64,000 bases of DNA from Sulfobacillus thermotolerans (GTDB lineage Bacteria > Bacillota > Sulfobacillia > Sulfobacillales > Sulfobacillaceae), in contig CP019454.1 in NCBI GenBank assembly GCA_002951815.1, positions 1,240,001-1,304,000 of the forward strand, read 5' to 3'. This document shows, one piece after another, positions 1 through 64,000 of the stretch. Within the stretch, counting starts at the first letter, position 1. Each line of letters begins with the position of its first letter. Under the pieces are notes generated by a model that had not been told where the DNA came from, made no database searches, and worked only from the letters and a program-made list of their open reading frames with translations. The translations under genes and the position numbers were made by a program.

Positions 1-746
1 GGGACGATGGGCTTCTTATGGAAGAACGTGTCCAAGACTTAGCCCAGCAAATGGCATGGGCATGTGAGCACCATCATGAGCTGATTGTGGTGTCCTCGGG
101 AGCCGTAGGTGCAGGAATCGGCCAAACGGGCCGCCATCCCATGGATTTAGTCGAGAAACAAGCACTCGCAGCTATTGGACAGGCTCAATTGATTCAAGCA
201 TATCAACGCCATTTGCCGGGCATTGCAGTCGCCCAAATCCTGTTGACCCGGGCAGATCTTGAACATGGTGAAGGACGGGATAATGCCTCTAACACACTAC
301 AGCGTTTACTGGCATGGGGCGCATTGCCCATTGTCAACGAGAACGACACGGTGACCCATGAGGAAATTCGGATTGGGGATAATGACACCTTGGCAGCTCG
401 GGTAGCGCAGCTCGTTCATGCGGAGTTATTAGTGTTGCTTTCCGATGTTGATGGACTCTATACGGCTGACCCTCGCACATCCCCCCACGCACAGCATATT
501 AGCCGAGTGCAATGGGTGACGGATGAAATGTTGGCACAACATGCTGTCAGTCGAGGACCGTGGGGAACAGGGGGCATGCAGACCAAATTACAGGCCGCTG
601 CTTTGGCACAGGAGAGTCGGATACGCACCGTGCTAGCCGATAGTCGAACCCCTGACGTTCTTATGCATTTGTTGCAAGGATTACCACTGCGCGCAACCTA
701 TTTTCTAGGCCAGGAGAATCCCGATCATATTCCTTCCATGGAATAG
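1..746 (+). CDS. proB: glutamate 5-kinase, 5' end cut by window edge
   Basis: Phosphorylates glutamate at the gamma-carboxylate, the first step of proline synthesis in the cytoplasm. The frame is open to the first base, so the true start lies outside the window; ATG at 18 is internal. Amino-acid-kinase signatures are visible: SSGAVGAG near the visible N-terminus, NENDT in the middle and DVDGLYTADP after it. The protein stops after the kinase domain (PLRATYF), so it has no C-terminal PUA domain and would be about 260 residues when complete, the short form of the family. proA follows about 50 bases downstream, forming the usual proBA pair. The assignment is firm. Confidence 0.95.
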   Translation, partial: DDGLLMEERVQDLAQQMAWACEHHHELIVVSSGAVGAGIGQTGRHPMDLVEKQALAAIGQAQLIQAYQRHLPGIAVAQILLTRADLEHGEGRDNASNTLQRLLAWGALPIVNENDTVTHEEIRIGDNDTLAARVAQLVHAELLVLLSDVDGLYTADPRTSPHAQHISRVQWVTDEMLAQHAVSRGPWGTGGMQTKLQAAALAQESRIRTVLADSRTPDVLMHLLQGLPLRATYFLGQENPDHIPSME

Positions 747-796
747 AAAGAACCTTGTGCAGGAGACAGACAACCAAAGATAGAGAGGAAATGGCC

Positions 797-2029
797 ATGT
801 TAGAAGCGATGTTGAAAAACGCGCAAGCGGCTCAAAAAGAGTGGGCATTATCACATACGCAAGTGAGAAACGACGCCCTCGAGCAAATGATCCACCTGGT
901 GCGCCGTGATCAAGACAAGATTCTCTCAGCTAATCGACGCGATCTGGACGCCGCTAGCGAGTTGCCTAAGGCCTTGGCTAATCGATTGGCCTTAAGCCCC
1001 GAAGGATTGTCTAAGCTGTTGCAGGGCTTAAAGGTAGTGATAGATCAACCGGATCCCTTGGGAACCGGGATGGGGCAACGTACGTTGCCTAATGGGTTGA
1101 GCATCGAGGCGATCCGAGTGCCTCTTGGCACGATTGGATTAATCTTCGAAAGTCGTCCTGGTGTAGCGATTGAAGCCGTCGCGCTTGCCCTTAAGGCAGG
1201 AAACGCGATGATTCTGCGCTCTGGTCATGAGGCAAAAGGAACCGTGGCAGCAATCGTCGCGTGTTGGCAAGAGGCGTTGACCAAGACAGGATTCCGGGCA
1301 GATCTTGTTCAACAAATTCTGGACCCGGACCGGAAGTATGTGGATGCCTTACTCCACTTGCGCGGCCTCGATCTGTTGATTCCCCGCGGAGGCCCCGCTT
1401 TGATTCAAAAAGTGGTAGCCGAGGCCACCGTTCCCGTGATTGAAACAGGCGTCGGAAATTGTCACGTATATGTCGATCGCCAAGCCGATTTGGACATGGC
1501 GGTGAACATTGTGATTAATGCCAAAGTGTCAAATCCGGCCGTGTGTAATGCAGCCGAGACGGTTTTGGTGCATCAGGATATTGCCGAACAGCTGTTGCCA
1601 GAGCTGGCTAAGGCACTGTCAGCTCAAGGCGTCCAGTTGCATGCCGATTCGCGTGCACTATCGCTTGTACCTGGAGCCGTATTGGCGACCAATGAGGATT
1701 TTGCGAAGGAATACCTTAGCTTAGACCTCGCGGTTCGCGTAGTGGCCAATATCGATGAAGCCATTGCCCATATTGAGCAATACGGTACCAAGCATTCGGA
1801 GACGATTGTGACCAATGATTACTCACAAGGCGAACGGTTTCTCAAAATGGTGGATGCGGCAGCGGTTTATATTAATGCGTCCACTAGATTTACCGACGGC
1901 TACCAATTTGGATTCGGAGGAGAAGTCGGAATCTCAACCCAGAAACTTCATGCCCGAGGGCCTATGGGATTAGAAGCGTTAACCACGTGGAAATGGGTTG
2001 GGCGCGGTCACGGTCAGATTCGCAGTTAA
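797..2029 (+). CDS. proA: gamma-glutamyl phosphate reductase
   Basis: Reduces gamma-glutamyl phosphate to glutamate semialdehyde with NADPH, the second step of proline synthesis. About 410 residues, the normal family length. The aldehyde-dehydrogenase-like fold shows FESRPGV, the catalytic cysteine in the VCNAAET motif, and the C-terminal FGFGGEVGIST motif. The frame is open further upstream to a possible start at 755, but GAGAGG at 783-788 places initiation at ATG 797 (ATG 791 is the alternative). It follows proB closely and is presumably co-transcribed with it. Confidence 0.94.
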   Translation: MLEAMLKNAQAAQKEWALSHTQVRNDALEQMIHLVRRDQDKILSANRRDLDAASELPKALANRLALSPEGLSKLLQGLKVVIDQPDPLGTGMGQRTLPNGLSIEAIRVPLGTIGLIFESRPGVAIEAVALALKAGNAMILRSGHEAKGTVAAIVACWQEALTKTGFRADLVQQILDPDRKYVDALLHLRGLDLLIPRGGPALIQKVVAEATVPVIETGVGNCHVYVDRQADLDMAVNIVINAKVSNPAVCNAAETVLVHQDIAEQLLPELAKALSAQGVQLHADSRALSLVPGAVLATNEDFAKEYLSLDLAVRVVANIDEAIAHIEQYGTKHSETIVTNDYSQGERFLKMVDAAAVYINASTRFTDGYQFGFGGEVGISTQKLHARGPMGLEALTTWKWVGRGHGQIRS

Positions 2030-2096
2030 CCAGATCATACGCCCATTCCATACTTGATGGTAGCCACGGCCATATCTTTATGAGTAAAATATCGCT

Positions 2097-2762
2097 ATGC
2101 GAAAGTTTTCTTGGATAGGGCTGTCCATAGCGGCATTTGTCGTTGCGGCGCTTCTAGCTCCTTCACCGGAGATAATGGGGTTGAATAGAAGCATCAGTCG
2201 CATGCTTGAGCCGTTGGGGCACAGGTGGCCGTTCCTGCAATTGATTTGGGTTGTTGGGGGACTACCCCTAACTACTTTGCTTGTCATTTACCAAGCGAGT
2301 GGGCGATGGGGACGGCAGACACACGAATGGCGCCTGTTATGGGGGTTTATCGGCGGAAGTATTGTGGAGCTGATTCTGAAGCACTATATCGCGACGCCTC
2401 TGCCCATCAATGTGGCGGCCCCTCCTCCTTATGCACAAATTACGGCGTGGACCAATATTGAGCCGGCAACCGTGGTGGCATGGCTTGGAGCATTAGTTCC
2501 CACGCATGGTTTGCATCACGCGGCTCGGTCATTCTTACGGGGTTCGTTCCCTAGTGGCCACGTGTTTCGCATTACGTATGCCTATGGTCTCTTCTTACGT
2601 AACTGGACTTATGGGATTTTGATTCTGATTGCAGCATTTGCTGTTGTCGCGACGGGAGGGCACTGGCCATGGGATACGGTTGGAGGCGCGTTATTAGGAA
2701 TGACAAGCCGGCTTGTGGCAAGGTCAAAAAGGAGCGGGCGTGGTGAATCAGCATACGAATAA
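2097..2762 (+). CDS. PAP2-like membrane phosphatase
   Basis: Predicted integral membrane protein of 221 residues with about five hydrophobic segments. It carries two of the three type-2 phosphatidic-acid-phosphatase motifs: FPSGH in the C-terminal half and GGHWPWD, matching the histidine/aspartate motif, about 45 residues later. The first motif (K-x6-RP) is degenerate here (KHYIATPLP lacks the arginine). Members dephosphorylate lipid phosphates such as undecaprenyl pyrophosphate or phosphatidate at the membrane; the substrate cannot be read from sequence. Its last 20 bases overlap the next gene, suggesting translational coupling. Confidence 0.72.
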   Translation: MRKFSWIGLSIAAFVVAALLAPSPEIMGLNRSISRMLEPLGHRWPFLQLIWVVGGLPLTTLLVIYQASGRWGRQTHEWRLLWGFIGGSIVELILKHYIATPLPINVAAPPPYAQITAWTNIEPATVVAWLGALVPTHGLHHAARSFLRGSFPSGHVFRITYAYGLFLRNWTYGILILIAAFAVVATGGHWPWDTVGGALLGMTSRLVARSKRSGRGESAYE

Positions 2763-3351
2763 GGAAAAAGCTCTAGAGGCATTGCGACTTCAGATGGAAC
2801 CTTGCCATCAGTGTGGATTGCGCGATCAAGCACATGGTGTCGTGTTCGGGGAAGGCGATCCGCAGGCGGATATTGTACTGATTGGAGAGGGTCCGGGTCG
2901 CGAAGAAGATCGTCTTCTTCGACCATTTGTTGGCGCAGCCGGCCAACTGCTGGACAAGATGTTGGCGGCAATTGAGATGGACCGATTCCACGGTATCTAC
3001 ATTCTTAATGTCGTAAAGTGTCGCCCGCCTCAAAACCGGGTGCCTACGCCAGCGGAACGTAAAGCGTGTTGGCCGCATTTGGCGGCACAATTGAGGATCT
3101 TGTCGCCTCAAGTGGTGGTGCTGCTAGGTACAACCGCCGTGCAAACATTGCTCGGCATCTCGCGTCTATCCGAGGCCCGGGGCCGTTGGCATGAACGAGG
3201 CGGTGTGTGGTTTCGGGCAACTTATCATCCCGCTGCATTGTTGCGCAATCCGCATTGGAAAGAGGGGGCGTGGCAAGATTTGCAAGAGGTGCAGGCCAAA
3301 ATCCTTGCATTACGCCAGCAAGCGGGCGAGGTATCGGAAATCGGTAAATAA
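2743..3351 (+). CDS. family 4 uracil-DNA glycosylase (Fe-S)
   Basis: Removes uracil from DNA as the first step of base excision repair. The protein has the family-4 layout: CHQC near the N-terminus, further cysteines in VKCRPP and KACWP that together can hold a 4Fe-4S cluster, the active-site GEGPG motif and the C-terminal YHPAA motif. The start is taken at GTG 2743, eight bases after GGAG, rather than the upstream in-frame ATG at 2713, which lies inside the preceding gene. About 202 residues, normal for the family. Thermophiles and acidophiles commonly carry this type. Confidence 0.88.
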   Translation: MNQHTNKEKALEALRLQMEPCHQCGLRDQAHGVVFGEGDPQADIVLIGEGPGREEDRLLRPFVGAAGQLLDKMLAAIEMDRFHGIYILNVVKCRPPQNRVPTPAERKACWPHLAAQLRILSPQVVVLLGTTAVQTLLGISRLSEARGRWHERGGVWFRATYHPAALLRNPHWKEGAWQDLQEVQAKILALRQQAGEVSEIGK

Positions 3352-3397
3352 GCTTTGGTGGGACTAGGGTGATATTGGGAGAAAGGAAGATTGCGTG

Positions 3398-3742
3398 ATG
3401 AATTTGTTGAACTTATTTCGCCACCCGCCTCAGCTGCGAGATCTTACGCCGCAAGACCTTGACAACTTTATCCATGCACAAGATCCGGTCGTCATCGATG
3501 TGCGCACGCCTACCGAGTATCAGGCGGGGCATCTCCCAAAAGCCGTTCTCGCGCCTCTTGGAACCACATTGCAGCATATCACGCATGTGGATCATGAGCG
3601 GCCTGTGGTCTTGATCTGTAAGACAGGGCATCGTAGTCAAGCTGCGGCGTGGGAGTTGTTAGCGGAAGGGTTTACGCACGTCTATCACTTAAAAGGGGGC
3701 ATGGACCACTGGAAAAAGTATGAGAAGAGTCAACAGAGGTAA
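3398..3742 (+). CDS. single-domain rhodanese-like sulfurtransferase
   Basis: Small cytoplasmic protein of about 114 residues with one rhodanese domain. IDVRTPTEYQAGHLP is the CH2A-type motif and CKTGHRS is the active-site loop carrying the persulfide-forming cysteine. Such proteins move sulfane sulfur between donors and acceptors. ATG 3398 is chosen, with GTG 3395 equally possible; the Shine-Dalgarno GAAAGGA lies at 3381-3387. A second, two-domain sulfurtransferase lies 1 kb away on the other strand. The natural acceptor is unknown. Confidence 0.85.
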   Translation: MNLLNLFRHPPQLRDLTPQDLDNFIHAQDPVVIDVRTPTEYQAGHLPKAVLAPLGTTLQHITHVDHERPVVLICKTGHRSQAAAWELLAEGFTHVYHLKGGMDHWKKYEKSQQR

Positions 3743-3752
3743 GGGGCGCCGT

Positions 3753-4589
3753 TTAGTGCCAAACGGGCGATCCAGCACTCAGATACCCGACAATCGAGAG
3801 GCCCATCAAGCCTGCCCAGAGAAGGCCATAGGTCCATTTTCGTCGTGTAGCAATGGCGTTGTAGGCGGCTGAAACAGGATGTTTTAGCCTTCCAATAAAG
3901 TTCCACACGATGAAGATGAGGATAATAACAGAGACTGGGTCGACCGTAAGAGTTCCGGTTAACGGATTGAAAAATAACAGGACGAGCAGTCCGATAAGGC
4001 CCGGACCCCATGCTTTCCATCCTAAAAAGGCCACCGTGCGCCCTCCATCTAAAGGCACCACCGGAATTAAGTTAAAGATATGCATGAAAAAGCCAAAGAC
4101 GGCTAGCCATTGCAATACGGCCAGATGCGTAGTGAGGTAGAGTCCGTAACAGACCACAGTGGCTGCTAGCCCAAATATGGGGCCGGCAATGCCAATAAAG
4201 GCTTCGTCATCGGCGTTGCGGGGACTTTGGCGTATATTGATGACCGCGCCCAAAAAGGGAATAAAGGTCGGCCAAGACGCAGGAATATGCCGCTTCCGGT
4301 TTGCCAACACATGGCCCGATTCATGGATGGCAATTAAAATCACCAGCCCAATGCCAAAGGCCCATCCAAATGCCAGACCATACACCAGCATCGAGAGCAC
4401 CACACTACCAAAAAGCAGCAAAACTTTCGCTTTATAAATGATCGCCAACAACGAGAGGATGCGACTTTTCCACGAGTTACGCCCCTTACGCGGTATAGGT
4501 GGAGGCGAATAGGGTGAAAATGGCGCCGTTTCTCCGGATATGGGGGTGGCGTGGGGGGATTGGTGCTCTGAGTCATGATATCCTGGCAA
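3753..4589 (-). CDS. site-2-type intramembrane metalloprotease (M50)
   Basis: Membrane protein of 278 residues. A proline-rich, probably cytosolic N-terminal stretch of about 35 residues is followed by five or six hydrophobic segments. HESGH is the zinc-binding HExxH motif in the first core helix and NLIPVVPLDGGR is the second metal-ligand motif, so all catalytic residues are present. Members cleave membrane-embedded regulators such as anti-sigma factors or Pro-sigma-K; the substrate here is unknown. The start is TTG at 4589, seven bases after a perfect AAGGAGG on the minus strand. It is last in a three-gene minus-strand operon. Confidence 0.85.
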   Translation of the reverse strand: MPGYHDSEHQSPHATPISGETAPFSPYSPPPIPRKGRNSWKSRILSLLAIIYKAKVLLLFGSVVLSMLVYGLAFGWAFGIGLVILIAIHESGHVLANRKRHIPASWPTFIPFLGAVINIRQSPRNADDEAFIGIAGPIFGLAATVVCYGLYLTTHLAVLQWLAVFGFFMHIFNLIPVVPLDGGRTVAFLGWKAWGPGLIGLLVLLFFNPLTGTLTVDPVSVIILIFIVWNFIGRLKHPVSAAYNAIATRRKWTYGLLWAGLMGLSIVGYLSAGSPVWH

Positions 4590-4613
4590 TGCTAGTCCTC
4601 CTTATGCCAAATA

Positions 4614-5441
4614 TTATACACGGCCTCTAGCCACCGGAGCTGTCTCGTAAGAAATCCAGTCACTATAGCTGCCGGCATACAACACGGCGGGGATATCCAG
4701 TAAGTGCAATGCCAATACATTAGAGCAAGCCGAAACCCCGGATCCGCAGTAAACAAGTGGAGGTTGTTTGGTGTCAATGTTGGCAAAGTGTTGGCGTAAA
4801 TCGTGTAATGGTCGAAAGTGGGCAGGCTTGTCATAAACTTCGGCCCAATCGCGGTGGATGGCTCCAGGTATGCGTCCGGGAATAGGATCGATGGGCTCGT
4901 ACTCCCCAATAAACCGTTCATACGACCGGGAGTCAATAAGAGTTTGATCCGAATGACGAGTGATAACCTCTTCACGCGTCGCAAGCCATTCGGTGTGAGG
5001 AGTAAGAATCAATGTCGGTGTGCGAGATATGGCAGGTTTCTTTGTAGACACAGGTAATTTAGCGGTTATCCATGCCAAATACCCGCCTTGTAGGACCCGG
5101 ATATTCGTCAAACCATAATAACCAGCTAACCACCATAAATGGGCAGCACCTGAGCCATCCGTATCGTATGCCACCAAGGTTTTCTCTTCGGTCATTCCTA
5201 TGCGAGACAACACGTGGGCAAACTGTTCGCGGTCTGGGAGAGGATGACGCCCTCCGTGCACACCGATGGGGCCGCATAAATCGCGCTCTAAATCCAAAAA
5301 GAAAGCTCCTGGGATATGTCCTTTCTGATAATCGATATAAGCCTGAGCCGGAGCCAATAAATTATAACGGCAATCTGCAATGACTACGTTCTCCGGATCT
5401 TGGGCTGCCAGCCATTGCGCATCGACTAATGGATGTTTCAT
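4614..5441 (-). CDS. two-domain sulfurtransferase (thiosulfate / 3-mercaptopyruvate type)
   Basis: About 275 residues made of two rhodanese domains. The N-terminal domain has an aspartate in place of the catalytic cysteine (AYDTDGSGAA), as is usual. The C-terminal domain carries the active loop CGSGVSA, closer to the mercaptopyruvate form (CGxGVTA) than to classical rhodanese (CRKGVTA). The frame is open upstream, but ATG 5441 is chosen because it overlaps the stop of the upstream small gene as ATGA and follows AAAGGGA. It transfers sulfur to cyanide or thiol acceptors; the donor in the cell is not determinable from sequence. Confidence 0.85.
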   Translation of the reverse strand: MKHPLVDAQWLAAQDPENVVIADCRYNLLAPAQAYIDYQKGHIPGAFFLDLERDLCGPIGVHGGRHPLPDREQFAHVLSRIGMTEEKTLVAYDTDGSGAAHLWWLAGYYGLTNIRVLQGGYLAWITAKLPVSTKKPAISRTPTLILTPHTEWLATREEVITRHSDQTLIDSRSYERFIGEYEPIDPIPGRIPGAIHRDWAEVYDKPAHFRPLHDLRQHFANIDTKQPPLVYCGSGVSACSNVLALHLLDIPAVLYAGSYSDWISYETAPVARGRV

Positions 5442-5632
5442 GAGTTCCCTTTCCGCGGTCGTTCGGACACCGAAACAGCACAACTCGTTGTCGCGGGCCA
5501 CCAGTTTCGTCCTGTTAGGTGGGTAATCAATCGAGCGACAAACGGATAAATGGCAATGATGATGAACCACGGGTGGATAAAGCTGGCTAAGACTCCGAGA
5601 ATGACAAGATTTTTAGACCATAATGTACACAT
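5438..5632 (-). CDS. small membrane protein translationally coupled to sulfurtransferase
   Basis: A 64-residue protein of unrecognised family with a hydrophobic stretch at about residues 8-38 (likely one long or two short membrane spans) and a polar C-terminal tail with a CAVSV motif. It is supported by a perfect AAGGAGG six bases before ATG 5632 and by a four-base ATGA overlap with the sulfurtransferase start. The coupling suggests it anchors or assists the enzyme at the membrane, which is inference only. Confidence 0.65.
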   Translation of the reverse strand: MCTLWSKNLVILGVLASFIHPWFIIIAIYPFVARLITHLTGRNWWPATTSCAVSVSERPRKGNS

Positions 5633-5655
5633 GATTGCACCTCCTTGCCACTAGT

Positions 5656-5685
5656 ATTATGCGCTTTGGAGGGATGATTTGTCTA
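5656..5685 (-). promoter_or_regulatory. candidate sigma-A promoter of the sulfurtransferase operon
   Basis: On the minus strand TAGACA (5685-5680) and CATAAT (5661-5656) are separated by 18 bases, followed 24 bases later by the AAGGAGG and ATG of the small membrane protein. No experimental evidence; the match is moderate. Confidence 0.35.
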
Positions 5686-5897
5686 TTCAGGGGCATTGAG
5701 AATCCATGATAGCCCAAGACTCCGGTGGCGTGCTGTCAGGCTTGTTAGGGAATCGTGAAAGATTAAAGGGCTCATGGCTGTCGAGATATTTCAGGGTTCT
5801 AGTTACAAAATCACAGCGCAAAACCTTTGTGAAGCATGGCTCAGCGCGGTACCATAAGATGATGGCAACAATAGACAATGGGGGTCGGGACCATACG

Positions 5898-6263
5898 ATG
5901 TTTCTTTCACTAGGGGCGGTGATGGCGCTTTTGGGAGTAGCGTTAGGGGCCTTTGGAGCTCATGCGTTACGTGCGAAATTGGATGAGAAAAGCTTAGCCA
6001 ACTATCAAACCGGTGTGCAATACCAAATGTATCATGCCCTTGGACTTTTGGTCACAGGACTGGTGAGCATTAAGGCACCGGGCACGACTCTTTTAGCCTG
6101 GGCGGGATGGCTTTTTGTGGTGGGTATTGTGCTCTTTTCTGGAAGTCTTTATGTGCTTTCCATCACAGGCCGTCGCAAATGGGGAATGGTTACGCCGTTT
6201 GGGGGACTTGCGTTTATCGTGGCGTGGGCGATGTTGGCTGCGGCAGGTTGGAAGGTCGCCTAA
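5898..6263 (+). CDS. DUF423 family membrane protein
   Basis: A 121-residue protein with four predicted membrane helices and the family hallmark GALGAFGAHAL-like N-terminus (here GVALGAFGAHALR), followed by the YQMYHALGLL motif. This is the YwdK/YgdD type, widely conserved and of unknown function. The frame is open to 5706, but homologues begin at MFLSLGAVMA, so ATG 5898 is used; the ribosome-binding site is weak (GGGTCGGG). The 256 bases upstream to the divergent operon hold nothing else recognisable. Confidence 0.82.
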   Translation: MFLSLGAVMALLGVALGAFGAHALRAKLDEKSLANYQTGVQYQMYHALGLLVTGLVSIKAPGTTLLAWAGWLFVVGIVLFSGSLYVLSITGRRKWGMVTPFGGLAFIVAWAMLAAAGWKVA

Positions 6264-6295
6264 CCTCAAATATGGTATATCCCAAAGAGGAGTGA

Positions 6296-7012
6296 ATGAT
6301 GGTGGTATGGGGAAAAAAATCGGTTTCTTCCAAAGCGCCTAGTCCCGGTATCGCGGATGCGCTGAAACCACCCTTGCAATCGTTTGTGTCGCTGCAAACA
6401 TTGGATGAACCACAGGCGCAAACGTGGACGTCGCGTCTTATCCGCCGAGATGGAGTCTACGATTATCTTGACGCATTGCGTGATAGACGGGGGGACGTCG
6501 TTCAAGGGTGGAGCCTTCAGGGGCAGCCCATGCGGCTGTACTGGGGCCAAGACCGATATTTGTGGCAATACAAAGTGCAAATCATCATGGTTTTGGATCC
6601 CTTACCAGCCATGCAAGTTACCTATTTAGAGCCTCCCGTCCGTACGAATCGGCGCCGAGAGTGGCGAAGTGAAGATCACGGGTATCATATGCGCGGACGG
6701 GTTCAGGTTTGCGAGGATGTGGGACCGGTAGAGATATCGGCATGGACAACGGTGTCCCGAGACTTTTCTTATTCCGGCATTCGGTTCTTTAGCCCCATGG
6801 TATTGCCCATCGGCTCACATGTTACAACGCAATGGCAATGGGATCAGCCAGGAGAATTTCAAGGGCGACTTCAGATCGTGCGTCTCGATACCGGCCGCGC
6901 GCAATATCGTGAAGCCGAAGGGGTTAATGTGGTGGGCCTGTGGGATCCTGCTCTGGAGGGGGAGCAGGCAAATGCCTGGCAAGCATTCTGCTTGCATCAT
7001 CGTTACCGCTAA
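6296..7012 (+). CDS. PilZ domain protein, probable cyclic-di-GMP receptor
   Basis: About 238 residues. The N-terminal half resembles the YcgR/YpfA beta-barrel partner domain (around residues 40-120). The C-terminal half is a PilZ domain with both ligand motifs: RRREWR, giving RxxxR, and DFSYSG, giving DxSxxG about 45 residues later. This pattern predicts binding of cyclic-di-GMP and control of motility or surface components. Start ATG 6296 follows AAAGAGGAG. No flagellar or polysaccharide genes are adjacent, so the output is unknown. Confidence 0.8.
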   Translation: MMVVWGKKSVSSKAPSPGIADALKPPLQSFVSLQTLDEPQAQTWTSRLIRRDGVYDYLDALRDRRGDVVQGWSLQGQPMRLYWGQDRYLWQYKVQIIMVLDPLPAMQVTYLEPPVRTNRRREWRSEDHGYHMRGRVQVCEDVGPVEISAWTTVSRDFSYSGIRFFSPMVLPIGSHVTTQWQWDQPGEFQGRLQIVRLDTGRAQYREAEGVNVVGLWDPALEGEQANAWQAFCLHHRYR

Positions 7013-7126
7013 ATCGTAAAAATAGTGTCGAAAAAGGGAATAATACCCTCATAATCGGTTCATCTGGCGCGAATACTATATCAAGAAGAAACGCGACGGA
7101 GATGACGATTTTAGGGGGGATTGGTG

Positions 7127-7300
7127 ATGACTCTGGTCGAACGAATTGTTGAGGCAGGCCAGCCATTAAATCCGGAACAACTGCGCGTATTATTAGCGGG
7201 GTGCCAAATCTATGTGACGGTTGAGGAAGCTGTCCATCTGTTTACCGTATACGGGAGCCTGACAACCCTGACCAAAAAGCAGACGTTCTGTCGTGTCTAA
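7127..7300 (+). CDS. hypothetical 57-residue protein
   Basis: A short frame from ATG 7127 (GTG 7124 is also in frame) to TAA 7298-7300, preceded at a good distance by GGGGGGA (7113-7119). The product is soluble and mixed in charge, reading like a small helical domain (LNPEQLRVLLAGC) and matching no family I recognise. It overlaps the start of the phosphoesterase gene by eight bases, which supports translation. A TGTCGAA sequence lies at 7026-7032. It could be a leader or regulatory peptide; support is the ribosome-binding site and overlap only. Confidence 0.45.
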   Translation: MTLVERIVEAGQPLNPEQLRVLLAGCQIYVTVEEAVHLFTVYGSLTTLTKKQTFCRV

Positions 7301-8381
7301 ATGGCAATCAGGAAAGAAGGCCGTTCGCGTTATTATTGGAGGTGCGGCCGCTATAGCTGCGGTGGCCGTCGCCGTGAAAATGGCCATCGGACCCCAATTT
7401 CAAAGAGCGATACCTCAGCCATCACGTCCCCCCGTACCGAATTTTTCACACGTTGTTGTGATTATGATGGAGAATCACGGGGATGCGGCTTTGCTAGGCA
7501 ATCGTGCTGCACCCTATATCAATCAACTCGTAAGGCGTGATGGATTTGACCGTAATTATTTCGGCGTGACCCATGTCAGCCTTCCCAATTATGTGGCATT
7601 ACTCACTGGTGAGACCGGTCATACCCATTCCGATGACCCCAATCAAACGTTTAATCAACGTTCATTACCCCAGCAATTAACTGCCGTGCACAAAACATGG
7701 CAGGCTGTCATGCAAAGTATTCCGTCGTCCAATTTTCAAGGCAATTGGTATCCTGGTAATGCGCAAAGCACGACTCCCCCCTCTAATGCCTTGTATGCCA
7801 AGAAACATAATCCCTTCGCGTTGCTTTTGCCGTTGCGGTCATCCTTGGCACGACATACCGTGACGCTTTCCCGATTTCAAGAGGAGTTGCAACAAGGACA
7901 CGTACCTCAGTTCGTGTGGATTACTCCCAACTTATGTGACGATATGCATGGGCAACAGCCGGGACCTAAAAACAGCTGTCCGGTTTCAAGTTCTCAACAC
8001 TTAGTGCAATCGGGGGACAGGTTTTTGGCGCGCCTCATTCCTCAAATTATTCACTCCAAAAGTTGGAATCGGCGGTCGGTTTTGTTTTTAACGTGGGATG
8101 AGACGAATACCCCAGCCAACTTGCTATCTGTGGAGAATTTGCGGAGGTATTTGGCGCCGGGGCCCGCGTCTCCCGTGGTGCCTTGGGTTCATATTGCCAT
8201 AGGCGGAGGGAAAATCCCTCTGATTGTTATCGTAGGTCAGGGCGAAAAGATTGACACCAATTTATGGGCGGATCATTACAGTATTTTGAAAACCATCGAA
8301 GATAGCTGGCACTTGCGCTATTTGGGGCATGCCAACAGTGCGCAAGTGCCAGTATTGCTCCCGTTTTTTAAAAAACAATAA
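7293..8381 (+). CDS. exported phosphoesterase family protein (acid phosphatase / phospholipase C-like)
   Basis: About 362 residues. The N-terminus has a basic stretch followed by a hydrophobic segment (IIGGAAAIAAVAVAV), a signal peptide or anchor. The mature part has the phosphoesterase-family metal motif HVVVIMMENHG, the THVSLPNYVALLTG segment with a likely nucleophile region, and the C-terminal TWDET and DHYSILKTIE motifs. This is the family of bacterial acid phosphatases and non-specific phospholipases C, acting outside the cytoplasmic membrane. Start is GTG 7293, overlapping the preceding small frame; no strong independent Shine-Dalgarno is seen. Confidence 0.78.
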   Translation: MSKWQSGKKAVRVIIGGAAAIAAVAVAVKMAIGPQFQRAIPQPSRPPVPNFSHVVVIMMENHGDAALLGNRAAPYINQLVRRDGFDRNYFGVTHVSLPNYVALLTGETGHTHSDDPNQTFNQRSLPQQLTAVHKTWQAVMQSIPSSNFQGNWYPGNAQSTTPPSNALYAKKHNPFALLLPLRSSLARHTVTLSRFQEELQQGHVPQFVWITPNLCDDMHGQQPGPKNSCPVSSSQHLVQSGDRFLARLIPQIIHSKSWNRRSVLFLTWDETNTPANLLSVENLRRYLAPGPASPVVPWVHIAIGGGKIPLIVIVGQGEKIDTNLWADHYSILKTIEDSWHLRYLGHANSAQVPVLLPFFKKQ

Positions 8382-8416
8382 AAGCATTCTCCGGTATTAA
8401 AGTGCCGAAGAATGCT
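8366..8416 (-). terminator. intrinsic terminator for minus-strand small gene
   Basis: AGCATTCTCCGG (8383-8394) pairs with CCGAAGAATGCT (8405-8416) with one G-U pair. Read on the minus strand the stem is followed by TTTTATTGTTTTTT. It ends the 36-residue gene at 8435-8545 and faces the convergent phosphoesterase gene. Confidence 0.7.
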
Positions 8417-8434
8417 CGTAATTCGCCACTCTTG

Positions 8435-8545
8435 TTAGTCATTGAGGTTGTAGTCACGGTATAGGATAGGAGCAATAATGGCAATCGCTCCTATAAAGAA
8501 TATACCAATTACTGCAATAACCAGAAGGTCACCTGTGGTAATCAT
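8435..8545 (-). CDS. 36-residue single-span membrane protein
   Basis: Minus-strand frame from ATG 8545 to TAA 8437-8435. The Shine-Dalgarno AAGGGAGGG is well placed before the ATG and an intrinsic terminator follows the stop. The product has a short polar N-terminus, about 24 consecutive hydrophobic residues rich in isoleucine, then the charged tail LYRDYNLND. No family is recognised. It lies antisense to the over-long upstream extension of the permease frame, arguing that the permease starts later. Ribosome-binding site, hydrophobicity and terminator together make a real small gene likely. Confidence 0.62.
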   Translation of the reverse strand: MITTGDLLVIAVIGIFFIGAIAIIAPILYRDYNLND

Positions 8546-8717
8546 CGCGATCCCTCCCTTACACATGAACATAGAGACTAAGAAAGCCTCTAAAGTTCTA
8601 GTCATATTGTATCACGAAACGATCCAAACGTTTCTATGGATTGTCTGGATAAGACCCCAACATCCGTCTAACGCACCGTGCATAGGCCCGTGGTTTTTAG
8701 CGCATCATACAACCACT

Positions 8718-10163
8718 ATGAACAAAGTGAAAGCGCCGACACGGCACAGCAAACCAACTGAAACGCGCCTTATCAGTAGTCGTTACGGATCGGGGCCAAA
8801 GCCTCCGAGTCCTCGAAATATTGGCGCCAATAGTTTAACATTAATGACAGTAGGCGGCATTATGGGGTCCGGGCTATTTTTGGCTGTGGGCCAGGCCATT
8901 CGTTTGGCAGGACCAGCTATTGTCATTTCAATGCTAATCGGCGTCACCATTATGGCGCTAGAAGTGATGGCTTTATCAGAAATGGCGGTGGCCGACCGTG
9001 AACGAGGTTCTTTTCTAGCATTTGCCCACCATGCTTTAGGTCCTGGGGCGGCTTTTGTCGGAGGATGGATTTTTTGGTTTTCGAGCATCCTCAACATCTC
9101 AGCCGAAGCGACCGCGGGAGCCATCTTTACTCGACTATGGTTCCCTAGCATTCCTGTGTATGTCTTTAGTGTAGGCTATGCCATTATTGTCGTCGGCATT
9201 AATTTTTTGACGGTCCGCGGCTTTAGTACAGTGGAGTCGTGGATGTCCGGCACGAAAATTACGGCGACGGTGGTCTTCATTTTACTTGCGGCGGCGGCGC
9301 TTGCAGGATTATTGCCTGTACATACCGCTGCAGGCGTTCACGGCTGGTATCAGAAACCCAGCTTTTTTCCGCATGGCGTGATTGGTGTTTTCGCGGCTAT
9401 GGTCTTGGTGTTGTTTTCGATGTCCGGCACGGGTGTTTTAGGGCTCGCGGCCCCCAATGTGAAAGATGCCGACCACACGATTGCGAAAAGCATTCGGAAT
9501 ACTATTATAGCGATTTATGTGTTGTATGTTGGAGCGGCTCTAGGCTTGACGGGGCTGTTGCTGTGGTCCACTGTTCCCACCGCACAAAGCCCTTTTACCG
9601 CGGCGCTCCGTACGTTGCCATGGGGATGGTTGGTCAATTTCTTCAACTTGGTGATTCTGTTAGCCGTCTTGAGTGCCATGAACGCAGGACTGTTTGCCAC
9701 CGACCGGGTTTTGGCCACTTTAGGGCGCATTCATGCCGCTCCGCATATCGTCAGTCGGGAATCCCATGGCATTCCGCGTATGGCGAACTTAGTGACGGGG
9801 ATTTTGTTTATCATTATTAGCGGCCTTGCCTATTTTTTGCCAAAAACGGCGTATCTGTATCTTGTTACGGCCACCGGATTTCAAGCGCTATTTATCTGGG
9901 GGCTCATCATTGTCACGCAAATCGTCTATCACAAGGTTCTTTTAAAAGAAGGGAAAGAACTTCCGTTCCGGATGAAAGGGTATCCTTATACCTCGATTTT
10001 AGCGGTGGCTTTGATTGTCGGCGTGATTGCGACCGCACCGCTTGCTCCGCATGAAATGACCGCATTAGAAATCAGTGTGGGCGCCTCAGTCATCTTTTTC
10101 TTGGCCTATCTTCCGGTACGTGCTAGGCGTTTGCACAGTTCTCAACGTTCTCAGGGAAAATGA
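8718..10163 (+). CDS. APC-superfamily amino acid permease
   Basis: About 481 residues with twelve predicted membrane helices. It begins with the APC signature NSLTLMTVGGIMGSGLF and includes GLFATDRVLATLGR and HGIPRMANL, features shared with basic or neutral amino-acid permeases of the AnsP/GabP/YbgF type. It imports amino acids by proton symport; substrate not resolvable. The frame extends upstream to 8478, but that part is antisense to a small gene and not hydrophobic, so ATG 8718 is preferred; its ribosome-binding site is poor. It lies upstream of alanine dehydrogenase, which may hint at alanine as a substrate. Confidence 0.82.
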   Translation: MNKVKAPTRHSKPTETRLISSRYGSGPKPPSPRNIGANSLTLMTVGGIMGSGLFLAVGQAIRLAGPAIVISMLIGVTIMALEVMALSEMAVADRERGSFLAFAHHALGPGAAFVGGWIFWFSSILNISAEATAGAIFTRLWFPSIPVYVFSVGYAIIVVGINFLTVRGFSTVESWMSGTKITATVVFILLAAAALAGLLPVHTAAGVHGWYQKPSFFPHGVIGVFAAMVLVLFSMSGTGVLGLAAPNVKDADHTIAKSIRNTIIAIYVLYVGAALGLTGLLLWSTVPTAQSPFTAALRTLPWGWLVNFFNLVILLAVLSAMNAGLFATDRVLATLGRIHAAPHIVSRESHGIPRMANLVTGILFIIISGLAYFLPKTAYLYLVTATGFQALFIWGLIIVTQIVYHKVLLKEGKELPFRMKGYPYTSILAVALIVGVIATAPLAPHEMTALEISVGASVIFFLAYLPVRARRLHSSQRSQGK

Positions 10164-10261
10164 GTTTACGTGAAATTGTGGTGTGTTAGAATGAGTCGTG
10201 ATGCGGGCTTGGGAGCTCCTCACAATATTATGAGACGCTATCGGGAAGAAGGGGCAATTCA

Positions 10262-11380
10262 GTGCGAATCGGCTTGCCAACAGAAATTAAAATCGATGAA
10301 AATCGGGTGGCGTTAACCCCAGCAGGGGTTATGGCCCTCACACGGGATGGGCACCAAGTTTTGGTGCAAGAAGGCGCCGGTATTGGCAGCGGATTTCTTG
10401 ATGATCAGTACCGCAGTGCCGGAGCGACGTTAGTCCGTGATGCGGCCTCCGTATGGAACGAGGCGGACATGGTCGTGAAAGTCAAAGAGCCGTTACCAGA
10501 CGAGTATCAGTATTTTCGTCGAGACTTGGTTCTCTTTACATACTTGCATTTGGCACCAGAACCAGGTCTCACTCATGCCTTGGTGGAATCGGGAATCACC
10601 GCGATTGCCTATGAAACGGTGCAAGCACCCGACGGCTCGTTACCATTGTTAACGCCGATGAGTGAAGTGGCCGGCCGAATGGCCACGCAAATCGGTGCTC
10701 ATTTTTTGGAAAAGGCGCAAGGCGGCCGTGGAATTTTGTTAGGTGGGGTGCCTGGGGTCTTGCCCGGAAAGGTCCTCGTTATCGGAGGAGGCATCGTTGG
10801 CACGAACGCGGCCCGCATTGCGCTGGGCTTAGGGGCTGATGTCACGATCGTGGACATCAATGCCGATCGCCTAAGGCAGTTGGACGACATGTTTCATGGT
10901 CACGTGCGGACACTAATGTCCAACGAGTACAATATTGCCGATGCGGTGAAAACTGCGGATTTGCTTGTGGGAGCGGTATTAATTCCCGGTGCGCGGGCAC
11001 CGCATTTGGTCAGTGAAGCGATGGTTCAAACCATGCAGACAGGATCTGTGATTGTGGATGTTGCCATTGATCAAGGAGGGTCGATTGCGACGATTGATCA
11101 TGTGACCACACACACGAATCCAACGTACGTGAAATATGGGGTGGTCCATTATGCCGTAGCTAACATGCCAGGAGCTGTGGCTCGCACGTCGACGCTGGCG
11201 CTTACCAATGTGACTTTGCGCTATGCGCGCCAGCTGGCACAGCATGGGGCAGTTCGGGCCATGCAGTTAGATCCGGCTTTAGCGAAGGGCTTAAATGTGT
11301 ATCAGGGTCAGGTCACTTTTCAAGCCGTAGCAGAATCGCATAATCTTCCATACGTACCGGTTCAAGAAGTGATCGGCTAA
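10262..11380 (+). CDS. ald: alanine dehydrogenase
   Basis: Interconverts L-alanine and pyruvate plus ammonia with NAD. 372 residues, normal length. N-terminal [20 protein letters not shown], the substrate-binding KVKEP motif with the catalytic lysine, [17 protein letters not shown], and the dinucleotide-binding [10 protein letters not shown] are all present, as is the PGAVARTST stretch. Start is GTG 10262. In sporeformers this enzyme supports growth on alanine and normal sporulation. An intrinsic terminator follows the gene. Confidence 0.95.
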
Positions 11381-11406
11381 GCGTTCGACGCGAAAACTGG
11401 ATACAA

Positions 11407-11444
11407 GCTCCTCGAATTTTGTTCGGGGGGCCTTTTAATTTTTT
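11407..11444 (+). terminator. intrinsic terminator after ald
   Basis: GCTCCTCGAA (11407-11416) pairs with TTCGGGGGGC (11422-11431) with two wobble pairs, followed by CTTTTAATTTTTT. Confidence 0.65.
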
Positions 11445-11548
11445 ACGAAGGCAACACAAAAAGCAGGACATTGGCAGCTATACGTCGAATTTGTTGAAAT
11501 ATCAATATAACGGACGAATATATCAGTAGAAATGGACGGGACGACATC

Positions 11549-12433
11549 ATGAATACGATGGATCAGTGGGTCGATGAGTTTCGCTATTATCTGAGATTCG
11601 AACGCAATTTATCTGTGAACACAATTGATTCCTATGGACGAGATCTTCAGGATTATATGCAGTTTTTGGATAATTATCCCGAAGCCGGTACTGAGGCGGC
11701 AGTGGTGGCCTATATGGAATACTTGCAGAACACGAAGAAGTCGGAAGCGACGCAAGCTCGCCGATTAGCCGCTATCAAGGCGTTTTACCGCTTTTTGATA
11801 CGTGAACAACATATTACCAACGATCCTACGGAGTTGTTAGTCGCCCCTAAAATGCCTCGGAAGCTGCCGGGCGTGCTGAGTGTCGACCAAGTGACGCGTT
11901 TAATTGAAGCGCCGGATGTGTCTAAGGAAACCGGTATTCGCGACCGGGCTATGCTCGAAATGCTCTACGCTACGGGATTGAGAGTGAGTGAATTGTGTCA
12001 TTTGACGGTCGATGATTGGTGGGCGGATCCGGGGCGCATTCGGTGTTTGGGAAAGGGATCCAAAGAACGGTTTGTCCCGCTTGGACGCATGGCGATGGTT
12101 TGGTTGTTACGCTATCTCGATGTCTCCCGGCCTATATTGGTGAAGGATTCCTCGGTCAAAACATTATTTTTAAGTCGCCAAGGGAAAGGTTTAACCCGTC
12201 AAGGGTTTTGGAAAGTACTTAAAAAATACGCGGCCGGGCTCGGAGTGACTCAGACGATTACCCCTCACACCTTGCGTCATTCTTTTGCGACGCACCTTTT
12301 GGAAAATGGAGCGGATTTGCGCGCAGTACAAGAAATGCTGGGCCACCAAGATATTTCAACCACCCAGATTTATACCCATGTGAGTCAAAATCGACTACGT
12401 CCGGTCTATGACAAAACCCATCCGCGCGCTTGA
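11549..12433 (+). CDS. xerD: site-specific tyrosine recombinase XerD
   Basis: Resolves chromosome dimers at dif together with XerC. 294 residues: N-terminal SAM-like core-binding domain (about 1-90), then the catalytic domain with Arg in TGLRVSE, Lys in GKGSKER, HTLRHSFA, GHQDIS and the nucleophile tyrosine in TQIYTHV, so the active site is complete. Start ATG 11549. It heads the dacF-spoIIA-spoVA cluster, as in other endospore formers, which supports XerD over XerC or an integrase. Confidence 0.9.
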   Translation: MNTMDQWVDEFRYYLRFERNLSVNTIDSYGRDLQDYMQFLDNYPEAGTEAAVVAYMEYLQNTKKSEATQARRLAAIKAFYRFLIREQHITNDPTELLVAPKMPRKLPGVLSVDQVTRLIEAPDVSKETGIRDRAMLEMLYATGLRVSELCHLTVDDWWADPGRIRCLGKGSKERFVPLGRMAMVWLLRYLDVSRPILVKDSSVKTLFLSRQGKGLTRQGFWKVLKKYAAGLGVTQTITPHTLRHSFATHLLENGADLRAVQEMLGHQDISTTQIYTHVSQNRLRPVYDKTHPRA

Positions 12434-12528
12434 TTGTCTGTTCTTCCGCCGTAGGGCGGATGACGCATGAATTGCGTCAAGTTTGCCCCATACTACTCCC
12501 AAGCATAGCACTAGGGAGGCATAGGGCA

Positions 12529-13701
12529 ATGGATTTTCGAAAAACGTGGCAACACTTGTTTCGTGCGAGTCAACTGGCCTTGTTTTTGGCGCTGATCTCT
12601 TCACCGATCGTCGGAGCACAAAGTCCTCCGGGACCACCTCCGATAAATGCCAAGGCCGCCGAGCTCGTCGATGCGAATTCGGGTCAAGTTCTTTATACGA
12701 AAAACGCTCAACAAGAATTACCGATGGCGAGCGTCACGAAATTAATGACGTTGTATATCGCCGTCAGGGCTATCGAACGGCACCAAATTCGTTTGCATGA
12801 TATGGTTCCCGCTGATGAAGAGGCGTACCGCATTGGCGGTTCTCAGATTTGGTTGGAGCCAGGCGAACGCTTGAGTGTGGACCAGATGCTGAAAGCGGTG
12901 GCCGTAGGGTCGGCGAATGACGCTGCTTATGCCTTAGGGACTTATATTAGCGGGTCTGAAGCAGGATTTGTGCAACAAATGAATGAAACCGCCAAGGCGC
13001 TCGGAATGACCCATACTCACTTTTCCAATCCCCATGGCCTTCCGCAATCTAATCACTACAGCTCAGCTCATGATTTAGCCATTCTGGGAGAGAAGGCGGT
13101 CAAACTGCCACTCCTTTTGAAATACACCTCATTGTGGGAAGACCGTAGCATTCGGAATGGAAAAGGTGGAACCTTATGGCTCGTCAATCATAATCGCTTA
13201 CTGCGTACGTATCCTGGGGCTGATGGCCTAAAAACTGGATTCACCCGGGAAGCGGGCTATTGCATGGTCGCAACCGCTAAAAAGGGAGAGACTCGCATGG
13301 TGGTGGCTATTTTAGGGGCTCCCACGGGTAAGATTCGGGCACAAGATGCTGCGAGCTTGTTGACATGGGGATTCCAAAACTTCCGGACGGTGTCTATTGC
13401 ACCTGCTCATAAAATTATGGGGTATGTTGACGTTCGCCGGGGCGTGGAGCCTCGCGTCGCCGCATGGGTTGTCGATCCTGTGTTGTTAACACTGCCAGCT
13501 TCATCGGGACATATTTCACAGGCCCTCACGCTACCGCAAGAGGTCCAAGCCCCAGTGCGCGTGGGGCAAGCTTTAGGGCATTTAGAGATTAAAAGTGGCC
13601 GACATGTGATAAGGAGCGTCTCGATTGTGGCCGCTAAGCAGGTGGCACGCACGACCATTGGTGCCTTGACCTGGAAGTATTTGTGGAAACTGTTCACTTA
13701 A
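12529..13701 (+). CDS. dacF: D-alanyl-D-alanine carboxypeptidase (PBP, S11 family)
   Basis: Removes terminal D-alanine from peptidoglycan stem peptides outside the membrane. About 390 residues. A signal peptide is visible (basic start, LALFLALISSPIVGA), followed by the three active-site motifs: SVTK (SxxK), SAN (SxN) and KTG. A C-terminal PBP5-type domain and a terminal amphipathic anchor follow. Start ATG 12529 lies nine bases after AGGGAGG; the longer upstream frame overlaps xerD and is not used. Position directly upstream of spoIIA points to dacF, forespore-expressed in relatives. Confidence 0.88.
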   Translation: MDFRKTWQHLFRASQLALFLALISSPIVGAQSPPGPPPINAKAAELVDANSGQVLYTKNAQQELPMASVTKLMTLYIAVRAIERHQIRLHDMVPADEEAYRIGGSQIWLEPGERLSVDQMLKAVAVGSANDAAYALGTYISGSEAGFVQQMNETAKALGMTHTHFSNPHGLPQSNHYSSAHDLAILGEKAVKLPLLLKYTSLWEDRSIRNGKGGTLWLVNHNRLLRTYPGADGLKTGFTREAGYCMVATAKKGETRMVVAILGAPTGKIRAQDAASLLTWGFQNFRTVSIAPAHKIMGYVDVRRGVEPRVAAWVVDPVLLTLPASSGHISQALTLPQEVQAPVRVGQALGHLEIKSGRHVIRSVSIVAAKQVARTTIGALTWKYLWKLFT

Positions 13702-13719
13702 AACATATTGGAGGATAAG

Positions 13720-14385
13720 ATGGATCCCATAGGTCGCCTACAAGCAGTACAACGCCAATTGGAGAATATGTTAGTGCGCTTGCGAAGCCAATTGTCGGTC
13801 AAAGAAACAGACTCGGTTGGCGCATTGAGCGCTTATGACAATCACCCTGCCGACTTGGCTACGGATACAGCTGCCCGCGAACTCGATGTGGGCATTGAGC
13901 GGGGGCTGGCCGAACAACAAGCCGAAGTGACTCGCGCCATAGAAAAAGTTGCCGAAGGTAGTTACGGTATCTGCGATCGGTGTCAACAGGCAATTGAACC
14001 CGAACGTTTAAAGGCGAAGCCGGAGGCGATATATTGCATCACGTGTCAAAAAGTTATCGAGCCTCCCTACATACCGCTCGACCATCCGGTGGTGCCTATG
14101 CCCTTTGGGGACCGCGATGACATTCATCATGGGGATGTGGCCACAGATGGGGAGGATATTTGGCAAAGCATTGCGCAATGGGGGACATCGAATAGTCCGC
14201 AAGATACGCCTCCCGCTGTAGACTATCATGAAACCTACGTAGGTTTCGATGAACCGGTAGGATTTGTCGAACAAGTCGAATCCATTGTCGATGAGAATGG
14301 CGAGCCGTTGCTAGATGCTCTTCGCGTCAAAATGAAGCGGCAAGCGCGCAGTACGGAAGAAGAAAGTAGCGAATATCCTTCATAA
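13720..14385 (+). CDS. DksA/TraR-type C4 zinc finger protein (YteA-like)
   Basis: 221 residues. The first about 110 residues form a coiled-coil-like helical region ending in a C4 zinc finger, CDRC followed 20 residues later by CITC, as in the DksA/TraR superfamily. The C-terminal half is acidic and contains GFDEPVGFVE. This matches the YteA family of sporulation-associated proteins rather than true DksA. ATG 13720 follows GGAGG at 13710-13714. Its place between dacF and spoIIAA is not the Bacillus arrangement and suggests a sporulation role; DNA or RNA polymerase binding is inference. Confidence 0.72.
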   Translation: MDPIGRLQAVQRQLENMLVRLRSQLSVKETDSVGALSAYDNHPADLATDTAARELDVGIERGLAEQQAEVTRAIEKVAEGSYGICDRCQQAIEPERLKAKPEAIYCITCQKVIEPPYIPLDHPVVPMPFGDRDDIHHGDVATDGEDIWQSIAQWGTSNSPQDTPPAVDYHETYVGFDEPVGFVEQVESIVDENGEPLLDALRVKMKRQARSTEEESSEYPS

Positions 14386-14410
14386 GGCGGCCAAAAGCCG
14401 CCTTATTTCG
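14384..14410 (+). terminator. hairpin after zinc-finger gene
   Basis: AAGGCGGC (14384-14391) and GCCGCCTT (14397-14404) form a perfect eight-base-pair stem with a CAAAA loop, followed by a weak ATTTCG tract. It separates the zinc-finger gene from spoIIAA. Confidence 0.6.
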
Positions 14411-14468
14411 CGCTATCTGCCGTGTATGATAGTAACAGGAAAAATTTGGCTGACAATGGAGGCCTTCT

Positions 14469-14801
14469 ATGACTATTGTACACACGGTTCAAGGACGCCG
14501 CATTTTAGTGGCGGTCAACGGTGATTTAGACTTGACGAGTGCGGCGCCTCTGCGAGATGCTCTGGATGAATTACTCGAAAGATACCGGGATAAGGCGCTG
14601 GTTTTAGATCTTTCGGACGTGGAGTTTATCGACTCATCGGGACTCGGTGTGATTCTCGGGCGCTTTCGGAAAATGGGTGATCGGCCATTTTCATTAGTTG
14701 GAGTCAGACCGTCGGTCAAAGCGGTATTAGAACTCGCCGGCATCACCGACCTTTTGCCAGTGACGGATGCCACACGATCTGTTGTCAAAGACCAACGATA
14801 G
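14469..14801 (+). CDS. spoIIAA: anti-sigma F factor antagonist SpoIIAA
   Basis: STAS-domain protein of 110 residues that binds SpoIIAB and frees sigma F in the forespore. The phosphorylated serine lies in IDSSGLGVILGR, the exact signature of the family. Start ATG 14469 follows a GGAGG at good distance. It is the first gene of spoIIAA-spoIIAB-sigF and is preceded by a hairpin that insulates it from upstream genes. The order and size match the B. subtilis operon. Confidence 0.95.
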   Translation: MTIVHTVQGRRILVAVNGDLDLTSAAPLRDALDELLERYRDKALVLDLSDVEFIDSSGLGVILGRFRKMGDRPFSLVGVRPSVKAVLELAGITDLLPVTDATRSVVKDQR

Positions 14802-14841
14802 GGACTGTGAATGGGCGCGAACTATGAGGAGGAGTAAATTG

Positions 14842-15285
14842 GTGACGAACATCATACACTTGCGATTTCTTTCCGTTCCGGAGAATGTGGGACTGGCTCG
14901 CGTTGCCATTGCCGCGCTCGCAGGACAAGCTGCCTTTTCGTTAAACGACATTGACGAAATCAAAGTGGCGGTATCTGAAGCGGTCTCAAATGCCATAATT
15001 CATGGATATCAAGGCCGGACTGATGGATGGGTTGAACTCTCGGGTACACTAGATGCTCAGCAAATTACTATTGTGGTCGAGGACTTTGGGGTCGGTATCC
15101 ATGATGTGGACCAGGCGCGGCAAGCGTCTTATTCTACTGATCCTGAGCGCATGGGCCTTGGGTTTGTTTTCATGGAATCGTTTATGCACGGACTAACCGT
15201 GCAGTCTACGGTGGGCCAGGGCACCCGCGTGGAGATGCAGAGATTTGTGACCATTCAAGGGGAGTTATCCCGCGATGCCCAGTGA
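14842..15285 (+). CDS. spoIIAB: anti-sigma F factor / serine kinase SpoIIAB
   Basis: Binds and inhibits sigma F and phosphorylates SpoIIAA. 147 residues. GHKL-ATPase motifs: VSEAVSNAIIHGY (N box), VEDFGVGI (G1) and MGLGFVFMESF (G2). GTG 14842 is chosen seven bases after AGGAGGAG (14827-14834) because the resulting N-terminus (TNIIHLRF) aligns with known homologues; the frame itself opens earlier at ATG 14824. It overlaps sigF by 11 bases. Confidence 0.94.
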   Translation: MTNIIHLRFLSVPENVGLARVAIAALAGQAAFSLNDIDEIKVAVSEAVSNAIIHGYQGRTDGWVELSGTLDAQQITIVVEDFGVGIHDVDQARQASYSTDPERMGLGFVFMESFMHGLTVQSTVGQGTRVEMQRFVTIQGELSRDAQ

Positions 15286-16054
15286 AGGGCATTGGCCAGG
15301 TCCCCAGGACGATACCCAATTATATCGTTTAGCCCAAGCCGGAGATCCCAACGCCCGACGGGATCTGGTAGAGAGACATTGGAACCTGATTTGGCATATA
15401 GTACACCGGTTCCAAGGACGGGGATATGATCCCGAAGACCTGTTTCAAGTGGGGGCTATTGGTTTATTGAAAGCCATTGATCGGTTTGACGTCGACCGCG
15501 GTCTAAAATTTTCTACGTATGCTGTCCCTCTTATCATGGGGGAAATTCGTCGTCATATGCGCGATGACCAGCCCATTCGGGTGGCCCGTTCCCTGCGCGA
15601 ATTAGGAATGCGAGTGGAGCAAGTTCGTGGCTTATTGTCTCAACAATTAGGACGTGATCCTACTCCGGCCGAAGTCGCGCAAAAGATGGATATTGACCCG
15701 TCCGATATTGCTGAAGCGATGGAGGCGGTTCGTCCGCCAGCCTCCCTGAATCAAACCATCGAGTCATCAACCGGATCGGAAAAGCATTTGGGCGATGTCA
15801 TCACGGATAGTTTGGGAGAAAACGAGTGGTTGGAACAGATGGCGTTAGGACAAGCTTTTAGTGCATTGGACGAACGTGAGCGCTTTATCTTACGAGCGCG
15901 CTTTGTGGAAGGCCGCACTCAGACGGAAGTGGCCCGGCAGTTGAAGGTTTCACAGGTGCAAGTGTCACGACTAGAACGACGCGCATTGGACCGGATGAAA
16001 GCCGCATTGACAGATCATGAAGGCAGCAGCGGAACAAATCCCATACGAGAATAA
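15275..16054 (+). CDS. sigF: RNA polymerase sigma factor SigF
   Basis: First forespore-specific sigma factor. 259 residues with region 2 (EDLFQVGAIGLLKAIDRFD, then FSTYAVPLIMGEIRRHMRDD), region 3 (AEVAQKMDIDPSDIAEAM) and region 4 (LDERERFILRARF and the helix-turn-helix TQTEVARQLKVSQVQVSRLE). ATG 15275 overlaps the spoIIAB stop by 11 bases, indicating coupling. Operon context makes SigF preferable to SigG or SigB. Confidence 0.95.
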   Translation: MPSEGHWPGPQDDTQLYRLAQAGDPNARRDLVERHWNLIWHIVHRFQGRGYDPEDLFQVGAIGLLKAIDRFDVDRGLKFSTYAVPLIMGEIRRHMRDDQPIRVARSLRELGMRVEQVRGLLSQQLGRDPTPAEVAQKMDIDPSDIAEAMEAVRPPASLNQTIESSTGSEKHLGDVITDSLGENEWLEQMALGQAFSALDERERFILRARFVEGRTQTEVARQLKVSQVQVSRLERRALDRMKAALTDHEGSSGTNPIRE

Positions 16055-16079
16055 GGTCAATAGCCATTAGCCCATACTA
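16049..16079 (+). promoter_or_regulatory. candidate sigma-G promoter for spoVA
   Basis: GAATA (16049-16053) fits the forespore -35 consensus GHATR and CATACTA (16073-16079) fits the sigma-G -10 consensus CATNHTA. The spacer is 19 bases, one or two longer than usual. Transcription would begin near 16086, inside or just after the first arm of the sigF terminator. Confidence 0.4.
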
Positions 16080-16114
16080 CTCCTGGACCTCCATGGTCGC
16101 CAGGAGTATTTTTT
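16078..16114 (+). terminator. intrinsic terminator of the spoIIA operon
   Basis: TACTCCTGG (16078-16086) and CCAGGAGTA (16100-16108) form a perfect nine-base-pair stem followed by TTTTTT. It ends only about seven bases before the spoVAC ribosome-binding site. Confidence 0.9.
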
Positions 16115-16134
16115 GTCACAGTGAGGAGGAGCGT

Positions 16135-16602
16135 ATGGCTACGAAATCGCAACACCAGACTGATGAAATGCAAGAGTATCAGAAGATGGCGCAAGAAATG
16201 CGTCCTAAAAAACCGTTACTGAAAAATGTTTTGCTAGCCTTCTTTATTGGCGGATTTATTAGTGAGGTAGGGCAAGGCGTTCAATGGTTTTTCATGCAGC
16301 ATGGAATGTCAGCGAAGGAAGCGACGTCACCAGTTACCGTCGTCATGATCGGATTGGGGGCCCTGTTAACGGGTTTGGGATGGTACGACCGTGTGGTGAA
16401 GTATGGCGGGATGGGGGGATCATTGCCGGTCACGGGCTTTGCTAACGCGATGGTCGCACCAGCCATGGAATTTCGTACGGAAGGGTTGGTTTTAGGAGTC
16501 GGAGCGAAATTGTTTACAGTGGCAGGGCCAGTGTTGGCCTATGGATTAGCTGCCGCGTTTGTCGTGGGCTTGATACGGTGGCTTGTGACGGGGGTGGCAT
16601 AG
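16135..16602 (+). CDS. spoVAC: stage V sporulation protein AC
   Basis: Inner forespore-membrane protein of 155 residues with about four membrane helices, part of the SpoVA channel that moves dipicolinic acid into the spore and out during germination. Recognised by LLAFFIGGFISEVGQ and the MGGSLPVTGFANAMV motif. ATG 16135 follows GAGGAGGAG. First gene of a spoVA operon that lacks spoVAA and spoVAB in front of it. Confidence 0.92.
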   Translation: MATKSQHQTDEMQEYQKMAQEMRPKKPLLKNVLLAFFIGGFISEVGQGVQWFFMQHGMSAKEATSPVTVVMIGLGALLTGLGWYDRVVKYGGMGGSLPVTGFANAMVAPAMEFRTEGLVLGVGAKLFTVAGPVLAYGLAAAFVVGLIRWLVTGVA

Positions 16603-17625
16603 GTGGCGATCAAGCGGTTAGGGACTTCGACCTATCAGTTTGATAACGTCCATATTATTTCGACGGCTGCCGTAGGAGGGCCAAAAGAAGGTCAAGGACC
16701 CTTAGGGGCTGATTTTGATCGCATATGGCCGTCTGAACTGAATGATTATGACAGCTTCGAAACGGCTGAACGCCACTTATTGTTTGAGTCGCAAACCTTG
16801 GCGGTCGAGAAAGCTAAACAATCCTGGGATAACATCGATTTGGTGATGGGAGGCGACTTGTTAGATCAGTTAGCCACGACCAATTTTGCCGCCAGAGAGC
16901 ATCAACGTCCGCTGATTGGATTGTTTTCGGCCTGTGCAGTGTTTACAGAAGGCCTGGGGTTGGGGGCTATGACGATTGCCGGAGGAGGACCTCATGGGGT
17001 CTTGGTGTCTGCCGCTAGCCATCATATGGCCGCTGAACGTCAGTTTCGGTTTCCTATTGAGCTGGGATATCAACGTACGCCAACTGCGGCTTGGACCGCG
17101 ACAGCAGCTGGAACGTGTTTACTGGGGCGCGTCAATGAAGATCATCCAGAGCGCGTGCGGGTCGAATCCGTGACGTTTGGCCGGGTGGTGGACTGGGGAT
17201 CAAAAGATCCCAATGATATGGGAACGGCTATGGCCCCAGCTGCCTTTGATACGATACGGCGCCATTTAGAAGAAACTGGGCGATCCATTGACGATTATGA
17301 CCGGGTCTATACGGGGGATTTGGGCGTATTTGGCTTGCAGATTTTGTCGCGTCTTGCACAGAAAAATGGCTTGTCATGGGAAGCACACTTGGATGATTGT
17401 GGACGGGCTTTATATGCCATTAAAGAACAAGATGTGCACAACGGCGGTTCAGGCGCGGGATGCTCCGCGAGCGTGTTTTCAGGGTTTATTTATCACCGGA
17501 TGAAAAAGCGTCAATGGCACAAAGTATTGTTGGTCGCCACTGGAGCATTGTTTTCTCCCACGACTTATCAACAAGGAGAGAGCATTCCTTGTATCGCACA
17601 TGCGGTATCGGTCGAGTATCCATAA
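16603..17625 (+). CDS. spoVAD: stage V sporulation protein AD
   Basis: 340 residues, normal for the family. Thiolase-fold protein that binds dipicolinic acid at the spore inner membrane. Recognisable stretches include the N-terminal STAAVGGPKE-like segment, FSACAVFTEGL containing the ancestral thiolase cysteine position, and GGSGAGCSASVFSG near the C-terminus. The GTG start at 16603 directly abuts the spoVAC stop (16600-16602), so the two are translationally coupled. Confidence 0.94.
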   Translation: MAIKRLGTSTYQFDNVHIISTAAVGGPKEGQGPLGADFDRIWPSELNDYDSFETAERHLLFESQTLAVEKAKQSWDNIDLVMGGDLLDQLATTNFAAREHQRPLIGLFSACAVFTEGLGLGAMTIAGGGPHGVLVSAASHHMAAERQFRFPIELGYQRTPTAAWTATAAGTCLLGRVNEDHPERVRVESVTFGRVVDWGSKDPNDMGTAMAPAAFDTIRRHLEETGRSIDDYDRVYTGDLGVFGLQILSRLAQKNGLSWEAHLDDCGRALYAIKEQDVHNGGSGAGCSASVFSGFIYHRMKKRQWHKVLLVATGALFSPTTYQQGESIPCIAHAVSVEYP

Positions 17626-17655
17626 GCCACTGTCATTTCAATAGGAGGGACGGTC

Positions 17656-18006
17656 ATGATGTTTTTCTGGGCTTTTGTGATTGGGGGACTCTTATGCGTT
17701 ATCGCGCAATTGACTCTCGATCTCTTTCCGTTGACGCCAGCTCACGTGTTGGTACTGTTTGTGGTCATCGGCGCGGTTTTAGGGGGCGTGGGTTTGTACG
17801 GGAAATTAGTGTCCTTTGCGGGTGCGGGGGCGACCGTCCCATTAACCGGATTTGGCTATACCCTAGTCACCGGTGTTGGTGAAGCTGTGAAGACCAAAGG
17901 GGTTTTGGGGTTGTTAACCGGAGGACTCACCGCGGCCGCCGGGGGAATTAAAGCTGCGGTGTTGTTTGGGTTGGCTGCCTCATTAGTTTTTAAACCGAAG
18001 GTATAA
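17656..18006 (+). CDS. spoVAEb: stage V sporulation protein AE (SpoVAEb)
   Basis: 116-residue membrane protein with three or four hydrophobic helices and the conserved GAGATVPLTGFGYTL motif shared by SpoVAE and SpoVAC. ATG 17656 follows AGGAGGG. It is a core part of the SpoVA dipicolinate channel, in the expected place after spoVAD. Confidence 0.92.
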   Translation: MMFFWAFVIGGLLCVIAQLTLDLFPLTPAHVLVLFVVIGAVLGGVGLYGKLVSFAGAGATVPLTGFGYTLVTGVGEAVKTKGVLGLLTGGLTAAAGGIKAAVLFGLAASLVFKPKV

Positions 18007-18036
18007 CGATTAATGGTTGGACAAGGGGGAACGACG

Positions 18037-18612
18037 ATGCCTAAAAAGACACCGATAATTATTGTGACGGATGGAGACCAAACAGCCTACCACGCGATTG
18101 AGGAAGCCAGCGCCGCATTGCATTTGCATCCACTCAAGGCTTCTCGCGGCAATCCGACACCACTCACCGGACAAGAACTCCTTGAGGCAATTGCTAAGGC
18201 GCCCCAAGAGCCTGTGGTGGTTATGGTGGACGACCGTGGAGAGGCAGGAACAGGACGAGGTGAAGAAGATCTTGAGGTTTTGATGAATTCGGATGAGGTT
18301 GAGGTTCTAGGGGTTGTGGCGGTTGCTGCGAATACGCATCCGGTGGATGGTGTGACCATCGACTCTTCCGTGACCAAAACCGGGAAAGTGGTTAAAGGAC
18401 AGGCAGTCGATAAAGGGGGGAATGCCGTCAAAACCAATGTCCTTCATGGTGATACGGTAGACGTTTTGGCTGATGATGTGGGTGATGTACCAATTATTGG
18501 GCTTGGGGACCCGGGCAAAATGGGGGGGCATGATGCGATCGGTCATGGTGTACCGGCTACCCGCCGTGCACTCGAAGAAGTGTTACAAAGGAGTGGGTAT
18601 CATGCCCGTTGA
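18037..18612 (+). CDS. spoVAEa: stage V sporulation protein AE, soluble form (SpoVAEa)
   Basis: About 191 residues, soluble. It matches the SpoVAEa family, with an N-terminal IIIVTDGDQTAY beta-strand motif, MVDDRGEAG, and the C-terminal IIGLGDPGKMGGHD. Its biochemical role in spores is not established. ATG 18037 is preferred over the in-frame ATG 18013 because AAGGGGGA sits six bases upstream. The 3' end overlaps spoVAF by 11 bases. Confidence 0.88.
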   Translation: MPKKTPIIIVTDGDQTAYHAIEEASAALHLHPLKASRGNPTPLTGQELLEAIAKAPQEPVVVMVDDRGEAGTGRGEEDLEVLMNSDEVEVLGVVAVAANTHPVDGVTIDSSVTKTGKVVKGQAVDKGGNAVKTNVLHGDTVDVLADDVGDVPIIGLGDPGKMGGHDAIGHGVPATRRALEEVLQRSGYHAR

Positions 18613-20125
18613 GCACGTCCATAAAAGCCAAGGTACGGTGAAGCCGGAAGAGGTTTCTGAAGATCTCAAACATAACGTGCAGTGGTTGAAGGACTATTTA
18701 GGATATAAAGAAACCTTTGATCTCATTGTTCGGGAATTTAAAATTGGGGCCCGTAATGTTGCCTTAATCTATCTGGATTCATTTGTTAGTCAGACGAACT
18801 TAACGTTGATTATGCAGGAACTGTTCAAAACCCCGGATGATCAACTTACGCATCCACGGTTACAGCGCTTGTTGAATCGAAAAATCCCTTTCATTGAAAT
18901 CACGCCCGAAACGCAATTGGACAAAACGGCTGATCAGATTTTGGCCGGGCCAGCGGCACTGCTGGTCGATGGCATTAGCCACGCCATTGTGCTTGACGTC
19001 CGAAAATATCCTGACCGGACGCCTTCGGAGCCGTCGATGGAACGTGTGCTCCGAGGACCCAAAGATGGATTTGTCGAAACGCTAGTCTTTAACACCATCA
19101 TGATTCGCCGACGTCTTCGCGATCCGAACTTGCGGATCGAGATTCATGAAGTCGGACGCCGTTCCCAAGCGGATGTGGCCATTATGTTCATCAAAGATAT
19201 CGCCAATGATTTTTTTGTGAAGCAGATTCGGGATCGGATTAAGCATGTTGATGTGGATGCGCTGACCATGTCGGAAAAAGCTTTACAGGAATGGATTATC
19301 CGCAAGCCATGGTGGAATCCTTTTCCAAATAGTCGTTTTACCGAACGTCCTGACGTTGCGGCAGAGCACCTTACTGAAGGCCATGTTCTCGTCATGATTG
19401 ACACGTCACCCAATGCAATGATTTTACCGGTGACATTCTTCTCGTTTTTGCAGTCCGTCGAAGAATATCACGAAGACGTTATGATTGGCACCTATCTAAA
19501 ATGGGTACGGTTTTTAGGGGTCGCGTTATCATGGTTTGGCCCACCTTTATGGTATGCGTTGCTTGCTTCGCATACGGTATTACCGGACGGTTGGCAGGTT
19601 CTTATTCATCCCGCGGTAACCGAGGTGCCCGTATTCTGGCAGCTCGTCGGGGCAGAAATTGGGGTGGATTTGTTACGGTTAGCCCTGACATTTAGTCCCG
19701 ATCCCCTTACTCAGTCCATGGGCTTTTTTGGAGCCATTTTATTGGGCGATGTTGCAGTGAAAGCCAAAATGATAGACGCGCAAGTCATTGTCTATGTTGC
19801 ATTAGCCGCCGTTGGAACCTTTAGTGCCCCGGATTTGGATTTTGGCATGGCCATTCGTCTCTTGCGCATGTTTTTATTAGTGACCACGGGCCTTGGGGTT
19901 TTAATTGGGTTTCCATGGATAGGGTTTGGCATAGGAATTGTCGTGCCGTTAATTCTTTTGGCCTCAACAGATTCCTTTGGAATGCGCTATTCGTGGCCCG
20001 TTTTCCCGTGGAATGGCAGGGCGTTGGGAGCGGAATTTGTGCGCAAACCCCTCAATCGTAAAGTGATGCGTCCGTCGTTGACGTTGCCGCATGATCCGAC
20101 CCATCGTCGACCAAAGCCCCGTTAA
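18602..20125 (+). CDS. spoVAF: stage V sporulation protein AF (GerA-family)
   Basis: 507 residues related to the A subunit of germinant receptors. The N-terminal soluble part (about 1-280) contains GPAALLVDG and RGPKDGFVET, and the C-terminal part has about five membrane helices. ATG 18602 lies after AAGGAG and overlaps the end of spoVAEa by 11 bases, so it is coupled. Last gene of the spoVA operon, followed by a strong terminator. It probably assists germination in the spore inner membrane. Confidence 0.92.
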   Translation: MPVEHVHKSQGTVKPEEVSEDLKHNVQWLKDYLGYKETFDLIVREFKIGARNVALIYLDSFVSQTNLTLIMQELFKTPDDQLTHPRLQRLLNRKIPFIEITPETQLDKTADQILAGPAALLVDGISHAIVLDVRKYPDRTPSEPSMERVLRGPKDGFVETLVFNTIMIRRRLRDPNLRIEIHEVGRRSQADVAIMFIKDIANDFFVKQIRDRIKHVDVDALTMSEKALQEWIIRKPWWNPFPNSRFTERPDVAAEHLTEGHVLVMIDTSPNAMILPVTFFSFLQSVEEYHEDVMIGTYLKWVRFLGVALSWFGPPLWYALLASHTVLPDGWQVLIHPAVTEVPVFWQLVGAEIGVDLLRLALTFSPDPLTQSMGFFGAILLGDVAVKAKMIDAQVIVYVALAAVGTFSAPDLDFGMAIRLLRMFLLVTTGLGVLIGFPWIGFGIGIVVPLILLASTDSFGMRYSWPVFPWNGRALGAEFVRKPLNRKVMRPSLTLPHDPTHRRPKPR

Positions 20126-20132
20126 AGCCTAG

Positions 20133-20161
20133 GAAGTCGGCCCTTTTGGCCGACTTCTTTT
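20133..20161 (+). terminator. intrinsic terminator of the spoVA operon
   Basis: GAAGTCGGCC (20133-20142) and GGCCGACTTC (20148-20157) form a perfect ten-base-pair stem with CTTTT loop, followed by TTTT. The group II intron remnant begins two bases after it. Confidence 0.9.
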
Positions 20162-20163
20162 GA

Positions 20164-20958
20164 GTGCGCCCGGCATGGGCGGTTTCTCTACGGGGAAAGT
20201 CCGGAACGGGGTTGGTGACACACCACCGTTAGCCAACAGCAAGGGTATCCGCCGTGAGGCGGAATCTGGAGGAAGCTCGCGGCAAAATCTCGACCCTGAG
20301 GAACACGAATTGCATATAAGGCCTGCCGCAAAGTCCTGTGGCAAGCCCAAGCTCACATCCGGGACGGTTACATGGGCGGTCGACATCGAGCTCAAGGCCG
20401 TCTTTGGCCACGCGAACCATGACATGCTCATGGCGCGTGTGGCACGCGAGTCGCCGACGTCTTATGCGGCGCTTCCTCGAAGCCAGAGTGTGAATCCACG
20501 GAGTCGTCGTACGGAACGTGGAAGGCACCCAACAGGGGGGCCATTGACTCCGCTGCTGGCCCATATCCTCTTGGATGACTTCGACCGAGAACTCACGAAA
20601 CGGGGGCATCGCTTCGTTCGCTACGCGACGGTTCTAACGTCTATGTGATGAAGTCCGTTGTGAACGCATTGATGGCTGGCCTCTGTTTGTGGACGCAATG
20701 GAAACGGGTACGCACACGCTACCGGGAGCTTCGGATATGGAATGTGCCCGAGCAATGGGTGCACGTCATGGCGAGGACCGTGGGCAATACTCGAAACCTC
20801 AATAACGCGCTCGACACGGCATATTTCACACAGGCCTGGCTTAAGAGCGTTACGGAGCAATATCGATATCTGCGTCAATCTTCATAACCCGCTGTATGCG
20901 GACGTGCTTGTACGGTGGTGTGAGAGGTCGGGGGAGAGACGCCCCCTCCTACTCGATC
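20164..20958 (+). mobile_element. decayed group IIC intron inserted behind a terminator
   Basis: The 5' end GTGCGCCCGGCATGGG and internal stretches such as GCAAGGGT...CCG, GGAATCTG.AGGAAGC and CCTGAGGAACACGAA are those of a bacterial class C group II intron domain I. The 3' part shows a domain V-like hairpin (about 20888-20919, from CGCTGTATGCGG to GTACGGTGG) and a domain VI stem in which A20951 is bulged between CCT and CTCGAT, seven or eight bases before the end, matching a branch point. The element is only about 0.8 kb instead of about 1.8-2 kb, because most of the reverse-transcriptase ORF is deleted. Insertion directly after an intrinsic terminator is the known preference of this class. 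Exact 3' boundary uncertain by a base or two. Confidence 0.85.
20373..20887 (+). pseudogene. remnant of group II intron reverse transcriptase/maturase
   Basis: Fragments in two frames. The first (20373-20648) contains WAVDIELKAVF (RT domain A, degenerate), GGPLTPLLAHILLDDFDREL (domain B region) and RFVRYA, where the catalytic YADD is broken by a four-base deletion at about 20630. The downstream frame then reads SNVYVM and, after a further internal deletion of RT blocks 6-7, the maturase/X domain QWKRVRTRYRELR to TEQYRYLRQSS, ending at 20887. The N-terminal RT blocks are missing as well. It cannot encode an active enzyme. Confidence 0.85.
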
Positions 20959-21013
20959 TGGGGTCAAAGCAATGCTCGCTCCTAATGACAAGGGTCCGGA
21001 CGGCTCTAAATTG

Positions 21014-21042
21014 TTGACCACGAAGGGCTTGAATGTTAGGCT
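21014..21042 (+). promoter_or_regulatory. candidate promoter of lysA
   Basis: TTGACC (21014-21019) and TAGGCT (21037-21042) with a 17-base spacer lie 35 bases upstream of the lysA start and downstream of the intron remnant. The -10 match is weak. Confidence 0.3.
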
Positions 21043-21076
21043 AACAACAAATATGCCGTCCGCGAGGAGGATTGGA

Positions 21077-22396
21077 TTGTTTCCTGATACCTATACCATC
21101 GATGACCGTTATCACATTTCTATTGGAGGACTGCCAATTAGGCAGTTAGCACAAGAGTTTGGCACGCCCCTTTATGTACTCGACTATGAGACCTTACGAC
21201 ACCGTATACGCAGCTTCCAACAAGCCCTCCAGGATATGAATCCTCCGGGACAAGCTTTTTATGCAGGAAAGGCTTTCCTGACCAAAGCGATGGCAGGTTT
21301 CTTGGAGCAGCAGCATATGGGCTTGGATGTCGTATCGGGTGGTGAGCTTTATACGGCGTTAGAAGGGGGGATGAACCCCTCCCGCATCATCTTTCACGGC
21401 AATGTGAAGACCGATGAGGAAATTCGTTTTGGCCTATTACGGGGCGTGGGGTACTTTGTTGTCGATTCCTTGGCGGAGCTGGAAGCAATAAGCCGGATTG
21501 CTAAAGAAGTGGACAAGCCTGCACCGATTTTATTACGGCTGACCCCTGGAATCGAGGCCCATACCCATGCCTTCATTCAAACAGGGCAATTTGATTCGAA
21601 ATTTGGCTTTGCCATGCAAGACGGTATTCATGAAGTGGCTTTACAGCGAGCTTTGACGCTCCCTTATCTCGAGCTCAAAGGGTTTCATGCCCATATTGGT
21701 TCCCAAATCTTTGATGAAGACCCTTTTGTGCATAATGCACAAAGACTGATGGAATTTATGCACGACGCGTTGGAGCGTTATCATTATTGGCCAGAAGTCG
21801 TCGATATTGGCGGAGGTTTTGGTGTGCAATATGGCCCAGATGATGATCCGCCCCAAGTGTCACGAATTTTGGCGCGGGTGAATGATGCCATGCAGCGGAT
21901 GACACCTCACGGTTATGCGGTGCCCACAGTATTTATTGAGCCGGGCCGCGCCATTGTTGCGGAGGCTGGGGTGACCATTTACCAAGTGGGGGCGACCAAA
22001 ACGGTTCCTGGTGGGAAACGTTATGCGGCCGTGGATGGAGGAATGGGGGACAATATCCGTCCCGCCTTGTATCAAGCGTCCTATACGGCCCAAGTTGACG
22101 GAAAAAATCCTGAGGACCGGGCGTTATACACCATTGCCGGGCGCTATTGCGAGAGCGGAGACATTCTTGTCAAAGATATTCCGCTGCCACCTATAGAACC
22201 AGGGGATTACGTGGTGGTTTTTGGAACCGGTGCCTATAATTTTGCGATGGCGTCAAATTATAACCGGGTGCCACGCCCCGCTGTCGTCTTAGTCTATAAC
22301 GGTCAGGCTTCCTTATGGGTCAAACGGGAAAGCTACGAAGACATGGCGCACAACGATTTACCATGGCAGGATCCTGAAGAAGGTCTGTGGCGCTAA
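21077..22396 (+). CDS. lysA: diaminopimelate decarboxylase
   Basis: Decarboxylates meso-diaminopimelate to lysine with pyridoxal phosphate. About 439 residues. The PLP lysine is in FYAGKAFLT, the glycine-rich phosphate-binding loop is IGGGFGVQYG, and the second-subunit active-site motif is CESGD. TTG 21077 is chosen, six bases after GAGGAGG (21064-21070); ATG 21053 in the same frame is the alternative. Synteny spoVAF-lysA is the same as in Bacillus. Confidence 0.94.
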   Translation: MFPDTYTIDDRYHISIGGLPIRQLAQEFGTPLYVLDYETLRHRIRSFQQALQDMNPPGQAFYAGKAFLTKAMAGFLEQQHMGLDVVSGGELYTALEGGMNPSRIIFHGNVKTDEEIRFGLLRGVGYFVVDSLAELEAISRIAKEVDKPAPILLRLTPGIEAHTHAFIQTGQFDSKFGFAMQDGIHEVALQRALTLPYLELKGFHAHIGSQIFDEDPFVHNAQRLMEFMHDALERYHYWPEVVDIGGGFGVQYGPDDDPPQVSRILARVNDAMQRMTPHGYAVPTVFIEPGRAIVAEAGVTIYQVGATKTVPGGKRYAAVDGGMGDNIRPALYQASYTAQVDGKNPEDRALYTIAGRYCESGDILVKDIPLPPIEPGDYVVVFGTGAYNFAMASNYNRVPRPAVVLVYNGQASLWVKRESYEDMAHNDLPWQDPEEGLWR

Positions 22397-22455
22397 AAGC
22401 CATGTGCAAGGTCCATGCCAGTAGGAGAACGTGATATTAGAAAAGGGGACCGTAG

Positions 22456-23466
22456 GTGAGGGGAATGACAACGACAAGAGACACCGTGTTATCGGGCATG
22501 CAGCCGTCGGGGGCATTGCACATTGGAAACTGGTTAGGCGCCTTAGAGAATTGGGTAGCGATGCAAGACGTCTATGAGTCCTATTTTATGGTGGCTGATT
22601 ACCATTCTTTAACGACCGGCTACCACGATACCAGCGCTTTGCCGGGTTTGGTCTTCCAAATGGTGGTCGATTGGCTGGCGGCGGGATTGGATCCCCATCG
22701 GTCGATTATCTTTCGGCAGTCGGATGTGCCGCAGCACGCGGAACTCCATCTGCTCTTAAGCATGATCACGCCGTTAGGATGGTTAGAGCGCGTGCCTAGC
22801 TATAAAGAGAAACTGAAAGAATTAGCCCAACGAGACATCCATACCTATGGCTTTCTTGGCTATCCCGTGCTAATGTCGTCGGATATTTTGCTTTACCGTG
22901 CGCGTAAGGTTCCTGTGGGACAAGATCAGGTACCCCATGTGGAATTAACGCGGGAAATTGTTCGACGCTTTAATGGGCTCTATGGAGAAGTGCTGCCTGA
23001 GCCGGAGGCGATCTTGACTGAGGCTAAAGTCTTACCCGGTCTGGATGGCAAGAAGATGAGTAAGAGTTATGGAAACACCTTAGCCTTGGGTGAAAGTGCT
23101 AATGATGTCTCCCAAAAAATCCGGGTGATGATGACAGATCCGGCTCGGATTCGAAAATCGGACCCTGGCCATCCCGATGTGTGTCCCGTATTCAGTTTGC
23201 ATAAGGTCTTTACCGCACCAGAGCGTGTTAGTGAAATAGATGTTGCTTGCCGTTCCGCGCAGATTGGCTGTGTTGATTGCAAGGCGATACTAGCCGGGGA
23301 AATCAATGCACGTCTTGATCCTATCCGTGAGGAACGTGTGCGGTGGGAACATCAACCGGAGCAGGTGCAGGAAATTCTTCATCAAGGGGCCATCAAGGCC
23401 AGAGAAGCGGCGCAAGAGACGTTGTCCTTGGTTAAAGACGCAATGCATCTGACCACCCTCGAGTGA
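22456..23466 (+). CDS. trpS: tryptophanyl-tRNA synthetase
   Basis: Class Ic aminoacyl-tRNA synthetase of about 336 residues. The HIGH motif appears as ALHIGNW after SGMQPSG, and KMSKS as GKKMSKSYGN. GTG 22456 follows AAAAGGGG at a good spacing; ATG 22465 is the alternative. The stop overlaps the GTG of scpA (GTGA). No T-box or trp leader is visible in the short upstream gap. Confidence 0.95.
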   Translation: MRGMTTTRDTVLSGMQPSGALHIGNWLGALENWVAMQDVYESYFMVADYHSLTTGYHDTSALPGLVFQMVVDWLAAGLDPHRSIIFRQSDVPQHAELHLLLSMITPLGWLERVPSYKEKLKELAQRDIHTYGFLGYPVLMSSDILLYRARKVPVGQDQVPHVELTREIVRRFNGLYGEVLPEPEAILTEAKVLPGLDGKKMSKSYGNTLALGESANDVSQKIRVMMTDPARIRKSDPGHPDVCPVFSLHKVFTAPERVSEIDVACRSAQIGCVDCKAILAGEINARLDPIREERVRWEHQPEQVQEILHQGAIKAREAAQETLSLVKDAMHLTTLE

Positions 23467-24161
23467 TACCGGAAGATGTCTTGCCAAAGACGCATTGGCA
23501 GGGAGATATCCATGCGTTGGCGGTGAAAGTTCGGCGGATGCCTATGTTAGCGCGGGAACTGCACCTTGTACACTTGGTGCAAGCGATATCGGAACGATGG
23601 CGCGAGGCCGCTGATTTGTACACGGTCAGTGATGAAGCGCCGGTCACGGCCTGGATCATTCGCCGAAAATCGGATTTGGTCTTGCCTCAAGATGAACCGG
23701 AAGACGATGAGATAGAGAGCGTTGTGGACGATCCGGCTGACATGCTGTGGCTAAGCGAGGGTGTGAGCCAGTTGCAAGAGGCATTGCGTCTTGCTCAGCG
23801 TTATCATGAGCGGTTAGTGTCTGAGGATGCGATGGACGTGTATCATCCTGTCAAAGGTGCCAGCGTCGCCAAGCTAATAGCTTCATGGCCTCATCTTCGA
23901 ACACGTAAGACCGTGCCGGCCTTGCATCATGTCGCGGCTGAAGAAGACCCGTTGGAGCGCCGTATTCACCGTGTCTGGGAAAAAGTGCATCAGGCCGTAG
24001 ATGGCGTTTCATTTGGTGAGGTGGTCCAATCGCACACACCTCATGAAGTGGTTGGAACTTTTTTAGCAGTGGTGCACTTATGGCATCAAAACCGCCTGAC
24101 GGTAATCCAAGAAATGCCCTTTGAGGAAATGTGGTTGTGCGAAGTGAAAGAGGGAACATGA
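23463..24161 (+). CDS. scpA: segregation and condensation protein A (divergent)
   Basis: Kleisin-like partner of SMC and ScpB. 232 residues, divergent in sequence but with the usual pattern: an N-terminal part with LHLVHLVQAISER, an acidic centre (EPEDDEIESVVDDP), and a C-terminal winged-helix segment (VVGTFLAVVHLWHQNRLTVIQEMPFEEMWL) that resembles the FLALLEL..... motif of ScpA. The call depends strongly on the adjacent scpB, which it overlaps by four bases. GTG 23463 overlaps the trpS stop. Confidence 0.85.
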   Translation: MIPEDVLPKTHWQGDIHALAVKVRRMPMLARELHLVHLVQAISERWREAADLYTVSDEAPVTAWIIRRKSDLVLPQDEPEDDEIESVVDDPADMLWLSEGVSQLQEALRLAQRYHERLVSEDAMDVYHPVKGASVAKLIASWPHLRTRKTVPALHHVAAEEDPLERRIHRVWEKVHQAVDGVSFGEVVQSHTPHEVVGTFLAVVHLWHQNRLTVIQEMPFEEMWLCEVKEGT

Positions 24162-24676
24162 GTATGGATCTTGTGCGCGTATTGGAAGCTCTGCTGTTTT
24201 TGCAGCCAGAACCCGTGTCTGTCGAGCAAATTGGGTTATGGCTTGCTGTCTCAGATGACGAGGTCCCAAAGCTTGTCACGAGTTTAGCCAATAAGTTGGC
24301 GTCCACGGGATCGAGCTTGACTGTTCAGACGGTGGCAGGCCGTTACCGCTTAGCCACAGCCCCCGATTTAGATGAATTTTTGCGCACCCGCCTGCGCTTG
24401 GCGGCGCCCGAACCCTTATCCGCGGCAGCGTGGGAGGTATTGGCTGTCATTGCTTACCGGCAGCCCATTACCCGATTGGAAATCGAAGCGGTGCGTCAAG
24501 TCAATTCCGAACGGGCACTGGAGACATTAATGGCGCGGGAGTTGGTCGAACAAGTTGGGCGTAAAGACGCGCCCGGCCGCCCCATTTTATACGGCACCAC
24601 CGCGCAATTTCTTAAAGAATTCGGTATCAACACGATAGACGACCTACCGGCTTTGCCGATTATGGCAAATTCTTAA
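24158..24676 (+). CDS. scpB: segregation and condensation protein B
   Basis: 172-residue winged-helix partner of ScpA in the SMC condensin complex. Clear family motifs: EALLFLQPEPVSVEQI, RYRLATAPDLDEFL, LSAAAWEVLAVIAYRQPITRLEIEAVRQV and LYGTTAQFLKEFGI. ATG 24158 overlaps the scpA stop as ATGA and follows AAGAGGGA. An intrinsic terminator follows 27 bases after the stop. Confidence 0.95.
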   Translation: MSMDLVRVLEALLFLQPEPVSVEQIGLWLAVSDDEVPKLVTSLANKLASTGSSLTVQTVAGRYRLATAPDLDEFLRTRLRLAAPEPLSAAAWEVLAVIAYRQPITRLEIEAVRQVNSERALETLMARELVEQVGRKDAPGRPILYGTTAQFLKEFGINTIDDLPALPIMANS

Positions 24677-24702
24677 AGCTTGGTATATTTTGGACATAAA
24701 TG

Positions 24703-24729
24703 CCCCACTCTAGAAGAGGGGGTTTTTTT
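24703..24729 (+). terminator. terminator whose 3' arm is the ytfI ribosome-binding site
   Basis: CCCC-A-CTCT (24703-24711) pairs with AGAGGGGG (24715-24722) with a bulged A and is followed by seven Ts. GAGGGGG in the 3' arm is also the only Shine-Dalgarno for ATG 24730, and the T tract is the spacer. Confidence 0.7.
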
Positions 24730-25296
24730 ATGTGGGGCGTCGTAGTGGGCGGACTCTTGGTAGCCGTCTTGGTTCTCGTAGGATTTGCCAATATTACCAC
24801 CACCATTGAAGTGACCGGGCGTGGGCGCTCGTGGGCGATGGCCTATACGGGCCAATTTCTGGCGTGGCGCAGCCGGTACGCCTGGACGGTGCCTATGACC
24901 CCTGCCCAGCATGTAAAGCCGATGACGGGATTTGACCCCAAAAAAGTCCATCGGGGTGTGAAATTCCTAAAAGTCTATTCGCGTTTCGTGCGCAAGCTAT
25001 GGGACAGCACAACCGTAGAAAAGTTTTCCTGTGTGGTACATCTAGGTGTCAATGAGGCCTCGAGCACTGCGTTGCTCGTAGGGTTTTTGAATAATGTGAT
25101 AGGGCCTTGGGTAAGCTTGCGCATAGCACCGCAATGTGAGAGCTGGCCGGAATATGGAGTCTATCCCTTATGGGACCAGATGGGCCTTACGGCACATATT
25201 CGTGCTACGGTTCGGTTTCGACCCGTTGACATGACCAAGGCGCTGATCGGGACGATCAGCGACTCTCTGGGGTTTTATAAGCAGCGTCAACAATAA
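24730..25296 (+). CDS. DUF2953 membrane-anchored sporulation-linked protein (YtfI-like)
   Basis: About 188 residues: one N-terminal membrane helix (WGVVVGGLLVAVLVLVGFA) and a soluble remainder. It corresponds to the DUF2953 family and, as in Bacillus, lies directly upstream of a YtfJ/GerW gene. ATG 24730 is preferred over ATG 24700, which lies inside the terminator hairpin. Function unknown, but the pair with gerW implies a role in spore formation or germination. Confidence 0.78.
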   Translation: MWGVVVGGLLVAVLVLVGFANITTTIEVTGRGRSWAMAYTGQFLAWRSRYAWTVPMTPAQHVKPMTGFDPKKVHRGVKFLKVYSRFVRKLWDSTTVEKFSCVVHLGVNEASSTALLVGFLNNVIGPWVSLRIAPQCESWPEYGVYPLWDQMGLTAHIRATVRFRPVDMTKALIGTISDSLGFYKQRQQ

Positions 25297-25306
25297 AGGG
25301 AGTGAG

Positions 25307-25777
25307 ATGATGGACACGGCGATGACAAACAATACGAATTCGGGCTATGGTGAAGGCCATCCCATTGAAGGTTTGATGAAGACCGCGATGGAATCCATTA
25401 AAGGCATGATTGATGTCAATACCGTTGTGGGGCAACCTGTGCAGACACCAGATGGGGGTACAATTATTCCGGTTTCGCGAGTATCATTTGGGTTTGCGGC
25501 AGGGGGAGGCGAATATTGGAAGCGAGAATCCGACACCCCAGGCCACCCTTTTGGTGGCGGCAGTGGAGCTGGTGTGACGGTCCATCCGGTCGGGTTTTTA
25601 GTGGCTCATGGGGACAATGTGCGGTTATTGTCGGTAGACCGGGGCGATGTGCTCGAGTCCTTGGTCAATAATGTTCCGCAGCTCATTGATCAAATCCAGC
25701 ATCTTTTGGGTAAATCGTCAGATTCCTCACCGTCTAAGGACCATACGACGTTGGTGGATCCCCACACCATGGCTTAA
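25307..25777 (+). CDS. gerW: GerW family sporulation protein (YtfJ)
   Basis: 156 residues. Family hallmarks are HPIEGLMKTAMESIKGMIDVNTVVG, QTPDGGTIIPVSRVSFGFAAGGGEY and the glycine-rich GGGSGAGVTVHPVGFLV. It is needed for normal germination in relatives and is made in the forespore. ATG 25307 follows AAGGGAG. The Ku gene begins three bases after its stop, placing DNA end-joining genes in the same operon. Confidence 0.92.
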   Translation: MMDTAMTNNTNSGYGEGHPIEGLMKTAMESIKGMIDVNTVVGQPVQTPDGGTIIPVSRVSFGFAAGGGEYWKRESDTPGHPFGGGSGAGVTVHPVGFLVAHGDNVRLLSVDRGDVLESLVNNVPQLIDQIQHLLGKSSDSSPSKDHTTLVDPHTMA

Positions 25778-25780
25778 GTC

Positions 25781-26557
25781 GTGAGAAGTTTATATAAAGG
25801 GATTATAGGATTTGGGTTGGTGGCCATTCCGATTCAACTGTATAAAGCGATGGATGATGACAAGATTACGATGCATTTGTTGCATGTGGTCTGTGGGTCC
25901 CGGATTCAGTACCGCAAACATTGTCCCGTATGCGATGTCGACGTCCAGCCTGATGACGTTGTACGTGGAGTGGAACTTCCCGATGGACGCTATGTGATTT
26001 TGCAACCGGATGAGGATTCCCAGACTTCCGCTGATCGCACCATTAACCTGGTCAGCTTTCACCAGTTGGGAGAGATTGACCCCGTGCTGTATCGACAGGC
26101 GTACTGGGTTAAGCCGTTACCCGGCGGAGAAAAAGCGTACCGTTTATTGACCGATACCTTGCAAGAAACAAGGACGGTAGGGCTGGCTACAATGACTTTG
26201 CGACAAAAGTTTTCGTTGTCAGTGATACGCCCGGTTCCGCCTCACGTGTTAATGTTGCATAGCCTCTACTTTCCGGAAAGTTTGCGCGAAGAAGGGAGAA
26301 CCTTTGGACAGACCACGGCCGTCATTTCTGAAAAAGAACGGGATATGGCCAAGATGTTAGTCACGCAGATGCAAGAGCCGTTTGTGGAGGAGAATTATCC
26401 CAACTTAGCGCGTCGTGAACTTTTGGAACGCATTGAGGCGCTGGCACCAAACGCGCAACCGGCACCCGATGCGAGGGTCACAAAAGAAGTGCTGTCTTTG
26501 ATGGAACAATTGCGTTCCTCTGTGGAACAAAGAACGCAGCGTGAACACCAAGCATGA
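25781..26557 (+). CDS. ku: Ku protein, non-homologous end joining
   Basis: Homodimeric ring that binds double-strand DNA ends and recruits LigD. About 258 residues. The N-terminus LYKGIIGFGLVAIPIQLYKA is the typical Ku start, followed by CPVCDVDV, a zinc-finger-like insertion near residues 40-50, and the core beta-barrel segments with YRQAYWVKP and the C-terminal RRELLERIEAL. GTG 25781 starts three bases after gerW. It overlaps the ligase gene by four bases (ATGA). Confidence 0.95.
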   Translation: MRSLYKGIIGFGLVAIPIQLYKAMDDDKITMHLLHVVCGSRIQYRKHCPVCDVDVQPDDVVRGVELPDGRYVILQPDEDSQTSADRTINLVSFHQLGEIDPVLYRQAYWVKPLPGGEKAYRLLTDTLQETRTVGLATMTLRQKFSLSVIRPVPPHVLMLHSLYFPESLREEGRTFGQTTAVISEKERDMAKMLVTQMQEPFVEENYPNLARRELLERIEALAPNAQPAPDARVTKEVLSLMEQLRSSVEQRTQREHQA

Positions 26558-27369
26558 GAGAACCGGGATTTTTTGTTCCGCCGATGCTGGCTGTCACCGC
26601 CCAAGAGCCATTTGATGACTCCCAGTGGATTTATGAAGTGAAGTGGGATGGCTATCGATGCCAGATTCATTGGAATGGAACATTGCGCTTGTATTCCCGT
26701 CAAGGGCATGATTTGCTCACACAATTTCCTGATCTGCAAGATGCGGGGACGTTTTTGCCGTTTCCCATGGTCTTAGATGCGGAATTGGTGGCATGGATTG
26801 ATGGACATCCATCGTTTGCGGCCTTGCAACGGAAAGAACCTGTTCCACACCGCCTTATCGTGTTTGATTGTCTGTTTGCTCAAAACCGGTGGGTGTTGCA
26901 TGAACCGCTGGCCACGCGCCGTGCGCTGTTGCAAGAACGTGTGCAGTCTGCAGGACCTTTAGTGGTGTCTGAAGCGGTTGACGGCCAAGGCTTGGCGTTG
27001 TTGCATGCAGTGCGGGAGCAGGGCTTGGAAGGGGTCATGGCCAAAGATCGGCACAGCCTATATCATCCGGGCCAACGGGTTCGGTTTTGGCAAAAGTTTC
27101 TCGCAGAATATCGACAGTGGGCTCTTGTGCCTTATGTGTCGCGTAGGAAGCACCACGGGGGCTGGTTATGGGCTATTGTGTCGGCCGAAACGCAATTACC
27201 CCTTGGGTTGTTGCCGGCGCCTCGTTCATGGTCGGTACCCGAAGAACTCCAGCAAACGTCGGCCGATATGGTACCGCTGAATCCTCCTCTTCATGCGGAG
27301 GTGTCGTACCGCATGTTAACAGATACGGGGCGCATGCGTCATGGCCGCATAAGAAGGTGGAGGCGGTAA
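26554..27369 (+). CDS. ligD: ATP-dependent DNA ligase, LigD ligase domain
   Basis: Seals DNA ends in Ku-dependent joining. 271 residues holding the nucleotidyltransferase domain (adenylated lysine in EVKWDGYR, then LDAELV, FDCLF and LEGVMAKD) followed by an OB domain containing RFWQKFL. It corresponds to the ligase module of the three-domain LigD; no phosphoesterase module is seen. ATG 26554 overlaps ku, and its stop overlaps the start of the polymerase gene as TAATG. Confidence 0.92.
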   Translation: MREPGFFVPPMLAVTAQEPFDDSQWIYEVKWDGYRCQIHWNGTLRLYSRQGHDLLTQFPDLQDAGTFLPFPMVLDAELVAWIDGHPSFAALQRKEPVPHRLIVFDCLFAQNRWVLHEPLATRRALLQERVQSAGPLVVSEAVDGQGLALLHAVREQGLEGVMAKDRHSLYHPGQRVRFWQKFLAEYRQWALVPYVSRRKHHGGWLWAIVSAETQLPLGLLPAPRSWSVPEELQQTSADMVPLNPPLHAEVSYRMLTDTGRMRHGRIRRWRR

Positions 27370-28202
27370 TGGATATTCCCCATCCGGAACGAATCATATT
27401 TCCTGGTAGCGGCGTGACCCGGCGCCAATTAGTCGAGTATTATGCGGCCGTGGGACCGGTATTGTTGTCGTATTATCGTAACCGCGCGCTGACCATGGTG
27501 CGCTGGCCGCACGGGCTAGGGGGCCCCCATTTCTTTCAAAGACATCCCGAGGGAAATAGCACCCAACCCATTACAGTCGATACGGTGGAACAGCTGATCT
27601 GGTGGGCTGCCCGTGGCACGATTGAATGGCATGTGCCGCTTAACACGTTGACAGCGCCAAACGAGCACGATTGGGCCGTAATTGACCTGGATCCACCCGG
27701 TAGCGAATGGACCCCGTTGATGCAAGCCGCGCGGATTATTCAAACCTTGTTGGACATGTTGCACGTGCCGCATGCCTTGAAAACCTCCGGCCGGCGCGGT
27801 TTGCACTTTTTTATACGTATTGAACCGGAAAATCCAGGACGTGTGATGGCTGCCATCAAGGCGCTCGCGTCTATTGCCGTTAAGACCTATCCGGAGGTGT
27901 TTACGGTGGAGCGATTAAAAGCGAAAAGGCAGAACAAGATGTACTTAGATTATTTGCAAAACGGTCCTGGGAGGACAATGATTGGGGTCTATTCCGTACG
28001 GTCTGAGGAACCGGGGACCGTGTCTTGTCCCTTACAGCCCGACGATTTGCACTATCCCGCCACGCATTGGACGATGGAGAGGGTATCAAAGAGGCTGCGA
28101 CGTGAAGGAGATTTGTTTTCTTTGGTGCCAGCGATTCCTCTTGTGCAGGTTCTAAGCCGAGGCGGAATTCATGTAGACCACATGGCGGGGGACATAGGAT
28201 GA
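27369..28202 (+). CDS. LigD polymerase (archaeo-eukaryotic primase-type) domain
   Basis: Fills gaps and adds nucleotides at breaks. 277 residues of the AEP superfamily: PERIIFPGSGVTRRQLVEYY, PHFFQRHP, catalytic carboxylates in VIDLDPP and the HALKTSGRRGLHFFI motif. It is a separate gene rather than fused to the ligase as in mycobacteria or B. subtilis. ATG 27369 overlaps the ligase stop by one base; ATGA overlap with the helicase gene follows. Confidence 0.93.
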   Translation: MDIPHPERIIFPGSGVTRRQLVEYYAAVGPVLLSYYRNRALTMVRWPHGLGGPHFFQRHPEGNSTQPITVDTVEQLIWWAARGTIEWHVPLNTLTAPNEHDWAVIDLDPPGSEWTPLMQAARIIQTLLDMLHVPHALKTSGRRGLHFFIRIEPENPGRVMAAIKALASIAVKTYPEVFTVERLKAKRQNKMYLDYLQNGPGRTMIGVYSVRSEEPGTVSCPLQPDDLHYPATHWTMERVSKRLRREGDLFSLVPAIPLVQVLSRGGIHVDHMAGDIG

Positions 28203-29818
28203 AACGAAAAAAACCCGTACCCTTGGAACATTTGGTACAGCATTTGGTATCCTGGCCGACGCTAGAACCCTTTGTGAACAAGGGCTTAAACCTTCATGCG
28301 TATCAGATTGACAGTGTCCTGACTGTGGTCAATCAATTAGAAGGACGTGCTATCTTAGCTGATGAGGTCGGATTAGGCAAAACCATTGAGGCGGGGCTTA
28401 TTATTGCGGAACTGAAGGCCCGCCAAATTATCAACCATGTGCTCGTATTGGTTCCCGCGGGGCTGATTACCCAATGGATTGCCGAACTGGAGCAAAAGTT
28501 TGGTTGGACAGCGTTGCATGATGCCCATGATACCGGCTGGCTCTGGGTGTTATCCATCGATCAAGCCAAACGCGCTCCGTTATATCAACAATTGCAATAT
28601 GTGCCGTGGGACTTGGTTATCGTCGATGAGGCCCACCATCTGAAAAATACCCGAACCCTCAACTATCAACTCGTCCAGGGATTGACCGCGAAATTTATGG
28701 TTTTGCTCACCGCTACTCCAATGGAGAATGAATTGACCGAGCTTTACAATCTTGTCAATTTGGTGAAGCCAGGAAAATTTGGCAGTTACTTGCGCTTTTA
28801 TCGGCAATTTATTTTAGATAAGCGCACGCCGAAGAATGCCCGAGCGCTGAGAAAACTTTTGGCCGAGGTGATGGTGCGTAATCAGCGCCAGAATGTGGGC
28901 TTGGAGCTTCCGCCTCGCGAAGTGACCCTTTGGCCTATTAGGCTCACCGATGCCGAGCGGCATTTATATGACACGATGACCCAGGCCCTCAAAACTGAAT
29001 ATCGGCACCGAATGCAAGGGAATGAAACGGTCTTGCCCCTGATTACGCTTCAACGCGAATTATGTTCTTCGCCGCATGCCTTAATGCCGACGTTGGAATC
29101 TGCGGAGTGGCTTGGCCAACGCCAGCAGGAGTTGTTGGCGTTGGCCCGTTCCGTAGGGATGCCGGCCAAAATGCAAGCGGTGGTCGATGTGATTCGCGCG
29201 TTAGGCGGGAAATTTTTGGTGTTTACGGAGTACCGCGCGACGCAATTGGCGTTGGTTCAGTTTTTGCAGGAATCCGGCGTCGCGGCGCAACCTTTTCATG
29301 GCGGCTTGCGCCGCACAGAACGTGACCGCTTGATTCGTTGGTTTGAGGAAGGCGATCATGTGTTAGTTTCAACAGAGGCAGGGGGGCAAGGGCTGAATCT
29401 GCAGTTTTGTCATCAGTTGATTAACTTTGATTTGCCGTGGAATCCCATGCGGATTGAGCAGCGCATTGGGCGCATTCATCGTCTGGGGCAAACACATCCG
29501 GTTGAAATCTATAATCTCTTTACAGTAGATACGATTGAAGAACACATATTGCACCTCTTGCATGAGAAAATTGATTTGTTTCGCCATGTTATTGGCGAGA
29601 TTGACGTTATCTTGCGCCACATGGAGCGCCGCGGGAGCCTTGAAAAGCGGCTGCTTGATATCTTTTTCTGGGAAGATGACCGTCAAGAGATCGAAACGCG
29701 TCTAGACGCTTTGGGCCAAGAATTTCTTGCTGTGCGGCGCCGCTTATCATGGCCTGATAGTGGCGTGGAATCTGGAACGAGCCGTAGTAGCCAAACAACC
29801 ACGGAATCAGTACACTAA
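28199..29818 (+). CDS. SNF2-family DNA translocase/helicase
   Basis: 539 residues with a full set of SF2 motifs: DEVGLGKTIEAG (Walker A), VDEAHHLKN (Walker B/DEAH), LTATPMEN (motif III), then in the C-terminal lobe FLVFTEYRATQ, STEAGGQGLNLQF (motif V) and RIEQRIGRIHRLGQ (motif VI). It resembles RapA/YqhH-type enzymes. ATG 28199 overlaps the LigD polymerase stop by four bases, so it belongs to the NHEJ operon; it may remodel or clear proteins at breaks, which is inference. Confidence 0.9.
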   Translation: MKRKKPVPLEHLVQHLVSWPTLEPFVNKGLNLHAYQIDSVLTVVNQLEGRAILADEVGLGKTIEAGLIIAELKARQIINHVLVLVPAGLITQWIAELEQKFGWTALHDAHDTGWLWVLSIDQAKRAPLYQQLQYVPWDLVIVDEAHHLKNTRTLNYQLVQGLTAKFMVLLTATPMENELTELYNLVNLVKPGKFGSYLRFYRQFILDKRTPKNARALRKLLAEVMVRNQRQNVGLELPPREVTLWPIRLTDAERHLYDTMTQALKTEYRHRMQGNETVLPLITLQRELCSSPHALMPTLESAEWLGQRQQELLALARSVGMPAKMQAVVDVIRALGGKFLVFTEYRATQLALVQFLQESGVAAQPFHGGLRRTERDRLIRWFEEGDHVLVSTEAGGQGLNLQFCHQLINFDLPWNPMRIEQRIGRIHRLGQTHPVEIYNLFTVDTIEEHILHLLHEKIDLFRHVIGEIDVILRHMERRGSLEKRLLDIFFWEDDRQEIETRLDALGQEFLAVRRRLSWPDSGVESGTSRSSQTTTESVH

Positions 29819-29897
29819 AGAGAAAATATCTCCAATCAGAGGTCATAGGATTGCAGGTAGCTATTGTCCCTTGCGGCTAAGAAAGGGGGTGTCCAAT

Positions 29898-30590
29898 ATG
29901 GCGTTTTTAAGTGACCGTGATCGTCAAACATTGGCCGAGATGTTTCGGGACCTGAAATTTCCCGTGCATCTGGAGCTGTTTATCAATCCGGATCAAGAAT
30001 GGAGCCAGCATGCCCAGGGGATTCTCTCCGAAGTGGTCGGTTTGATGCCGGATCTGCTGCACTTGGAAACCTATCATCTGGAAAAAAATCGGCTTCTGGC
30101 TGCGTTGTATGGGGTGACGGCTGTTCCGTGCATTATTTTACGCGACAAGAACGAGGATGATAGTGGCATTCGCATTATCGGCATTCCGGCTGGATACGAG
30201 TTTGCTGTATTGGTGGAAGATATTTTAGATGTGTCCACCGGGCGCAACCGATTGCGGGAGAAATCGCTTCATTACATTCGCAATTTGGAACGCGATATTA
30301 CGATGCAAGTCTTTGTCACGCCCACGTGACCTCATTGTCCCCGGGCAGTTCGCCTGGTACATCAGATGGCGTTGGCCAACCCTGTGAGGGTACGCGCTGA
30401 ATCAGTAGACGCGAACGAATTTCTAGAATGGGCGGACCAAGAATCCGTGTATTCGGTACCGAAAACCGTACTGACGACCAAGGATCCTGCAAGGTCAGTG
30501 TCGTTTGAAGGCGCCGTCAGTGAGGAATACATGATTCGTCAAATTAAATTACTGCTGGATGATACCGGACAGGTTGATTTAGGGAGTTGA
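29898..30590 (+). CDS. two-domain thioredoxin-fold oxidoreductase, candidate selenoprotein with in-frame TGA
   Basis: Read straight through TGA 30327-30329, the frame gives 230 residues with the layout of the protein disulfide oxidoreductase / AhpF N-terminal family. Domain 1 (about 1-120) is a thioredoxin fold without CxxC but with a VTAVPCI cis-proline loop. Domain 2 (about 137-230) begins QVFVTPT, then position 144 is TGA, then PHC, so the active site would be U-P-H-C (Cys147), followed by the cis-proline at about 188 (YSVPKTV) and SFEGAVSEE. The reading frame stays open and in register to TGA 30588-30590. A hairpin lies 17 bases beyond the TGA. If TGA is not decoded, this is a nonsense-mutated pseudogene giving a 143-residue product. 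Start ATG 29898 after AAAGGGGG. Confidence 0.75.
30336..30361 (+). promoter_or_regulatory. SECIS-like hairpin downstream of TGA
   Basis: CCGGGC (30341-30346) pairs with GCCTGG (30352-30357) around an AGTTC loop; TGT (30336-30338) and ACA (30359-30361) can extend the stem across a small internal loop. The loop begins 17 bases after the TGA and has G as its second base, the position and feature expected for a bacterial selenocysteine insertion element. No selB binding data. Confidence 0.5.
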
Positions 30591-30600
30591 AGAAGATATC

Positions 30601-31479
30601 GTGAATCAGGTTAGACAGATAAAAACGGTGGCGGAACTACGCGCGTTTCGCCAAGAAGTTGGGCGCCACCCCCAGCGGGTGGCGCTTGTGCCGACCATGG
30701 GGGCTTTGCATCAAGGGCACTTGGCATTGGTTAAGGCAGCGTGGGATCGTTGTGAGCAAGTCATTGTCAGTATTTTTGTCAATCCCATGCAATTTGGGCC
30801 CCATGAAGATTACGGGCGCTATCCAAGGACTCTGGACCACGATATGGAGTTGTTATCGGCGTATCCCGGTACGGTCGTGTTTACGCCAAGCGTAGAAGAA
30901 ATGTATCCGACGGGTCCTAGTTGGACTATTGTATCGATTCCACGGATGACCGGAACAATGTGTGGGCTGCACCGGCCAGGACACTTTGAAGGGGTGTGCA
31001 CGGTAGTGGCCAAACTATTCAATATAATCCAGCCGGATATGGCGTTTTTTGGTCAAAAAGATGGACAACAGTTGGCCATTATCCGGAAGATGGCCGCCGA
31101 TTTAAACTTCCCCGTAGAAATTGTAGCGGTGCCGACCGTGCGAGAACCATCGGGACTTGCCTTATCCTCACGCAACCAATATCTTGACAGTGAGGATTTG
31201 AGGCGGGCACCTCGGCTGTATCAGGCGCTTCGCCAGGCCCGGGACCGGTTTGAACAAGGCGAACGGACGGGATCTGTTTTGCTTGACGTGGTGCACAATG
31301 TGCTGGCAGATGCCGATATCACTCCAGAATATATCGCGTTGGTCGATTACCATACATTAGAGCCCGTCGAACAGATTACCGATCGCCCCGTCATGCTAGC
31401 TTTGGCAGCTCAGATTGGCAAGGCCCGTCTTATTGACAATGTTGTATTAACCGGCTCCGAAAAACCTAGACATCCTTAG
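30601..31479 (+). CDS. panC: pantothenate synthetase
   Basis: Condenses pantoate and beta-alanine with ATP. 292 residues, normal length. VPTMGALHQGHLALV is the nucleotide-binding HIGH-like motif, SIFVNPMQFGPHEDYGRYPR follows, then FFGQKDGQQLAI and LALSSRNQYL; all active-site stretches are intact. GTG 30601 begins 10 bases after the redox gene, with GGGAG upstream. panB and panD are not in the window. Confidence 0.95.
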   Translation: MNQVRQIKTVAELRAFRQEVGRHPQRVALVPTMGALHQGHLALVKAAWDRCEQVIVSIFVNPMQFGPHEDYGRYPRTLDHDMELLSAYPGTVVFTPSVEEMYPTGPSWTIVSIPRMTGTMCGLHRPGHFEGVCTVVAKLFNIIQPDMAFFGQKDGQQLAIIRKMAADLNFPVEIVAVPTVREPSGLALSSRNQYLDSEDLRRAPRLYQALRQARDRFEQGERTGSVLLDVVHNVLADADITPEYIALVDYHTLEPVEQITDRPVMLALAAQIGKARLIDNVVLTGSEKPRHP

Positions 31480-31571
31480 ACCTGTGGGTTTTTCACTTAC
31501 TCTCTGCCGATGGGCCCGCAACCGACGTCCCCACCGTGGCGCTAGAGTCCATCCGGGAGCGTGTGCCCGTT

Positions 31572-31599
31572 GGGAGAATGCCGACTTGGGCATTCTCCC
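31572..31599 (+). repeat. perfect inverted repeat near IS200/IS605 remnant
   Basis: GGGAGAATGCC (31572-31582) and GGCATTCTCCC (31589-31599) form a perfect 11-base-pair hairpin with a six-base loop. It lies upstream of the broken tnpA and may be a hairpin of the element end recognised by a Y1 transposase. The roughly 190 bases between panC and the tnpA remnant hold no credible gene; weak minus-strand coding resembling the end of an IS605 tnpB is possible. Confidence 0.5.
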
Positions 31600-31680
31600 G
31601 GGTCTCCTTCCGGCGACGGAACCTCGCTTCCCGAAATGGCCTTGACCCACTCCTTTACGGTACGCTTTTTTCTAGTTCTG

Positions 31681-32013
31681 GGATCCTTTTTTCGCCGGGA
31701 CGCTGTCATCCAGGATTTCTGCGAACGCTTCTTGTAAAGGCGCGAGCAGGATTGGCGTTGTACCCTAATAGAATTCGGGGGGGGGGCGGATCATGTCCAT
31801 CTACTGGTGGGCATCCATCCCGCCCTCAATATCTCCGTGTTGATCAACAACTTAAAATCCGCGAGTAGTCGCCGTATGCGTAACCGGTTCGCCGAACATT
31901 TGCGCCAGCTTTATGGGAAACCATCCTTTTGGCAACGGGCCTACTACGTGGGGAGTGTCGGAGGGGCATCCTTGGATACCGTGAAGCGCTATGTCGCAGC
32001 CCAAGGGACGTAA
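31681..32013 (+). pseudogene. IS200/IS605-family TnpA (Y1 transposase) remnant
   Basis: About 110 codons in one frame with a TAA stop at 31735-31737. The upstream part reads FFRRDAVIQDFCERFL and the downstream part LIEFGGGADHVHLLVGIHP, containing the HUH motif HVH, then NNLKSASSRRMRNRF, AYYVGSVGG and the catalytic tyrosine in VKRYVAAQ. The N-terminal about 20-30 residues are missing. A run of ten Gs (31777-31786) sits before the HUH motif. The nonsense codon and truncation make it inactive unless complemented. Confidence 0.8.
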
Positions 32014-32054
32014 GAAAAAATCCGCAAGGCGCCAGAAGGCCGCCGCCCGCTTGA

Positions 32055-32083
32055 CCCCCTCTTGGCTATCGCCTAAGAAGGGG
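32055..32083 (+). repeat. imperfect palindrome, possible IS200/IS605 right end
   Basis: CCCCTCTT-GGC-TATC-GCC-TAAGAAGGGG folds into a two-part hairpin just downstream of the tnpA remnant, in the place where the right-end hairpin of such elements lies. Confidence 0.35.
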
Positions 32084-32101
32084 AATGCGCGGGCTTTATG
32101 T

Positions 32102-32365
32102 TCAATGTAAACGGCCCGGCTTACCCCCGAGACACCACCGATTGGATAGCCGTTTCACAATCAGACCGTTACTCGTCCACAACAGCATGCGGGTGATAGA
32201 CCACCCGGAAGTCAAGCTCCCGTATCCCCACACGATGATTTCGGCGGTCACCAGCGCGACCATGGTCATCGGTGCATGGGGAAACAGTCGGCGGGTCACA
32301 AAGAGGACCGCATGGACGCACAGAACAGCCCCCGTGGTGGTGCCAAACATAGGCCAGCTGAGCAT
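32102..32365 (-). CDS. hypothetical small membrane protein
   Basis: 87 residues with three hydrophobic segments (around residues 10-25, 32-48 and 55-68) and a basic C-terminal tail. Translation is supported by AAGGGAGGGAG placed properly before ATG 32365 on the minus strand. I recognise no family. It lies in an islet bounded by transposase remnants, so it is likely accessory. Confidence 0.5.
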   Translation of the reverse strand: MLSWPMFGTTTGAVLCVHAVLFVTRRLFPHAPMTMVALVTAEIIVWGYGSLTSGWSITRMLLWTSNGLIVKRLSNRWCLGGKPGRLH

Positions 32366-32506
32366 TGCGCTCCCTCCCTTCGATCATGATACCCGTCGCG
32401 GATGTCGGTCTGCGGCCGTATCCTTCTCAGTGCGGAACCGCAGGGCTCCGTCTGTCGTTCTAGTGAATAGACATTACAAAAGCCGCACGTAGGAAGGTGT
32501 AGTGGT

Positions 32507-33691
32507 ATGACACAGAACCTGTTCGTGGTACCGCTTGGTGCCTTAGTGATACTGGGGGGCGCGGTATTATCAGGATGCGGAATCCAAGACGCTTCCCCTC
32601 CGATTCCTGCGCAAGATCACAGGGCATCCAAAGCCGCAGTGACGGGAGCATCTCCATTAGAAAAGGCGAAAACTATCGTTATGGTCAGTCGCGCCACGGG
32701 ATGGGCCAGCTCATCGAATCAAATTTTCCGGACCACGACATCTGGAAAAAAATGGGTAATCGTATTGAAATCTCCAACCATCCTGACAATGGATGCCGTC
32801 AATGCGAAAACCGCTTGGGTGGGTACAAAAGAAGGGGCTCGTGATGTCATCCTCAGCTATACTGACGACGGTGGTGTACACTGGGCAACACATCAACTCA
32901 ATGCGCCATGGCCTGTGGTTCAGGCTCAAGTGAATGTCACCACCAACTCGGCGGATGGCTCGTTTGGATCGGTGCTGTTGTCGGGTCCTGTGGGCATGCA
33001 AACAGGCCCGCAAGCCCTGTGGACCATTTCTCAAGGTCATGTTTCATCCGCCCCTGTCTACACCACCGCTCACGGGGCATTCGCGGCCGTTGCGTGGATA
33101 TCCTCCACTCGCGCATGGGCAATCTCTGACGGCGCTAGCTCCCCTGCCCTGATGGACTCTACGAACGGCGGCGCGTCGTGGAGTCCGGTGGCACTACCCC
33201 TCCCGAACTGGGTGCCTCCTAAAGCGATGAACAATCCTCGACCACAACTGCATGCCTCCTTGGAGGCCTTTCAATCACCTACCTTTGTCGATGGCGTGGG
33301 CTACCTGTCTACCACCGTAAATGTGCCGTATATCGGCGCTCAGAACATCGTGAAATACCATCACTATGCTGTGCTTTACAAGACGACTCGCGGAGCCTCA
33401 TGGACCCCTATTTGGACCTGTGCTAATGCATCTGTGGTCTCTCTGGACTGGATCACATCGCAAAATGGGTGGGACATTGTCGCGAAAGGGCATCAGGTGC
33501 AATTGGACCACACCGCGACGGGCGGTCACACATGGCAAGACGTTTCCGCCGTTCCCTCGACCATTCATCCCCTTAGTGTAAAGTTCTTCGGTCAAACGGG
33601 ATGGATCGTCTCGCAAAGCACTCAGGCGAATACGTTGTCTTTATGGCAATCTCACAACAACGGAAAACAATGGCAGGTCGTGCACGGGTAG
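32507..33691 (+). CDS. lipoprotein with BNR/YCF48-like beta-propeller repeats
   Basis: 394 residues. The N-terminus is a lipoprotein signal (hydrophobic segment then LSGC lipobox), so the protein is anchored outside the membrane. The rest contains repeating motifs with a conserved glycine-tryptophan pattern (TTTSGKKWVIV, TDDGGVHWATH, STNGGASWSPV, TTRGASWTPIW, TATGGHTWQDV, SHNNGKQWQVV), typical of sialidase/YCF48-type propeller blades of about 50 residues. Function unknown. Flanked by IS200 and IS607 remnants, consistent with acquired cargo. Confidence 0.75.
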   Translation: MTQNLFVVPLGALVILGGAVLSGCGIQDASPPIPAQDHRASKAAVTGASPLEKAKTIVMVSRATGWASSSNQIFRTTTSGKKWVIVLKSPTILTMDAVNAKTAWVGTKEGARDVILSYTDDGGVHWATHQLNAPWPVVQAQVNVTTNSADGSFGSVLLSGPVGMQTGPQALWTISQGHVSSAPVYTTAHGAFAAVAWISSTRAWAISDGASSPALMDSTNGGASWSPVALPLPNWVPPKAMNNPRPQLHASLEAFQSPTFVDGVGYLSTTVNVPYIGAQNIVKYHHYAVLYKTTRGASWTPIWTCANASVVSLDWITSQNGWDIVAKGHQVQLDHTATGGHTWQDVSAVPSTIHPLSVKFFGQTGWIVSQSTQANTLSLWQSHNNGKQWQVVHG

Positions 33692-33718
33692 CACGACCTT
33701 TCAAAGCCAACCTCTTCT

Positions 33719-34161
33719 GAGGCATTGATGATGACCATTTCGGTGCCCAAGTGCTCGCAGAGGGAAAAGACCAGTTCTGCCCCGCCGCGCAGCCGTCGAT
33801 CCTTATGGCTAATCACCAATCGCTCGACTTCGCCGGAGCAAATGCGTCGGATGAGGCTTCTTAGTCACTTTTTGGGAGAGTTTAGCCCCGAACCGCAATC
33901 CTACAGCGTCTCACACGTCCAACCGTGGGCGGCACAGAAGGATTCGAGCTGGTCGTGACTTGATACGCGGGCATAGGCCAGGGTCATTCGCACTGAAGGA
34001 GCCTTGGGGGAGCCAGACCACGGAATTTGGCCAGATCGTACCGCCTTTGCCCTCCAAGGGAGGCGTAGAGGCGGCTCAATCTGGCCTTCAGCTTCCCACC
34101 GCCGAAGTGTCTTTAGGGCTAACTCCTAATTCCGCGGCGGCTCCTTCATTCCGACTAACAT
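33719..34161 (-). pseudogene. IS607-family serine recombinase (TnpA) remnant
   Basis: Minus-strand coding remains in several frames. From ATG 34161: MLVGMKE, then shifted AAAELGVSPK, then TLRRWEAEG (MerR-like DNA-binding domain), GGQRRYDLAKFRGLAPP, then LAYARVSSHDQ (resolvase catalytic serine region), LESFCAAHGW, a stop, SGLN, and finally LIRRICSGEVERLVISHKDR and GAELVFSLCEHLGTEMVIINAS. At least four frameshifts and one or two stops are needed, so the gene is dead. No tnpB accompanies it. Confidence 0.8.
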
Positions 34162-34169
34162 AATTTTTT

Positions 34170-34189
34170 CCAGTAATGTCCAGCGATGT
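34170..34189 (-). repeat. direct repeats upstream of IS607 remnant
   Basis: On the plus strand CCAGTAATGT (34170-34179) is followed directly by CCAGCGATGT (34180-34189), with a partial third copy at 34190. They lie just upstream of the remnant's start and may be recombinase-binding repeats of the element end. Confidence 0.4.
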
Positions 34190-34290
34190 CCAAAGTTAGG
34201 CGTGCAGTTTCTACCCCCTGCGCGGAAGGGCCACGGTCTTGTGTTTGTCCACTACGCATATACTCCCTGTGAAAAAAGGGGGCAAGCGTA

Positions 34291-34881
34291 ATGGTCAATG
34301 TTGTGTGGCTCATCCTCATTGTGGGAGGGCTCGTGGTAAGCGCGCTGCATCACTCGATGCTTCCTGTGACGCAAGCAATTGTCACCGGAAGTGAAAAAGC
34401 GGTGGAGGTCGCTTTCGGATTTATTGGCATTATGGCCTTGTGGTTAGGAATGGCTAAGATTGCGGAAGAATCGGGGTTGATGCGCGCGTTTTCGCGATTA
34501 TTGGCGCCGTTAGTCTCGCGGCTTTTTCCTGGCATTCCTAAAGATCATCCTGCTATGGGCAGCATGCTGATGAATATGGCGGCCAATATTCTCGGGATGG
34601 GAGGGGCTGCGACGCCCTTTGGCCTCAAGGCGATGGAGGAACTCCAAGAACTGAATCCGCAGAAGGATGTCGCGTCCGCCAATATGATTACCTTTTTAGC
34701 GATCAATACCGCGTCCATCAATTTAATACCGGCTACCGTGATTGCGTTACGAGTAGCGGCGGGATCCCGCAATCCTACAGAGATTGTCGGCCCCACCATA
34801 TTTGCCACCAGCGTGGCTTGTGTTGTCGCGATTGTGGCAGAGAGGCTCTTTCGTCACTGGAACGACAAGCAATCGTTGTAG
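34291..34881 (+). CDS. spmA: spore maturation protein A
   Basis: 196-residue membrane protein of the nucleoside-recognition (Gate) superfamily, required for spore core dehydration in relatives. Family features are GFIGIMALWLGMAKIAEESGLM, MGSMLMNMAANILGMGGAATPFGLKAMEEL and the INTASINLIPATVIALR segment. ATG 34291 follows AAAGGGGG. spmB lies immediately downstream but on the opposite strand, tail to tail. Confidence 0.93.
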   Translation: MVNVVWLILIVGGLVVSALHHSMLPVTQAIVTGSEKAVEVAFGFIGIMALWLGMAKIAEESGLMRAFSRLLAPLVSRLFPGIPKDHPAMGSMLMNMAANILGMGGAATPFGLKAMEELQELNPQKDVASANMITFLAINTASINLIPATVIALRVAAGSRNPTEIVGPTIFATSVACVVAIVAERLFRHWNDKQSL

Positions 34882-34900
34882 GTTTTCTGTTGTAGGTTTT

Positions 34901-35434
34901 CTAATGAAAGAGTTGATGAGAGATAAAGACGGCGGCGATAAACCCAGCGGCATCGCCAATCAGTGCGACGATTAGCGCGTAACGGATTTTCTTGATGGCA
35001 ACAGATCCGAAGTATAAGGTAATGACATAGAACGTCGTATCCGTACTACCTTGAACCGTTGAGGCCAGGCGCCCAACAAAGGAGTCTGGCCCATAGTGGT
35101 GCAACAGTCCAGTGGTAATGCCCAACGCAGCGCCGCCAGACAAGGGGCGCACGAGCAACAATGGAACCACCGGAGCGGGAACTCCTAAATAATTTAAGGG
35201 CTTGGAGAGGAAATGAATGACGGCGTCCAGTGCGCCAGATGATTCGAAGATATTGAGGGCGACTAAAATGCCCACCAAGAATGGAATCATGCGCACGGCC
35301 ATACGAAACCCCTCCTCGGCGCCCTCGACAAACACCTCGTAAACCTTCACCCCTTTAATCCAACCGTAGAGGGGGATGAATCCAATTAAGAACGGGATGG
35401 CCCATTCTGAGATGGTTTCAATGAATGCGATCAT
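34901..35434 (-). CDS. spmB: spore maturation protein B
   Basis: 177-residue membrane protein, partner of SpmA. Recognised by IPFLIGFIPLYGWIKGVKVYEVFVEGAEEGF, VRMIPFLVGILVALNIF and LVRPLSGGAALG...GSTDTTFYVITLYFGS-type segments split here by short stretches. ATG 35434 lies seven bases after a perfect AAGGAGG on the minus strand; the longer frame to 35545 is not used. It converges on spmA with 19 bases between the stops. Confidence 0.93.
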   Translation of the reverse strand: MIAFIETISEWAIPFLIGFIPLYGWIKGVKVYEVFVEGAEEGFRMAVRMIPFLVGILVALNIFESSGALDAVIHFLSKPLNYLGVPAPVVPLLLVRPLSGGAALGITTGLLHHYGPDSFVGRLASTVQGSTDTTFYVITLYFGSVAIKKIRYALIVALIGDAAGFIAAVFISHQLFH

Positions 35435-35470
35435 AGCTTTGGCCTCCTTGTCGAAATGGTTGGGACAACC

Positions 35471-35479
35471 TGGTATACT
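35471..35479 (+). promoter_or_regulatory. candidate extended -10 promoter for ridA
   Basis: TGGTATACT matches an extended -10 element (TGnTATAAT) in the gap between the divergent spmB and ridA genes; no clear -35 is seen. Confidence 0.3.
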
Positions 35480-35559
35480 AATTCGGAAAATCCAGGGTGC
35501 ACCGCTGGGCTCTGGGAAAAGATATGTTGAAACAGTGACAAGCATGATTGGGGGGTATT

Positions 35560-36022
35560 ATGGGACGTTTATCCGAGCGTTTAGCAGCACTGGGTCTGGT
35601 TTTGCCGGAACCTCCTAAAGCCGTTGCTGCCTATGTTCCGGCGGTTGTTGCGGGTACATTTTGTTTTACGTCGGGCCAATTGCCGTTACACGCAGGTCAA
35701 TTAGTGGCGCAGGGTATAGTTGGTCAAGAGGTTACGGTGGAACAAGCTCAGAAGCGGCCAGACGTGTGCCTTGAACGCTATTAGTGTTGCGGCGCAGGCG
35801 GCAGGCGGTCTTGATCGTCTGGCTGGTGTCGTTAAGGTTGTGGGCTTTGTTCAGAGTGCGACTGATTTTCATGATCAACCCCAGGTCATTAATGGGGCGT
35901 CATGGCTGTTTGAAGAGATTTTTGAAGCGCAAGGACGACATGCACGTTCGGCGGTGGGGACGAATGCGTTGCCTCTGAATGCGTCGGTCGAAGTCGAGTG
36001 CATCTTCTTATTGCACGCGTAA
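35560..36022 (+). pseudogene. RidA/YjgF-family deaminase, frameshifted
   Basis: Two overlapping frames together spell one RidA-like protein of about 153 residues. From ATG 35560 (behind GGGGGG) the first frame reads through SGQLPLHAGQLVAQGIVGQEVTVEQAQ and then goes out of register at about 35748-35760, ending at TAG 35782-35784. The +1 frame continues CALNAISVAAQAAGGLDRLAGVVKVVGFVQ to NASVEVECIFLLHA. One inserted base or two lost bases explain it. RidA hydrolyses reactive enamines and imines; this longer YjgF subfamily often sits alone. A sequencing error or programmed shift is possible. Confidence 0.8.
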
Positions 36023-36043
36023 CATTACTGGGGAGGGTGCATC

Positions 36044-36934
36044 ATGCCAGAACGATTGCAGAAAATCATAGCCCAAGCAGGATTATGTTCGCGGCGGGAA
36101 GCAGAAGAATGGATTGCGGCAGGGCGTGTCCAAGTGAATCATCGCACTGCAACCTTAGGCGAAAGCGCAGATGTCGCCACGGACCAGATAACAGTGGATG
36201 GACGGCTTCTTAAGCCCACTGGCGAACGGTGGTATTTGGCCATTAATAAGCCGGTGGGGTATACCACGTCTTTGAAGGATCGTCATGCCGAGCATCTCAT
36301 AACCGAGCTCATTCCCAAACGCTTTGGGCGGATGTTTCCTGTCGGCCGTCTGGATCGTGATACATCCGGTCTGATTTTGGTCACCAATGATGGGTATTTG
36401 GCGCACCGTTTAATGCACCCCTCCTACCATGTACCGAAGATTTACGAAGTCTGGATTAAAGGGATTCCCGGACGCAATCATGTGGCGCGAATCGAGCACG
36501 GAATCGAATTAGATGATGGGGTTGCTCGCCCCCAAAGCGTTCAAATTATTCGTAGCGAGAAGGCTAATGACCGGACGCTTCTTCGCTTGACGCTGACAGA
36601 AGGAAGAAAGCGGGAAGTGCGGAGAATTTTTGAGGCCATTGGCCACCCCGTCCTCGAATTGCGCCGCGTGGCTTTTGGTCCCCTTTCGATAGAAGGATTG
36701 GAAGAGGGACGAACGCGCCCGCTCACACACCGAGAAGTTAAAATGTTGTACAGTCTGGTCGAGAAGCCGCCAGCGCGTTATGCAATGCACCGAAGGGATG
36801 ACGATAGTAATGAGAGCGGATCAGGATTTACGAGAAGTCGTAGCAAGCGTTCAAGCCGTCCAGCAATATCAACCCCCAAAACGCGGCATTCGGTCAGCAA
36901 CACCCGAGGAAATTCAGGCCGGCCTCACCGCTGA
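36044..36934 (+). CDS. rluB: 23S rRNA pseudouridine synthase (RsuA/RluB family)
   Basis: N-terminal S4 RNA-binding domain (RLQKIIAQAGLCSRREAEEWI), then the catalytic domain with the aspartate in GRLDRDTSGLI, the INKPVGY motif and GRKREVRRIFEAIGHPV. The family normally ends around residue 240; here a basic, serine-rich tail of about 50 residues (SRSKRSSRPA and similar) follows and overlaps the next gene in another frame by up to about 125 bases. The tail may be real, as such tails occur in this family, or a read-through of the usual stop. Confidence 0.9.
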   Translation: MPERLQKIIAQAGLCSRREAEEWIAAGRVQVNHRTATLGESADVATDQITVDGRLLKPTGERWYLAINKPVGYTTSLKDRHAEHLITELIPKRFGRMFPVGRLDRDTSGLILVTNDGYLAHRLMHPSYHVPKIYEVWIKGIPGRNHVARIEHGIELDDGVARPQSVQIIRSEKANDRTLLRLTLTEGRKREVRRIFEAIGHPVLELRRVAFGPLSIEGLEEGRTRPLTHREVKMLYSLVEKPPARYAMHRRDDDSNESGSGFTRSRSKRSSRPAISTPKTRHSVSNTRGNSGRPHR

Positions 36935-37880
36935 TGTCTATTTTGTTGGCACCCAACAAATTCTCCACGAGCTCGGGTTAAGTGACGAGGTGGTGACAGC
37001 AGAAATTTTCGCGAATCACGCCGGCGTTCTCGCTGGGGTAGAAGAAGCGTTGACGATGCTTGCACCATTGAATGTTACGGTCGATGCGTTAGACGAGGGG
37101 AGTATGGTCTCAGCCAAACAGGTGGTCATGCGCATTACAGGCCAATATGGGGTTTTTGGCTTATATGAAACAGCCCTGTTAGGAATTTTAGCAGCATCGT
37201 CAGGCTGGGCCACTGCTGCACACGAAATTGTGGAAGCAGCCAAGCCAGTACCGGTCGTGTCGTTCGGCGCTCGCCATGTCCATCCGGCTGTAGCTTCCGT
37301 TATGGACCGGGCTGCCATGGTGGGAGGAGCTCAAGGTGCGAGTAGCATCTTAGGCGCTCGTCAAGCCGGAGAAATTCCCTCAGGCACCATGCCTCATGCC
37401 TTGTTGTTAATGGCAGGAGATACCGTGAAAGCGGCTCAAGCTTATGATGCGTTGATGCCCCCTAACGCGCCGCGGGTTGTCCTTGTTGATACCTTTAAGG
37501 ACGAGGCCGAAGAGGCCCTTCGCGTGGCCGAGGCGTTGGGCAGCAAGCTCGCCGCTATTCGCTTGGATACGCCTCGGGAACGGGGTGGGGTAACCCCAGA
37601 ATTGGTTCGCGAAGTGAGAGCGCGGCTAAGCCAAAAGGGCTACGGGCATGTCGGGATTTTTGTTTCAGGAGGCTTGACCCCCGCGCGCGTAGGGCCATTA
37701 GTGGAGGCAGGGGTGACCGGCTTTGGCATTGGCAGTTACATTGCTGCTGCAAGTCCGTTAGATATGACGATGGATCTCAAAGAGATTAACGGCAAACCGG
37801 TTGCCAAACGCGGGCGTATTCCTGGTCTTACGCCCTCACCCTCACTTAAGCGTCGGCAGACGGGCGCCACCGGTGATTAA
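36810..37880 (+). CDS. nicotinate phosphoribosyltransferase
   Basis: NAD salvage enzyme joining nicotinate and PRPP. About 356 residues of the type II PRTase fold: SATPEEIQAGLTADVYFVGTQ near the N-terminus, FGARHVHPAVASVMDRAA (catalytic His region), then LVDTFKDEAEEAL, AIRLDTPRERGG and IFVSGGLTP. It resembles the short archaeal/thermophile form more than classical PncB. ATG 36810 is a plausible start after GAAGGGA; ATG 36798 is an alternative. Its 5' part overlaps the tail of rluB, and its 3' end overlaps the convergent SWIM gene by 35 bases. Confidence 0.88.
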   Translation: MRADQDLREVVASVQAVQQYQPPKRGIRSATPEEIQAGLTADVYFVGTQQILHELGLSDEVVTAEIFANHAGVLAGVEEALTMLAPLNVTVDALDEGSMVSAKQVVMRITGQYGVFGLYETALLGILAASSGWATAAHEIVEAAKPVPVVSFGARHVHPAVASVMDRAAMVGGAQGASSILGARQAGEIPSGTMPHALLLMAGDTVKAAQAYDALMPPNAPRVVLVDTFKDEAEEALRVAEALGSKLAAIRLDTPRERGGVTPELVREVRARLSQKGYGHVGIFVSGGLTPARVGPLVEAGVTGFGIGSYIAAASPLDMTMDLKEINGKPVAKRGRIPGLTPSPSLKRRQTGATGD

Positions 37881-38958
37881 AGTGTTGGGCAAGATCGTGC
37901 CAAGCCTCGGGAGACAGCAGGGTTTGGAGCGCTTCGAGTTCCAATACGGAACCGGTGTCGAGACAATCCGCGATGCGGTAAGGTAACTGATCAGGCACAG
38001 GCAACCAGGAAATTAATGCCTGTCGGACGGTGTGTTGGGCCTCTTTGGTATCTGGCCAATGCGACTCAAGCAAACGAATCGCCTTGTCAGGTTGATTGTC
38101 GTTCATGAGCAGGCGGGCGCGTTCGAGGTATAACGGATCCGCCTCGGGAAATTGATTCCACAGCCACATCATGGGGGTATCTGGAATCTGGCCCAACAAG
38201 GTTAGCAGTCGGTGGGTGGCTAGGACCTGGCGCTCTACGGGGAGTGCAATTGGCCTTTTCGTCCACAAGGTTTCTAAAATAAAGGGTTGCGCGGGTGGTA
38301 ATTGACTCCCAATAACCTGGAAGACAGACTCCAGCGGCAAGTAGGGATTATATGCCCATAAGGCGATCCAAAATACGGCGCCGGCTTTTTGCATTAGGAC
38401 CGTATCCCAGTGCCTGATAGTCTCTTCTATATCGGGACGGGTTAACCACGAGGGATGGACATCAGCTAACAAGGATGGCTGCCGCACCACTCGATCAAGG
38501 GATGGGGGTGACCAGCTCGCCTGAGGGACTAAAGGCTGCGGTAACATCCAATGGGGGATCGGATCAGGAATAAATTGTGTCAGACTTGTCTCTTCAAAGA
38601 CGAGTGGCCAGATATTCTTCACGGCGTGATAGAGGCCATAGGGAGGAAATACGAATTGCTCGGAATGGTCGCGAAAAGCCAGCAAAAGTGCGGTAAAATG
38701 GGCGCACGGCTGGGAATGGCCACAATTACAGCCCCCTTGCGGTCCGGAGGCTGACAGTTCAAAATGAGGGAGATAGGTATCATTATAACCTCGTAGCTGA
38801 GCGATTAACCGTTCGGGCATGGCAATTTTACGAATAAGGCGGTCCTCATATAAGTAGTCCCGGGCGTAGCGGAGAAGTTTAGTTGGGAATGGTGCCAAAT
38901 ATTCATCAACAATTTCTCTAGTGACATTCGTCAATGCGAGAGACACTAGTGTAGACAT
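37846..38958 (-). CDS. SWIM zinc-finger protein
   Basis: 370 residues. CNCGHSQPCAH at about residue 80 is a complete SWIM zinc finger (CxCx5CxH). The remainder is helical and contains TPR-like segments (LYLERARLLMNDNQPDKAIRLLESHW). In other Firmicutes such proteins accompany SNF2 helicases, but here the nearest SNF2 gene is 8 kb away on the other strand. Start ATG 38958, five bases after AGGGGGCG; the frame open to 39261 overlaps a small gene on the other strand and is not used. Role likely in DNA or protein interaction; unknown. Confidence 0.8.
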   Translation of the reverse strand: MSTLVSLALTNVTREIVDEYLAPFPTKLLRYARDYLYEDRLIRKIAMPERLIAQLRGYNDTYLPHFELSASGPQGGCNCGHSQPCAHFTALLLAFRDHSEQFVFPPYGLYHAVKNIWPLVFEETSLTQFIPDPIPHWMLPQPLVPQASWSPPSLDRVVRQPSLLADVHPSWLTRPDIEETIRHWDTVLMQKAGAVFWIALWAYNPYLPLESVFQVIGSQLPPAQPFILETLWTKRPIALPVERQVLATHRLLTLLGQIPDTPMMWLWNQFPEADPLYLERARLLMNDNQPDKAIRLLESHWPDTKEAQHTVRQALISWLPVPDQLPYRIADCLDTGSVLELEALQTLLSPEAWHDLAQHFNHRWRPSADA

Positions 38959-39012
38959 GATTCGCCCCCTAGGACTAGTTTTATCATTGCTATCATGAAG
39001 CAGGAGGGATAG

Positions 39013-39171
39013 ATGATGCAAGTGCGTTGCCAGATTTGCGGAACGGTGACAGAAATCGCTGCGTGGACGAAAGAGTTTGAAAATCAAAAGTATGGCAGCC
39101 AGCATCCCTATATCTGTCGGGCCTGCCAACAGAAAATTCAGCTCGAAGCGAAAGATAACCAAAAATCGTAG
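39013..39171 (+). CDS. YlaI/DUF2197-like zinc-ribbon protein
   Basis: A 52-residue protein with two CxxC pairs, CQIC near residue 6 and CRAC near residue 38, separated by about 30 residues, and a basic tail. This is the pattern of the YlaI (DUF2197) family of small zinc proteins. CAGGAGGGA at 39001-39009 precedes ATG 39013 (ATG 39016 is also possible). Function unknown. Confidence 0.7.
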   Translation: MMQVRCQICGTVTEIAAWTKEFENQKYGSQHPYICRACQQKIQLEAKDNQKS

Positions 39172-39207
39172 GATGTCCGAATGTCTAGGGGAAAGGGTGT
39201 TGATGGA

Positions 39208-39588
39208 GTGATAAGGGGTATTCGCGGAGCGACGACGGTGGAGCAAGATGACGCCGCGCAAATTTTAGAGCGTACGCAAGAGTTGATTTTGGAAATGGCT
39301 CGGGTTAATGGTGTGGATCCGGAGCAAATGAGTAGCATCTGTTTTACCATGACACCAGATCTGCACGCCACATTTCCTGCGGAGGCTGCACGTAAGGTGG
39401 GCTGGCAATACGTTCCGGTCATCTGCATGAGCGAACTCAACGTGCCTCATGGATTGCCCAAAACTGTCCGTGTTTTAATGCAGGCGGAGTTGACATGCGC
39501 CCAGCGTGATGTTCGTCATGTCTATCAGTATGGGGCTGTCGTTTTACGCGAGGACCTCGTTGCCGCTGACCAGGAGTCACAAGGATAA
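39208..39588 (+). CDS. aroH: chorismate mutase, AroH type
   Basis: Converts chorismate to prephenate. About 126 residues from GTG 39208, matching the Bacillus enzyme, which starts at IRGIRGATTVE. ATG 39181 in the same frame would add nine residues and has a weaker AGGA signal. Active-site features visible: RGIRGATTVEQDD, the SSICFTMTPDLHATFPAEAAR segment and PHGLPKTVRVLM. Its stop overlaps the cmk start (TAATG). Confidence 0.92.
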   Translation: MIRGIRGATTVEQDDAAQILERTQELILEMARVNGVDPEQMSSICFTMTPDLHATFPAEAARKVGWQYVPVICMSELNVPHGLPKTVRVLMQAELTCAQRDVRHVYQYGAVVLREDLVAADQESQG

Positions 39589-40277
39589 TGGGGCACTGGG
39601 GACAAGGCCCCGTCGTTGCCGTTGATGGACCGGCGGGCGCAGGCAAAAGCACTGCGGCTCGCCGAATGGCGGAGCGGTTGGGATTTTTGTATTTAGATTC
39701 AGGTGCGATGTACCGGGCGTTAGCGTTGAAGGCACTTCAACATGGGGTGGATCTCCGTGACGAGACGCAATTACTACACTTGTTGGACATGACGCGGATT
39801 GAGCTAGATGGGGCCGGCCACCAAAAGCCGTTGGTGCTGGTTGACGGGCAAGATGTTACCCGGCTATTGCGCAGTCCGGAGGTTAATGCCAGCGTTTCCG
39901 TGGTCGCGGGGTTCCCGCGCATTCGGGAAGAGATGGTGCGTCGGCAACGAGAAATGTCACGCGCGGGTCATGTGATTATGGATGGTCGTGATATTGGAAC
40001 GTACGTCCTGCCCAGTGCCGATCTTAAGTTTTATTTGACAGCCTCGCTCGAGGCGCGTGCTCAACGCCGCCTACAGGACTTGACGGGGATGGGATTCCCG
40101 GCGGACCTTGCTGAATTGGCAGAAGAAATCCGTCACCGAGATGCCCTTGACTCAGAGCGGGCTGTTGGGCCATTAAAACAAGCGCCTGATGCGATTTACA
40201 TTGATACCACCGACATGGAGGTGGACCATGTTGTCGATATGATGTTGTCGATCTATCGTCAACGTGTGGAATCATGA
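39588..40277 (+). CDS. cmk: cytidylate kinase
   Basis: Phosphorylates CMP and dCMP. 229 residues. P-loop VDGPAGAGKSTAARR, LYLDSGAMYRALAL, and MDGRDIGTYVLP with the LID region RAQRRLQDL and RHRDALDSER are all present. The plsC gene overlaps by four bases (ATGA). cmk-plsC-S1 protein is the standard Firmicutes order. Confidence 0.96.
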   Translation: MGHWGQGPVVAVDGPAGAGKSTAARRMAERLGFLYLDSGAMYRALALKALQHGVDLRDETQLLHLLDMTRIELDGAGHQKPLVLVDGQDVTRLLRSPEVNASVSVVAGFPRIREEMVRRQREMSRAGHVIMDGRDIGTYVLPSADLKFYLTASLEARAQRRLQDLTGMGFPADLAELAEEIRHRDALDSERAVGPLKQAPDAIYIDTTDMEVDHVVDMMLSIYRQRVES

Positions 40278-40867
40278 TTTACGGATTTTTTTATTGGCTG
40301 GTTCGCATTTTGATGTCATTATACTTTCGCATTGAAGTGTCGGGATTAGAACATGTGCCCAAGCGTGGATCAGTGCTGATTTTAGTCAATCATATTACGT
40401 TTTTAGACCCTCCTATGGCCGCGATATTAATGCCGCGTCCTGTCTATTTTATGGCCAAAGCCGAGTTGTTTTCTGTTCCGGTGTTTGGCTGGTTAATTCG
40501 CCGTTTGCATGCTTTTCCGGTGCACCGGGGCAAAGCCGACCGCAAAGCTATTCGGACATCTCTGCAGCTATTAGCTCGCGACCAAGCACTCATGATTTTT
40601 CCGGAAGGACACCGGTCGCATCAAGGTCCATTACAGGAAGCAAGAGCGGGCGCGGTGTACTTAGCTCAAAAAACAGGGTGTCCTTGCCTTCCTATTGGGA
40701 TTAGCGGTCAGTATGGGTTTCGCAAGACCATTCGCTATTCGATAGGAGAACTGTTTACCATTCCTCCAGAAATGGAGCGTCACGATGCGCAAAAGATGAT
40801 TATGGAAAAGATCGCCGAACAGATTGAGGCGCCAGCGCATCAAGAGAGTTTGCCAAAAAAAGTATGA
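40274..40867 (+). CDS. plsC: 1-acyl-sn-glycerol-3-phosphate acyltransferase
   Basis: Second acylation of glycerol phosphate in phospholipid synthesis. 197 residues, N-terminal membrane-associating helix, then catalytic NHITFLDP (Hx4D), the HAFPVHRGKADRKA block, and FPEGHRSHQG (acyltransferase block III). ATG 40274 overlaps cmk. Standard length and motifs. Confidence 0.93.
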   Translation: MIYGFFYWLVRILMSLYFRIEVSGLEHVPKRGSVLILVNHITFLDPPMAAILMPRPVYFMAKAELFSVPVFGWLIRRLHAFPVHRGKADRKAIRTSLQLLARDQALMIFPEGHRSHQGPLQEARAGAVYLAQKTGCPCLPIGISGQYGFRKTIRYSIGELFTIPPEMERHDAQKMIMEKIAEQIEAPAHQESLPKKV

Positions 40868-40898
40868 ACTCGCGGGTTCCGCAGGGAAACCGCTTGGA

Positions 40899-40926
40899 TT
40901 GACCCGGTTGTCCGGTGTAATATGTA
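40899..40926 (+). promoter_or_regulatory. candidate promoter of the S1 protein gene
   Basis: TTGACC (40899-40904) and TATGTA (40921-40926) with a 16-base spacer lie 60 bases upstream of the start. Moderate match only. Confidence 0.3.
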
Positions 40927-40985
40927 AAAGAAGAGTAAGAATGTTGTGTTTTGAGATAGGCGCAATAACAAGGGGGCCGGCGATC

Positions 40986-42227
40986 ATGGATGAACGGAAG
41001 GATGCAATGCCAGAGGAGACCACAAACCGTCCAAATACTCCGGAGCACGAAGAACTCATGAATATGGAGGAAACTTTGGCTTATGCTCCAATGGAGGATG
41101 TTCATCCGGGGGATATTGTCGCGGGGAAGGTTGTCCACATTTCCAATGATGGAGTGCTTGTGGATGTGGGCGCAAAATCCGAAGGGATTATTCATCTACA
41201 GGACTTGAGCCACCGCCATGTTGACCGTCCCGAGGACGTCGTGAAGCTGGGAGAGACCATCTCTGTCTATGTATTGGGTTATGAAGGCGAAGAAGGGTCG
41301 TTAAAGCTTTCTAAGCGGCGAGCTGATGAACAAGAGGCATGGGCCCGGTTGGAAGAGGCGCAAAAAACAGGGGAAATTTTGCATGCGCCGGTGGTTGAGA
41401 TTGTGAAAGGCGGATTAGTTGTTGATGTGGGGTTGCGTGGATTCATTCCCGCCTCGCATATTGCTCGTGGGTATGTCAATGATATGACGCCATATTTGCA
41501 CCAAGTGGTTCCTGTTAAAGTGGTCGAACTTGACCGTGGGAAACGGCGTGCGATTTTATCCCGAAAAATTGCGATGGAATTGGAAACGAATGCAAAACGC
41601 GAGCAACTCTGGGCGGGTATTGAAGAAGGCCAAATTAGACATGGCGTAGTGAAAAGTCTAACGGATTTTGGGGCGTTTATTGATTTAGGTGGTGTGGACG
41701 GGTTACTTCACATCAGCGAAATGTCTTGGGGCCGCATTAATCATCCCTCCGAAGTGCTTATGGTAGGTCAGGAAGTGGATGTGAAGGTTTTGCGGCTGGA
41801 CCCGGAAAAAAACAAGATTTCTTTGGGATTGCGTCAAGTGTTGCCCAATCCATGGGAAGGCGTCGAGGATCGTTACACGGTTGGTGGGCTTTATGAAGGA
41901 ACCGTGGTTCGCCTCGCGGGCTTTGGAGCGTTTGTGGAATTGGAGCCTGGCGTTGATGGTCTCGTTCATATTTCACAGCTCGCTTCGGAACGCGTTCATC
42001 AGCCGAGTGACGTCGTCGCGGTTGGGGACCGTATTTGGGTGAAGGTACTGAGTGTGGATGCAGCGAATAAGCGCATCTCCTTGTCCAAGCGCGAGGCAGA
42101 CCAAGATATTGCTGATGGCGCGTTAGCCACCCACGAGCATCATGATGAGGTCGACGCTAATGCGCCACTTGGCGAACACCTGGCAGCATACCATGCCGGT
42201 GATTGGGACGATGAAGAACCGTCGTAA
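40986..42227 (+). CDS. rpsA: S1 RNA-binding domain protein (RpsA/YpfD-like)
   Basis: About 413 residues with four S1 domains, beginning at roughly residues 35 (GDIVAGKVVHISNDGVLVDVG), 120, 205 (GVVKSLTDFGAFIDLGG) and 290 (GTVVRLAGFGAFVELEPG), and an acidic tail. Four domains is the Gram-positive form, as opposed to six in proteobacterial S1. The upstream in-frame start at 40824 overlaps plsC and is rejected for ATG 40986, nine bases after AGGGGG. It probably helps translation of weakly structured mRNAs. Confidence 0.92.
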   Translation: MDERKDAMPEETTNRPNTPEHEELMNMEETLAYAPMEDVHPGDIVAGKVVHISNDGVLVDVGAKSEGIIHLQDLSHRHVDRPEDVVKLGETISVYVLGYEGEEGSLKLSKRRADEQEAWARLEEAQKTGEILHAPVVEIVKGGLVVDVGLRGFIPASHIARGYVNDMTPYLHQVVPVKVVELDRGKRRAILSRKIAMELETNAKREQLWAGIEEGQIRHGVVKSLTDFGAFIDLGGVDGLLHISEMSWGRINHPSEVLMVGQEVDVKVLRLDPEKNKISLGLRQVLPNPWEGVEDRYTVGGLYEGTVVRLAGFGAFVELEPGVDGLVHISQLASERVHQPSDVVAVGDRIWVKVLSVDAANKRISLSKREADQDIADGALATHEHHDEVDANAPLGEHLAAYHAGDWDDEEPS

Positions 42228-42251
42228 TGGTAGAGGAAGTGTCGCCGTAAG

Positions 42252-42283
42252 GGGCTGTCCATCACTCGGGCAGTCCTTTTTTT
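42252..42283 (+). terminator. intrinsic terminator after S1 protein gene
   Basis: GGGCTGTCC (42252-42260) pairs with GGGCAGTCC (42268-42276) with two wobbles, followed by seven Ts. Confidence 0.8.
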
Positions 42284-42337
42284 GTAGGGATTACGGACAT
42301 CGTTGAACGGATTAACGGACAGTGTGAAGCCACACGG

Positions 42338-42371
42338 AAAAAGAATGAGAGCAGGCTATACACCCGCTCTC
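42338..42371 (-). terminator. intrinsic terminator of bioY
   Basis: GAGAGCAGG (42347-42355) and CCCGCTCTC (42363-42371) pair with one wobble; on the minus strand the stem is followed by ATTCTTTTT. It lies 36 bases past the bioY stop. Two GGTTAAC copies sit between at about 42397-42413, of unknown meaning. Confidence 0.7.
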
Positions 42372-42407
42372 ATTGATTCATCCCATCTTGTAAGGGTTAA
42401 CTAGGGG

Positions 42408-42971
42408 TTAACTGGCATTTTGATAGCTGTCCGCCCCCCACCGCTCCATGGCGAACGCGCGTGCGCGTGCGATAATCGGGAGGGCAATCGCGGCTTTCAT
42501 CATGTCCCACAAAATAAAAGGCGCAACGCCTTCAAGCACCGCGTGGGTGAGAGAAGCTCCGGTCGTTACCATAATACCAATCATGCCACCAAGATAAATG
42601 ACGAGAATACCGACCAACAGCCCCAGGGTTAGCCGCCACCTTTGCGCGGTGGGACCGGCTAAACGGGCAATGAGCCAAGCAGCGGGTGGGTATGCCCACA
42701 AGTACCCCCCAAAAGGTCCTAGAAGAATGCCGATTCCGTGGCTTCCTTCAGCAAAGACCGGAAGCCCCAAAACGCCCAGCAGTACATACGTTATCATGCT
42801 CATAAACGCCCAGCGTGGGGGAAGCAAGCCACCCGCTAAATAGACACCCAGCACTTGTAACGTGAAAGGGACGACGGAGAATAGGGGGATTGTGAAAGAG
42901 GTCAGGGCACCGACCGCGGTCATGGCCGTGACAAATCCCGCTAAAACCAAAAAGCGCATGGATTGTGGCAT
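42408..42971 (-). CDS. bioY: biotin transporter BioY
   Basis: Substrate-binding S component of an ECF-type biotin importer. 187 residues, six predicted membrane helices. Signatures include FSVVPFTLQVLGVYLAGGLL, GSHGIGILLGPFGGYLWAYP and FILWDMMKAAIALPI. ATG 42971 follows AAGGAGG. The ECF ATPase and T components are not in the window. It interrupts the S1-der gene series on the opposite strand. Confidence 0.94.
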   Translation of the reverse strand: MPQSMRFLVLAGFVTAMTAVGALTSFTIPLFSVVPFTLQVLGVYLAGGLLPPRWAFMSMITYVLLGVLGLPVFAEGSHGIGILLGPFGGYLWAYPPAAWLIARLAGPTAQRWRLTLGLLVGILVIYLGGMIGIMVTTGASLTHAVLEGVAPFILWDMMKAAIALPIIARARAFAMERWGADSYQNAS

Positions 42972-43110
42972 ATAAACCTCCTTGGTATAGGTATGAAAGC
43001 GTATTTGGGGACAAGGCGGAAACTTGGGTCATTTTAGCATATGAGGTCAATGCATGGAACCCTGGCAGCTCGGGGACACTTGCACTACTACTACGTGCAA
43101 GGAGAGCACT

Positions 43111-43701
43111 ATGACCGTTCTCGTCTTTAGTTTATGGATAGCCGGAGCCTTGTTGTTCAGCGCAGGATGGGGGCGCACGCTGCTAAAACCCTATGCCTTT
43201 CCGACATGGTGGGGACCCGTGCTGATGATAGTCGTTAGCGGGTGTAGTCTTATTTCGAATCTATTTCATCCTCAGGCAATAAATTTTGGGAGTATTATTT
43301 GGAGTGCCGCGGTTGTGACGGTGGGTATTCAATATGCCCGTATGGCCACTGTGATGTGGGCCTTGAATTTTAGCGTATTTCTTGGCATTGCGCGTCTGAT
43401 TGGTCCGCTTAACCCGTCGCGGGTCCAGATTATTGCATGGTTGCCATGGGAAGCAGGTGTCGTGGGGATAATGGCAGCGTTAGTGGGCGAAGACCCCCTT
43501 GATGCCGTCCTCGTTGGCGTGGGAGCAGAAATCGGCTCGAGTGTGATGCTCAGTCTGTATACGGGGCGATTGCATTGGGGAACGGTGCGCGATTTGGTCT
43601 TTTCCTTACTGGTGTCACTGGTGGCCTGGATGGGGGCCGTGGTCGTTCGTTGGTGGAAACAACGCAAGCAAGGACTCTTATCTAAGGAGTCTCCCACTTA
43701 A
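43111..43701 (+). CDS. hypothetical membrane protein (YphA-position)
   Basis: 196 residues with about six hydrophobic segments, an AEIGSSVML motif in the C-terminal third and a basic tail. It occupies the place of yphA between the S1 gene and der in Bacillus, but I do not recognise a sequence family with certainty; it may relate to YIEGIA-type membrane proteins. ATG 43111 follows AAGGAGAG; the frame open to 43054 is not used. Confidence 0.6.
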   Translation: MTVLVFSLWIAGALLFSAGWGRTLLKPYAFPTWWGPVLMIVVSGCSLISNLFHPQAINFGSIIWSAAVVTVGIQYARMATVMWALNFSVFLGIARLIGPLNPSRVQIIAWLPWEAGVVGIMAALVGEDPLDAVLVGVGAEIGSSVMLSLYTGRLHWGTVRDLVFSLLVSLVAWMGAVVVRWWKQRKQGLLSKESPT

Positions 43702-43757
43702 GCGCCTTGCCAGCGTGCGCAGACCCTGGGATAATCCTATGGACTGGAGGGATTGGG

Positions 43758-45080
43758 TTGTCATTAGTGGCATTAGTTGGAAGGCCCAACGTAGGGAAGT
43801 CGGCGTTGTTTAATCGGATTACGCAATCGCGTCGCGCGATTGTCGAAGACTATCCGGGCGTAACGCGTGATCGATTGTATGAAGATACAGACTGGAACGG
43901 GCGGGAGTTTACCATTATCGATACCGGGGGCATTTGGACTGGTGACGATGAGACGTTATTGGGACTAACCCGCAAGCAAACGGAAATGGCGATTGCTGAG
44001 GCGGATGTTTTGGTTTTCGTCGTGGATGGGATGGGCGGCCCCACGGCAGCCGACCAAATTGTGCTCGACCTTTTGCGCCGAACAAAAAAACCGGTAATTT
44101 TAGCGGTCAATAAGGCAGAAAGCCCTAAGGTAAACGGGATGGAGTTTTATGAATATGGTCTAGGAGAACCGATCTTGGTATCGGCTGTTCACGGTGAAGG
44201 CGTGGGCGATTTGCTTGATGCCATTGTCGACCATTTGCCGCCGGAAGAAGACCTGAATGAACTGACCCATACCGGGGAGATTCGGATTGCTTTAGCGGGA
44301 CGCCCGAATGTGGGGAAATCATCGTTACTCAATTACCTATCTGGGGAAGAACGCACATTGGTCACCCCAATTGCCGGGACGACCCGCGATGTGGTTGATA
44401 CGGTTATTGAGCGAGAGGGTCAGCGCTATGTGATCTTGGACACGGCGGGACTCAGGCGGCCAAACAAAATTACGCAAACCTTAGAAGAAAAAACCGTACA
44501 GCGGACGCTCGATGCGATTCGCAATGCCGATGTGGTGCTGTTGTTAATTGCGGCCGATGATGACATTACGGCTCAAGACCAACGTATTGCCGGCCAAATT
44601 GACAAGGCACGCAAGGGCTGCGTGGTGTTGTTAAATAAGTCTGACCTTATCAAAGGCACTACCATTCCGTTCCAACAGAAGGCAAAGGAACACTTGCGCT
44701 TCTTAAGTTACGCGAAGATTTTGCCGGTATCGGTCAAGACCGGGTGGCGAATGGATACCTTGTGGCCTGCGGTCATGCAAGCCTACCAGAGTTATTCGGC
44801 GCGCATTACGACCCACCAACTTAACCAGTTAGTCCAAGAAGCGGTGCATCTCAATCCGCCGCCAACAGATAAAGGGAAGGCGTTAAAAATTTTTTATACG
44901 ACGCAGGTTGCGACAAAACCACCCTATTTTGTCTTTTTTGTTAATGACCCGGAGCTGGTTCACTTTAGTTATGCACGATATCTGGAAAATCGTCTCCGTG
45001 AGAAATATGGATTTGAGGGATCGCCGATTCGCATGGCATTTCGGGAACGCACCCGAAAGGAGAGCGTGGGCGGTGAATGA
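43758..45080 (+). CDS. der: ribosome-assembly GTPase Der (EngA)
   Basis: Double GTPase needed for 50S subunit assembly, 440 residues. Two G domains, each with P-loop GRPNVGKS, followed by DTGG or DTAG switch II and NKAE or NKSD, then a C-terminal KH-like domain ending KESVGGE. TTG 43758 is chosen, five bases after GGAGGGA, giving the usual SLVALVGRPNVGKS start; the frame is open further upstream. Eight-base overlap with gpsA. Confidence 0.95.
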   Translation: MSLVALVGRPNVGKSALFNRITQSRRAIVEDYPGVTRDRLYEDTDWNGREFTIIDTGGIWTGDDETLLGLTRKQTEMAIAEADVLVFVVDGMGGPTAADQIVLDLLRRTKKPVILAVNKAESPKVNGMEFYEYGLGEPILVSAVHGEGVGDLLDAIVDHLPPEEDLNELTHTGEIRIALAGRPNVGKSSLLNYLSGEERTLVTPIAGTTRDVVDTVIEREGQRYVILDTAGLRRPNKITQTLEEKTVQRTLDAIRNADVVLLLIAADDDITAQDQRIAGQIDKARKGCVVLLNKSDLIKGTTIPFQQKAKEHLRFLSYAKILPVSVKTGWRMDTLWPAVMQAYQSYSARITTHQLNQLVQEAVHLNPPPTDKGKALKIFYTTQVATKPPYFVFFVNDPELVHFSYARYLENRLREKYGFEGSPIRMAFRERTRKESVGGE

Positions 45081-46074
45081 ACGGCTGACGATTTTTGGCT
45101 CTGGAAACTGGGGGCTGGCCTTGGCAGATCAAGCCTCTCGCTCTATGGCTCAGGTGATGGTTTACGTCAGGCGCCGTGAATTGCAACAATTTTTGACGAC
45201 CCGCCGTCAGCATCCAGACTACTTGAGGCACCTGACATTTTCGTCGCAGGTGTCTTTTACTAACGACCTTGAAGAGGCGGCACGATTTTCTCCGTATTGG
45301 GTCTTGGCGGTCCCGAGCCAACATATGCGAGACATCGGACAAAGACTTGAGCCGTGGACTCCGGTGGCGCGTTACGCTGTTTCTGCGGCCAAAGGACTAG
45401 AGGTTGGGACGGACCGGCGAATGACCGAAGTGTTGCGAGAGTGTTGGCATGGGGCCAAGGTGGAGCTCGGGGTGCTAAGCGGCCCCAATTTGGCGGGAGA
45501 AATTAGTCAGGGCCAACCTGCCGCGAGCGTTTTGGCGGGGAGTCCAGCACTCTTCAAAAGCATGGCGAATATTTTAGGGCAAGGCAATTTGCGCCTTTAC
45601 GGCCAGCGAGACATCGTTGGGGTGGAGTTAGGTGGGGCATTCAAAAATATTCTCGCCATTGCTGTTGGGATTGCGGTGGAGTCCGGTCTAGGAGACAATG
45701 CCCAAGCGGCCATTATGACCCGGGGATTACATGAGATGGGCCGGTTAGCGGTGAGAATGGGAGCACGTTGGGAGACTTTGGCGGGCCTTTCAGGGTTAGG
45801 GGATGTGGTCGCCACGTCGAATTCGCCGAGTTCCCGCAATCGCTGGTTTGGCCAAGAACTTGCGAAAGGGCGTTCCGTGGACGCTATTCTCGGTAGCACG
45901 CCGATGGTTGTGGAAGGGGTGCCTACAGCGTACGCGGCTCGGGATCTTGGACAAAAATTTGGCTTGCCGGTTCCTATCACGACCGAGGTCGTGGAAATTT
46001 TTAATGGGAAGTCCGTCAAATTGGCGGTGGAAGCCTTAATGAGCCGGCAGAGGGTGGAGGAATCTGACCGGTAA
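45073..46074 (+). CDS. gpsA: glycerol-3-phosphate dehydrogenase (NAD(P)+)
   Basis: Makes sn-glycerol 3-phosphate for phospholipids. 333 residues. N-terminal dinucleotide fold IFGSGNWGLALADQ, AAKGLE, SGPNLAGEI, the catalytic lysine in LGGAFKNILAIAVGI, and LAGLSGLGDVVAT with SSRNRWFG. GTG 45073, behind AAAGGAG, overlaps the der stop; the frame opening at 44908 is inside der. der-gpsA-spoIVA is a conserved sporeformer order. Confidence 0.95.
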   Translation: MNERLTIFGSGNWGLALADQASRSMAQVMVYVRRRELQQFLTTRRQHPDYLRHLTFSSQVSFTNDLEEAARFSPYWVLAVPSQHMRDIGQRLEPWTPVARYAVSAAKGLEVGTDRRMTEVLRECWHGAKVELGVLSGPNLAGEISQGQPAASVLAGSPALFKSMANILGQGNLRLYGQRDIVGVELGGAFKNILAIAVGIAVESGLGDNAQAAIMTRGLHEMGRLAVRMGARWETLAGLSGLGDVVATSNSPSSRNRWFGQELAKGRSVDAILGSTPMVVEGVPTAYAARDLGQKFGLPVPITTEVVEIFNGKSVKLAVEALMSRQRVEESDR

Positions 46075-46098
46075 ACTGTGCCATTTTTTCCTGGCATG

Positions 46099-46128
46099 GT
46101 CATTATTCTTGTGGTTCTCTCATATCTT
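46099..46128 (+). promoter_or_regulatory. candidate sigma-E promoter of spoIVA
   Basis: GTCATTATT (46099-46107) and CATATCTT (46121-46128), 13 bases apart, loosely resemble a mother-cell sigma-E promoter, which is what drives spoIVA in relatives. The -10 matches CATAnnnT only partly. Confidence 0.3.
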
Positions 46129-46214
46129 GCTACTGTCATTCATTAGGGTGATCCCGGGACAGGCGAGGACCGGCGCCAACCCACTTGGAGACCTAAAGGG
46201 AGGGAACCACAAGG

Positions 46215-47693
46215 ATGGAAAAGTTTGATCTGTTTAAGGATTTGGCCGAACGCACTGGCGGCGATGTGTACATTGGCGTCGTGGGACCGGTCCGTACCGG
46301 CAAATCCACGTTTATTAAACGTTTCATGGAGCGGATGATTTTGCCCGCTATCGAGGACGCTAATGAACGTGAGCGTGCCCAAGATTCTTTGCCGCAGAGC
46401 GGTACGGGCCGGACGATCATGACAACGGAACCCAAGTTTATTCCAGATGACGGCGTGGAAATTCAGTTAACCGATGCAATCTCTTTCCGCGCCCGACTCG
46501 TGGATTGTGTCGGCTACGCGGTGCCGGGGGCGTTGGGGTACATGGAAGACGATGGTGCCCGCATGGTCATGACGCCTTGGTCGGACGAGATGATGCCTTT
46601 TGAGGAAGCGGCCGAGATCGGTACACGAAAAGTGATCCAAGACCATTCAACCATTGGGTTAGTGCTCACGACCGACGGCAGTTTTGGGGATTTATCCCGC
46701 GATGCCTATATCGAACCTGAGGAACGGGTCATTGCTGAATTAAAGGAACTTGGCAAGCCTTTTGTCGTCCTGTTGAATTCGGCGCATCCGGATACGGAAG
46801 ACACCCTAGCGCTGACGTCAGAACTGCAAGAGGCGTACGACGTACCTGTATTGCCCATCAATTGTCAAGAACTGCAGCAAGACGACATCGTGCACATTTT
46901 AGAACAAGTTCTCTACGAATTTCCGGTCACGGAAATTGTGTTCGAGTTGACCGATTGGGTGGACGCGTTAAGTCCAACGCATTGGCTGCGCAAACAGGTT
47001 GACAATGTGTTGGAGGAAGCCCGGACCAGCATTAGCCGATTGCGTGACGTGGATCCCGCAGTGAACAACTTGCAAAGCTATGATTATCTAGAGACGGTGC
47101 GCTTGCTCCATATGGATTTGGGTACGGGCGTCGCGAATATCTCCGTCGGGGTTCAATCTGACCTCTTCTACAGAATTTTGGGAGAGTTAGCGGATCGTCA
47201 TGTCGGTGGGCGCGGGGATATTATGAAACTTTGGCGTGAATATGTTATCGCCAAAACCGAGTGGGATAAGGTGGAAGAAGCGGTACAAGAAGTGCGAGCG
47301 ACGGGATATGGTATGGTGGCTCCCACTCTCTCAGAGCTGAATCTTGAGGAGCCAGAACCCATTCGCCGGGGCGCCCAGTTTGGCGTGAAGTTGAAAGCCA
47401 CAGCCCCTTCGATTCATATGATTCGGGCGGATATTGAAACGGAATTAACGCCCATTATTGGCACGGAGCGCCAAGCCGATGAATTGGTCCAATATCTTAT
47501 GGAGCAATTTGAGGATGATCCAATTAAACTGTGGGAAACGAATCTCTTTGGAAAGTCGCTCCATGATTTGGTCCGCGAAAGCATCCAGTCTAAACTCTTT
47601 AAAATGCCGGAGAATGCGCAAGAGAAACTGCAAGAGACCTTGCAGCGTATCATCAATGAAGGTTCAGGCGGTCTTATTTGCATTATCATCTAG
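46215..47693 (+). CDS. spoIVA: stage IV sporulation protein A, spore-coat ATPase
   Basis: Self-assembling ATPase that forms the basement layer of the spore coat on the forespore surface. 492 residues, exactly the family size. Walker A GPVRTGKSTFIKRFM, TTEPKFIPDD, LVDCVGYAVPGA, the middle domain and the C-terminal tail ending ICIII, the membrane-proximal end important for localisation. ATG 46215 follows AGGGAGGG. Strong terminator after the gene. Confidence 0.96.
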   Translation: MEKFDLFKDLAERTGGDVYIGVVGPVRTGKSTFIKRFMERMILPAIEDANERERAQDSLPQSGTGRTIMTTEPKFIPDDGVEIQLTDAISFRARLVDCVGYAVPGALGYMEDDGARMVMTPWSDEMMPFEEAAEIGTRKVIQDHSTIGLVLTTDGSFGDLSRDAYIEPEERVIAELKELGKPFVVLLNSAHPDTEDTLALTSELQEAYDVPVLPINCQELQQDDIVHILEQVLYEFPVTEIVFELTDWVDALSPTHWLRKQVDNVLEEARTSISRLRDVDPAVNNLQSYDYLETVRLLHMDLGTGVANISVGVQSDLFYRILGELADRHVGGRGDIMKLWREYVIAKTEWDKVEEAVQEVRATGYGMVAPTLSELNLEEPEPIRRGAQFGVKLKATAPSIHMIRADIETELTPIIGTERQADELVQYLMEQFEDDPIKLWETNLFGKSLHDLVRESIQSKLFKMPENAQEKLQETLQRIINEGSGGLICIII

Positions 47694-47708
47694 ACATTGC
47701 GCTGGGAC

Positions 47709-47744
47709 ACGCGGGCAGGATTCCCTACCCGCGTATTTTTTTTT
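47709..47744 (+). terminator. intrinsic terminator of spoIVA
   Basis: ACGCGGG (47709-47715) pairs with CCCGCGT (47728-47734), with further pairing possible inside the loop, followed by ATTTTTTTTT. The next about 240 bases, up to 47988, contain no credible gene. Confidence 0.85.
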
Positions 47745-47987
47745 GTGCGTTCGGCTTACTTTGGAGGGATAGCATTTGCTGACACGACAGAGTATTATGT
47801 AAATATCTTCTGGCCTTCATGAACATGGGTGGACGATATTTCTACCCATCATTTGTCGACCTCAATTGTTTTGAAAAGAAAGTTTTATCGAGATCCCCAG
47901 ATTTTAGAAGGAATTCGTCCTCTGGATGTCGAAACGTACGAAGAGTATTTCATTTGTCTAAACACAGACACATTATGAGGAATTCGC

Positions 47988-49745
47988 TTGAAGCAGATCG
48001 CCTCAAAGAAAATAGCGCTGGCCTCAGGGCTCGTGCTGTCCGCTAGCATGCTGCTAGCCGGATGCGGAACCACAACGACTACCTCTCCATCCAGCGCGGT
48101 GAGCAAGCCGCAATACGGCGGCACAGTGGTCATGGCGCTGTCGGCTGATTCCAATATTACCTGGTACTTCCCCTTGATGAATGGCTTGCAAGACAGTCTG
48201 TACAATGGCTGGGTCCAAAGTTTTATGTATAAAGGATTACTCACATATAACAATAACGGGTCCATCAATTACAGCCGTTCGATTGTTAGCAGTATCAAAC
48301 CCAATGCGAATGGTACCCAATTTGTGGTGACCATGAACCCCAAATATAAGTGGTCCAATGGCCACCCGGTGACTGCACAAGATGTGGTGTTCACGTGGAA
48401 TCTTATCAAGGCCGCGTCTGCGCCCAATGCACCCGCGCCGTGGCCCTATGTGGGGGCTGGCTCAGGCGGCATTCCTTCCCAAGTGCAAAGTGTTGTGGCG
48501 GATAGCAGCCATCAGTTCACGGTAACGTTGAATAAACCCGCGAACCAAGAATGGTTTATTTACAATGGCCTTGATCAGATGACGCCGTTGCCGCAATCGG
48601 TCTTTGACAAATATCCGAATAATATGACGCAAGAATTAAAGTTCTTGGGTACAATTGCCACTGAGCCGACTGCTCCCGAATACCAAGTGGTGGACGGACC
48701 GTTTAAATTACAGCAAGCGGTATCCAGCCAAAAGTGGGTGTTTGTGCCCAATCCCAGCTATGGGGGACACAAGCCCTACTTGTCGAAATTTATTTTGCAG
48801 TATGAAACTAGCAGTGATGCCGAGTTTGCGGCGTTAAAGACAGGAGCCATTCAGGCCGGGTATTTGCCCAATTCGCTATGGGGATCGCGCAGCGCCTTAG
48901 CCAACAACTATAATTTGGCTGTGATTAACTACCTCGAGTACGATGACGTACTGGTGAACATGAATCACGGGCACAAGACCGCCTCGAATAATGCGCCCAA
49001 TGGGGTGGGCGATATCTTCAAGCATCTCTATGTTAGACAGGCATTGCAAATGGGGATTAACCAGCCCGCTATCAATGCAGCGGCGTTCCATGGTAATGCT
49101 ATTGACGAAACAACGATTGTGCCAGACAAACCGCCTACAATCTTCTACGATCCCAACTTGAAGCCCATCTATACGTATAACCCTAGTGCTGGCAAGAAGT
49201 TGCTCGAGCAACACGGATGGCATGAGGTTAATGGCGTCATGACGAAAGGCAACGAAAAGATGGACTTTACTCTGGTGTACTCCAGTGGTGCCCAATCTGT
49301 CGTTCAAGAAGTGACGCTGATGCAAGAAGGCTGGGCTAAAGAAGGCATAAAAGTAACGTTAAAGGCAGAGCCCTTCTCGACCATTGTGGGCTTGACCAAC
49401 AACCAGTGGGAAATGGAGGACTATGGTGGCATTACCTGGGGCGGATCCTATCCGACGGGCGAAGGCCTGTTCGGGCAGCCTGGGCAAGGGCTTGACAGCC
49501 AAGGCTATTCCAATGCCGAGATGAATGCGCTGATTGCCAAGACCCACCAGCCTTTCGCGACACAACAAGCCTCGTTGCAAGCGCTATACAATTTCCAAAA
49601 ATATGTGGCGCAGGACTTACCCATATTGTTTGTACCGGCACCACCATCGTATGATGAGAATGCTAAGAATCTGCACAATGTGGTGCAGTATTCGAACCCC
49701 TTTACCCAGTACTTTTCGCCCCAATATTTCTGGCTGTCCAAATAA
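47988..49745 (+). CDS. peptide ABC transporter substrate-binding lipoprotein
   Basis: 585 residues of solute-binding protein family 5. Signal with LLAGC lipobox, then a Thr/Ser-rich linker, YGGTVVMAL, the KWSNGHPVTAQDVVFTWNLI family signature near residue 120, and GLFGQPGQGLDSQGYSNAEMN towards the end. TTG 47988 follows ATGAGG. It binds peptides outside the membrane. Followed by permease genes in the same direction after a strong hairpin; 577-585 residues and domain order are shared with the paralogue at 57173. Confidence 0.9.
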   Translation: MKQIASKKIALASGLVLSASMLLAGCGTTTTTSPSSAVSKPQYGGTVVMALSADSNITWYFPLMNGLQDSLYNGWVQSFMYKGLLTYNNNGSINYSRSIVSSIKPNANGTQFVVTMNPKYKWSNGHPVTAQDVVFTWNLIKAASAPNAPAPWPYVGAGSGGIPSQVQSVVADSSHQFTVTLNKPANQEWFIYNGLDQMTPLPQSVFDKYPNNMTQELKFLGTIATEPTAPEYQVVDGPFKLQQAVSSQKWVFVPNPSYGGHKPYLSKFILQYETSSDAEFAALKTGAIQAGYLPNSLWGSRSALANNYNLAVINYLEYDDVLVNMNHGHKTASNNAPNGVGDIFKHLYVRQALQMGINQPAINAAAFHGNAIDETTIVPDKPPTIFYDPNLKPIYTYNPSAGKKLLEQHGWHEVNGVMTKGNEKMDFTLVYSSGAQSVVQEVTLMQEGWAKEGIKVTLKAEPFSTIVGLTNNQWEMEDYGGITWGGSYPTGEGLFGQPGQGLDSQGYSNAEMNALIAKTHQPFATQQASLQALYNFQKYVAQDLPILFVPAPPSYDENAKNLHNVVQYSNPFTQYFSPQYFWLSK

Positions 49746-49750
49746 CGTGC

Positions 49751-49790
49751 GAGGGCCGGCACGAAGGCCAGGGCCTTTGGTGCCGGCCTC
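49751..49790 (+). terminator. large intercistronic hairpin between binding protein and permeases
   Basis: GAGGGCCGGCAC and GGTGCCGGCCTC form the outer stem (one bulge) and AAGGCC/GGCCTT the inner stem. There is no T tract, so it is more likely to stabilise the binding-protein mRNA or cause partial termination than to stop transcription fully. Confidence 0.5.
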
Positions 49791-49838
49791 CCTCAAATCG
49801 TCCGTGCTAAGGGATATTGATGAAGGGGTGTCTGGTCA

Positions 49839-50732
49839 ATGGTTTCGCAGTCTACCGATATACACATGGCCGAAGAACCGGCCGCGATTGCTGAAAAGCC
49901 TATGGGCTCTCGGGCGTGGCGTGCTTTTTGGCACCATCCCTTGGGGCTCGCTGGGGTAATTGGGTTGGTTCTTATTATCTTGTTTTGCTTTGTGGGGCCT
50001 CTGATCTATCATGCGAGTGCTTATACCACAAATATTACCGCCCTTATGCAGCCACCGAGCGCGCGCTTTCCTTTAGGGACGGACGACCTAGGCCGTAACT
50101 ATCTGGCGCGTTTGATGCTGGGGGGCCAGGTGTCGCTAATTGTTGGATTTTCCGTCGCTATTGCCTCGATGGTGATTGGCGTCGCCTACGGGTTGGTGAG
50201 TGGGCTAGTGGGAGGCGTCGTCGACGCTATCATGATGCGCATTATTGACGTGCTCCTCACCATTCCGACGTTATTTGTACTGTTGTTTTTGGATGCGGTC
50301 TTTCAACCGAATGCGTTGCTTTTGACAGGAATTCTGGCAATTACTTCGTGGTTCGGTGTGACGCGCTTGGTGCGTTCTGAGGTCTTATCTATCAAAGAAC
50401 GCGACTATGTGGAAGCGTCTCGTGCCTTTGGTGCCAGTAATTGGCACATAATGCTCAGGGAACTGCTTCCGAACGTGATGGGAACTGTAATGGTTGCCAC
50501 TATTTTTCAGGTAGCCGGATCGATTATTGCCATTGCCACCCTGAGCTTCTTAGGGTTAGGGTTGCCTGCACCGCAGCCTAATTGGGGAGAAATGTTGTCC
50601 ACATCGATGAACTATATGTTTCAGAATGCCTGGTGGTTGATTTACCCGCCCGGGATTGCTCTACTATGGACGCTGTTGTCCATCAACTTTATTTCCGAAG
50701 CGTTGCAAAACGCGATTGACAGCAGGCTGTAA
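49839..50732 (+). CDS. peptide ABC transporter permease, DppC/OppC type
   Basis: 297 residues with six membrane helices. N-terminal OppC_N region (WRAFWHHPLGLAG), FPLGTDDLGRNYLARLMLGGQVSL, and the EAA loop EASRAFGASNWHIMLRELLPNVMG that contacts the ATPase. C-terminal LSFLGLGLPAPQPNWGEMLS is the usual signature. It forms the channel with the following DppB-type permease. No ATPase gene follows. Confidence 0.92.
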   Translation: MVSQSTDIHMAEEPAAIAEKPMGSRAWRAFWHHPLGLAGVIGLVLIILFCFVGPLIYHASAYTTNITALMQPPSARFPLGTDDLGRNYLARLMLGGQVSLIVGFSVAIASMVIGVAYGLVSGLVGGVVDAIMMRIIDVLLTIPTLFVLLFLDAVFQPNALLLTGILAITSWFGVTRLVRSEVLSIKERDYVEASRAFGASNWHIMLRELLPNVMGTVMVATIFQVAGSIIAIATLSFLGLGLPAPQPNWGEMLSTSMNYMFQNAWWLIYPPGIALLWTLLSINFISEALQNAIDSRL

Positions 50733-50746
50733 GGAGGAACCTAGGG

Positions 50747-51700
50747 ATGTTTGTGTATATTATCCGCCGTATTATCCAGTCGATCCCAGCCCTTATTGGG
50801 ATTGCCGTTTTCAGCTTTATCTTGTTGCATATCGTTCCAGGCGGACCGGCTCAGACGCTTTTGGGGCAGCATTCTACGCCCCAGCGTATTGCGGCCATTA
50901 ATCGTTCGTTGGGATTAAACAAGCCGCTAGCGGTTCAATTTTGGATCTGGTTTGATAATCTACTGCATGGCAATTTTGGCTATTCGTATACCTTTAACCA
51001 GCCGGTATTGCAAGTCATAGGAGAGTATTTGCCGCATACCCTAGCCATTGTTTTGATTGCGGTGGTGTTGTCGCATTTAATTGCTATCGTCTTAGGAACC
51101 ATTCAGGGCTATTTTCGCAATCGCTGGTTTGACCATGTTATTACGACGGTCGTCTTTTTTTTCTGGTCGATGCCGGTATTTTGGCTGGCGATTATGGTCG
51201 TTCTCATCTTTTCTATTTATCTTGGCTGGTTTCCGTCGGGAGGCATTAACTTCTCTAATGGCGGTCCGGGTGGATTCATAGGGTACTTGGACCATGCAGC
51301 ATTGCCTGTATTAGTGCTCGTTTTGGCCACAGTGGCAACTTGGGCACGGTTTATGCGTTCTTCGATGATTGATTCCATGCTGCAAGATTATATCCGAACA
51401 GCGCGCTCCAAAGGACTCTCTGAGTTGTCCGTCGTTTTTAAGCACGCTTTGCGTAATTCACTTTTACCAATCATTACGCTATTTGGGTTGTCCATTCCCA
51501 CACTCTTTGCTGGAGCATTAGTCATTGAACTCGTGTTTAACTACCCAGGCATGGGATTGCTTTTTTGGAATGCAGCCCTTCAGCGCGACTATCCGATTTT
51601 ATTAGGCATTATTATGATCATTGGCCTGCTCACCGTGGCAGGAAACTTGTTGGCCGATGTGTTATACAGCTTGGTTGATCCGCGTATAAGCTATAAATAA
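50747..51700 (+). CDS. peptide ABC transporter permease, DppB/OppB type
   Basis: 317 residues, six membrane helices. Typical start YIIRRIIQSIPALIGIAVFSF, HIVPGGPA, LGLNKPLAVQFW, EAA loop YIRTARSKGLSELSVVFKHALRNSLLP and VELVFNYPGMGLLFW-like end (here IELVFNYPGMG). ATG 50747 follows AAGGAGG. A terminator lies just downstream, closing an operon that has binding protein and two permeases but no ATPases. Confidence 0.93.
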   Translation: MFVYIIRRIIQSIPALIGIAVFSFILLHIVPGGPAQTLLGQHSTPQRIAAINRSLGLNKPLAVQFWIWFDNLLHGNFGYSYTFNQPVLQVIGEYLPHTLAIVLIAVVLSHLIAIVLGTIQGYFRNRWFDHVITTVVFFFWSMPVFWLAIMVVLIFSIYLGWFPSGGINFSNGGPGGFIGYLDHAALPVLVLVLATVATWARFMRSSMIDSMLQDYIRTARSKGLSELSVVFKHALRNSLLPIITLFGLSIPTLFAGALVIELVFNYPGMGLLFWNAALQRDYPILLGIIMIIGLLTVAGNLLADVLYSLVDPRISYK

Positions 51701-51718
51701 GGAGGATGACTGGCAGTA

Positions 51719-51749
51719 GGGGGTCAAGAAGACCTCCTCTTCCCTTTTT
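51719..51749 (+). terminator. intrinsic terminator of first peptide-transport operon
   Basis: GGGGGTC pairs with GACCTCC (seven pairs, one wobble) around AAGAA, followed by TCTTCCCTTTTT. Confidence 0.65.
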
Positions 51750-51775
51750 CAGGTGAGGGTACGCGAAAAAAAGAG

Positions 51776-51804
51776 TTGTATCCTATGGGACACCGTGCTA
51801 TAAT
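51776..51804 (+). promoter_or_regulatory. promoter of tRNA-Pro
   Basis: TTGTAT (51776-51781) and a perfect TATAAT (51799-51804) with a 17-base spacer lie 17 bases upstream of the tRNA. Confidence 0.65.
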
Positions 51805-51821
51805 CATTGTGCAGTTGAGAA

Positions 51822-51898
51822 CGGGCTGTGGCGCAGCTTGGTAGCGCGCTACCTTGGGGTGGTAGAGGTCGTGGGTTCAAATCCCGCCAGTCCGACCA
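51822..51898 (+). tRNA. tRNA-Pro (GGG anticodon)
   Basis: A complete cloverleaf can be drawn: acceptor CGGGCTG/CAGTCCG with one wobble, D stem GCGC/GCGC around AGCTTGGTA, anticodon stem CTACC/GGTAG around TTGGGGT, giving anticodon GGG, variable AGGTC, and T stem GTGGG/CCCGC around TTCAAAT. Discriminator A and an encoded CCA (51896-51898) follow. It reads proline codons CCC and CCU. Confidence 0.95.
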
Positions 51899-51904
51899 TT
51901 TTAA

Positions 51905-51934
51905 AGAGAGATTGCTTGCAATCTCTCTTTTTTT
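51905..51934 (+). terminator. terminator of tRNA-Pro
   Basis: AGAGAGATTGC (51905-51915) and GCAATCTCTCT (51918-51928) form a perfect 11-base-pair stem, followed by six Ts. It also separates the convergent binding-protein gene. Confidence 0.85.
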
Positions 51935-51938
51935 GTGT

Positions 51939-53474
51939 CTATGGGTTTTTGGAGCGTAAAACAGTCCATTGCCCTACGGTTTCCAAGGGATTATACGGGT
52001 TAAGGGTCAAGTGTTGAACGGTGGGTGCGACCACCACTTTCTGAGCCGACCACACTAAATACGCACCGGGTGGATTGTTAAAGAGCGCCTGCAGGGCTCG
52101 GTGTTCATTTGCCACGAGCTGACCGGGATGGTTATTCATGGCTGTCACGTCTACTTGAAAGGCTGGGTTGTCGTATAGGCCATAGTTGGTCGGTGAGGTC
52201 ATGCTAAAATCTTGTGCCAACGCCGGAAAGGGCGTAGCGCGTCGCTCAACGACGGCCACGACGAAGTGATGCTGTATGAGCGTGGTATGCATATCGGACA
52301 CAAGGGCTAAATGCGTCGGTATGCCTGCGGCAAGCAGTTGATGCCGGACAGCCTGGGCAATATGGAGATCTTGGCCTGTGCGCATAGCGGTAAGGTCAAC
52401 TTGGACAGGACGGCCCTGGGGTGTATGCCAAATGCCTCCAATTTGTCGGTAGCCGGCATGACGTAAAATCGTATCGGCCTTGGGCAAGTGAATGGATAGG
52501 GCATAGATACTAGACGGCCATACAGGCTCCGTCATGGGAATAGCTGCCCCTAACGTGCGGGATAGCTCATAGCGGTTGAGAAGGGCATTTAACGCGAGCC
52601 TCATGGGAAGCGGCAAGGAAGACGCATTCATATTAAAGAGCAGCATCGTATAAGTTAGCCGGGGGTAATATAAAGTCTTAGTCTGCGAGATATGCCAATG
52701 GCCCCAGGCAACGTCAGGTTTTGGGGGAGTCGACCACTGCGTGAGCAATATGTGCGTTTTAGGCGATCCCAGAAAATAATGGGCATTGGCTATCCAGCGG
52801 ATACCGTTTGGTCCTTCGGCATAGGGACGGTAAGGACCTGAACCCATCATATCCGGCAGACGATTAAAAACGGGAGACTGGTTCAACCGCGCGATCGGTA
52901 TGCGACTGACGAGAAATGCTGGGAGAATGGGATGGTCATCGCCTGCTGCTGCGACATTCGCCAAAAAGCCCGGATCAGGCCGTACGAGCGTGATGACGAC
53001 AGTGTCGGCATTGGGAGTCGTCACTGACGCCACAAGTCGCGCCAACGACTGAGAAGCGGCGATAGGGGCACTCGGATCGGCATATAATTGGTAGGTCCAC
53101 GCCACATCATGCACGCTGATAGGACGGCCGTTCCACCATTTGGCATGCGGATTGAGATGAAAAATATATTGGCGACTGTTTTTTTGAATTTGCCACGAGG
53201 CCGCGATGTCTTCGGAAACGGCGCCATGCGCGTTTACACGTACCAGGCTGTCGTACATCATATTCATGACCCAGGCATTGGATTGCGCATGGGAAAAAGG
53301 GTTTAAGGCGAAAGGACGCAGTCCCAGGACGATTTGAGAGTGGTCAAAGAGCCGAGGGTGAGGGATCGTGACTTTGGTGCCACATCCCGCTAGGCTCAAC
53401 AGACCCGCAAGTATAATGCCACTGATAGCTGCGGACGTGGCCTTCTTGGAAAAATGCACTGAGTAAGCGTTCAT
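51939..53474 (-). CDS. peptide ABC transporter substrate-binding lipoprotein (divergent)
   Basis: 511 residues. Lipoprotein signal with LSLAGC lipobox, then family-5 features: KWWNGRPISVHDVAWTYQLY near residue 115 and a C-terminal half with NHPGQLVANEHRALQALF. It is shorter than and clearly diverged from the binding proteins at 47988 and 57173. It stands alone on the minus strand between the tRNA and the editing-domain gene, not next to a permease pair on its own strand, so its transport partner is uncertain. Confidence 0.85.
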   Translation of the reverse strand: MNAYSVHFSKKATSAAISGIILAGLLSLAGCGTKVTIPHPRLFDHSQIVLGLRPFALNPFSHAQSNAWVMNMMYDSLVRVNAHGAVSEDIAASWQIQKNSRQYIFHLNPHAKWWNGRPISVHDVAWTYQLYADPSAPIAASQSLARLVASVTTPNADTVVITLVRPDPGFLANVAAAGDDHPILPAFLVSRIPIARLNQSPVFNRLPDMMGSGPYRPYAEGPNGIRWIANAHYFLGSPKTHILLTQWSTPPKPDVAWGHWHISQTKTLYYPRLTYTMLLFNMNASSLPLPMRLALNALLNRYELSRTLGAAIPMTEPVWPSSIYALSIHLPKADTILRHAGYRQIGGIWHTPQGRPVQVDLTAMRTGQDLHIAQAVRHQLLAAGIPTHLALVSDMHTTLIQHHFVVAVVERRATPFPALAQDFSMTSPTNYGLYDNPAFQVDVTAMNNHPGQLVANEHRALQALFNNPPGAYLVWSAQKVVVAPTVQHLTLNPYNPLETVGQWTVLRSKNP

Positions 53475-53529
53475 AATTTAGTATTATACCAAAGTAGAGA
53501 AGACAACACGGGCTGGGAGGCAGTTGCAA

Positions 53530-53949
53530 ATGGTGGCTTTGTATTGTGATGCGAGGCAGTTCGCTGCGCATCCCGTGCAGTCGGTGGTCCGCAATGCGAG
53601 TTTAGAAGCGCATGACTTGGTCACACGCGAATGCACCGTCTTCTATTTAGCGTTGGAGGCAGGTGACACGCTTAAGATGGTGAGTCAGGAACTCACGGAG
53701 GCCATATTAAGGCGTAACCGGCGCTTGCCCGTCGTGATCCATTCATTCAATCATCTTTCTGACCAGCCGCTGCCTGTCGCGGACGCACAGCGCCTTTATC
53801 AGGATCTGCCGGATGCGTTGAGGAATGCAGGCATTACTGAGGTCGACAGTACGACTTTTGGATGGATATATGCGATTGAACTTCATGATGTAGGCAAACC
53901 TGGCGCCAAAGGCCGAATGGTGAAGCGAAATTCTCTGGGAACAGCATAA
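53530..53949 (+). CDS. stand-alone threonyl-tRNA synthetase editing-type domain
   Basis: 139 residues resembling the archaeal ThrRS N-terminal editing domain, which hydrolyses Ser-tRNA-Thr and has the D-aminoacyl-tRNA deacylase fold. Supporting segments: VVIHSFNHLSDQP, the RLYQDLPDALRNAGI helix and TTFGWIYAIELHDVGKPGA, parallel to the HLS and FGY motifs of the archaeal domain. No synthetase body is attached. ATG 53530 follows GGGAGG at nine bases (TTG 53524 is too close). It may act in trans on mischarged tRNA. Family call is by motif memory, moderately sure. Confidence 0.65.
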   Translation: MVALYCDARQFAAHPVQSVVRNASLEAHDLVTRECTVFYLALEAGDTLKMVSQELTEAILRRNRRLPVVIHSFNHLSDQPLPVADAQRLYQDLPDALRNAGITEVDSTTFGWIYAIELHDVGKPGAKGRMVKRNSLGTA

Positions 53950-53975
53950 ACGGCCTCTCACGAGGCCGTTTATGC
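53944..53975 (+). terminator. bidirectional hairpin between convergent genes
   Basis: GCATAAACGGCCTC (53944-53957) and GAGGCCGTTTATGC (53962-53975) form a perfect 14-base-pair stem with a TCAC loop. It lies between the convergent editing-domain and permease genes and can serve both. Confidence 0.75.
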
Positions 53976-53995
53976 TTGGAAACAGGAATTGTGGG

Positions 53996-54949
53996 TTAGT
54001 TGTATTGAATCCGTGGATCCACAATGCCGTAGAGTAGGTCTGCGAGCAAGTTACCAATAATGGTCAAGAAACCCGTAATGACAACGATGCCAAGAATTAC
54101 GGGATAATCCCGTTGGTTAGCCGCATCCCAAAATAACAGTCCCATTCCAGGATAGTTAAAAATGACTTCTACGAGCAAAGCGCCTGAGAAGAGATTGGGC
54201 AAGGAAAATCCCAACAAGGTAATCAACGGCAAGACAGAGTTGCGAAGGGCGTGCTTCAATACCACAACGGACTCTCGAATCCCCTTAGCACGTGCGGTGC
54301 GCACATAATCTTGAATGAGGTTCTCACTCATAGCAGTCCGCATATATCGTCCCCATCCGGCGACGGTGGTCAAAACGATGGTGAGGACCGGCAACGTGGT
54401 ATGGGCCAGCCAAGATCCGAAACCAGGATTGGGATTTAAGGGGTTGGAAAGGCCTCCGGAGGGAAACCATCCGAGCGAAATGGAAAACAACATGATAATC
54501 ATAATCCCTAGCCAGAAAATGGGCATGGAATAAAAGAAATACGTTAACGAGGTCATCGCATAATCGAACTTGGTGTCGTGATAGTAGGCTTGAATGCTTC
54601 CAAGCAGAATAGACAACACGTGCGCGATTAAAATGCCTAAGCCGACAATGGATAATGTCCGTGGCATGTTGACCATAATAAGATGCCAAACCGTTTCATT
54701 ATAAAAGTAGGACGTGCCCAAATTGCCATGAAGCAATTGGCCAAGCCACTCGACATATTGAACCGGAATGGGTTTATTTAAACCAAATTCTCGGTCCACC
54801 TGTGCAATACGCAGAGGAGTAGCCCGTGGACCTAGCATAGCTTGGGCCGGCCCCCCAGGCACAATGTGAACTAAGAAAAAGCCGATAACGGTGATGCCCA
54901 GGAGGGAAGGAATCGCCTGGAGCACACGCCGCAGGATGTATTTGAGCAT
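53996..54949 (-). CDS. peptide ABC transporter permease, DppB/OppB type (second copy)
   Basis: 317 residues, same length as and closely similar to the permease at 50747: YILRRVLQAIPSLLGITVIGF, HIVPGGPAQAMLG, LGLNKPIPVQYVEW, EAA loop YVRTARAKGIRESVVVLKHALRNSVLP and FNYPGMGLLFWDAANQRDYPV. ATG 54949 follows GGAGGGA. Second gene of a minus-strand permease pair; no ATPase is adjacent. Confidence 0.93.
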   Translation of the reverse strand: MLKYILRRVLQAIPSLLGITVIGFFLVHIVPGGPAQAMLGPRATPLRIAQVDREFGLNKPIPVQYVEWLGQLLHGNLGTSYFYNETVWHLIMVNMPRTLSIVGLGILIAHVLSILLGSIQAYYHDTKFDYAMTSLTYFFYSMPIFWLGIMIIMLFSISLGWFPSGGLSNPLNPNPGFGSWLAHTTLPVLTIVLTTVAGWGRYMRTAMSENLIQDYVRTARAKGIRESVVVLKHALRNSVLPLITLLGFSLPNLFSGALLVEVIFNYPGMGLLFWDAANQRDYPVILGIVVITGFLTIIGNLLADLLYGIVDPRIQYN

Positions 54950-54961
54950 GACCTATCCCTC

Positions 54962-55870
54962 CTATCTTTTGCGCAAGCGCGGGTCGAAAGCTTGACGCAG
55001 TGCATCGCCAATGAAGTTTACCGAGAGTTCTACGAGCAAAATGGCCAATCCCGGTGGATATATGAGCCACCACGCGTTTTGAAACATGTAGGACATGCTA
55101 TCGGACAGCATCTCTCCCCAGTTAGGGGTCGGCGGGGGAAGTCCTAAGCCCAGAAAACTTAGAGCGGCCACCGTGAGAATGGCGTCTGCGACCTGAAACG
55201 TGGCGTTGACGATGACGACGCCCATAACGTTGGGTAACAGGTGCTGAATCATAATTCGCCAGTTATTTGCTCCGAGCGCCCGGGCCGCTTCCACATAATC
55301 TCGTCGCTTGAGCGAAAGGACCTCGGAACGGACCAAACGGGCCACACCGAACCACGATAACGATGCGATAATAACGATAAGCAATAACGCATTAGGTTTA
55401 AAAACGGAGTCGACAAAGAGCAACAGGAACAGGCTGGGAATGGCGATAAAAATATCGACAAGCCGCATGAGCAATGCATCAATGCTACCACCTAACAAAC
55501 CGGAAATCAGACCATAAATCACGCCGATCATGGTGGTCATAAAGGCTGCTGCAAAACCGACCTCGAGGGAAAGTTGTCCCCCTAGCATCATGCGCGCCAA
55601 ATAATCCCGCCCCAAACTATCGGTGCCGAGGGGGAATTTGGCACTCGGTGGATGCAGCGTGTTTAGCAGGTTGGGTTGGTAGGCACTGGCATGGTAAAAA
55701 ATGGGCCCGACAAAGCTGAAGAGAATTAAGAAGGCTAAGCCTCCAATGCCAAAACGTGCCAAAGGATTTTTCCAGAACGCTCTCCATTCACGGGATATGC
55801 TCCGGGTGCGTTCAATTACCGGTTGATTCCCTTGAAGAGGATCGCGCATCTCTATTTCAGGTGAAATCAT
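54962..55870 (-). CDS. peptide ABC transporter permease, DppC/OppC type (second copy)
   Basis: 302 residues, paralogue of the permease at 49839: REWRAFWKNPLARFGIGG, FPLGTDSLGRDYLARMMLGGQLSL, EAA loop EAARALGANNWRIMIQHLLPNVMG and LSFLGLGLPPPTPNWGEMLS. It lies 12 bases upstream of the DppB-type gene in the transcript. Start ATG 55870 has a weak ribosome-binding site (CAGGAGCGG). Its binding protein is probably the gene at 57173, on the other strand beyond corA. Confidence 0.92.
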   Translation of the reverse strand: MISPEIEMRDPLQGNQPVIERTRSISREWRAFWKNPLARFGIGGLAFLILFSFVGPIFYHASAYQPNLLNTLHPPSAKFPLGTDSLGRDYLARMMLGGQLSLEVGFAAAFMTTMIGVIYGLISGLLGGSIDALLMRLVDIFIAIPSLFLLLFVDSVFKPNALLLIVIIASLSWFGVARLVRSEVLSLKRRDYVEAARALGANNWRIMIQHLLPNVMGVVIVNATFQVADAILTVAALSFLGLGLPPPTPNWGEMLSDSMSYMFQNAWWLIYPPGLAILLVELSVNFIGDALRQAFDPRLRKR

Positions 55871-55915
55871 GTTGTCATCCGCTCCTGCCTCAACCGTTCA
55901 CTATATCAGGGAATC

Positions 55916-55945
55916 CTGACATGCGTAGGACAACCAGCCTACAAT
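55916..55945 (+). promoter_or_regulatory. candidate promoter of corA
   Basis: CTGACA (55916-55921) and TACAAT (55940-55945) with an 18-base spacer. This would give a leader of about 160 bases before the corA start, which contains an overlapping small frame (ATG 55992) preceded by AAGGGGG. Confidence 0.35.
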
Positions 55946-56113
55946 ATTATGAAAACTAGCGACAATGTATTATAAAGGGGGCTTGACTTTTATGTCAATT
56001 ACAAGGGTTGTGGGCATTGCCCAATGTCAGCGTCCATTTGTTAAATGTTGTTTGGAGTTAGGGGAGAATACAGTTGTCCGTCAGGGGAACTCTATAGCGG
56101 CGGAGGTGGCTCG

Positions 56114-57028
56114 GTGGACGTTCTACGGACCACGTTTAGTGGGGATGATCGACAGCTGGACTGGGTCCATCTGACAGCGCCAGGGCCAGAGGAAGTGGCA
56201 GATGTGTTGGTTCAAGACGGGATTGTGTTGCCGCCAACTATGCCCGGCTCAGGGCGTGCGGAGTTTGATCGTTACCCCGAATTTGTTTACTTACGGTTCT
56301 TTAAATTGCATGCCGAGACCCTTGACCACCATACTACCGAGGCGAGTGCGGTGCATTTTGTTGTGACGAAGAATCAAATCGTTTCGTGGAGCATGTGCGC
56401 AGATGTCGCGGCCGATTTTCGTTTAACGCGCAAGAAATTAACCATGCACCCAGATCTGATACGCTCCGCGAATCATTTAGCCTACTATGTTGTCGATGAC
56501 CTATTGGAGCAAGCGTTTCCTTTCTTTGACCGCTTTAATGACAAAGTGTCAGAAGTAGAGCATCTGACCTTGCATAGCGATAATGATCGCAAAATAAAGG
56601 AAGAAATTTTTCGATTAAAGCGCATTATTATGCATGTCCGGCGCATTTTAGGGTCGGAACGCGATGTCGCTTACCAGCTGAGCCGCTATTGGAGTGGGGA
56701 GCCCCACATGGAGACGGTCTATTCTTTTGAATTGTATGATCATGTTATTAGACTATCTGAAACCGCAGATACCTACCGCGAAATGATGGATACGGTGCTT
56801 GATGTGTATTTATCGAGTGTCTCCAATCGTCTTAATGAAATTGTCAAGACGCTGACGATTGTGACCGCACTTTTTATGCCTGCTTCTGTGATTGCTGCCA
56901 TTTACGGGATGAATTTTGATCATATGCCCGGGGCGGATAATCCCTGGGGATTTCATGTGGTCATTCTTTCCGTCTTGCTTATTTCGGCACTGTTACTGTG
57001 GATTTTTAAACGGCGAAAGTGGATTTAA
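56114..57028 (+). CDS. corA: CorA-family divalent metal ion transporter
   Basis: Pentameric Mg2+/Co2+ channel in the cytoplasmic membrane. About 304 residues: N-terminal soluble domain, long helix (VEHLTLHSDNDRKIKEEIFRLKRIIMHVRRIL) and two C-terminal membrane helices joined by the YGMNF selectivity motif, ending in the basic FKRRKWI. GTG 56114 is chosen, seven bases after CGGAGG; the frame is open to 56045. Upstream leader of about 160 bases may be regulatory. Confidence 0.9.
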   Translation: MDVLRTTFSGDDRQLDWVHLTAPGPEEVADVLVQDGIVLPPTMPGSGRAEFDRYPEFVYLRFFKLHAETLDHHTTEASAVHFVVTKNQIVSWSMCADVAADFRLTRKKLTMHPDLIRSANHLAYYVVDDLLEQAFPFFDRFNDKVSEVEHLTLHSDNDRKIKEEIFRLKRIIMHVRRILGSERDVAYQLSRYWSGEPHMETVYSFELYDHVIRLSETADTYREMMDTVLDVYLSSVSNRLNEIVKTLTIVTALFMPASVIAAIYGMNFDHMPGADNPWGFHVVILSVLLISALLLWIFKRRKWI

Positions 57029-57172
57029 AACCAAATTGACACAAAGTAGAATTATGTTCCCCTCTAGACGAATTTCATGACCTGCCCTAAAATGCTGAAG
57101 GCTCAATATGTCGAATTGCGCTGTCATGTTACGCGTATCATCATGAGATTATGACATCTTAGGGAGGGCACA

Positions 57173-58909
57173 ATGAAACAGCGTTCATTTGCTTTAATCG
57201 CTTCAGCGGCTGTGGCGGGTGCGTTGACGCTTGCTGGCTGTGGCACGACCTCGTCGGCCGCGAGCTCGACGGTGAAATCGCCTGTTGGAAACCAAGCTGT
57301 CGTCGCTTTACCTGTTCAAGTTTCACCCAATTGGTTTTTCCCAGTGGAGTCGTCGTCGGCCTTTTCTGTTTACAACTCGCAGATGAATTCTCTGATGTAC
57401 GTGCCGCTGTTGCATATTTCAAAGACCGACGGTATTGATTATGCACGGTCTTTAGCGTCGAACGTGACGTGGAATAGCAATGGAACGGTATATACCATCA
57501 CTCTTAACAAAAAATGGCATTGGTCTAACGGTACGCCTGTCACGTCTGCGGACGTCGTATGGACTGCGCAGTTGATGATGGCTGCAAGCAGCAACGCACC
57601 GTCGTTGCCGTGGGGATATGGTGGAGCTGGCATCGGCGGACTTCCTACCCGGTGGCAAAGTGTGACCGCTAATGGTCCGTACCAAGTGGTTGTGACCTTG
57701 AATCAGCCGTCAAATCCCCAATGGTTCTTGCATAACGGTTTAGGGCAAATTGTCCCGGCTCCTAAGGCAGTCTGGGATATTCATAAGAACATGGACAATG
57801 AGCTGAAATTCATTTTGTCTGTGTCCAATGACCCAGCATCCCCTTATTATGACGTGGTAGACGGAGCATTTAAGTTCGATGCTGCAGCATCTAAGACCAA
57901 TAATGAGTATTGGACGTTTGTTCCCAATCCGAACTATGATGGGCACAAGGCGACAATTGATAAGTTGGTCTATGTTTATGAGTCCAGCAACAGTTCCGAA
58001 TTTGCGGATTTGAAGATGAATAAAGTGGGCGTTGGCTATCTGCCATTTTCATTGTACGATTCACGCAACACGCTTGTCGATGATAAATTTGCACCCGTGT
58101 ATCCGTTTGGTTTCAACTATCTGATTCCGAATTTTAGTCCGAATGCGCCTGGTGGATTTGGCAATATTGTCAGTCACCAGTATGTGCGTGAAGCTTTGGA
58201 AATGGGAATCAACCAGCCTGGCATGATTTCCGCCTTTTATCACGGATACGGCACACCAGGGTTTAGCCCCATTCCTGCCAAGCCTGTTACGAAATTTTAT
58301 GATGCCAGTCTGAAGAATCCTGATCCTTATAACCCAGCAGCGGGTAAGAAGCTCTTGGAAGCCCATGGTTGGCATCTGGTGGATGGCGTCATGACGAAGG
58401 GTTCCCAAAAACTCGCGTTTACCCTGGACTATGTTTCGGGGGTATCTGCTGTTGCGAACCAAGTGCAGCTCATGAAGCAGGATTGGGCGCAAGAGGGCAT
58501 TCAAGTCAATCTCGAGTCACAGCAGTTCAATACCCTCATTGCGGATACAAACCAGGCCAATGCCAACAAGTGGCAGATGGTGTGGTGGGGCGGTGGATGG
58601 ACTTATGAGCCTGACTACTATCCCACGGGAGGCGGCTTGTTTGCCTCGACCTCAGCCTCGAATTACGGCGGCTACCAGAATCAGAAAATGAACCAGCTGA
58701 TTCAAGCGACGTATCAGCCTGGCACTTCCAGTCAGATCACGGCCCGGATGGATGCTTACTTGGCGTACGCTTCGCAGCAATTGCCCGTGATTTGGATGCC
58801 ATGGACGGCGCAGTTTGATGAAACGGCAACCTATATTCATGGTGTCAATTCCAGCTACAATCCGATAACAAACACCAACTATCCCAACTATTGGACAGTC
58901 AGTCACTAA
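57173..58909 (+). CDS. peptide ABC transporter substrate-binding lipoprotein
   Basis: 578 residues, paralogue of the binding protein at 47988 with matching segments (KWHWSNGTPVTSADVVWT, GGLPTRWQSV, MGINQPGM, YNPAAGKKLLEAHGWH). Lipoprotein signal with LTLAGC. ATG 57173 follows GGGAGGG. It lies on the opposite strand from the second permease pair. The 144 bases before it hold an isolated TTGACA at 57037 but no clear full promoter. Confidence 0.9.
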   Translation: MKQRSFALIASAAVAGALTLAGCGTTSSAASSTVKSPVGNQAVVALPVQVSPNWFFPVESSSAFSVYNSQMNSLMYVPLLHISKTDGIDYARSLASNVTWNSNGTVYTITLNKKWHWSNGTPVTSADVVWTAQLMMAASSNAPSLPWGYGGAGIGGLPTRWQSVTANGPYQVVVTLNQPSNPQWFLHNGLGQIVPAPKAVWDIHKNMDNELKFILSVSNDPASPYYDVVDGAFKFDAAASKTNNEYWTFVPNPNYDGHKATIDKLVYVYESSNSSEFADLKMNKVGVGYLPFSLYDSRNTLVDDKFAPVYPFGFNYLIPNFSPNAPGGFGNIVSHQYVREALEMGINQPGMISAFYHGYGTPGFSPIPAKPVTKFYDASLKNPDPYNPAAGKKLLEAHGWHLVDGVMTKGSQKLAFTLDYVSGVSAVANQVQLMKQDWAQEGIQVNLESQQFNTLIADTNQANANKWQMVWWGGGWTYEPDYYPTGGGLFASTSASNYGGYQNQKMNQLIQATYQPGTSSQITARMDAYLAYASQQLPVIWMPWTAQFDETATYIHGVNSSYNPITNTNYPNYWTVSH

Positions 58910-58921
58910 TTGGATAAGAAA

Positions 58922-58965
58922 AGAACAGCCCCAGAGCGTGGTAACGCCTGGGGTTGTTCTTTTTG
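58922..58965 (+). terminator. intrinsic terminator after binding-protein gene
   Basis: AGAACAGCCCCAG (58922-58934) pairs with CTGGGGTTGTTCT (58948-58960) with one wobble, followed by TTTT. Confidence 0.85.
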
Positions 58966-59053
58966 CGATGATCATGGAGCCAGTTCCATCATGGTATAAT
59001 CCGCCGCGGCGATCTATTATGGTCAGGATGGAATAGGTAGGGAGGTCAAACAC

Positions 59054-60304
59054 GTGGAACACGATGATTTAATAGCGAAATTTGAGCGGTATATGAATCC
59101 AGGACTTGCGCGAGCTTTGCGGTTTATGGGTCTAAATGCCGTGGAAAAAACCGGGCACGAGGCCATCATTGTGGATGAAGAAGGCAATCAATATATTGAT
59201 TGTGCTGGAGGTTATGGGGTTTTTGTGCAGGGCTATCAAAATTCTCGTATTGTTGAGCGAGCCCATCAGCAATTAGATCAGCTGAGCTTATCCTCGCGCG
59301 TTCTGTTGAATCGGCCAATGATTGCTTTGGCAGAAGAGTTGGCTCGCCTCACTCCAGGCGACCTGCAGTATAGTTTTTTTTGTAATAGTGGGGCCGAAGC
59401 GGTGGAGGCGGCATTAAAATTTGCTCGTATCCAAACGGGCCGCCCCCGTATTATCTCCACATATGGAGCCTTTCATGGCAAAACTTTAGGGGCCCTATCC
59501 GTTTCAGGACGGGATACATATCGGCAGCCTTTTGCGCCGCTACTTCCAGACATCATTCATGTTCCTTATGGTGACGCCCAAAAGGTCGCCGAAGTTATGG
59601 ACGACCAAGTGGCCGCCGTCATCGTAGAGCCGATTCAAGGGGAGGGGGGCGTCATTGTTCCACCCGATGAGTATCTGCCCGCTTTGCGCGGATTGTGTGA
59701 CCAACACGGGGCTTTATTGATTGCGGATGAAGTGCAGACGGGAATTGGCCGAACGGGCCGATTATTTGCCGTGGAACACAGTGGGGTGGTGCCCGATTTA
59801 ATGTGCTTGGCCAAAGCTTTGGGCGGTGGTGTCATGCCGATTGGTGCTGTGGTAGGGCGACCAAGTGCTTGGACATTCTTTGATTCCGCACCGTTGATTC
59901 ATACGTCGACTTTCGGAGGAAATCCGCTCGCTTGTGCAGTGGCGCAAGAAGCCTTGCGCGTCACGGTCGAAGACGATTTGCCTCAGCGTGCCGCCACTTT
60001 GGGCGTTACCTTGCTAAACGGTTTGAAACAGTTGCAAGGCCGCTTTTCACGGGCGATTACGGATGTGCGCGGTCGGGGTCTGATGATTGGGGTGGAAGTG
60101 CCTAGCGCTGGAGTCGGAGGGGCATTAATTTCGGAGCTATTCCAGCGCCATGTTCTCGCCGTATATACCTTAAACAATGATCGTGTGATTCGCATGGTTC
60201 CCCCTTTAGTGATTACCGCGGCCCAAATTGATCAGGTGCTTAAGGTATGGGAGCAAGCTCTGAGCGCTATTGAGCCAATGCTTGACGATTTAATAGAAGG
60301 ATAA
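59054..60304 (+). CDS. class III PLP aminotransferase (GabT/putrescine or ornithine type)
   Basis: 416 residues. Features of the acetylornithine/4-aminobutyrate/putrescine aminotransferase group: FFCNSGAEAVEAALKFAR, YGAFHGKTLGALSVSG, EPIQGEGGV, LLIADEVQTGIGRTG, and the PLP lysine in CLAKALGGGVMPIGA. GTG 59054 follows AGGGAGG. The exact substrate is not evident; the presence of speD nearby makes a polyamine or ornithine substrate reasonable, as inference. Confidence 0.88.
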   Translation: MEHDDLIAKFERYMNPGLARALRFMGLNAVEKTGHEAIIVDEEGNQYIDCAGGYGVFVQGYQNSRIVERAHQQLDQLSLSSRVLLNRPMIALAEELARLTPGDLQYSFFCNSGAEAVEAALKFARIQTGRPRIISTYGAFHGKTLGALSVSGRDTYRQPFAPLLPDIIHVPYGDAQKVAEVMDDQVAAVIVEPIQGEGGVIVPPDEYLPALRGLCDQHGALLIADEVQTGIGRTGRLFAVEHSGVVPDLMCLAKALGGGVMPIGAVVGRPSAWTFFDSAPLIHTSTFGGNPLACAVAQEALRVTVEDDLPQRAATLGVTLLNGLKQLQGRFSRAITDVRGRGLMIGVEVPSAGVGGALISELFQRHVLAVYTLNNDRVIRMVPPLVITAAQIDQVLKVWEQALSAIEPMLDDLIEG

Positions 60305-60341
60305 GTCGATGAATATCTGGACCTGAGAGGAGCGATTAGTT

Positions 60342-60791
60342 ATGCCTGTGGTAACCGTGACGGAAGTCGTGCCCGCATCGATGACGTCCATTTATAAAAT
60401 TCTTTCGGATATGCAGCGGTTTCCGGAATTTATGAAAAACGTTGAGTCTGTGACCATTGCGGAGCAAGGTGAAGACTATGCCCATTCGGTGTGGCGCACT
60501 AAATTGCAGGGTGCAACATTCCAGTGGACCGAGCGTGACGAATTTTTTCCGCAGCAAGGCCGCATTAGCTACCGCCAAATTCAAGGCGACCTCAAGAAGT
60601 TCGAGGGCTTCTGGCAGCTGCGGCAAACTTCAGAAGGAACCGAAGTGACGTTACAAACCGACTTCGAATTTGGTATGCCCATGCTGGCCAGTTTATTAAA
60701 TCCGGTAGCCAAGCTAGCGATTCGCGAAAACGCCAAGGCTATGGTAAGGGCTATAGGAGAGAAAGCACAAGCCGCGGATAGCGAGCATTAG
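60342..60791 (+). CDS. SRPBCC (START-like) family protein
   Basis: 149 residues of the polyketide cyclase/COQ10-type helix-grip fold: VPASMTSIYKILSDMQRFPEFMKNVESV at the start, WTERDEFFPQQGRISYRQIQG in the middle, and a long C-terminal helix. Such proteins bind hydrophobic ligands. Start ATG 60342 follows GAGAGGAG. It is two bases from the upstream end of the next frame and probably co-transcribed with it; ligand unknown. Confidence 0.8.
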   Translation: MPVVTVTEVVPASMTSIYKILSDMQRFPEFMKNVESVTIAEQGEDYAHSVWRTKLQGATFQWTERDEFFPQQGRISYRQIQGDLKKFEGFWQLRQTSEGTEVTLQTDFEFGMPMLASLLNPVAKLAIRENAKAMVRAIGEKAQAADSEH

Positions 60792-60803
60792 GAGGTGGCG
60801 ATT

Positions 60804-61574
60804 GTGGCATATTATGCGAGAGTTGTGCATCATGGCGTGGAAAAATATGCAGCGGTAATGGGAGAGCGCATTCAATTTTTGAGCGGGTCATTTTTCGACC
60901 CGGCTGTGGTGCCAACCGGCGAGGAGGTACCTAGCACGGATGTACAATGGTTGGCACCTGTACGGCCGCGCACGGTACTGGCTGTGGGAAGAAATTATCG
61001 GGAACATGCCAAAGAATTAGGCAACGCGGTTCCGGATGCGCCCCTGTTATTTCTGAAACAGCCGGGCACCATCACGGGCCATGGCGCCGACATTTTATAT
61101 CCATCGGGGTTTGGACGGATTGATTATGAAGGAGAATTAGTCATTGTCATTGGTCAAGCGGTCAACTGGCAAACGCCGAAAGAGGCCATAGCGGGGGCGA
61201 TTTTTGGCTATACCATCGGCAATGATGTAACGGCACGGGAACTGCAAAAGCAAGACGGTCAATGGACGCGTGCTAAGGGATTTGATACCTTTGGCCCTCT
61301 AGGACCTGTTGTTGCCACTGCGTATGATTATCGTCCATTTCGCATCGAAACGCGGGTTAATGGCGAAATAAGGCAGCAAGGGGCGTTTTCCGATATGATT
61401 TTCGACCCGGAAAGTATTGTTTTTTATGCTTCGCGGTTTATGACCCTGCAGCCGGGGGATGTTATCTTTTCAGGTACCCCCGAGGGTGTGGGCCCCGTTC
61501 AACCGGGCGATCTCATCGAAATTACTATACAGGGCATAGGAAAATTGAGTAATCGCGTAAAAACGAGAGAATAA
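60804..61574 (+). CDS. fumarylacetoacetate hydrolase family protein
   Basis: About 256 residues. C-terminal FAH domain with GRNYREHAKELG, PLLFLKQPGTITGHG, metal-ligand YEGELVIVIG, GYTIGNDVTARELQ, RAKGFDTFGPLGP and FSGTPEGVGPVQPGD. It probably acts as a beta-diketone hydrolase or decarboxylase/isomerase in aromatic or keto-acid breakdown. GTG 60804 is preferred, eight bases after AGGAGG; GTG 60795 overlaps that ribosome-binding site. Terminator not clear downstream. Confidence 0.9.
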   Translation: MAYYARVVHHGVEKYAAVMGERIQFLSGSFFDPAVVPTGEEVPSTDVQWLAPVRPRTVLAVGRNYREHAKELGNAVPDAPLLFLKQPGTITGHGADILYPSGFGRIDYEGELVIVIGQAVNWQTPKEAIAGAIFGYTIGNDVTARELQKQDGQWTRAKGFDTFGPLGPVVATAYDYRPFRIETRVNGEIRQQGAFSDMIFDPESIVFYASRFMTLQPGDVIFSGTPEGVGPVQPGDLIEITIQGIGKLSNRVKTRE

Positions 61575-61732
61575 TAGAGATTTTATAGCGAGGATATCGT
61601 AATTCTCTGCTATTTCCTGCCTTATTGCATTATTTTGTTGACAGAAGACCTTATTTTGATAAAATGATTCTGGCCGTCGGACAGGTTACTGTTGACGAGC
61701 ACCAATCGGGTGATAAGGGGGTTGGGAATGCG

Positions 61733-62116
61733 ATGAACGCATTGGGTCGACAAATTCTGGCAGAGATACACGGTTGTGATTCCAAGGTGTTGAACGACAT
61801 CACCAGCGTAGAGGAAATTATGGTACAGGCTGCTTTAAAGGCAGGCGCTGAGGTGCGAGAGGTGGCTTTCCACAAGTTTAGTCCGCAAGGAGTAAGCGGG
61901 GTGGTGGTCATTTCTGAATCGCATTTAGCCGTGCATACGTGGCCGGAACACGGCTATGCCGCCGTAGATGTGTTTACTTGCGGCGATTCTGTCAACCCCT
62001 GGGACGCCTGTAATTACATCGTCGAACAGTTCCGCGCCCAAAATTTTACCGCTTCGGAAACCCTCCGGGGTGTTTTGGTCGAGACGAATGCGCATTCGGA
62101 AAAAGCTGTGATTTGA
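61733..62116 (+). CDS. speD: S-adenosylmethionine decarboxylase proenzyme
   Basis: Makes decarboxylated SAM, the aminopropyl donor for spermidine. 127 residues, the short Bacillus-type. Self-cleavage at the Glu-Ser in [17 protein letters not shown] produces the pyruvoyl cofactor; AVDVFTCGD follows. ATG 61733 gives the conserved start [16 protein letters not shown]; the frame is open from 61625. The preceding 155 bases contain TTGACA near 61638, a possible -35. Confidence 0.95.
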
Positions 62117-62135
62117 CGACAGGGGGATTTTAGCG

Positions 62136-62549
62136 TTGGCAACTACGTTTGTCATGGTCAAGCCTGATGGTGTCAGGCGGGGGCTAGTAGGGGAAGTTAT
62201 ACGGAGAATGGAACAAAAGGGCTTGCGGCTAAAAGCCATGAAGTTATTGCAAGTCAGTCCAGAACTAGCAGCGCAACATTATGCTGAGCACCAAGACAAA
62301 CCTTTCTATCCCGAGTTGATCGCCTTTATCACGTCGGGTCCCTCTGTCCCGATGGTCTGGGAAGGACGCGAAGCCGTAACGGTTGCCCGGACGATTATGG
62401 GGGCTACCGATCCGGTTAAAGCCTTGCCTGGCACCTTGCGGGGAGACTATGGACTGGCCATTACGGAAAATATTGTTCATGGTTCGGACAGTGATGCTTC
62501 CGCGGAGCGAGAAATCGGGCTTTATTTTGCCCCGCATGAACTTGTATAG
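62136..62549 (+). CDS. ndk: nucleoside diphosphate kinase
   Basis: Balances nucleoside triphosphates. 137 residues. Start [20 protein letters not shown], active-site histidine in [16 protein letters not shown], and RGDYG before it. TTG 62136 follows AGGGGGA. Normal length, all key residues present. Confidence 0.95.
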
Positions 62550-62551
62550 CC

Positions 62552-63361
62552 GTGCTTAATGCAGCGGTTTTGGGCTTATTCAGCGTGGCGTTTTATGCCG
62601 TAGGTATTGAGCCGTTTTGGATTCGCGAAGTATGCTACGATCTGGTTGTCCGCAATTTGGCAAAGGAATTTGACGGTTTCACCATCCTCCATCTGTCTGA
62701 TTTTCACGGGCGGGTGGGGGCTTTTTCGTTCCTGCGGCACCACCCAATTAGGGCAGATATGGTAGCGGTCACGGGCGATTTATATGCCTGGCGCACGCTG
62801 CCACGGGCGCGCCTTGTTCGGGAAATAAATGGGCTGACGGCACCCGAAGGCGTCTTTTACGTGAGTGGTAATCATGATTATCACAGAGGACGCCTCGACG
62901 TGACGCCATGGAATCCCGGGCCGCGCCTCCTCGATAATCGTGTACATCGCATCAAGCGTGGAGAACATAGTCTTTGGGTGGCGGGAATTCCTGATTTGGT
63001 GAAGGGACAACCGGCATGGGAGCGTGTTTTAGGGCAATTGGCGCAGAGTACGGAACCCGCTATTTTGCTCTCCCATCGTCCTGACGCATGGCTCTTGCCC
63101 GGCATTGAGCGGTTTGCATTGGTGCTTGCAGGACACACCCATGGGGGGCAAGTGACAGCCTTTGGGCGCTGGGTACCTGTGCGCCATACCCGGGTAAAAA
63201 AGCCGTATGCGGGCGGTTTGATCACAGCGGATTCCAAACCGCCTCTGATTACGTCGCGGGGCTTAGGGGCATCCGAATTGCCCGTGCGATTTGGCTCCCG
63301 GCCTGAAGTGGTGAAAATTACTCTACATAGCGACGTGGTAGCACACAAAGCGGTAGAATAG
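62552..63361 (+). CDS. membrane-anchored metallophosphoesterase (YkuE-like)
   Basis: 269 residues. An N-terminal hydrophobic segment (NAAVLGLFSVAFYAVG) is followed by the calcineurin-like metal motifs in order: HLSDFHG, AVTGDLY, GNHDYH, LLSHRPD and AGHTHGGQ, so both metals can be bound. Close to YkuE/YaeI-type phosphodiesterases acting at the membrane. GTG 62552 starts two bases after the ndk stop with no obvious own ribosome-binding site, suggesting coupling. Confidence 0.85.
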   Translation: MLNAAVLGLFSVAFYAVGIEPFWIREVCYDLVVRNLAKEFDGFTILHLSDFHGRVGAFSFLRHHPIRADMVAVTGDLYAWRTLPRARLVREINGLTAPEGVFYVSGNHDYHRGRLDVTPWNPGPRLLDNRVHRIKRGEHSLWVAGIPDLVKGQPAWERVLGQLAQSTEPAILLSHRPDAWLLPGIERFALVLAGHTHGGQVTAFGRWVPVRHTRVKKPYAGGLITADSKPPLITSRGLGASELPVRFGSRPEVVKITLHSDVVAHKAVE

Positions 63362-63392
63362 CGGGAAATGGCATTCATTAGGGGGATAGTCG

Positions 63393-64000
63393 ATGAGAAT
63401 TGCAGTAATAGGGGGAACGGGCGTGTATGATCCAACATGGCTCTCCCAGAGTACGACCGAAGAAGTGGCCACACCGTTTGGGCCCACTCGTGTGACGCGC
63501 GGCCATTTAGAAGGAATGGAAGAGGAGGTCTTTTTTATGAACCGCCATGGGGCGGGACACAAAGTCCCGCCCCATTTGGTGAATTATCGGGCTAATATAT
63601 GGGCGTTGCGGGAGCTAGGCGTCGACCGAGTTGTGGCAACAGCGGCCGTGGGGTCCTTAAATGTGGCTATGCCGCCAGGGGCGTTTGTATTGTGCGACCA
63701 ATTCCTCGACTTTACCAAAGCGCGGGCTTCAACTTTTCATAACGGGGGGGAGTCAGGCGTTGTCCATACCGACATGACAGAGCCATACTGCCCTGATATG
63801 CGGAGTGTTCTCGTCCAAAAGGCTAAGGAATTGGGGATTGCGGCCGTTAATGGAGGCTGTTATGTCACAACCGACGGCCCTCGGTTTGAAACGCCTGCGG
63901 AAATTAAGGCCTACCGGTTGCTTGGCGGTGATGTCGTCGGGATGACCGGTGTACCCGAGGTTGTTCTAGCCCGTGAGCTCGGTTTGTGTTACAGCACTGT
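63393..64000 (+). CDS. mtnP: 5'-methylthioadenosine phosphorylase, 3' end cut by window edge
   Basis: Cleaves methylthioadenosine, the by-product of spermidine synthesis, to adenine and methylthioribose 1-phosphate. 202 codons are visible. Purine-phosphorylase motifs: IAVIGGTGVY at the N-terminus, FFMNRHGAGHKVPPHLVNYRANIWAL, TAAVGSLN, CDQFLDFTK, TDGPRFETPAEI and GMTGVPEVVLAREL. It could also act on inosine, as in S-methyl-5'-thioinosine phosphorylase (the GMTG and TDGPRFET region fits MTAP). ATG 63393 follows AGGGGGA. Nearness to speD fits polyamine recycling. Confidence 0.88.
   Translation, partial: MRIAVIGGTGVYDPTWLSQSTTEEVATPFGPTRVTRGHLEGMEEEVFFMNRHGAGHKVPPHLVNYRANIWALRELGVDRVVATAAVGSLNVAMPPGAFVLCDQFLDFTKARASTFHNGGESGVVHTDMTEPYCPDMRSVLVQKAKELGIAAVNGGCYVTTDGPRFETPAEIKAYRLLGGDVVGMTGVPEVVLARELGLCYST

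Follow-up and report, generated by a model that had tools for sequence, protein, structure and literature searches.

The N-terminal domain of AhpF carries one active motif, located in the second of its two thioredoxin folds. Pyrococcus furiosus PDO (PfPDO, PDB 1a8l) carries a Cys pair in each fold, CQYC in the first and CPYC in the second. Two reviews (PMC9312934; PMC13188914) list the NCBIfam family TIGR02187, whose name PDO_seleno_TRX states its selenoprotein nature, among the predicted selenoprotein families of prokaryotes, with a UxxC motif and under the description 'Homolog of AhpF N-terminal domain (Grx-like domain protein)'. The Sulfobacillus gene considered here is not named in either review, and the Sulfobacillus papers found make no mention of a TGA-containing TIGR02187 protein; a selenocysteine (Sec) formate dehydrogenase was reported in 2014 for all Sulfobacillus genomes examined (PMC4378227). 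Bacterial SECIS elements are stem-loops lying just past the UGA, with a small apical loop that contains G (PMC1088965). A class of tRNA-Cys designated selC*, which combines a tRNA-Sec-like architecture with a GCA anticodon and U73, has also been described (PMC7609411).

The window analyzed here is a 64-kb stretch of Sulfobacillus thermotolerans DNA, corresponding to bases 1240001-1304000 of a genome assembled as a single contig of 3,317,203 bp; all genome-wide statements below are based on family searches. Judging from the comparisons that follow, a TGA in the middle of one of its genes is almost certainly a Sec codon at a redox active site. The gene, its parts and its neighbors are as follows.

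28199-29818, + strand: upstream neighbor, SNF2-type helicase gene (name inferred from the translation; kept beside the orthologues)
29883-29891, + strand: probable ribosome-binding site AAGGGGGTG ahead of ATG 29898 (read from the sequence)
29898-30590, + strand: TGA-containing gene, predicted to encode a 230-residue Sec-containing two-domain thioredoxin-fold protein (TIGR02187, PDO_seleno_TRX; family score and AlphaFold model)
29994-30005, + strand: first-domain site, CxxC in two-site PDOs and QEWS here, which is no redox motif (alignment)
30327-30329, + strand: TGA, codon 144, the predicted U of the UPHC motif (TGA, TGC or TGT in homologues; Sec machinery in the genome)
30336-30361, + strand: putative SECIS hairpin, core stem 30341-30346 with 30352-30357, loop AGUUC at 30347-30351 (pairing conservation and covariation)
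30459-30461, + strand: codon for Pro188 in VPK, the expected cis-proline of the thioredoxin fold (invariant in the alignment)
30601-31479, + strand: downstream neighbor, panC, pantothenate synthetase (name inferred from the translation; kept beside the orthologues)

The reading frame is as the initial annotation had described it in all but one detail. ATG 29898, the in-frame TGA at 30327-30329 and the terminal TGA at 30588-30590 are in place, as are the junction QVFVTPT-U144-PHC147-PRAV and the downstream segments YSVPKTV and SFEGA, while the sense codons past the internal TGA number 86 rather than the 87 claimed. In the alignment, the orthologues start at the same residue as that given by ATG 29898. 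With C placed at the TGA, the joined product scores 202.6 bits against TIGR02187, above the cut-off of 185, and the homology is continuous through the internal TGA (E = 4.5e-60); the genome search with the stop read through returned 194.8 bits. The AlphaFold model of the joined protein (mean pLDDT 94.2) consists of two thioredoxin folds and, together with the family score, bears out the two-domain architecture proposed earlier. The C-terminal fold contains U144-P-H-C147, the UxxC arrangement of the selenoprotein form of the family. The gene is a further member of a catalogued selenoprotein family, an assignment that is correct and unsurprising.

Structural comparison returned PfPDO as the best PDB match, with a whole-length likeness across two thioredoxin folds (TM 0.90, 34% identity) and the second-domain motif at the same place. 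The two proteins differ in their motifs, since the first fold of the S. thermotolerans protein has QEWS in place of a Cys pair and the second has a Sec-led motif; it therefore lacks the CxxC in both folds that marks two-site PDOs of the PfPDO type. Relatives such as L040 have CRFC at the first-fold site where the S. thermotolerans protein has QEWS. The putative redox motif is kept by the second fold only, as U144-P-H-C147. The N-terminal domain of AhpF (PDB 6il7, 5h29 and 1zyn) likewise shares the two thioredoxin folds, with a TM of about 0.8, but in AhpF this domain is joined to a flavoprotein reductase and works with Cys, whereas the present protein is stand-alone and would use Sec. In comparison with the catalogued TIGR02187 family, with which it shares the NCBIfam model and UxxC, the gene is distinguished by the absence of the first-domain CxxC and by its conserved SNF2-panC setting. 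The initial annotation was right about Sec but had missed both the catalogued status of the family and the loss of the first-domain redox motif.

Alignment of homologues at position 144, which had been proposed as a check, yielded only TGA, TGC or TGT, so that the Sec/Cys pairs expected of a bacterial selenoprotein are present at this position. The same-position TGA occurs in 34 of the loci examined, that of S. thermotolerans included. Among orthologues from the same genus, six of seven other genomes have TGA, and the closest (G001, 84% identity) has TGC; in other genera the codon is TGA, TGT or TGC. A scan of 80 relatives with named genomes found TGA in 13, including Desulfosporosinus, Alicyclobacillus and Tepidibacillus records, and TGC or TGT in all others, although TGA forms are probably under-represented in this count, since one of the two patterns used had Cys at the codon-144 site. 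Class-wide, TIGR02187 matches with one internal TGA are common. On a maximum-likelihood tree, no fewer than seven Sec/Cys changes have to be assumed, and branches with good support dictate five of these. As reconstructed in this way, Sec/Cys exchange at the panC-linked locus is repeated, a point that goes beyond the initial annotation. Because the G001 genome has its own tRNA-Sec, its Cys codon represents a switch at the level of the gene and not a loss of the Sec system, and the TGC of so close a relative implies that Sec is not indispensable at position 144. Judging by the motifs now present, the panC-linked locus seems to have drifted from UPHC through CPHC to CPHS. Six panC-linked orthologues outside the genus (L038, L043, L045, L048, L050 and L072) carry CPHS or CAHS, the resolving Cys now being Ser.

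A second TIGR02187 paralogue, about 38% identical to the window gene, lies elsewhere in the same genome (G000:C1:980369-981004; L053:561-1208, minus strand). It has TGA at the same codon, within UPYC, followed by the same SECIS core; no match to panC was found within the 1.8 kb examined beside it.

Folding recovered the hairpin that the initial annotation had placed at 30336-30361. It consists of an outer TGT/ACA stem, an inner CCGGGC/GCCTGG stem and the loop AGTTC, which starts 17 nt past the TGA and has G at its second position. It is thus a stem-loop just past the UGA with a small, G-bearing apical loop, as in bacterial SECIS elements; the Rfam search of the 64-kb window returned one tRNA and one group II intron and no SECIS family match. 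By itself, the hairpin has an unremarkable thermodynamic stability (z = -1.0 against shuffles), and full pairing of the six core positions would arise in about 5% of random synonymous recodings. What exceeds chance is conservation, namely the homology through the TGA, the shared TGA codon and the retention of the hairpin specifically in TGA carriers. Across 49 loci, all six core pairs are formed in 32 of 34 with TGA versus one of 15 with Cys, counts that are uncorrected for relatedness. Among the Cys loci, the hairpin is intact only in the 84%-identical sister G001, with TGC, as would be expected from a recent Sec-to-Cys change. Among 34 distinct TGA sequences, 99% of cells are paired, a figure that favors the tested register because five TGA sequences of Alicyclobacillus-type relatives, with the hairpin in a shifted register, were omitted when covariation was counted. 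In this set, both sides have changed at two of the six core pairs (Desulfosporosinus, for example, has CCGUGC/GCACGG), and six further pair types occur; the covariation score was reached by none of 500 shuffles, and slid controls paired at 21-47%.

The search for selA, selB, selC and selD suggested in the initial annotation recovered the complete set, as expected for a genome that encodes selenoproteins. The source genome contains tRNA-Sec(UCA) (65.8 bits, anticodon TCA), selB matched over its full length (353.5 bits), selA (543.7 bits) and selD (356.5 bits), together with a formate dehydrogenase gene with an in-frame TGA. The selD gene (L054; G000:C1:198204-199139, minus strand) itself has an in-frame TGA within SG-U-GCK, so its SGUGCK motif probably makes SelD a selenoprotein too.

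Three readings of the TGA that dispense with Sec were weighed against these observations. Since TGA is a normal stop in the source genome and also terminates this very gene, the internal TGA could be a true stop, leaving a recent pseudogene or a one-domain protein; yet the same TGA recurs across many genera, the second half stays open and conserved, the hairpin is kept almost only alongside TGA, and the Sec machinery is complete. Termination was rejected on these grounds as very improbable. Equally improbable is a sequencing error for TGC or TGT in the S. thermotolerans assembly: the nearest relative does have TGC, but independent genomes of the genus share both the TGA at codon 144 and the SECIS hairpin, and this candidate too was rejected, although with a single assembly a small chance of a miscall in this particular genome is left. 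As independent genomes have the same TGA, neither a lesion nor a sequencing error is a live alternative. An altered genetic code in which UGA specifies Trp can be set aside as close to negligible, because homologues have Cys but never Trp at position 144 and the tRNAs examined include only tRNA-Trp(CCA) and no Trp(UCA). The proposal of a Sec codon rather than a nonsense mutation is thus supported by the Sec machinery, by the TGA, TGC and TGT of the homologues, and by a hairpin that is kept with TGA and decayed with Cys.

A more intricate alternative arises from a further tRNA gene of the source genome (G000:C1:184368-184458, minus strand; L002:1497-1587, minus strand), which resembles tRNA-Sec but has a GCA anticodon. 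Its encoded 3' end is T-CCA (with U73), its acceptor/T branch is 13 bp long, and it scores above the Rfam tRNA-Sec cut-off. The source genome also has an ordinary tRNA-Cys(GCA), and no fewer than 11 other genomes of the family yielded calls of GCA relatives of the tRNA-Sec-like molecule. A modified 8/4 form carrying an A51a bulge has been described for selC* (PMC7609411) but is not evident in the S. thermotolerans tRNA, which folds as 9/4 or 8/5. By its architecture, anticodon and U73, the predicted tRNA nevertheless fits the selC* tRNA-Cys class. A non-canonical tRNA-Cys of this kind, acting with SelB, has reportedly inserted Cys at a Sec UGA. UGA 144 might accordingly be dual-decoded, mainly as Sec and also as Cys delivered by the selC*-type tRNA-Cys(GCA) via SelB, for instance under selenium shortage, and natural TGC and TGT orthologues suggest that Cys is functional at this position. 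The GCA anticodon, however, pairs with UGC and UGU and not with UGA, and recoding of UGA by the selC* class is said to have been demonstrated in a heterologous system only; we consider dual decoding unlikely. We are just as doubtful of its broader form, in which UGA 144 would be ambiguous by design, Sec and Cys both entering through SelB and the SECIS element, and this tolerance would have eased the repeated exchange of TGA, TGC and TGT. The selC*-type tRNA-Cys is nonetheless a second point beyond the initial annotation and, with the Sec/Cys switching, among the parts worth following.

The reading that we hold with high confidence is that the gene encodes a one-site redox protein of two thioredoxin folds, in which UGA 144 would be decoded as Sec through tRNA-Sec, SelA, SelD, SelB and the hairpin. 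Charging of tRNA-Sec(UCA) would depend on SelA and SelD, and SelB, docked on the hairpin 17 nt past UGA 144, would deliver it; all the parts are present as genes and the hairpin has been conserved, from which we infer insertion. The protein is probably cytoplasmic, and U144-P-H-C147, in the second thioredoxin fold, would be its only active site. Disulfides may be the target of the Sec144 selenolate, or a thioredoxin-reductase-like flavoprotein may reduce that selenolate; Cys147 would serve to resolve the intermediate formed by Sec144. Such a flavoprotein probably supplies the electrons, and several thioredoxin reductase genes are present in the source genome. The motif and the fold match of the model suggest that the protein carries electrons or reduces disulfides, much like a free-standing AhpF N-terminal domain; a carrier of the AhpF type would take its electrons from a flavoprotein of the thioredoxin reductase kind and pass them to a peroxiredoxin.

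These results correct a gene that routine annotation may break in two or label a pseudogene, and they indicate that this bioleaching acidophile uses selenium in thiol redox proteins and not in formate dehydrogenase alone. The locus also lends itself well to the study of Sec/Cys exchange as a natural experiment, as the gene and its neighbors remain constant through several independent switches and the 84%-identical sister has TGC with its SECIS hairpin still intact.

The SNF2-PDO-panC order is common to orthologues in many related genomes, and in S. thermotolerans panC starts 10 nt past the stop of the TGA-containing gene. No dedicated reductase or peroxidase gene directly adjoins the TGA-containing gene, and panC gives no clear hint of a substrate. 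Further upstream in the window, Ku-like, ligase-like and polymerase-like open reading frames lie in a row at 25781-28202 and, as judged by eye from their translations, resemble a bacterial non-homologous end-joining cluster. The group II intron found by Rfam is a domain match to RF02001 at 20248-20405, with 52.7 bits.
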